Shown: positions 1 through 20,232 of the stretch, piece after piece | Layout of the letters: each line of letters opens with the position of its first letter | Numbering within the stretch: the first letter of the stretch is position 1 | IMG/VR virus record: IMGVR_UViG_3300018424_000349 | Coordinates: 1-20,232 of that record | Origin: a virus | DNA: 20,232 bases | Strand: one strand, 5' to 3' | Translations under genes and position numbers: made by a program | The notes under the pieces: generated by a model | The model's database searches: none | What the model saw: the letters and a program-made list of their open reading frames with translations, nothing else | What the model was told of the DNA's origin: nothing

Positions 1-25
1 ACAAGAGCAGATCGTTCGTTAGAAG

Positions 26-538
26 ATGGGCTTCTGTTATGATGGCGTGTATGGCGGCAGAATCATTGTACTGTCTTTTGGAACTAGCTGTTATCCCAAC
101 TACTTTATTGCCCGTTCTTATGTTGGGCACAACATGAAATACAAGAATCCACGTTCATCAAAGAATGTGGTGTTCAATGATCTATTTACAAACTGGAATG
201 ACGACCTTGTGATCGTCGAAGGAGTATTTGATGCAATTAACGCAGGAAACGCTGTGCCTATCTTGGGGTCTACACTACGCACCGACTCCGACCTACTACG
301 AAAGATTGTACGAAATGACACCCCCTGCTACATCGCCCTCGATCCTGACGCGGCTGATAAAGAGCGCCGTATCATTCAAACGCTACTGCGCTACGATGTG
401 GAACTCTATAAAATCGATGTAACCGGGTATGAAGACATCGGCGCCATGCCACGAGAGATCTTTCAAGAACGAAAAGCAAAAGCTACATTTATCGACAGAG
501 ATAACTACTTATTGCTAGATTTGCTATCGGCGGTATAA
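26..538 (+). CDS. DnaG-type DNA primase, C-terminal catalytic part (broken or partial)
   Basis: This is the catalytic end of a bacterial/phage DnaG-like primase, which makes RNA primers at the replication fork. The start GGRIIVLSF plus the KYKNP segment matches the primase core just before the TOPRIM fold. The TOPRIM fold itself shows the catalytic glutamate in LVIVEGVFDA (about residues 61-70) and the acidic DPD motif in IALDPDAADKE (about 103-113). The zinc-binding N-terminus and first part of the core are absent. The same frame is open upstream to base 2 and reads QEQIVR, then TAG at 20-22, then KMGFC, which looks like continuous primase sequence interrupted by an amber codon. No good ribosome-binding site precedes ATG 26. 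It may be a nonsense-disrupted gene, a split gene, or a sequence error. Family call is secure; integrity is not. Confidence 0.8.
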   Translation: MGFCYDGVYGGRIIVLSFGTSCYPNYFIARSYVGHNMKYKNPRSSKNVVFNDLFTNWNDDLVIVEGVFDAINAGNAVPILGSTLRTDSDLLRKIVRNDTPCYIALDPDAADKERRIIQTLLRYDVELYKIDVTGYEDIGAMPREIFQERKAKATFIDRDNYLLLDLLSAV

Positions 539-540
539 AC

Positions 541-1602
541 ATGAAACACACTTTTACTAGAGAACAAATAAAAAAAATAATTATTGAAGAACTAGAAAGA
601 AGTGAGAAAGCAGAAGTAGAAGAAGAAGTTGATGATCTTATCGACTCTTATCTTTCTCTCTCTGAACAAAAGAAAGGCGGCTTCTTTACCGATCTCTTAG
701 ACATGATCAAAGGGCAGCCAGAAGAAAAGCAAGAAGAAATGGCTGAAATTGCTTTGATGAGAGTTCAGTCAAGAAGAGATGCTTTGAAAAAGATAGGTAT
801 TAGTGTAGCTGCCCTTGGTGCCGCCGTCGGTGCGGGTAGTTACATGAAGCATCTTGAAGATTTGGCTTTTGCTGACAAAAGAAAACACAGAGCAGCCGCA
901 GAAAAGTTTCAATCCGATGAAGGATACGAAGGACCAAGTTTCGCGAGTCAAGAGCAATATTATAAAGAAAACTACAACTTTCAAATAAGCGATATTGAAT
1001 CTATTGATAATTTTTCAAAAGAATCGGATGAAGCTATTATAGCTTCTTTCAGAACTATTCCTACAAAGTATTTTATTTCTTATGAGGCTCTAGCAGATAA
1101 GCCTATTCCAAAACTTAAAACCAATAGTGGTGGCAATTATTTAAGACGATTGGCGCAGTTTTTTGATGAAACTCCAAATAAGCCTGAAATGCTATACAAC
1201 ATTTACAACGATTACACTAAAATTGGACAAGTAGGATTTAATCCCGAACAAGCCGCCATTGAAGTGCAAGTAGATCGTCAGCCGTTAGTGGTTCAGCCTC
1301 CAGAATGGACAATTCTATTTACCTTTATCACTACAGCAATGGCATCTCTAGATGAGAAAGACAGAGAAAAATTTGAAAACCTTGTTGTATCTTCAGAAGA
1401 AAGAAGATATTTCCTAACCCATCGTGGTCAACAAGCTGCTGTTGATTATGGACACGAGACTGGGAAAGCTGGCAAACAGATTGATAAATCAAAATCAGCT
1501 TATAAATTTGCACAATCACTTGTTCAGCGTGGCTATAATGCTGGCATCAAAGGCGAGCCCAACCCCGGCTTACCCCGCCGTGGAGACGCAGAAAGCCCTT
1601 GA
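541..1602 (+). CDS. Tagged protein of unknown function with a central hydrophobic segment
   Basis: A 353-residue protein I cannot assign to a family. It starts two bases after the primase stop. Its first 18 residues (MKHTFTREQIKKIIIEEL) are a class I tag: lysine-rich, amphipathic, ending in EE, like those at 4956, 5177, 6654, 7226 and 16881. An acidic stretch follows (residues 19-35). Residues 77-100 contain SRRDALKKIG and then an alanine/glycine-rich hydrophobic run, which resembles a twin-arginine signal or a membrane segment but sits internally. The remaining 250 residues look globular, with no motif I recognise, and end in a proline/glycine-rich tail. Base use is A-rich compared with the recombination genes downstream. 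I infer a packaged internal protein that the head protease trims near the tag. Coding status is secure; function is unknown. Confidence 0.85.
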   Translation: MKHTFTREQIKKIIIEELERSEKAEVEEEVDDLIDSYLSLSEQKKGGFFTDLLDMIKGQPEEKQEEMAEIALMRVQSRRDALKKIGISVAALGAAVGAGSYMKHLEDLAFADKRKHRAAAEKFQSDEGYEGPSFASQEQYYKENYNFQISDIESIDNFSKESDEAIIASFRTIPTKYFISYEALADKPIPKLKTNSGGNYLRRLAQFFDETPNKPEMLYNIYNDYTKIGQVGFNPEQAAIEVQVDRQPLVVQPPEWTILFTFITTAMASLDEKDREKFENLVVSSEERRYFLTHRGQQAAVDYGHETGKAGKQIDKSKSAYKFAQSLVQRGYNAGIKGEPNPGLPRRGDAESP

Positions 1603-1626
1603 CAAATACCCCCAATGTGTTATATT
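1599..1626 (+). promoter_or_regulatory. Strong sigma70-type promoter
   Basis: TTGACA at 1599-1604 is a perfect -35 box. After a 16-base spacer, TATATT at 1621-1626 matches five of six -10 positions. The -35 box overlaps the stop codon of the preceding gene. It lies directly upstream of the small membrane protein and the Mre11-Rad50 gene, so it probably drives these with host RNA polymerase. A start about seven bases past the -10 would fall near 1633, leaving only about ten bases of leader before ATG 1643. Confidence 0.6.
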
Positions 1627-1632
1627 AATGAT

Positions 1633-1637
1633 GGAGG
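1633..1637 (+). promoter_or_regulatory. Shine-Dalgarno site deciding the start of the small membrane protein
   Basis: GGAGG here is five bases from ATG 1643 and only two from the adjacent ATG 1640, so the second ATG is favoured. It also rules out the much longer open frame reaching back into the previous gene. Confidence 0.6.
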
Positions 1638-1642
1638 TAATG

Positions 1643-1852
1643 ATGAGCAAGGTATTCAAGGTTTGCTTTGGACTGGCTACGTTCGTGGTGTTTTATTTTT
1701 TCGGCTGGACAGCAACTGCCACAATCCACTCACACTTTGCAGCGGCAGATATGCCAGAGCAAACTTTGAGTATTGAAGAGTTGGCTTCTGCATTTGAACA
1801 GCAGCATGAAAGCGCCACGCCTTGGGAGACTTGCGAACAGGAGGCACCTTGA
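1643..1852 (+). CDS. Small membrane or exported protein
   Basis: A 69-residue protein with a hydrophobic N-terminal helix (about residues 7-25, VCFGLATFVVFYFFGW) after a short basic start, followed by a soluble acidic tail. The helix may be a membrane anchor or an uncleaved signal; an AAA-D run near residues 33-36 could be a signal peptidase site. The frame stays open far upstream, but the promoter and the GGAGG site place the start at 1643. Its stop overlaps the TTG start of the next gene (TTGA), so the Mre11-Rad50 protein is probably translated by coupling to it. No family recognised. It could be a host-membrane effector expressed early, or simply a leader that feeds the next gene. Confidence 0.65.
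   Translation: MSKVFKVCFGLATFVVFYFFGWTATATIHSHFAAADMPEQTLSIEELASAFEQQHESATPWETCEQEAP
1839..1844 (+). promoter_or_regulatory. Shine-Dalgarno site supporting a TTG start
   Basis: AGGAGG is followed four bases later by TTG 1849. Starting there gives a protein beginning M-KIAHIADTH, the usual Mre11 N-terminus, whereas the upstream in-frame TTG 1822 would add nine residues with no family counterpart. Confidence 0.6.
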
Positions 1853-4800
1853 AAATCGCACACATTGCTGATACTCACATTAAGAACCTGAAGTATCACG
1901 AAGACTATCGCAACTGCTTTGGGCAGATGTACGAAATCCTTCGCCAGCAGGACGTAGATTACATTGTTCACTGCGGCGACATCGCACACACAAAGACCCA
2001 GATTTCCCCAGAGTTTGTGGAAATGGCGTCTGACTTTTTCAGTAGTCTTGCCAGCATCGCACCAACATACATCATTCTTGGCAACCATGACGGCAACTTG
2101 AAGAACAGTAGCCGACAGGACGCTATCACACCTATTATACAGGCTCTTAACAATTCACAAATTCACCTGTTGAAGAACGCAGGTGAGATTGTTGTGGATG
2201 ACAATCTAACACTCAATGTCCTATCTGTCTTCGACCGGGATAATTGGGTTGATCCGTCAGACCCAGACAAGATCAATATCGCCCTTTACCATGGTGCTAT
2301 CTCTAACTGCCAGACAGACGCAGGCTGGACTATGGAGCACGGCGAAGATAACCTCTCAATCTTTGAGGAGTTTGATTTTGCTATGCTTGGCGACATCCAT
2401 AAGCGTCAGTTCTTGGACAAGGAGCGTCGTGTCTACTACGCAGGTTCCACAATTCAGCAGAACCATGGTGAGGAAGACAACAAGGGATTCTCTGTCTGGA
2501 CAATCAACTCCAAGAACGATTGGAACATCGAACACTTTACACTGCAGAATCCCCGACCTTTTATTACAGTTGAATTGACGCGCACAGGCAAGATTCCTCG
2601 CAAGGCATCTGTACCTACAAATGCACGTCTACGACTTGTAAGCGACAACAACCTGCCCCTTGATGTAATGCGCAAAGCAGTAGATGTTGCAAAGCACAAG
2701 TTTGGTCCAGAGTCTATCTCATTTCTTAACCGCGCAGCAGGTAAGCGAGGTGATGTAGAAGAGTTGGCTGACGGTCTTGGTATGCAGAACCTCCGAGACC
2801 CAGAGGTCCAGCAGGAATTGATGTCAGAATACCTAAGAGACTATCAGGTAAAGCCAGATACTCTAGCCAAGATCTACGAACTAAACGCAAAGTACAATGT
2901 AAAGGTCGAGGCAAAAGAAGACATTTCACGAAACATCAACTGGGCTCTTTGTAAGTTTGAGTGGTCTAATCTATTCAATTATGGAGAGAACAACTCCGTT
3001 GACTTTAATAACATCAACGGTATCACTGGTATCTTTGGCAAAAACTTCTCAGGCAAGTCTTCTGTCATCGATGCCATTCTATTCACGATGTTTAACACAA
3101 CATCAAAGAACGAACGCAAGAATGTCAACGTCGTAAACCAGAATCGTGACTGGGGCGAAGGCAAGCTAACAATTGCCATTGACGACAAGACCTACACAAT
3201 CCACCGCAAGGTTACAAAGTATGTGAAGAAAGGCAAGGAAGGCGATAGTATCGAGGCAAAGACTGACCTTGACTTCTCGGTCTATGATGCCGTGCTTGAT
3301 GAAACCACGTCACTTAATGGCACTACTCGTAACCAGACCGATGCAAACATTCGTCGTCAGTTTGGCACTATCGATGATTTTCTTATCTCGTCCATGTCCT
3401 CACAGCACGGCGCTCTTGACTTTATTAACGAGGGCTCAACCAAGCGCAAGGAAATCATTGCCAAGTTCTTGGACCTTCAGTTCTTTGACAAGAAGTTCAA
3501 GTTTGCAAAAGAGGACTCTATTTCGTCCAAGGCACTCGTAAAAAAGTTACAAGGGCGAGACTATGAAAAAGAAATTTCTGAAGCGCAGGAAGCCTTTGAG
3601 GGCTTTAAAACTGCCATTTCTGTGGCAGAGGCAGACGAAAAACTGCTAGAAACAAAGCTGGCAACTCAGCAGGCTCTTCTGCTAGAAGTTTCACGCAAGA
3701 TTACAGACATTCCAACAGACGCTATTGACATCTTGTCTGTTCAGTCTGAGATCAAAAAAACAAAAAATCAGATCATCTCCTTGTCTGATACTGTCATTGA
3801 AGACAGCGAGGCACTACTTAGGGAACGAGAGCGTATTGTAAAGATAGCTGATCTGATGGATCAGTTAGATTATAGCGGTCTTTGCAACTCTCTCACAACC
3901 ATTGAAGAATCAGAACAAAAGCTGGCAGGCTTTACAAATAGTTTGGAGATTGCGACAGAGAAGAAGAAATTACTTGAAGACATACCGTGTGGCTCCTCCT
4001 ACCCTGCTTGTAAGTTTATCCGCGATGCTCATGTTGCTTCGGCAACAATTCCAGAAGTGGAATCCAAAGTGGACGAACTTAAAGACCTACTAGATGGTTT
4101 CAATCCAGAAATTGTTAGAGATCATCTAGACAAGTATGGCAAGCTTGAAACAAAGCGAGTAAAAACTCAGGGTCTTGTAAAAGATCTTGAGCTTTCGGTA
4201 GAGAGAAACAAAAGTGCAATTGAGCGACTTAATAACAAGATGCTCGAACTTAATGCAAAGCAACTCAAGTATAACGAAAACAAAGAAGCAATTGAGAACT
4301 TAGAAAAATTATTAAAGGAGAAAGAAGTTTATGCCAAAGAAATCAAATCACTTGAGACAAAAGATAAATCGAATAACCAGAAGAAGATTGATCTTTACAA
4401 ATCACTTGGCTCAGAAGAGCAACGACTCGAAAACCTCCGAGAAGGACGACTAGAGTTCGAGACAATCCAATCGGAGTATGCAGCGTATGACCTATTCCTG
4501 CGCTGTATGCATCCGAACGGGATTGCTTACGACATCATCAAGCAGAAGCTACCAGTAATCAACGAAGAGATTGCAAAGATTCTATCAAACGTCGTAGACT
4601 TTGAGATTTTCTTTGAGACATCTGGCAACAAGTTTGACATTTTTATCAAGCACCCCAAGCACGATGCTCGCCCTATTGAGATGGCGTCCGGTGCAGAGAA
4701 GTCTATGGCTGCTATGGCTATTCGTCTTGCTCTGCTCTCCGTGTCTTCTCTACCCAAGGGTGACGTGTTTGTGCTTGACGAGCCCGGCACTGCTTTGGAC

Positions 4801-4956
4801 GAAGAGAATATGGCTGGATTTATTCGGATCTTGGAACTAATTAAGGTATATTTCAAGAACGTCTTGCTGATTTCTCACCTTGATTCTCTCAAGGATTGCG
4901 TAGACATGCAGATTGTGATTGAAAAAGAAGCAGGTTTTGCAAAGGTAAATCAATAA
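1849..4956 (+). CDS. 47/46: Single-chain Mre11-Rad50 (SbcD-SbcC, T4 gp47-gp46) recombination nuclease
   Basis: A 1035-residue fusion of two subunits that are separate in T4 and in bacteria. Residues 1-250 are the Mre11 nuclease with all metal-binding motifs: DTH (D8, H10), CGD (D44), GNHD (79-81), YHG (H148) and GDIH (182-184). About 250-365 is the helical Rad50-binding region. From about 370 comes the Rad50 ATPase: Walker A GKNFSGKSS near 398-406, long coiled coils, a hook with C714 and C721, then signature SGAEKSMA, Walker B VFVLDEP near 972-978 and the H-loop histidine in LISH. The complex processes DNA ends for recombination-dependent replication and host DNA breakdown. It starts at TTG 1849, coupled to the upstream small gene, and its stop overlaps the next ATG. 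The frame is unbroken, so the fusion is real unless the assembly is wrong. The CX6C hook departs from the usual CXXC. Confidence 0.93.
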   Translation: MKIAHIADTHIKNLKYHEDYRNCFGQMYEILRQQDVDYIVHCGDIAHTKTQISPEFVEMASDFFSSLASIAPTYIILGNHDGNLKNSSRQDAITPIIQALNNSQIHLLKNAGEIVVDDNLTLNVLSVFDRDNWVDPSDPDKINIALYHGAISNCQTDAGWTMEHGEDNLSIFEEFDFAMLGDIHKRQFLDKERRVYYAGSTIQQNHGEEDNKGFSVWTINSKNDWNIEHFTLQNPRPFITVELTRTGKIPRKASVPTNARLRLVSDNNLPLDVMRKAVDVAKHKFGPESISFLNRAAGKRGDVEELADGLGMQNLRDPEVQQELMSEYLRDYQVKPDTLAKIYELNAKYNVKVEAKEDISRNINWALCKFEWSNLFNYGENNSVDFNNINGITGIFGKNFSGKSSVIDAILFTMFNTTSKNERKNVNVVNQNRDWGEGKLTIAIDDKTYTIHRKVTKYVKKGKEGDSIEAKTDLDFSVYDAVLDETTSLNGTTRNQTDANIRRQFGTIDDFLISSMSSQHGALDFINEGSTKRKEIIAKFLDLQFFDKKFKFAKEDSISSKALVKKLQGRDYEKEISEAQEAFEGFKTAISVAEADEKLLETKLATQQALLLEVSRKITDIPTDAIDILSVQSEIKKTKNQIISLSDTVIEDSEALLRERERIVKIADLMDQLDYSGLCNSLTTIEESEQKLAGFTNSLEIATEKKKLLEDIPCGSSYPACKFIRDAHVASATIPEVESKVDELKDLLDGFNPEIVRDHLDKYGKLETKRVKTQGLVKDLELSVERNKSAIERLNNKMLELNAKQLKYNENKEAIENLEKLLKEKEVYAKEIKSLETKDKSNNQKKIDLYKSLGSEEQRLENLREGRLEFETIQSEYAAYDLFLRCMHPNGIAYDIIKQKLPVINEEIAKILSNVVDFEIFFETSGNKFDIFIKHPKHDARPIEMASGAEKSMAAMAIRLALLSVSSLPKGDVFVLDEPGTALDEENMAGFIRILELIKVYFKNVLLISHLDSLKDCVDMQIVIEKEAGFAKVNQ

Positions 4957-5000
4957 TGAAAATCACAAAGACTAGACTAAAACAAATGATCAAAGAAGAG
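4956..5000 (+). repeat. Dispersed imperfect repeat encoding the class I N-terminal tag
   Basis: The first 45 bases of this gene are closely repeated at 5177-5221, 6654-6698 and 16881-16925, and more loosely at 7226-7270 and 541-585. All begin ATGAAAAT (ATGAAACA at 541) and end in AAAGAAGA-like codons for EE. Similarity stops after the tag. It is likely conserved at protein level, and could also give homology for swapping genes between tagged loci. Confidence 0.7.
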
Positions 5001-5177
5001 GTCCGCCGCATCGAAGAAGCCTATCTCTCAGGTGACATAACAAGTGGCGAAGAAGAGCTTGAACGTGCAATGCACGCATGGGTAATGAAAAACAACTTTT
5101 TTATGTCCGGCGAACAAATGCAAGAAGTTGTCCTTCGCTTACTCGAAAAAGCTAGTGAAGATCTGAGGAGTCGATAA
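4956..5177 (+). CDS. Small class I-tagged protein
   Basis: A 73-residue protein that starts with the tag MKITKTRLKQMIKEE and continues as a charged, mostly helical chain. It overlaps the Rad50 stop by one base (TAATG), and its own stop overlaps the next gene the same way. A possible second glutamate site, RRIEEA, follows at residues 17-22. No enzymatic motif is visible. By analogy with T4 internal proteins I infer that the tag directs it into the prohead and is cut off near residue 15 by gp21. Function of the mature part is unknown. Confidence 0.8.
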   Translation: MKITKTRLKQMIKEEVRRIEEAYLSGDITSGEEELERAMHAWVMKNNFFMSGEQMQEVVLRLLEKASEDLRSR

Positions 5178-5500
5178 TGAAAATCACAAAAGACAAACTA
5201 AAACAGATTATAAAAGAAGAACTTGAGAACGTATTAGAAAAACAACTATCGAGTTCTGAACAGGAAAGACGCAGAGAACTAAAAGCCAGTTTAGCAGGCG
5301 ACAGAGAGTTAATTAGGCGCGGCGCTAATGGTGAAGAAATACGCGGCATAGAACTTAAGAAATACATGGCCGCCTGTAAAAGACTGAACGATTCTGGGAT
5401 AACTAAATACAAGAATTATATGAATTGTATGGACGCCATTGATTCTTACAAAAGAGGACTTGAAACTCACGGCTACCCATCTGACTATATAATGCCGTAA
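5177..5500 (+). CDS. Small class I-tagged protein
   Basis: A 107-residue protein starting MKITKDKLKQIIKEEL, almost identical in its first 16 residues to the preceding protein but different afterwards. The body is strongly charged (ERRRELKAS, GDRELIRRG) with a C-terminal part holding two cysteines (CKRLND and NYMNCMDA). It begins on the stop codon of the previous gene. The two neighbours look like separate payloads behind one tag, or like tandem copies that diverged. No function recognised. Confidence 0.8.
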   Translation: MKITKDKLKQIIKEELENVLEKQLSSSEQERRRELKASLAGDRELIRRGANGEEIRGIELKKYMAACKRLNDSGITKYKNYMNCMDAIDSYKRGLETHGYPSDYIMP

Positions 5501-5517
5501 TAACACAAGGATAATAA

Positions 5518-6648
5518 ATGAGCAACGAGTTTGACTTTCTGCCACCAGCAGAAGCACCCCCATCATTCAACCAAGAAAAGGACCACTTCCACGAAGAAGT
5601 AGAAGCGGAAGACTTTGGTATGGTTGAGGACTTCGGATTACAGATGGAATACTCTGACGAAGACCTACTACCCGAGAACACAGCCCCATCATCCCTAAAT
5701 GTGGGCTTTGTCGGTGTTGGTGGTGGCGGCAACAAGATGGCAAACGCTATGATTGAGTTGGGTTTCAACAAGACCCTGTTGGTCAATAGCACAGGCAAAG
5801 ACATTCCCAAGAATGTAGAAGAAGAGCACGTCGTTCTTATTCCTGACTCTGACGGCATCGGTAAGAACATCTCCTACGGCAAGGAAGTTCTAACACAGAA
5901 CGGCGCTGTAGTCGAGGACGCACTTCGCATCAAACTCGGCAAGGTTGATTGGCTGTTCGTTATGGCAGGCGGCGGTGGAGGCACTGGTTCATCCGTAGTT
6001 GCCCTACAACCCGTGTTTGAGCGATACCTACAATCTGTTCAGGCAAGCGGCAAGGTTGTCTACATTGTCTCTTGGCCAACAGCACAAGAGAACCTAAACC
6101 CAACCATCGCCAAGAACGCCCTGTCGCTACTCAACGATGTAACTCCTTACCCACATATCGTTCTGGATAACGAGCGCTCCACACGCCTCCTACGCGGTCG
6201 TATCGGTATGCTTGGTATGTATCCAGTAGCGAATACCCAGTTTTCAAAGATCTTCGCACAGATACTCAAGTTGTCTACCGAAGACTCTCCCATACAATCT
6301 TTTGACTCCAAGGACTTGGAGACTTGCTTTGGCAAGGACGGTCGTGCCTTTATTGGCTCTACGATGATCAAAGACCCCAACACCGGCAAGCTCGGCACAA
6401 CTATTATGCACAACTGCATGAATCGTTCTGCTTGTCCACCACCCAAGGGTAAGGCGGCAGCAGGCTCGCTTATACTCGTAGCAAGCGAAGAAATGGTTGC
6501 CGACCCTCGCGTGTCCAAGCACCTTGAGTCTGCGATTGCTTATGTCGGTGGTCGCTGCGAGACACTTTTCTCTGGTGTTTATGTGCGAAAGAATGTCCCC
6601 GGACTGATTGCGATACTAAGTATGAATGGTATCGAGAAAGGAAAATAG
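5518..6648 (+). CDS. FtsZ/tubulin-superfamily GTPase of phage type
   Basis: A 376-residue tubulin-like GTPase. After an acidic, probably disordered extension (residues 1-60) comes the FtsZ-type fold: nucleotide loop GVGGGGNKMANAM (66-78), VNST (89-92) where FtsZ has VNTD, tubulin signature GGGGGTGSS (151-159), and a T7-like loop SFDSKDLETCF whose D263 and D266 match the catalytic DxxD of FtsZ. The C-terminal domain (from about 313, AAAGSLILVASEEM) also follows the FtsZ pattern and ends at residue 376. The short FtsZ tail that binds FtsA and ZipA is missing. Likely role is a GTP-dependent filament, either for positioning phage DNA or heads as PhuZ does, or for interfering with host division; neither is shown here. 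It stands alone between tagged genes, 17 bases after the last one. Confidence 0.85.
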   Translation: MSNEFDFLPPAEAPPSFNQEKDHFHEEVEAEDFGMVEDFGLQMEYSDEDLLPENTAPSSLNVGFVGVGGGGNKMANAMIELGFNKTLLVNSTGKDIPKNVEEEHVVLIPDSDGIGKNISYGKEVLTQNGAVVEDALRIKLGKVDWLFVMAGGGGGTGSSVVALQPVFERYLQSVQASGKVVYIVSWPTAQENLNPTIAKNALSLLNDVTPYPHIVLDNERSTRLLRGRIGMLGMYPVANTQFSKIFAQILKLSTEDSPIQSFDSKDLETCFGKDGRAFIGSTMIKDPNTGKLGTTIMHNCMNRSACPPPKGKAAAGSLILVASEEMVADPRVSKHLESAIAYVGGRCETLFSGVYVRKNVPGLIAILSMNGIEKGK

Positions 6649-6653
6649 ATTAA

Positions 6654-7229
6654 ATGAAAATCACCAAGTCAAAACTAAAGCAGATTATCTTAGAAGAAGT
6701 TCAGTCTGATCCAGAGCTATTAGATGCAATTGGCAAATTGTCAGATTCTATTGACAGTCTTGATGTTAGTATTGACTTTTTATCTGCGGCATTTACGGGC
6801 GAGTCTGGTATCTCTATCGGCGCAGCACAAAGACAACTTGGTCGCGCTTATAGACCAAAAGTCCGTCCCACACCTGAACCTGTTAGTGAATCAGAACAGT
6901 TCAGAGATCAACAAAAAATGAATGCTGCCCAAGATGTGGCAGGGCAAGAAATGTCATTTGAAAAATGGATCGCAGTTGTTTTTCAGAAAGGTGTCGAAAT
7001 TGATGACAACTCTCCTAATCCCTATGATGCTTGGATGAGCGGGCAATCACCAGAGCAGTATGCTGGCTCGCTAAACGAAAGAAAATTGTCTAAGGGCGAA
7101 AAAAAGGAAAAGGAAAGAGTAGTTAAAGGTATGAAGAAGTCCAAGAAGGATTTCAAGAAACGTTATGGCGATGACGCCGAAAGTGTAATGTATGCAACGG
7201 CGACAAAGATCGCAAAGGATAAAAAATGA
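6654..7229 (+). CDS. Class I-tagged basic protein
   Basis: A 191-residue protein beginning MKITKSKLKQIILEEV. The middle (residues 55-90) is low-complexity and proline-rich. Residues 140-191 form a very basic segment (RKLSKGEKKEKERVVKGM, then KKSKKDFKKRYG) ending in ATATKIAKDKK. I recall similar C-termini in small proteins of environmental T4-like phages. A basic tail fits contact with packaged DNA. I infer a head-internal protein trimmed after the EE at residues 14-15. It starts five bases after the FtsZ-like gene and overlaps the next gene by four bases (ATGA). Confidence 0.82.
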   Translation: MKITKSKLKQIILEEVQSDPELLDAIGKLSDSIDSLDVSIDFLSAAFTGESGISIGAAQRQLGRAYRPKVRPTPEPVSESEQFRDQQKMNAAQDVAGQEMSFEKWIAVVFQKGVEIDDNSPNPYDAWMSGQSPEQYAGSLNERKLSKGEKKEKERVVKGMKKSKKDFKKRYGDDAESVMYATATKIAKDKK

Positions 7230-7687
7230 AAATCAAGAAGTCAGAGCTACTTGCTCTAATCAAAGAAGAGATTATGAAAGAAGCAGAAATGTTTAAGATG
7301 TCTGACGAGGACCTTAGAGATTTTAGTGTCCCAGACCCTCAAGAATACCGAGACGCAGACGAGATCTTCAATATGGTTATGACAGATCTCGAAAAGGATA
7401 TTGAAGAGGATCTGTTAGACATAATCAAAGAAATTATGATGGAACGCCCCGGACAGAAGCCTCAAGATATGGCAAACGAGGCGTATGGTAAATTGATGAT
7501 TAAAATGAGAGGTGGCGGTCCTCCACACGGTGCAATGCAAGAAGGCATCGAAGGTATCACAGATCCCGGCAATCAAGAATTAATACGTCAGGCGTTGGAG
7601 CAAATAGCACCCTTAGTTGGTGTTATGTCTCTACCAGTTCTCATTGGTCTTATCTACGAACAACTAAAGAGTATGGGTGCCAAATGA
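7226..7687 (+). CDS. Class I-tagged acidic protein with hydrophobic C-terminus
   Basis: A 153-residue protein starting MKIKKSELLALIKEEIMKEAEM, a variant of the class I tag. The centre is strongly acidic with many methionines (residues 20-75). There is a glycine-rich patch (MRGGGPPHGAM) near residues 92-102, and a hydrophobic helix (PLVGVMSLPVLIGLIYEQL) near 128-147 that could be a membrane segment. It is joined by ATGA overlaps to genes on both sides. No family recognised; its tag groups it with the presumed packaged proteins, while its C-terminus and position next to the holin-like gene also allow a membrane role. Confidence 0.8.
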   Translation: MKIKKSELLALIKEEIMKEAEMFKMSDEDLRDFSVPDPQEYRDADEIFNMVMTDLEKDIEEDLLDIIKEIMMERPGQKPQDMANEAYGKLMIKMRGGGPPHGAMQEGIEGITDPGNQELIRQALEQIAPLVGVMSLPVLIGLIYEQLKSMGAK

Positions 7688-7887
7688 TGAGTAAAGAACA
7701 AAAGCAAGCACTACTCGACAGAGGCATACAAAAACTAACTTCCCGCAAACTACTTGTGTGGCTTACTGCTACAGGTCTTATGGCTTGGGGCGGACTAGAA
7801 TCAGCAGACTGGGTTGTTATCTCAGGTCTTTATCTCGGTGGTCAATCCGTAATTGACGCTATTGTAAAACTCAAGGGACTAGAATAA
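7684..7887 (+). CDS. Small holin-like membrane protein
   Basis: A 67-residue protein (ATG 7684; a second in-frame ATG at 7687 is as likely). A charged start is followed by two hydrophobic helices, LLVWLTATGLMAWGG (about 24-38) and WVVISGLYLGGQSVIDAI (about 43-60), and a short basic end. Size, the SRK-L lead-in and the GGQS motif in the second helix resemble small phage proteins annotated as holins, which open the inner membrane at lysis. It heads a run that also holds a spanin-like gene and a secreted membrane protein, though no endolysin is in the window. Class assignment rests on topology and context. Confidence 0.6.
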   Translation: MMSKEQKQALLDRGIQKLTSRKLLVWLTATGLMAWGGLESADWVVISGLYLGGQSVIDAIVKLKGLE

Positions 7888-7888
7888 A

Positions 7889-8293
7889 ATGAAACTGATA
7901 ATGGAAAACTGGAACAAATTTGTCAACGAAGAAGAACAAGTTGAAGAAGGGATTATGGACACGATTAGACAAACCACACGCGACTTCACAGGTAAACTGA
8001 AGAGCGCTAAAGAGATGCGCAATTTAGCAAATCGCCTTGTAAATGTTGATCCTTTCAACGATCCAAGAAGTAATGAATTTTTTCGTGACTCTGAGCAACT
8101 TGTAGGATTGATTAAAGCTCACGGTGTCGATTGGATGAGACCTGCTGCTGGTGGTGAGCAGATAGCCGATGCTGGTGAGTTGAGCCGAATTATTGGTGCT
8201 TACAAAGAAGATCCAGCCGGACAATCTCAAAACTTTGAATCTGCAATGATGAATCTTAAGAATGCTCTCGATGCTTACATAGAGGGAAAGTAA
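7889..8293 (+). CDS. Class II-tagged protein of unknown function
   Basis: A 134-residue protein starting MKLIMENWNKFVNEEEQ. The same pattern (MKxIMExWxxFVxEE) opens the protein at 15870. It resembles the T4 internal-protein targeting sequence MKTYQEFIAEA in having an aromatic residue, F, a small hydrophobic residue, then glutamate. Although ATG 7901 would give MENWNKF, the residues before it are shared with the other copy, which favours ATG 7889. The rest looks globular and helical, with no known motif. It starts one base after the holin-like gene; its stop is one base before the apparent ATT start of the spanin. Confidence 0.8.
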   Translation: MKLIMENWNKFVNEEEQVEEGIMDTIRQTTRDFTGKLKSAKEMRNLANRLVNVDPFNDPRSNEFFRDSEQLVGLIKAHGVDWMRPAAGGEQIADAGELSRIIGAYKEDPAGQSQNFESAMMNLKNALDAYIEGK

Positions 8294-8294
8294 C

Positions 8295-8675
8295 ATTAAA
8301 CAAAAGATTCTAGCATTCTGCTTAAAACACTGGAAGGAGATTGGACTTGTCCTTCTCCTTCTTGTCGTATTTAGTAAGTCGCAGTATGATGTTCGCAACA
8401 TTATAAAAGCACACGAGATTGCCGAGCAGTCATTAAAAGACCAGATAAGCACCTTAGAGTCTCTCCACACCGAAGAGTTGCGCTTACGCGATGAAGCCCT
8501 TGAGCAATACCGCATTGAAATGGAACAACTAGAATTAGAATACGAGGCGAGACAAGACGAGATAAAGGACTTAACGAGAGCAGAAAAAGAAGTTATAATA
8601 AAAGAGTTCAAACAAGACAAGGCTCTGATTATACAACGCCTTGAAGAAACCTATGGATTAAGATATGTTGAATAG
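8295..8675 (+). CDS. Inner-membrane spanin-like (Rz-type) protein, probable ATT start
   Basis: The frame is open from 8283 to 8675 and encodes, from ATT 8295, a 126-residue protein with one N-terminal membrane helix (IGLVLLLLVVF, residues 16-26) followed by a long charged coiled coil (residues 35-120). This is the build of an i-spanin, which spans the periplasm and helps disrupt the outer membrane. The frame has no ATG, GTG or TTG until about 8472, deep in the coiled coil, which would remove the membrane helix. ATT 8295 lies one base after the upstream stop, with GAGG at 8282-8285 nine bases ahead, so an AUU start or coupled reinitiation is likely. A +1 frameshift from the upstream gene is the alternative. 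Its end overlaps the next gene by 11 bases. Confidence 0.6.
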   Translation: MKQKILAFCLKHWKEIGLVLLLLVVFSKSQYDVRNIIKAHEIAEQSLKDQISTLESLHTEELRLRDEALEQYRIEMEQLELEYEARQDEIKDLTRAEKEVIIKEFKQDKALIIQRLEETYGLRYVE

Positions 8676-9075
8676 CCTAATATTGCTTGCTCTGCTCTCG
8701 ACCGCAAGCGCTGAAGACTTCACAGTTGTCTCGGAAGATCAACCCGCCCCCTTCGAGGGCGTTTTGCTTAGTGTGCCAGCCGTAGCAGAGGTATTGGCAC
8801 AGCACGAAGAAATCAAAATGAAATGCGACCTTGAGATAGAATACCAACTTGATAAAGCAAACACACAATGCAAACTTGACAAGAATATACTTGAGGCAAG
8901 AATCGTAACACTTGAACAACAATATAAAGAAATCATAGCGCAAAAAGATCTTGTTATCAATAAGCAGCAAGCAATCATCAAGAAGGGCGCACCACATCGT
9001 AAGTGGCTATGGTTTGCAGGTGGTATTGTCTTAGGTGGTGCGAGTTACTACGGTATCGAACAGGCGACACAATGA
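8665..9075 (+). CDS. Secreted, C-terminally membrane-anchored protein of the lysis region
   Basis: A 136-residue protein with a signal peptide (residues 1-16, LILLALLSTASA, likely cut after ASA), the segment QPAPFEGVLLS (about 26-36), a coiled-coil region with cysteines at about 53 and 67, and a C-terminal membrane helix (KWLWFAGGIVLGGASYYGI, about 113-131). I recall similar QPAPFxG proteins near phage lysis genes. It begins inside the spanin gene, an arrangement often seen for overlapping Rz/Rz1 pairs, but it is longer than an Rz1 lipoprotein and lacks a lipobox. It may be the partner of the spanin or an independent envelope protein. It overlaps the next gene by ATGA. Confidence 0.7.
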   Translation: MLNSLILLALLSTASAEDFTVVSEDQPAPFEGVLLSVPAVAEVLAQHEEIKMKCDLEIEYQLDKANTQCKLDKNILEARIVTLEQQYKEIIAQKDLVINKQQAIIKKGAPHRKWLWFAGGIVLGGASYYGIEQATQ

Positions 9076-9620
9076 AGCACGCAAACTTACCTTATCACAT
9101 CTACGTGTGGGTAAACAACAAGTATCTTGGACCCAAGATGCCCGAAGGCTATACTTACGCTCTATGGCACGGCATACACTCTAGAGAGGGACAGATTCCT
9201 ATGGCACACGTCTTGTTGGAAAGTGGTGCTCACTGGTCTGGACTACCGCTCCATGCGATGTCAAACTTTCACGGACCAAACACTTGGAAAGAAAAACCAC
9301 ACAACGATTTGATTCCTTGGTCTGCTATGGGTCCAAACATAGAGGCGTGGAACGCAAAGTATCTAGAAGGAATTGAGGTTGAGCTATTTCGCTATGGATG
9401 GAAAGGGCGACACACGGGGATAATAATTGATTGGACCAATGGCTTCGACCGCTACCCGCAAGAACATAAGCCACTGAACCTTGTTTCGCTTGATGATGGT
9501 CAGTTTGCCCTACAGCCAAATAACTATTGTAGGTTTAGAGACGACCACTTCATAGACGAAGCAAAATTTGAACAAACTAAATTCTATCGCAGAGGCGAAC
9601 AAGTTTGGTGGGGTCAATGA
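9072..9620 (+). CDS. Conserved phage protein of unknown function
   Basis: A 182-residue soluble protein rich in histidine, tryptophan and tyrosine. Start ATG 9072 overlaps the preceding stop as ATGA; upstream in-frame starts would lie within the previous gene. Segments that look conserved are LPYHIYVWVNNKYLGP (7-22), WHGIHSREGQIPMAHVLL (about 33-50), GRHTGIIIDWTNGFDRYP (about 112-129) and DDGQFALQPNNY (about 142-153). I recall proteins of this type in marine T4-like phages, without known function. It overlaps the next gene by four bases. Confidence 0.75.
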   Translation: MKHANLPYHIYVWVNNKYLGPKMPEGYTYALWHGIHSREGQIPMAHVLLESGAHWSGLPLHAMSNFHGPNTWKEKPHNDLIPWSAMGPNIEAWNAKYLEGIEVELFRYGWKGRHTGIIIDWTNGFDRYPQEHKPLNLVSLDDGQFALQPNNYCRFRDDHFIDEAKFEQTKFYRRGEQVWWGQ

Positions 9621-9997
9621 GTAAAGATCCAGATTACATTGTTAGAGTAGAACAAGCCATCGCAGACAAGTATGGCGAAGAAGCAATCCAGAATCCTAAA
9701 GCAGAATGGGACGAGAACAAAGAGAAAGTTTATCTAGAACAGATGCGAGATCTCTATAAGAAACAAAAGAAAAACGACGCTGGCAACGATAAAGTAGAAG
9801 TAAATGGGATAAAGGTTTCAAGAAAACTACTTAATAGAGAATCCAAGACAGGGTGCCCTGTTTGTGGTGCCTTCTCACATTCTACCCGCGATGATGTATC
9901 GTTAGTAAAGTATGACTGCTGTTACAAGTGCTATATCAAGTGGGTTGAGGGAAGAGAAGGTAGATGGAAAGAAGGGTGGAGACCAAATGAAGGCTAA
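9617..9997 (+). CDS. Small zinc-ribbon-like protein
   Basis: A 126-residue protein starting MSKDPDYIVR (ATG 9617 in an ATGA overlap; the upstream TTG would add only four residues). The N-terminal half is charged and helical. The C-terminal half has a likely zinc site: CPVCG (about residues 80-84) and CCYKC (about 101-105), then YIKWVEGREGRWKEGWRP. The CXXC pair spacing is typical of a zinc ribbon that binds nucleic acid or stabilises a small fold. I recall this family from the neighbourhood of packaging genes in environmental phages, but I know no function. It overlaps the next gene by 11 bases. Confidence 0.75.
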   Translation: MSKDPDYIVRVEQAIADKYGEEAIQNPKAEWDENKEKVYLEQMRDLYKKQKKNDAGNDKVEVNGIKVSRKLLNRESKTGCPVCGAFSHSTRDDVSLVKYDCCYKCYIKWVEGREGRWKEGWRPNEG

Positions 9998-10304
9998 TGA
10001 ATTAAGAGAACTAATCAGAGAAGTTCTCAAAGAAGCAAAAGAAGAGCAAGCTGATATTGGCGATAAAAATGCTACAAAGCTAAAGACAGGCTCTATGTCT
10101 TCTTCGCAGAGAATCAAAACCTCAAGAGAAAGAATCAAAGATACAAGTGGCGAGTTCACTCCACAAGAGCAGAAAATTGTAGATCAGTTGGAAAAGTTTA
10201 TTTCTGACCTCGCTGCAACCGAAGGTATTGATTTGTTACAGCATAGAACTTTTCTTGAAAGAGCTATGAAATTAATTCAACAAAGAATGGTAAAAAAACA
10301 ATAA
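9987..10304 (+). CDS. Protein with variant class I tag
   Basis: A 105-residue helical protein. Its start, MKANELRELIREVLKEAKEE, keeps the spacing of the class I tag (lysine, then LRxLIREVLKE) but with arginine in place of several lysines. A serine/threonine-rich basic linker follows (residues 34-55), then a helical C-terminal region (about 58-105). ATG 9987 lies in the end of the zinc-ribbon gene; longer forms would overlap it heavily. I infer a packaged or prohead-associated protein with lower certainty than for the MKITK copies. Confidence 0.75.
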   Translation: MKANELRELIREVLKEAKEEQADIGDKNATKLKTGSMSSSQRIKTSRERIKDTSGEFTPQEQKIVDQLEKFISDLAATEGIDLLQHRTFLERAMKLIQQRMVKKQ

Positions 10305-10305
10305 A

Positions 10306-10313
10306 CTATTTAT
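10306..10313 (+). promoter_or_regulatory. Candidate late-promoter-like element CTATTTAT
   Basis: The gap at 10305-10332 is one of the few real intergenic spaces. It holds CTATTTAT two bases after a stop and about 20 bases before ATG 10333. The same octamer occurs at 18848-18855 in the only other similar gap. AAAGGA at 10317-10322 is the probable ribosome site. The octamer also occurs inside genes, so the evidence is positional. Confidence 0.35.
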
Positions 10314-10332
10314 TTTAAAGGAACACTATACA

Positions 10333-10881
10333 ATGGCAACAGTTTACGAAATCGTTCAAGGCTTATCACAAGCCGCAGCAAACGCCTACGATGGCGCTAT
10401 GACCGAAGATGGCGAGCCTGTCAAGGCAGGACTAAAGAGAGAGGAAGGTAATCCTCTTATTGATAAGCGTGTTATGGACGGCTTCAATGTGAAGTTTCAC
10501 GGTAACATTATGAGACTTTCATATATGTCAGAAGTGCAACTTAAAGAAGTATACGCTAACGGCTTTGAGTCTGATGTCGAATCACAAATGAACGAGATTG
10601 TTAAGTTTCTCAAGAAAGAAGCACGCAAGATTACAGGCTCCACTCCCTCGCTAACTAAGCAAGGCGAGATTGACATTCGTGTAGAGAACTCATCCCGCGT
10701 CCGATCTTGGGTCACCGCTGTTATGGAATACAAGATTGGTGGCATGGAAGAGGTTGCAGTTGTTGGCGAAGCCACAGAGGATAAACTTGCTGCTGGTTGG
10801 GAAGCATTCATGAAGCAGGGCGGTCTTGGCAAGCGTCCCCCAAACGACAAGAGACCCAAAAATTCTGGTAAGAAAGAATAA
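10333..10881 (+). CDS. Conserved phage protein upstream of terminase, unknown function
   Basis: A 182-residue protein, MATVYEIVQGLSQAAANAYDGA at its start, with conserved-looking blocks GLKREEGNPLIDKRVMDGF (about 33-51), KFLKKEARKITG (about 91-102) and RVRSWVTAVMEYKIGGM (about 122-138). The C-terminus is lysine/proline-rich. It precedes gp17 by ten bases. Its position is where a small terminase subunit (T4 gp16, about the same size) would sit, and the basic tail could bind DNA, but I see no helix-turn-helix or other gp16 feature. I recall related proteins in marine T4-like phages without assigned function. Confidence 0.75.
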   Translation: MATVYEIVQGLSQAAANAYDGAMTEDGEPVKAGLKREEGNPLIDKRVMDGFNVKFHGNIMRLSYMSEVQLKEVYANGFESDVESQMNEIVKFLKKEARKITGSTPSLTKQGEIDIRVENSSRVRSWVTAVMEYKIGGMEEVAVVGEATEDKLAAGWEAFMKQGGLGKRPPNDKRPKNSGKKE

Positions 10882-10891
10882 AGAAAGATGA

Positions 10892-12472
10892 ATGCCAAGA
10901 TTAACGAAACAACAAATACTCAAAGAAGTTGTTAAGTGCGGTAAAGATCCTTCTTACTTCCTGAAAAACTATGCCCGCATTTCTCACCCGATGCACGGGC
11001 TTATGTTGTTTAAGACATATGATTATCAGGATAAGCTGCTAGAAGATTTTAACGACTATCGTTTCAACATCATCAACAAGGGTCGCCAGCTAGGTATCTC
11101 AACGATTACCGCTGGCTACATTGTTTGGATGATGCTGTTTCACCGTGACAAGGCTATCCTTGTTATGGCAACCAAGTTTGAGACAGCAGGCAACTTGGTT
11201 CGCAAAGTCAAGAACATTATGAAGAACCTTCCTGACTGGATCAGGATTGCGAACATTACAACTGACAACCGCACGTCTTTCGAGTTATCAAACGGTTCTT
11301 CTATCAAGGCTGCTTCTACCTCTGGTGATGCTGGTCGTTCTGAAGCACTATCACTTCTTGTTCTTGACGAGGCTGCACACATCGAAGGGTTAGAAGAGTT
11401 GTGGACTGGTCTATACCCAACACTATCAACGGGTGGTCGCTGCATTGCGATCTCAACACCAAACGGTGTTGGTAACTGGTTCCACAAAACTTGCACAGGT
11501 GCCGAGAGTAGTGAAAATAATTTCCATCTCACAACGCTTATGTGGGACGTTCACCCTGACAGAGATGAAGAATGGTTTAAGAAAGAAACCAAAAACATGT
11601 CCAGAAGACAGATTGCGCAGGAGTTGGAGTGTAACTTCAATACTTCTGGCGAAACTGTTATTGATCCAGACAACATGGAATGGATTATGGCTAACATTAG
11701 AGAGCCAAAGCACAAAACCGGATTTGACAGAAACTTTTGGATTTGGGAAGAATACGACCCAACTTGCAATTATCTTATGGCTGCAGACGTTGCTAGAGGC
11801 GATGGTGCTGACAGTTCTACGTTTCATATTCTAAAGCTTGAAACAATGGAGATCATTGGCGAATACATGGGCAAGCCAACGCCTGACCTTTATGCGAACA
11901 TGCTTAATCAAGTAGGTAGAGAGTTTGGTAACGCCATGATGGTTGTAGAAAATAATTCTATTGGCTATACAGTTATAGATAAGTTAGTAGAGTATGGCTA
12001 TCCTAATCTTTATTACTCTATCAAATCTACACACGAATACATTGACCAACACCTTGGCGAGCATAAGTCTGGTGCTATCGCTGGTTTTTCCACTACAAGC
12101 AAGACCAGACCCCTCATTGTAGCCAAGTTGGAAGAGTTTGTGAGAAACAAACTAGTTAAGACGTATTCTTCACGTTTAGCAAACGAGTTCCGCACTTTTA
12201 TTTGGTATAACGGGAAGCCACAAGCCATGAGGGGCTACAACGATGACTTAGTGATGGCTCTTGCGATTTGTTGTTGGGTTAGAGATACTGCCCTCCAGAC
12301 AAACGCCCGAGACCTAAACTATCAAAAAGCATTCGTAGATTCGATTATGACTTCCAGAACTACCCTAAATACACAGATAAGAGGACAAATTGGCTACACA
12401 GGTAATGATACTACTAGTAAAATGAATGAAGCAAAAAATTTATATTCACAATATATGTGGATTATTAAGTGA
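10892..12472 (+). CDS. 17: Terminase large subunit (T4 gp17-like)
   Basis: The 526-residue packaging motor: an N-terminal ATPase that drives DNA into the prohead and a C-terminal RNase H-like nuclease that cuts concatemers. The ATPase shows KGRQLGIST (63-71) at the Walker A position, Walker B LLVLDE (155-160) with catalytic E160, and the coupling motif STP (188-190). The nuclease shows D299 in MAADVARGDG, E353 in VVENN and D451/D452 in YNDDLVMA. Walker A lacks the lysine of the GK(S/T) pattern (Ile at that site), so K63 or R65 may serve instead. Length is a little below T4 gp17 (610). It lies nine bases from the portal gene, the usual T4-like order. Confidence 0.95.
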   Translation: MPRLTKQQILKEVVKCGKDPSYFLKNYARISHPMHGLMLFKTYDYQDKLLEDFNDYRFNIINKGRQLGISTITAGYIVWMMLFHRDKAILVMATKFETAGNLVRKVKNIMKNLPDWIRIANITTDNRTSFELSNGSSIKAASTSGDAGRSEALSLLVLDEAAHIEGLEELWTGLYPTLSTGGRCIAISTPNGVGNWFHKTCTGAESSENNFHLTTLMWDVHPDRDEEWFKKETKNMSRRQIAQELECNFNTSGETVIDPDNMEWIMANIREPKHKTGFDRNFWIWEEYDPTCNYLMAADVARGDGADSSTFHILKLETMEIIGEYMGKPTPDLYANMLNQVGREFGNAMMVVENNSIGYTVIDKLVEYGYPNLYYSIKSTHEYIDQHLGEHKSGAIAGFSTTSKTRPLIVAKLEEFVRNKLVKTYSSRLANEFRTFIWYNGKPQAMRGYNDDLVMALAICCWVRDTALQTNARDLNYQKAFVDSIMTSRTTLNTQIRGQIGYTGNDTTSKMNEAKNLYSQYMWIIK

Positions 12473-12480
12473 GAAAATAA

Positions 12481-14484
12481 ATGGCACCACAAAATCCCAA
12501 ACAAGGTAGTAACCCAGCAAATAGAGATTCACAGCTTTTTAAGTCTTTGACTCGCCTGTTTTCTGGACCTATCATCAATTACCGCTCCGAATCCGGTCGT
12601 AAGATTCGTAGACAGCATCTTGATAAGTATTCTACAAGATTTAAATCAGCATCAGGACAGCAGTTCAAGAAGCAATCTTACAACCCGTTAGACACAATTG
12701 CTGCAAATGCTATTGCAAACCAGCGCAGGTCAGAGCGTTACATCGACTTTGACCAGATGGAATACATGCCAGAGTTGGCTTCTGCTCTCGACATCTACGC
12801 AGACGAGATGACCACATTCTCTGCTCTATCTCCAATGTTAAACATCAAATGTCGTAATGACGAGATTAAAGCTGTTCTAAACATACTTTATCACAACATC
12901 ATGAACATTGAACACAACTTGTTTGGGTGGTGCCGAACAATGTGTAAGTATGGCGACTTCATTCTTTATCTCGACATTGACGACAATGTTGGAATCAAAT
13001 CTACAATTGCCTTGCCACTACAAGAAATAGAAAGGCTAGAGGGCATGGATGCAACAAACCCAGATTACATACAATACCAGTGGAACTCTGGTGGTATGAC
13101 TTTTGAGAACTGGCAGGTCGCACACTTCCGCATTCTTGGGAACGATAAGTATTCACCATACGGAACATCTGTTCTTGAACCTGCCCGCCGCATCTGGCGT
13201 CAGCTTACTCTTATGGAAGATGCAATGATGGCTTATCGTATTGTTCGTTCTTCTGAACGTAAGGTTTTCAAGATTGATGTTGGTGCTGTCCCTCCGCAGG
13301 AAGTTGAACAATTTATGCAAAAGATTGTGTCACAGCTAAAGCGCCATACAATTGTTGACAAAGATACTGGTCGTATTGATCTTCGATACAACCCACTGTC
13401 AATCGAAGAAGACTACTACATTCCTGTCCGCGCTGGTTCTGTTACAGACATTCAGAACCTCGGTGGTGGTCAGAATACGACTGCGATTGATGACGTTAAA
13501 TATCTTCGCGACAAGCTGTTCTCTGCTATCAAGATTCCACAGGCATATCTCACAATGGGTGAGGGCGCAACAGAAGACAAGACCACTCTTGCAACGAAAG
13601 ACATTCGCTTTGCTCGTACCATTCAGAGACTCCAGCGCTCTATTCTTCACGAACTAGAGAAGGTTGGAATTATTCACCTTTACACTCTTGGATACAGAGG
13701 CGAAGATCTTCTTAACTTCAAGCTATCTCTCAACAATCCAAGTAAGATTGCTGAATTACAAGAACTTGAACACTGGAAGAGCAAGTTTGATATTGCTGCT
13801 TCCGCTACCGAAGGTTACTTCTCTCGCCGTTGGGTTGCAGATAACATCTTTGGAATGTCTCACGAAGAATTTCTACGTTGTCAGCGCGAACAATTCTACG
13901 ACCGCAAGCATGACACAGCCCTTGAGAGTGTTGCTGAAGCTGCCGCAGCAGGCGGTGGAGAAGCCGGTGGTGGAGGTGGGCTTGATCTCGGAGGCGGCGA
14001 CGAAGGAGGCGGCTTAGACCTCGGTGGTGATGAAGGTGGTGGTGACCTTGACCTTGGGGGCGGCGATGACGCTGGTGGAGATGAGGGCGGCGAAGAGTCA
14101 GCCCTACTGGCAGCGCCTCCCGGCTCGCGTGACTCACCTCGACTTGCCAAGTCTCTTGGGAAGCGTGCGAGATCAGGTAAAAAGTATGTCACTAAGGGCT
14201 CCAAGGGCAAAGCATACCAAAAGGTAGCCGTAGATAAGCGCCCATCCGGTGCAAGAACACGTAACTACTCAAGCATTCCAACGCCCGAGATGAACACTTA
14301 CAGAACAAATAATCTTGGTGCCTCAGAGTTAAGAACACTATCAAGAGGCATTTATGAAGAACAAGACCCTATTTATCTAAGAGAACAGGAAGAAGAACAA
14401 GCTCTTCTTGAGGTTGATAACTCTGTCAAGTTCTTGCTTGAGTCACTAGATAATAAGGTAACGGAGAAGATTGATGAAGAATAA
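12481..14484 (+). CDS. 20: Portal vertex protein (T4 gp20-like) with G/D-rich C-terminal extension
   Basis: A 667-residue portal protein, forming the ring through which DNA enters and leaves the head and on which the prohead assembles. Residues 75-480 carry the gp20-type core: NQRRSERYIDFDQMEYMPE, LASALDIYADEMTT, the stem/clip region, and RDKLFSAIKIPQAYL with GEGATEDKTTLATKDIRF near 340-380. T4 gp20 is 524 residues; the excess is C-terminal. Residues 491-537 are a G/D-rich repeat, followed by a basic serine-rich region (about 545-600) and an acidic tail. It overlaps the next gene by 11 bases. Confidence 0.95.
   Translation: MAPQNPKQGSNPANRDSQLFKSLTRLFSGPIINYRSESGRKIRRQHLDKYSTRFKSASGQQFKKQSYNPLDTIAANAIANQRRSERYIDFDQMEYMPELASALDIYADEMTTFSALSPMLNIKCRNDEIKAVLNILYHNIMNIEHNLFGWCRTMCKYGDFILYLDIDDNVGIKSTIALPLQEIERLEGMDATNPDYIQYQWNSGGMTFENWQVAHFRILGNDKYSPYGTSVLEPARRIWRQLTLMEDAMMAYRIVRSSERKVFKIDVGAVPPQEVEQFMQKIVSQLKRHTIVDKDTGRIDLRYNPLSIEEDYYIPVRAGSVTDIQNLGGGQNTTAIDDVKYLRDKLFSAIKIPQAYLTMGEGATEDKTTLATKDIRFARTIQRLQRSILHELEKVGIIHLYTLGYRGEDLLNFKLSLNNPSKIAELQELEHWKSKFDIAASATEGYFSRRWVADNIFGMSHEEFLRCQREQFYDRKHDTALESVAEAAAAGGGEAGGGGGLDLGGGDEGGGLDLGGDEGGGDLDLGGGDDAGGDEGGEESALLAAPPGSRDSPRLAKSLGKRARSGKKYVTKGSKGKAYQKVAVDKRPSGARTRNYSSIPTPEMNTYRTNNLGASELRTLSRGIYEEQDPIYLREQEEEQALLEVDNSVKFLLESLDNKVTEKIDEE
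13951..14091 (+). repeat. Glycine/aspartate repeat in the portal protein
   Basis: Three imperfect units built on LDLGG(G)D, separated by GG(G) and E/D, encode residues 491-537. GGC/GGT/GGA codons alternate, so the DNA is less repetitive than the protein, which argues for selection on the protein. It is probably a flexible acidic linker, possibly calcium-binding in style (GGxD), between the portal core and a basic tail. Confidence 0.85.
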
Positions 14485-15304
14485 ACACAACAAAAAGAGA
14501 AACACTGCTTTTGTTTTTGAAGCACTTGCTCGCGAAGCAACTGTTGCTATTATCAAGGGCGACAACGATCGCAAAGCAAAAGTAGTGTCAATTGTTCGTA
14601 AGCACTTTACAGGCGATTCATTACTCAAGAAAGACCTAGAATGCTACCGCTCACTCTACGAAAATCAGAACCTAGATGAAACCACTAGTAAAAAAATTGT
14701 AGAGGCTGTGATGGCTGCTAAGCGCCTTATCGACCCCGATGGACTATTCAAGCAGCAAACAGAAATCATCAATGACATCAACAAGGAACTCAGTCCTGCC
14801 ACATTCAACAACTTTGTGCCAAACTATAAGTCATTGGCTACTATTGCAAAGATGTTTAATACAAGCTCACCCAAGCAGGCTGTAATGTTGGAGTCAAAGA
14901 TTGTAGAAGGCATGACTGGTATTATTGAAGAGCAGACAATGCAGCCTATTGATGCGATTACATTTACTACATTTACCAAGAAGTTTAACAACAAGTATGG
15001 CGACTCTTTACTTCGAGAGCAAAAAGAATTATTAAACCACTACATCTCATCATTCTCTACCGATGATTTGGAAACAAAGATCTACCTCAATCGCGAACTC
15101 ACAAGATTGAAGGAATCCCTTGAGAAAGCAAAAGAAGTTGAAGAGGTTGCTGCTGATCAAGAAATGATTAGAAAAACAGAGTTAGTCAAGGAGCGCCTTG
15201 CAGCTTTATCAAACGAAACTAACTTGACAGAAGCAACTCTCTTCACAATCTTGAAGACTCAAGAACTCGTAAAGGAAATCTACGACGATGGCAGTAACAG
15301 TTAG
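14474..15304 (+). CDS. Conserved helical protein between portal and protease, unknown function
   Basis: A 276-residue, almost wholly helical protein starting MKNKHNKKRNTAFVFEALAREAT; ATG 14474 is preferred over the adjacent TTG because GGAG at 14463-14466 is seven bases ahead. The NTAFxFEAL-RE start is one I recall from marine T4-like phages. In T4 the interval from gp20 to gp21 encodes prohead-core proteins (gp67, gp68), so a core or scaffold-like role is possible by position only. The region near residues 218-240 is a charged coiled coil. It overlaps the portal gene by 11 bases and the next gene by 17. Confidence 0.8.
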   Translation: MKNKHNKKRNTAFVFEALAREATVAIIKGDNDRKAKVVSIVRKHFTGDSLLKKDLECYRSLYENQNLDETTSKKIVEAVMAAKRLIDPDGLFKQQTEIINDINKELSPATFNNFVPNYKSLATIAKMFNTSSPKQAVMLESKIVEGMTGIIEEQTMQPIDAITFTTFTKKFNNKYGDSLLREQKELLNHYISSFSTDDLETKIYLNRELTRLKESLEKAKEVEEVAADQEMIRKTELVKERLAALSNETNLTEATLFTILKTQELVKEIYDDGSNS

Positions 15305-15860
15305 AATTGTCCCAGTACCAGAACCGGTCAAGGTTACAATCAAGCCCAAGACCCCTCCTCCTACCATAACCCTCGAATTAAATATTCGTAAGTCTCTTAG
15401 TGGTGATCTTATGATCTTTGACCACGGCGACATCGACATCGTTCTGTCTGGAAAGGACAAGAAAATTACTGCGTTCCCTAAGCAAACAATGACTGACTTT
15501 ACCTATGGCGCACAAAATCGCCTATTCAATCATCTTGCTAGAAAGGGCATCGTCATTCCTGAGTCTATTCAGGGCGGTTCTTATTATGGCGCAATGGAAG
15601 CAAACCTACAAGAATCTGCAGATGGTAAACTAAATGCAGCCAAGTTTGCGCTTGTAAGTATTGAGAAGTTTATTAAAGAAGAGAAGCCTTACTACGAAAA
15701 TGTTGAAGCAGCAGTTGGCGGATTTGAAGATGAATACACTAATCCCGATAAACAGGATTCAACTGAGCTTGGCGAGGTTCCTCATCGCGATGAACAAGGC
15801 TCTATCCGCAAGGGTTACATTCGAGACCCCTACACCTTCTCTTACATGTACACAATCTAG
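15288..15860 (+). CDS. Conserved phage protein of unknown function
   Basis: A 190-residue protein starting MAVTVRIVPVPEPVKVTIKP, with a proline-rich beta-type N-terminus, then LNIRKSLSGDLMIFDHGDIDIV (about 31-52), TYGAQNRLFNHLARKGIV (about 71-88) and ESIQGGSYYGAMEA (about 91-104). The C-terminus has a YxRDPYTFSYMYTI end. It begins inside the preceding gene (17-base overlap). I recall this family from the same position in environmental T4-like genomes; no function known. Likely virion or prohead related by context. Confidence 0.8.
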   Translation: MAVTVRIVPVPEPVKVTIKPKTPPPTITLELNIRKSLSGDLMIFDHGDIDIVLSGKDKKITAFPKQTMTDFTYGAQNRLFNHLARKGIVIPESIQGGSYYGAMEANLQESADGKLNAAKFALVSIEKFIKEEKPYYENVEAAVGGFEDEYTNPDKQDSTELGEVPHRDEQGSIRKGYIRDPYTFSYMYTI

Positions 15861-15869
15861 GAGTCCGTT

Positions 15870-16439
15870 ATGGCAGATGAAATGAAAGTTATAATGGAAC
15901 GTTGGGATAGGTTTGTTGTATCAGAAGAAAAGAAAAAAAATACTTTTGTAACTTGGGCAATCTTAGAAGATGCTCTAAGGATTGCTGTAAAAGCAAAGGA
16001 AAACAAAGAATTTGCTGATAAGATAAAAAATGCTTTACTCGATGGAAGTATTGAGGGTGGAAGTGAAATTGCCGAAAATACTATCAAACTTGCTCTAAGT
16101 TTTCTTGATATTGGCACATCTTTTGTAAAGCCGGGAATAACAGCCGCAAAATTAATAGGCTCAATGGTGTCGGCTTATGCAAGAGCACCAGATGAAAAAA
16201 CAAGCGGAAATCCAATCCTTGATTTGTTTAATTTGGATGATGGTTTTCAAGAGCTTATAGATGATAAATTAGAAGATAAGTTTGTTGCCCAAATGATTGC
16301 TAGAGTACAGCAAGAGGTTGAGAAAAATCCAGATCAGCTAATCCCTGATTTTGACGAAGTCGTACAAGCTTGGCTGCCAAAACAAAATCTTGCCGGAACA
16401 ACGGATAACAACGTAATTAAACAAAAAGAGAAAAAGTAA
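15870..16439 (+). CDS. Class II-tagged protein of unknown function
   Basis: A 189-residue protein whose start, MADEMKVIMERWDRFVVSEEK, contains the class II tag after four extra residues; ATG 15882 (MKVIMERW) would match the 7889 copy exactly in layout. A lysine-rich helix follows, then a hydrophobic central part (about 70-105), the motif NPILDLFNLDDGFQELIDDKLED (about 111-133), and a charged C-terminus. I recall the FNxDDG-LIDD motif from other tagged phage proteins. A-rich composition sets it apart from the neighbours. I infer a packaged internal protein. It abuts the next gene (TAA then ATG). Confidence 0.82.
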   Translation: MADEMKVIMERWDRFVVSEEKKKNTFVTWAILEDALRIAVKAKENKEFADKIKNALLDGSIEGGSEIAENTIKLALSFLDIGTSFVKPGITAAKLIGSMVSAYARAPDEKTSGNPILDLFNLDDGFQELIDDKLEDKFVAQMIARVQQEVEKNPDQLIPDFDEVVQAWLPKQNLAGTTDNNVIKQKEKK

Positions 16440-16781
16440 ATGGAACTCTTACTATTCATACTTATAGCCTACGGGCTCACGCAGATTTTGGTATACAGCG
16501 ATATGCCAATCTTAAAAAGACTTAGACCAGACAAAGAATCTTATAGAGGATACGGCAAGGTTTTTCATTGTCCTATGTGCATGGGTTTTCACGTTGGCTG
16601 GTTTTTGGTCCTACTTTCTCCTTGGACAGAACTATTTATGTTTGACCCAACTTTGATAAATGCTTTTCTATTTGGCTGCCTCTCGTCTGCAACATCTTAT
16701 GTTCTCAATATGGTGTTCTCAGATGAAGGAATTATGATAAAGCATAATTACACAAAAGATAACTTTTTTGGAGAAGAATGA
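16440..16781 (+). CDS. Small membrane protein with CPMC motif
   Basis: A 113-residue membrane protein: helix 1 (LLLFILIAYGLTQILVY, 3-19), a basic loop, then KVFHCPMCMGFHVGWFLVLLSP (about 40-61), where a CXXC pair leads into helix 2, and helix 3 (LINAFLFGCLSSATSYVLNMVF, about 72-93). The CPMCxGFxVG pattern is one I recall from phage and bacterial small membrane proteins of unknown function. The cysteines could bind metal or be redox-active. It starts directly at the previous stop and overlaps the next tiny frame by one base. Confidence 0.75.
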   Translation: MELLLFILIAYGLTQILVYSDMPILKRLRPDKESYRGYGKVFHCPMCMGFHVGWFLVLLSPWTELFMFDPTLINAFLFGCLSSATSYVLNMVFSDEGIMIKHNYTKDNFFGEE

Positions 16782-16846
16782 TGAACAACTTTTTACTATC
16801 TAAATGGGGACTACAACCAGTCCGCCGATGCTGTAAAGGTTCTTAA
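16781..16846 (+). CDS. Possible 21-residue basic peptide
   Basis: A short frame starts on the last base of the preceding stop (TGATG) and encodes a basic peptide ending QPVRRCCKGS, with a lone WG and a CC pair. The overlap is like that of real genes around it, and no other gene uses these bases. I have a weak recollection of similar RRCC-ending small phage peptides next to this membrane protein. It could be a genuine micro-protein or chance. Confidence 0.4.
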   Translation: MNNFLLSKWGLQPVRRCCKGS

Positions 16847-16851
16847 CTCAC

Positions 16852-16866
16852 GCGGGTAGCGCCCGC
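16852..16866 (+). promoter_or_regulatory. GC-rich hairpin in the leader of the tagged gene
   Basis: GCGGG-TAGCG-CCCGC can form a five-base-pair GC stem in an otherwise AT-rich gap. It ends about 14 bases before ATG 16881, with AAGGA at 16870-16874 between. No T-run follows, so it is not a standard terminator. It may protect an mRNA end or tune translation. The 16782-16880 gap holds only this and the tiny frame. Confidence 0.45.
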
Positions 16867-16880
16867 ATAAAGGAATACAA

Positions 16881-17138
16881 ATGAAAATTACAAAAACCAG
16901 ACTAAAACAAATCATTAAAGAAGAAATAGATAGAGCTTCTGAAATCAAAGCAGAAAGAATTGTTAGCTTTATAAAAGATCATGGTGACACCCACGCAGAA
17001 CTTGTTCATCAAGATGATGGTTCTATGAAAATTAAAGTTGTAACAAAGGTATACGATACTAACACTCGTAAGACGAGTTCAAAAGTAGACTACATTGAGC
17101 CCACTATGCAAGCAGCAAGAAGGATACTGGAATACTAA
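16881..17138 (+). CDS. Small class I-tagged protein next to the prohead protease
   Basis: An 85-residue protein starting MKITKTRLKQIIKEEI, the clearest copy of the class I tag; its tag differs from that at 4956 by one residue in the first fifteen (I for M at 11). The mature part would be about 70 residues: a helix, then a probable beta segment (AELVHQDDGSMKIKVVTKVY, 38-57) and a C-terminal helix. It stops one base before ATG 17140 of gp21, so the presumed substrate and its protease are translated together. Confidence 0.82.
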   Translation: MKITKTRLKQIIKEEIDRASEIKAERIVSFIKDHGDTHAELVHQDDGSMKIKVVTKVYDTNTRKTSSKVDYIEPTMQAARRILEY

Positions 17139-17139
17139 A

Positions 17140-17739
17140 ATGAAACTACTACGAGAATACTACGAACTATGTGAAGGTGGTGTTTGCCAAGACCTTCTTA
17201 CCGAAGATGAGAAACGTTTTGTTTCTAACGGCGGCATGATGCTTTCTGGTAAACTGCAAGAAGCAGACGTTCAGAATGGCAATGGTCGTATTTATCCATA
17301 TAAAGTTTTAACCCGAGAGGTCCAGAACTATAAGAAGCTTGTAAAAGAAAACAGAGCGCTCGGAGAGCTAGACCACCCCGATGATTCAGTTATAAACTTG
17401 AAGAACGCTTCACATATGGTCACAGACATCTGGATGGAAGATAAAGCTGTCATGGGTAAGGTTAAAGTCCTTAACACACCGTCTGGGCAAGTTCTTAAGT
17501 CTCTTGTGGAGTCCGGTGTAAAACTTGGCATCTCATCTCGTGGCATGGGCTCCGTGTCCGAAGCAGCCGGTAATGTTGTTGTCCAAGAAGATTTTCAGCT
17601 TATCTGTTTTGACTTTGTGTCAGAGCCGTCTACTCCTAATGCCTTCATGATGAAAGAGGCAAAAGGATACAAAAACACAGTCTTTACAAAAGCTGATCGA
17701 ATTAACAGATTACTTAACGAGGCTTTAAAAGATGAATGA
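17140..17739 (+). CDS. 21: Prohead core protease (T4 gp21-like)
   Basis: A 199-residue serine protease of the T4 gp21 / herpesvirus assemblin type, which matures the prohead by cutting the core, capsid and internal proteins after glutamate. Visible features are GGMMLSGKLQEADVQNGNGRIYP (about 29-51), matching the gp21 start; the catalytic histidine in GELDHP (about 81-86), and the catalytic serine region in LGISSRGMGS (about 129-138). The end, FDFVSEPSTPNAFM, is also typical. ATG 17140 gives a length close to T4 gp21 (212); 15 codons upstream in frame lie in the previous gene. Its stop overlaps the next gene by eight bases. In T4 the scaffold and major capsid genes follow; here they do not. 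Confidence 0.93.
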   Translation: MKLLREYYELCEGGVCQDLLTEDEKRFVSNGGMMLSGKLQEADVQNGNGRIYPYKVLTREVQNYKKLVKENRALGELDHPDDSVINLKNASHMVTDIWMEDKAVMGKVKVLNTPSGQVLKSLVESGVKLGISSRGMGSVSEAAGNVVVQEDFQLICFDFVSEPSTPNAFMMKEAKGYKNTVFTKADRINRLLNEALKDE

Positions 17740-18160
17740 TAAGAAAGAAGAAGAAAAATTAGATGAAGTCGGCGCTCCGGGGCTTTCTGTTGTATTGACA
17801 AATTTAGATAATTTGGTAAAAATATTAACAACAGTAAATAAAACTGTTAAATCAAAAAAGTTAGAAAAATCTATTAAAGCGATTAATTTTATATATGATG
17901 GTTTTGAAAAAATGAAAAAAAACTATCCCAAAACATATAAAATGGTTCTGGGTGGTGCAGCAGTATTAGATCCTTATGGTGCCATAAAGGCTGGTGCTGC
18001 AAGAAAAATAATAACAGCATTTGTTAATTCGTTTGGTCTTAATCCCCCTCCAGAAATGCCACAAATAGATACTACAAAACCTCCACCACCACCAAAAAAA
18101 CTAGAAGAATCTTTATATAGGATGCAAGTTATTGCAGGAATTAGCAAGAAGGAATCATGA
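17732..18160 (+). CDS. Protein of unknown function downstream of the protease
   Basis: A 142-residue protein with an acidic start (MNDKKEEEKLDEVGAPG), a helical lysine-rich middle (residues 20-70), a small-residue hydrophobic stretch (MVLGGAAVLDPYGAIKAGAA, about 71-90) and a proline-rich segment (KPPPPPKKLEE, about 117-127) before a short helical end. It is strikingly AT-rich: I count 11 G/C in the 60 bases 17821-17880. The LDEVGAPG start could be a gp21-type cut after glutamate, but it lacks a standard tag. Position suggests a prohead component. No family recognised. Confidence 0.78.
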   Translation: MNDKKEEEKLDEVGAPGLSVVLTNLDNLVKILTTVNKTVKSKKLEKSIKAINFIYDGFEKMKKNYPKTYKMVLGGAAVLDPYGAIKAGAARKIITAFVNSFGLNPPPEMPQIDTTKPPPPPKKLEESLYRMQVIAGISKKES

Positions 18161-18588
18161 ACAAAGCACAATTAAAGAAACTAATCAAGCCAGTCGTAAA
18201 AGAGTGCATCCAAGAAGTCCTTATCGAAGAAGGACTTCTCACAGAGGTAGTATCTCAAGTAACTGCTGGCTTATCCAAGCAACCAATTGTCGAGAACACA
18301 CCAAAGAAAAAGAACGATAAGCTATTTAATGAAGACTTGCAAATGCAACGCAAGTCCCGAGAGGCAAAAAAGAAAATACAAGAGCATCGTAGAAAGTTGC
18401 TAGACGCTATTGGTGGAGATGCATACAACGGAGTTGACTTGTTTGAGGGCACAGAGCCTATGAAACAAGCAGGAACACCCGGAGCATCACATAGACCAGA
18501 CCCTCTTGGCGACGATCCCTCAGATGCAGGAGTAGACATCTCTTCCCTCATGGGACAGGCAAGCAAAGTTTGGCAAGCGATTAAATAG
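18157..18588 (+). CDS. Prohead-region protein with lysine-rich helical start
   Basis: A 143-residue protein starting MNKAQLKKLIKPVVKECI, followed by QEVLIEEGLL. This is longer than, but similar in character to, the class I tag: a basic amphipathic helix ending in EE. The middle (50-80) is a charged coiled coil; the end holds LDAIGGDAYNGVDLFEGTEP and a low-complexity proline/aspartate stretch, then GVDISSLMGQASKVWQAIK. I recall close relatives, well conserved, near gp21 in marine T4-like phages. A core or scaffold role is possible. It overlaps the previous gene by ATGA. Confidence 0.8.
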   Translation: MNKAQLKKLIKPVVKECIQEVLIEEGLLTEVVSQVTAGLSKQPIVENTPKKKNDKLFNEDLQMQRKSREAKKKIQEHRRKLLDAIGGDAYNGVDLFEGTEPMKQAGTPGASHRPDPLGDDPSDAGVDISSLMGQASKVWQAIK

Positions 18589-18596
18589 GAATAATA

Positions 18597-18845
18597 ATGG
18601 CTATCAAAAAGGGTGCAAATGTTGTTGTAAATGCAAGAGAATGCAGAGGCAACCACGAAAAGATGATCCGCAAGTTCATTAAGAAATGTAAGAAAGAAAA
18701 GATCATCGAACAGGTAAGAGAAAGAAGATACTTCAAGAAGCCTTCTGATGTCAAGCGACATGCAAAGCAAGCAGCTATTCGTAGACACAAACGTGATGTT
18801 GCCAAACAAAAGGCAAAAGATGCTGCACGCGAAAGAAATAGTTAA
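18597..18845 (+). CDS. rpsU: Phage-encoded ribosomal protein bS21 homologue
   Basis: An 82-residue, very basic protein of the bacterial bS21 family, which sits near the anti-Shine-Dalgarno end of 16S rRNA and helps initiate translation. The core MIRKFIKKCKKEKIIEQV (about 23-40), then RERRYFKKPSDVKRHAKQ and AAIRRHKRDVAKQKAKD, follows the bS21 pattern of a RRFKR-type helix, an RRREFYEKP-type turn and a basic tail. E. coli S21 has 71 residues; the extra is N-terminal. AGGA upstream gives a good ribosome site. Some marine phages are known to encode S21; one role proposed is steering host ribosomes to phage mRNA. Its place among virion genes suggests late expression. Confidence 0.85.
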   Translation: MAIKKGANVVVNARECRGNHEKMIRKFIKKCKKEKIIEQVRERRYFKKPSDVKRHAKQAAIRRHKRDVAKQKAKDAARERNS

Positions 18846-18847
18846 GA

Positions 18848-18855
18848 CTATTTAT
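18848..18855 (+). promoter_or_regulatory. Candidate late-promoter-like element CTATTTAT
   Basis: Located in the 38-base gap between bS21 and a virion-type gene. It is the same octamer as at 10306-10313, about 28 bases before ATG 18884, with GGAGG at 18873-18877. Extended by one base its complement reads TATAAATA, the T4 late-promoter core, but on the opposite strand, where no gene follows. Treat as a candidate. Confidence 0.35.
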
Positions 18856-18883
18856 ACTGACTATGTAAAAACGGAGGTTTCTT

Positions 18884-19297
18884 ATGTCTAACTTTATCAA
18901 GTCCTACCAAGCGAATGTAGGACTTAACCATGTGCCTGCATATCAGGTCTCGGGACAACCATTTGCTAGTGGGTCTATTAGTGCTACAAGTGGAGACGCA
19001 GTTGTTGTTCGCTTTCCATATGTAACAAGATGGGTTCATGTAATTAATCACGATACCAACGAACTAACTTGTTCTTTTTCTGAAGCAGGTCTCAGTGGAG
19101 ATAACCACTTTAAATTACACAGAACTCACGGTACCAATGAAGGCTACTATTCTCCTAGATTAGAATTAAAAGTTTCAGAAATGTGGTTTACTGGCTCTGC
19201 CGATTTTGATGTGGTAGCTGGCTTGACCTCCATCCCTACTTCTCGCACCACAACTGCCGATGGCACAAGCTGGTCAGGCTCATCTGGGGTGGGTTGA
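18884..19297 (+). CDS. Probable small virion structural protein
   Basis: A 137-residue, beta-rich protein starting MSNFIKSYQANVGLNHVPAYQVSG, with VVRFPYVTRWVHVINHDTNE (about 41-60), the aromatic motif EMWFTGSADFDVVAGLTSIP (about 98-117) and a glycine/serine-rich end. Low lysine content and beta character fit a capsid-surface or tail-appendage protein. GGAGG six bases ahead of ATG 18884 is a strong start. A few bases separate it from the next, appendage-like gene. I recall similar proteins in environmental phages at this position; the exact structural role is not known. Confidence 0.7.
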   Translation: MSNFIKSYQANVGLNHVPAYQVSGQPFASGSISATSGDAVVVRFPYVTRWVHVINHDTNELTCSFSEAGLSGDNHFKLHRTHGTNEGYYSPRLELKVSEMWFTGSADFDVVAGLTSIPTSRTTTADGTSWSGSSGVG

Positions 19298-19300
19298 TAG

Positions 19301-19975
19301 ATGGCTCAGTTTGGATGGGCATATGTAGATTGTGCTGATTCCGGTGGTGGTGGCGGACAAGCCGCGGGACCAACCGGATCTATACAATTTTTAACTGGCA
19401 GTAACGCAACTAGCGGTTCCGCTAAGTTGGTTTATTACACATCTTCTTTTGGTTCATATTCTCCAAACACACTTCTTGTAAGCGGAACGCTGGTCGTCCA
19501 AGGAACAATTACTGCTAGCTCATTCGTTGTAGACCAGACAAACATTATTTCTGGTTCTACAATCTTTGGTAACAGCAACGATGATACTCACCGAATAACT
19601 GGTAGTTTATATGTGGGTCAATCTGGTTCTGTTGAAACAACCTTTCAAGTCTTGCCTTCTTTAAGTCAATCCGTTACACTTGGTATGAGGCATAGCTATA
19701 GAAGCATAAGCGCTTCTGGACTTACTTCTTCAACTGGAGATTATATTATCGGTATTGGCGGCAGTGGTGATATAGAGTTTAGACTACACTCTGCATCTGT
19801 CCATGGCTCAGGAGCCATTCTCGTAATTAAAGATGAGACAACCACAAGAACAGGTGCGATAACATTATCCGCTTCTGCTCCCAATAATATTGATAATAAC
19901 GGCTTTTATGAGATATCAGGTACGATGCCGGCGATATCTTTATATTCAAACGGTGCTAATTGGTTCGTATTCTAG
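19301..19975 (+). CDS. Tail-fibre or appendage-like structural protein
   Basis: A 224-residue protein, MAQFGWAYVDCADSGGGGGQAAG at its start. After a glycine linker come serine/threonine/glycine-rich beta segments with the repeated style TGSIQFLTGS and SGTLVVQGTITASSFVVD, then GSTIFGNSNDDTHRITGSLYV (about 84-104), common in trimeric phage fibres. The C-terminal part (about 150-224) looks globular and ends in SLYSNGANWFVF, a motif seen at the ends of fibre-like domains. It is likely a host-contacting or decorating component. Confidence 0.7.
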   Translation: MAQFGWAYVDCADSGGGGGQAAGPTGSIQFLTGSNATSGSAKLVYYTSSFGSYSPNTLLVSGTLVVQGTITASSFVVDQTNIISGSTIFGNSNDDTHRITGSLYVGQSGSVETTFQVLPSLSQSVTLGMRHSYRSISASGLTSSTGDYIIGIGGSGDIEFRLHSASVHGSGAILVIKDETTTRTGAITLSASAPNNIDNNGFYEISGTMPAISLYSNGANWFVF

Positions 19976-19984
19976 GAGGTTTAA

Positions 19985-20232
19985 ATGGCATATAACCTCT
20001 TATCTGGGACAGTAGTAGCGAACGAAACAGTAATCGTTCAGCCACCCGATTCTGATGGTAAAAACCTTGTTGAAGGTAAATTCTTTGGTGATGGCACAAA
20101 CATTACCAATGTCACGAGAATTGTAGCAAATGGCACAACAGATTATATGGTTACTGTTGGAGCCAATTCAGATAGCTTGGTAGGCGAACCAAACTTGCAA
20201 TTTAATGGTTCTCGTCTATATGTAAATGGAAA
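19985..20232 (+). CDS. Fibre-like structural protein, cut by window end
   Basis: The frame opens at ATG 19985 after AGGAGGT (19974-19980), which overlaps the stop of the previous gene, and stays open to the end, giving about 82 residues: MAYNLLSGTVVANETVIVQPP, then EGKFFGDGTNITNVTRI and FNGSRLYVNG. GDGTNITNV is a common motif in phage tail fibres and appendages. It probably belongs with the preceding gene in an appendage operon. The rest lies beyond the window. Confidence 0.7.
   Translation, partial: MAYNLLSGTVVANETVIVQPPDSDGKNLVEGKFFGDGTNITNVTRIVANGTTDYMVTVGANSDSLVGEPNLQFNGSRLYVNG

Follow-up and report, generated by a model that had tools for sequence, protein, structure and literature searches.

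A predicted tubulin/FtsZ-superfamily GTPase with a conserved acidic N-terminal arm and no C-terminal tail in T4-like phages

The DNA analysed here (hereafter, the window) is the whole stretch of 20,232 nucleotides of IMG/VR record IMGVR_UViG_3300018424_000349. An assignment to a T4-like genome, made earlier in a first-pass annotation from the sequence alone, was borne out by matches to the terminase, portal and prohead protease PHROGs in the window and by major capsid and tail sheath proteins in its relatives. The ORF under study follows a fused gp47-gp46 gene, which it abuts in the relative L353, and the features referred to below are these:

1822..4956, + strand: fused SbcD-SbcC (gp47-gp46) gene, upstream of the tubulin gene (context)
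5518..6648, + strand: tubulin/FtsZ-like GTPase gene, an intact ORF of 376 aa with an ATG start (Pfam, phmmer, fold model)
5518..5694, + strand: acidic N-terminal arm, residues 1-59 (family alignment, model)
5527..5547, + strand: EFDFLPP, an additional FDF-like box confined to the subclade of the window protein (alignment)
5614..5634, + strand: arm motif F-[DG]-[FM]-[VI]-[ED]-x-[YF], here FGMVEDF, residues 33-39 (family alignment)
5668..5679, + strand: LPEN, residues 51-54, with L51 and N54 invariant, modelled confidently against the core (alignment, model)
5713..5733, + strand: T1 nucleotide loop GVGGGGN, residues 66-72 (family alignment)
5968..5994, + strand: T4 tubulin signature GGGGGTGSS, residues 151-159 (family alignment)
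6166..6174, + strand: T6 loop DNE, residues 217-219 (family alignment)
6208..6273, + strand: core helix H7, residues 231-252 (secondary structure of the model)
6304..6315, + strand: T7 synergy loop DSKD, residues 263-266 (alignments with FtsZ and the family)
6343..6633, + strand: C-terminal activation domain, residues 276-372, the tail-less protein ending four residues further on
10892..12472, + strand: T4-like large terminase gene, the marker used for the linkage test (context)

In the fused gene, SbcD and SbcC (gp47 and gp46 in T4) form one ORF of 1044 aa, and the fusion is kept at ~1040 aa in related genomes.

The product of the ORF at 5518..6648 matched the Pfam tubulin GTPase domain PF00091 with 35.3 bits against a cut-off of 33, and all 14 close family members inspected matched it too. 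By phmmer, it was related to FtsZ chains (E 2e-8), to the structure 3zid (E 5e-8) and, weakly, to TubZ. An AlphaFold2 model was built from an alignment of 49 family sequences, which was used in place of a shallow 14-sequence alignment that had given a poor model (pLDDT 52). The resulting model had a mean pLDDT of 88.5, with core blocks mostly above 90; residues 51-60 were ordered and residues 1-50 mostly disordered or of low confidence. Foldseek searches with this model retrieved FtsZ, CetZ and TubZ folds at E values of 1e-17 to 5e-20 and with a TM-score to target of up to 0.80, the top solved structure being CetZ of M. thermophila (E 5e-20), followed by FtsZ and TubZ. Comparison of close relatives gave dN/dS values of 0.025-0.030, and the gene is under strong purifying selection. 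In line with the first-pass assignment to the tubulin/FtsZ-like GTPases, the product is a real member of this superfamily, its fold being predicted confidently.

The nucleotide-binding and T7-loop motifs named in that annotation lie at the residues given above, and its claim of an intact catalytic loop held up. D263 and D266 align on D209 and D212 of E. coli FtsZ, and both were invariant in 49/49 family representatives sharing 50-90% identity with the window protein, as were the glycines of T1 and T4, N218 in T6 and many other residues. The T7 loop thus reads D-x-x-D as in FtsZ, whereas the PhuZ sequences in the same alignment read D-x-x-N. In T6, the DN pair is common to the family, TubZ, gp138 of Bacillus phage G and 3zid, and FtsZ carries PN or RN at this position. 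Judged by the conservation of these sites together with the low dN/dS, the family protein is, in evolutionary terms, a working GTPase; from its membership of the superfamily, we infer that it would also polymerise.

Scans of IMG/VR retrieved 137 close relatives, and 351 when an alignment of diverse members was used, which puts the number of relatives known from virus contigs at 351 or more. The 50,697 named phage records contained no close homologue, the sole relative there being gp138 of phage G (24% identity over half the length; E 2.6e-19 with the family profile), and none was found in plasmids either. The window protein matched no PHROG, and a single family member matched the PhuZ PHROG weakly (E 1.8e-4). 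In GTDB genomes, a member was encoded at five loci, spread over four MAGs (three Flavobacteriales-type, one Halobacteriovorax). The window terminase was nearest, at 42-44% identity, to those of a Microcystis phage and of Flavobacterium phage immuto. Together, the MAG carriers and the terminase kinship point to hosts among marine Flavobacteriales, which are likely for part of the family, the binning of phage contigs being weak evidence. No account of this tubulin family was found in open-access papers; phage tubulins as such are known, and in the open-access literature and the collections covered here neither the family nor its phage group nor its N-terminal arm appears to have been described. 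At L676 (contig G034, 112,654 bases), a related phage encodes a second tubulin-like protein, which is very divergent: it scored 134 bits against the family profile, differs at the N-terminus, has a short, basic and helix-like C-terminal end, and had no match in named phages.

To place the family among known systems, we compared it with FtsZ, PhuZ, CetZ (represented in the tree by 3zid only) and TubZ. The family formed a clade of its own (98/98), FtsZ a separate one (100/100), and PhuZ lay far off. AU tests rejected none of the groupings of the family with FtsZ (p 0.55), with PhuZ (p 0.31) or with TubZ and 3zid (p 0.36); every grouping tested survived, and no nearest kin was singled out. The earlier impression that the protein is nearer to FtsZ than to PhuZ consequently stands for profile similarity, FtsZ and CetZ being found and PhuZ phages unmatched, and is not established as kinship by the trees.

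The family shares with FtsZ the GTPase loops, the D-x-x-D of T7 and an FtsZ-like activation domain. However, it gives no match to the Pfam FtsZ_C domain, lacks the linker and C-terminal peptide, and is only 18-20% identical to FtsZ structures in the case of the window protein, while host FtsZs belong to the other clade. Against the FtsZ equivalog TIGR00065, the window protein scored 50.5 bits where the cut-off is 295.2, and by these sequence comparisons it is not an FtsZ. Nor is it a PhuZ: a profile match, an acidic C-terminal tail and chimallin are all absent. With the PhuZ proteins of 201phi2-1 and phiKZ, it has in common that it is a phage-encoded tubulin-superfamily GTPase of a large lytic myovirus, bears an acidic terminal extension and is patchily distributed, as would suit a non-essential gene; it differs in that its arm is N-terminal, the acidic C-terminal tail is missing and the FtsZ-type D-x-x-D is kept. 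The family profile had no match in the 201phi2-1 and phiKZ genomes, and PhuZ models in BFVD matched the window fold at E values of 1e-10 to 1e-12, far worse than CetZ and FtsZ structures. Chimallin was found in 0/12 long contigs and in both positive control phages, with a single query sequence that a very remote homologue could escape.

M. thermophila CetZ (3zid) ranked first both for the family profile (E 4.9e-12) and for the fold, and it carries the TGSS signature and the T6 DN pair. In these two traits, the family sides with TubZ-like or CetZ proteins and not with FtsZ. Nevertheless, 3zid is archaeal, is 21% identical and shows no arm motif in the aligned part, and the tree did not group it with the family. 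The closest viral fold match was a BFVD model annotated as 'FtsZ Cell division GTPase' from an uncultured Caudovirales phage (A0A6J5RW92; E 3e-22), yet its identity was 17%.

Both ends of the protein set the family apart. At the C-terminus, only 6-12 residues extend past the last PGLIAI-type strand in all 153 non-redundant full-length members, which agrees with the docking peptide having been reported as missing in the window protein. None of these 153 members has an FtsZ-type linker and docking peptide or an acidic knuckle or tail of the PhuZ kind, and the TubZ-type H11 and tail were found neither in their C-termini nor in the window model. At the N-terminus, the acidic extension of about 60 residues described previously proved to contain a conserved motif at a fixed distance from the core. 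Across the family, this arm is 34-102 residues long with a median net charge of -11. The motif F-[DG]-[FM]-[VI]-[ED]-x-[YF] was present in 49/49 representatives (one with W, and single exceptions at other positions), always 24-26 residues from the core and with an invariant L-x-x-N in between, whereas the stretch preceding it varied from ~3 to more than 40 residues.

This combination of a constant spacing and a variable front part points to a fixed docking site rather than to a free tether like the FtsZ linker, and suits a docking arm of fixed reach whose site would be on its own or the adjacent subunit. In the tubulin fold, strand S1 leads into loop T1 of the nucleotide site and is therefore expected to start at the T7 end; the arm leaves the core at the start of S1 and therefore should lie towards the T7, longitudinal, end. 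In PhuZ, polymerisation depends critically on an extended acidic C-terminus that stretches along the adjacent subunit (PMC3678025).

The first-pass annotation had also raised a poisoning of the host division ring, for which the absent C-terminal tail might be read as a specialisation. In such a scheme, the phage tubulin would co-assemble with host FtsZ or cap it, the Z ring would be blocked and the cell would grow undivided. A family without the docking tail for partners of the FtsA/ZipA type would suit this, as would a fold near enough to be detected by FtsZ profiles and the fact that the carrier MAGs also encode ordinary FtsZ with C-terminal tails. However, a poison would have no need for both T7 aspartates and all nucleotide loops to be invariant in 49 diverse members, the conservation of the arm would be left unexplained, and the identity to FtsZ structures is as low as stated above. 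Known phage inhibitors of FtsZ such as Kil of lambda and gp0.4 of T7 are moreover tiny and unrelated to tubulin. Since the tail is missing family-wide, its place being taken by a conserved arm at the N-terminus, and since the catalytic residues have been retained, reading the missing tail as such a specialisation is not supported, and we consider the poisoning of host division quite unlikely.

We also examined the genomic setting. The tubulin gene lies upstream of the terminase gene in 10 of the 13 loci with enough upstream sequence; in other clades, it is found between the portal and protease genes or between those of the capsid and a head-tail adaptor or sheath. Its codon usage is moderately close to that of the capsid and sheath genes (rank 25/199). 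No properly placed T4 late promoter (TATAAATA) was detected at the gene, and the count of this motif was no higher than chance. From loci of 17-21 kb, it had seemed that the gene always sits in the head block; whole long contigs ruled this out, as in G010, G011 and G015 it lies ~40-75 kb from the head genes. With such distances in three genomes, a late structural role cannot be read from the position of the gene.

These data bear on whether the protein might be a morphogenesis factor, that is, a scaffold, static or dynamic, on which proheads or tails would be built and which virions might carry. Such a role would account for the three arrangement classes in which the gene stands amid terminase, portal, protease, capsid and sheath genes, and in the window it is surrounded by ORFs with N-termini like capsid-targeting peptides. 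The tubulin itself, however, has no such N-terminal peptide, the gene is distant from the head genes in the three contigs just named, and many relatives whose head genes are intact, L380 among them, lack it. Among the explanations weighed here, we judge this one to be the least probable.

Another possibility is a TubZ-like partition or DNA-tethering system, in which a filament would segregate phage genomes by way of a centromere and an adaptor that binds DNA. In its favour, TubZ and gp138 of phage G have the same DN pair in T6, and the family profile detects gp138, which is itself TubZ-like. TubZ, however, recruits its cofactor through the C-terminal H11 and tail, which the family lacks, and the genomes resemble those of lytic T4-like phages. 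No tubR/centromere neighbourhood was found either: iterons and tandem repeats were absent at the gene, the search for tubC-like repeats gave only coding repeats of neighbouring N-termini, and no TubR-like or HTH neighbour was recognised among the window ORFs, as judged by eye. Genome partition is therefore unlikely in our assessment.

With regard to inheritance, one tubulin copy was present in each of 14/14 long contigs (125-267 kb) that had been chosen as carriers, a second match in G015 being negligible (12.9 bits). In seven genomes, the identity of the tubulin to that of the window tracked terminase identity (r 0.97), which suggests, from the sequences compared, that the gene is mainly inherited vertically. 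The carrier-chosen contigs had given the impression of a core gene of the lineage. This was ruled out with 16 long related contigs chosen by terminase only, of which three had a member, one of them from a divergent subfamily, and with L380, whose terminase is 91% identical to that of the window, whose site at the tubulin position is empty and which has no copy elsewhere in its 45-kb contig. Given its absence from 13/16 long related contigs, the tubulin function looks dispensable for phages of this lineage, these contigs being fragments in which absence is not proven case by case. In a similar manner, PhuZ is missing from about one third of nucleus-forming phages (PMC10299810).

The fold, the invariant GTPase and T7 residues, the retained D-x-x-D and the selection on the gene, along with its single copy per carrier contig, its codon usage and its position inside the head/tail block in several clades, lead us to favour a phage-owned tubulin that would assemble autonomously into a GTP-driven filament and place phage cargo, as PhuZ and TubZ do, a reading that we regard as moderately probable. 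Its distance from the head genes in three genomes, its absence from most long related contigs and a search for partner genes that found none weigh against this reading. The protein would self-assemble into GTP-driven protofilaments, with D263 and D266 inserting into the GTP site of the next subunit for hydrolysis. Less securely, the acidic aromatic arm may bind a single fixed position, either on its own subunit or on the following one, and stand in for PhuZ's acidic C-terminal knuckle, an idea prompted by the fixed spacing of the motif and the loss of the family C-terminus. The cargo positioned in the infected cell can only be guessed at, and might be replicating DNA, proheads or a membrane site; the positioning of phage DNA or heads, as put forward in the first-pass annotation, is a plausible possibility.

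A bolder form of this autonomous-filament proposal, which we put forward tentatively and which falls a little short of probable, is that an element controlling polymerisation or docking cargo has moved from the C-terminus, where PhuZ, TubZ and FtsZ have it, to an N-terminal arm of fixed length. The family would then rank as a third major group of phage tubulins, one that is widespread among marine T4-like myoviruses and provides a spindle- or treadmill-type cytoskeleton without a phage nucleus. To our knowledge, detailed accounts of phage tubulins are confined to PhuZ of the nucleus-forming jumbo phages and to the plasmid-like TubZ phages. A family hundreds strong in marine T4-like phages where chimallin was not found would mean that a phage cytoskeleton does not depend on a phage nucleus. 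If the arm has been read correctly, the family also offers a tubulin with its regulatory tail at the opposite end of the chain, and pairs such as the window and L380 provide natural with/without comparisons for asking what a phage tubulin is for.

A search for partner genes by co-occurrence identified no partner. The families found in all seven tubulin-carrying genomes and in neither of two distant controls were a DnaE-type polymerase, a RuvC-like resolvase and a pair of small membrane proteins, which probably mark the lineage. In contig G005, where T4-like head genes are present, the polymerase is a bacterial DnaE-like PHP-domain enzyme (L422:4359-7796; phrog_405, E 1e-232) and the resolvase lies at L428:11955-12488; both were present in 7/7 long contigs and BLAST-negative in Mel-JY01 and immuto. 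The overlapping genes for small membrane/coiled-coil proteins at ~8292-8675 and 8665-9075 of the window have a spanin-like arrangement; the pair was conserved in 7/7 genomes compared, and in contig G010 the tubulin gene stands exactly between the two.

Two further observations concern other ORFs of the window. The product of 9072-9617 matches phrog_3704, named ferredoxin (E 1e-16), a name that is probably wrong because the protein has one cysteine. Finally, the ORFs starting at 541, 4956, 5177, 6654, 7226 and 16881 are otherwise unrelated and share a recurrent N-terminus, M-K-I-T-K-x-x-L-K-Q-I-I-K-E-E (DNA repeat family D1), which looks like a capsid-targeting sequence of the T4 type, including an [LI]-x-E cleavage site. 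When such N-termini were sought with a strict pattern, 2-15 starts were found per related genome, and the resemblance makes it possible that these ORFs encode a set of head-packaged proteins.
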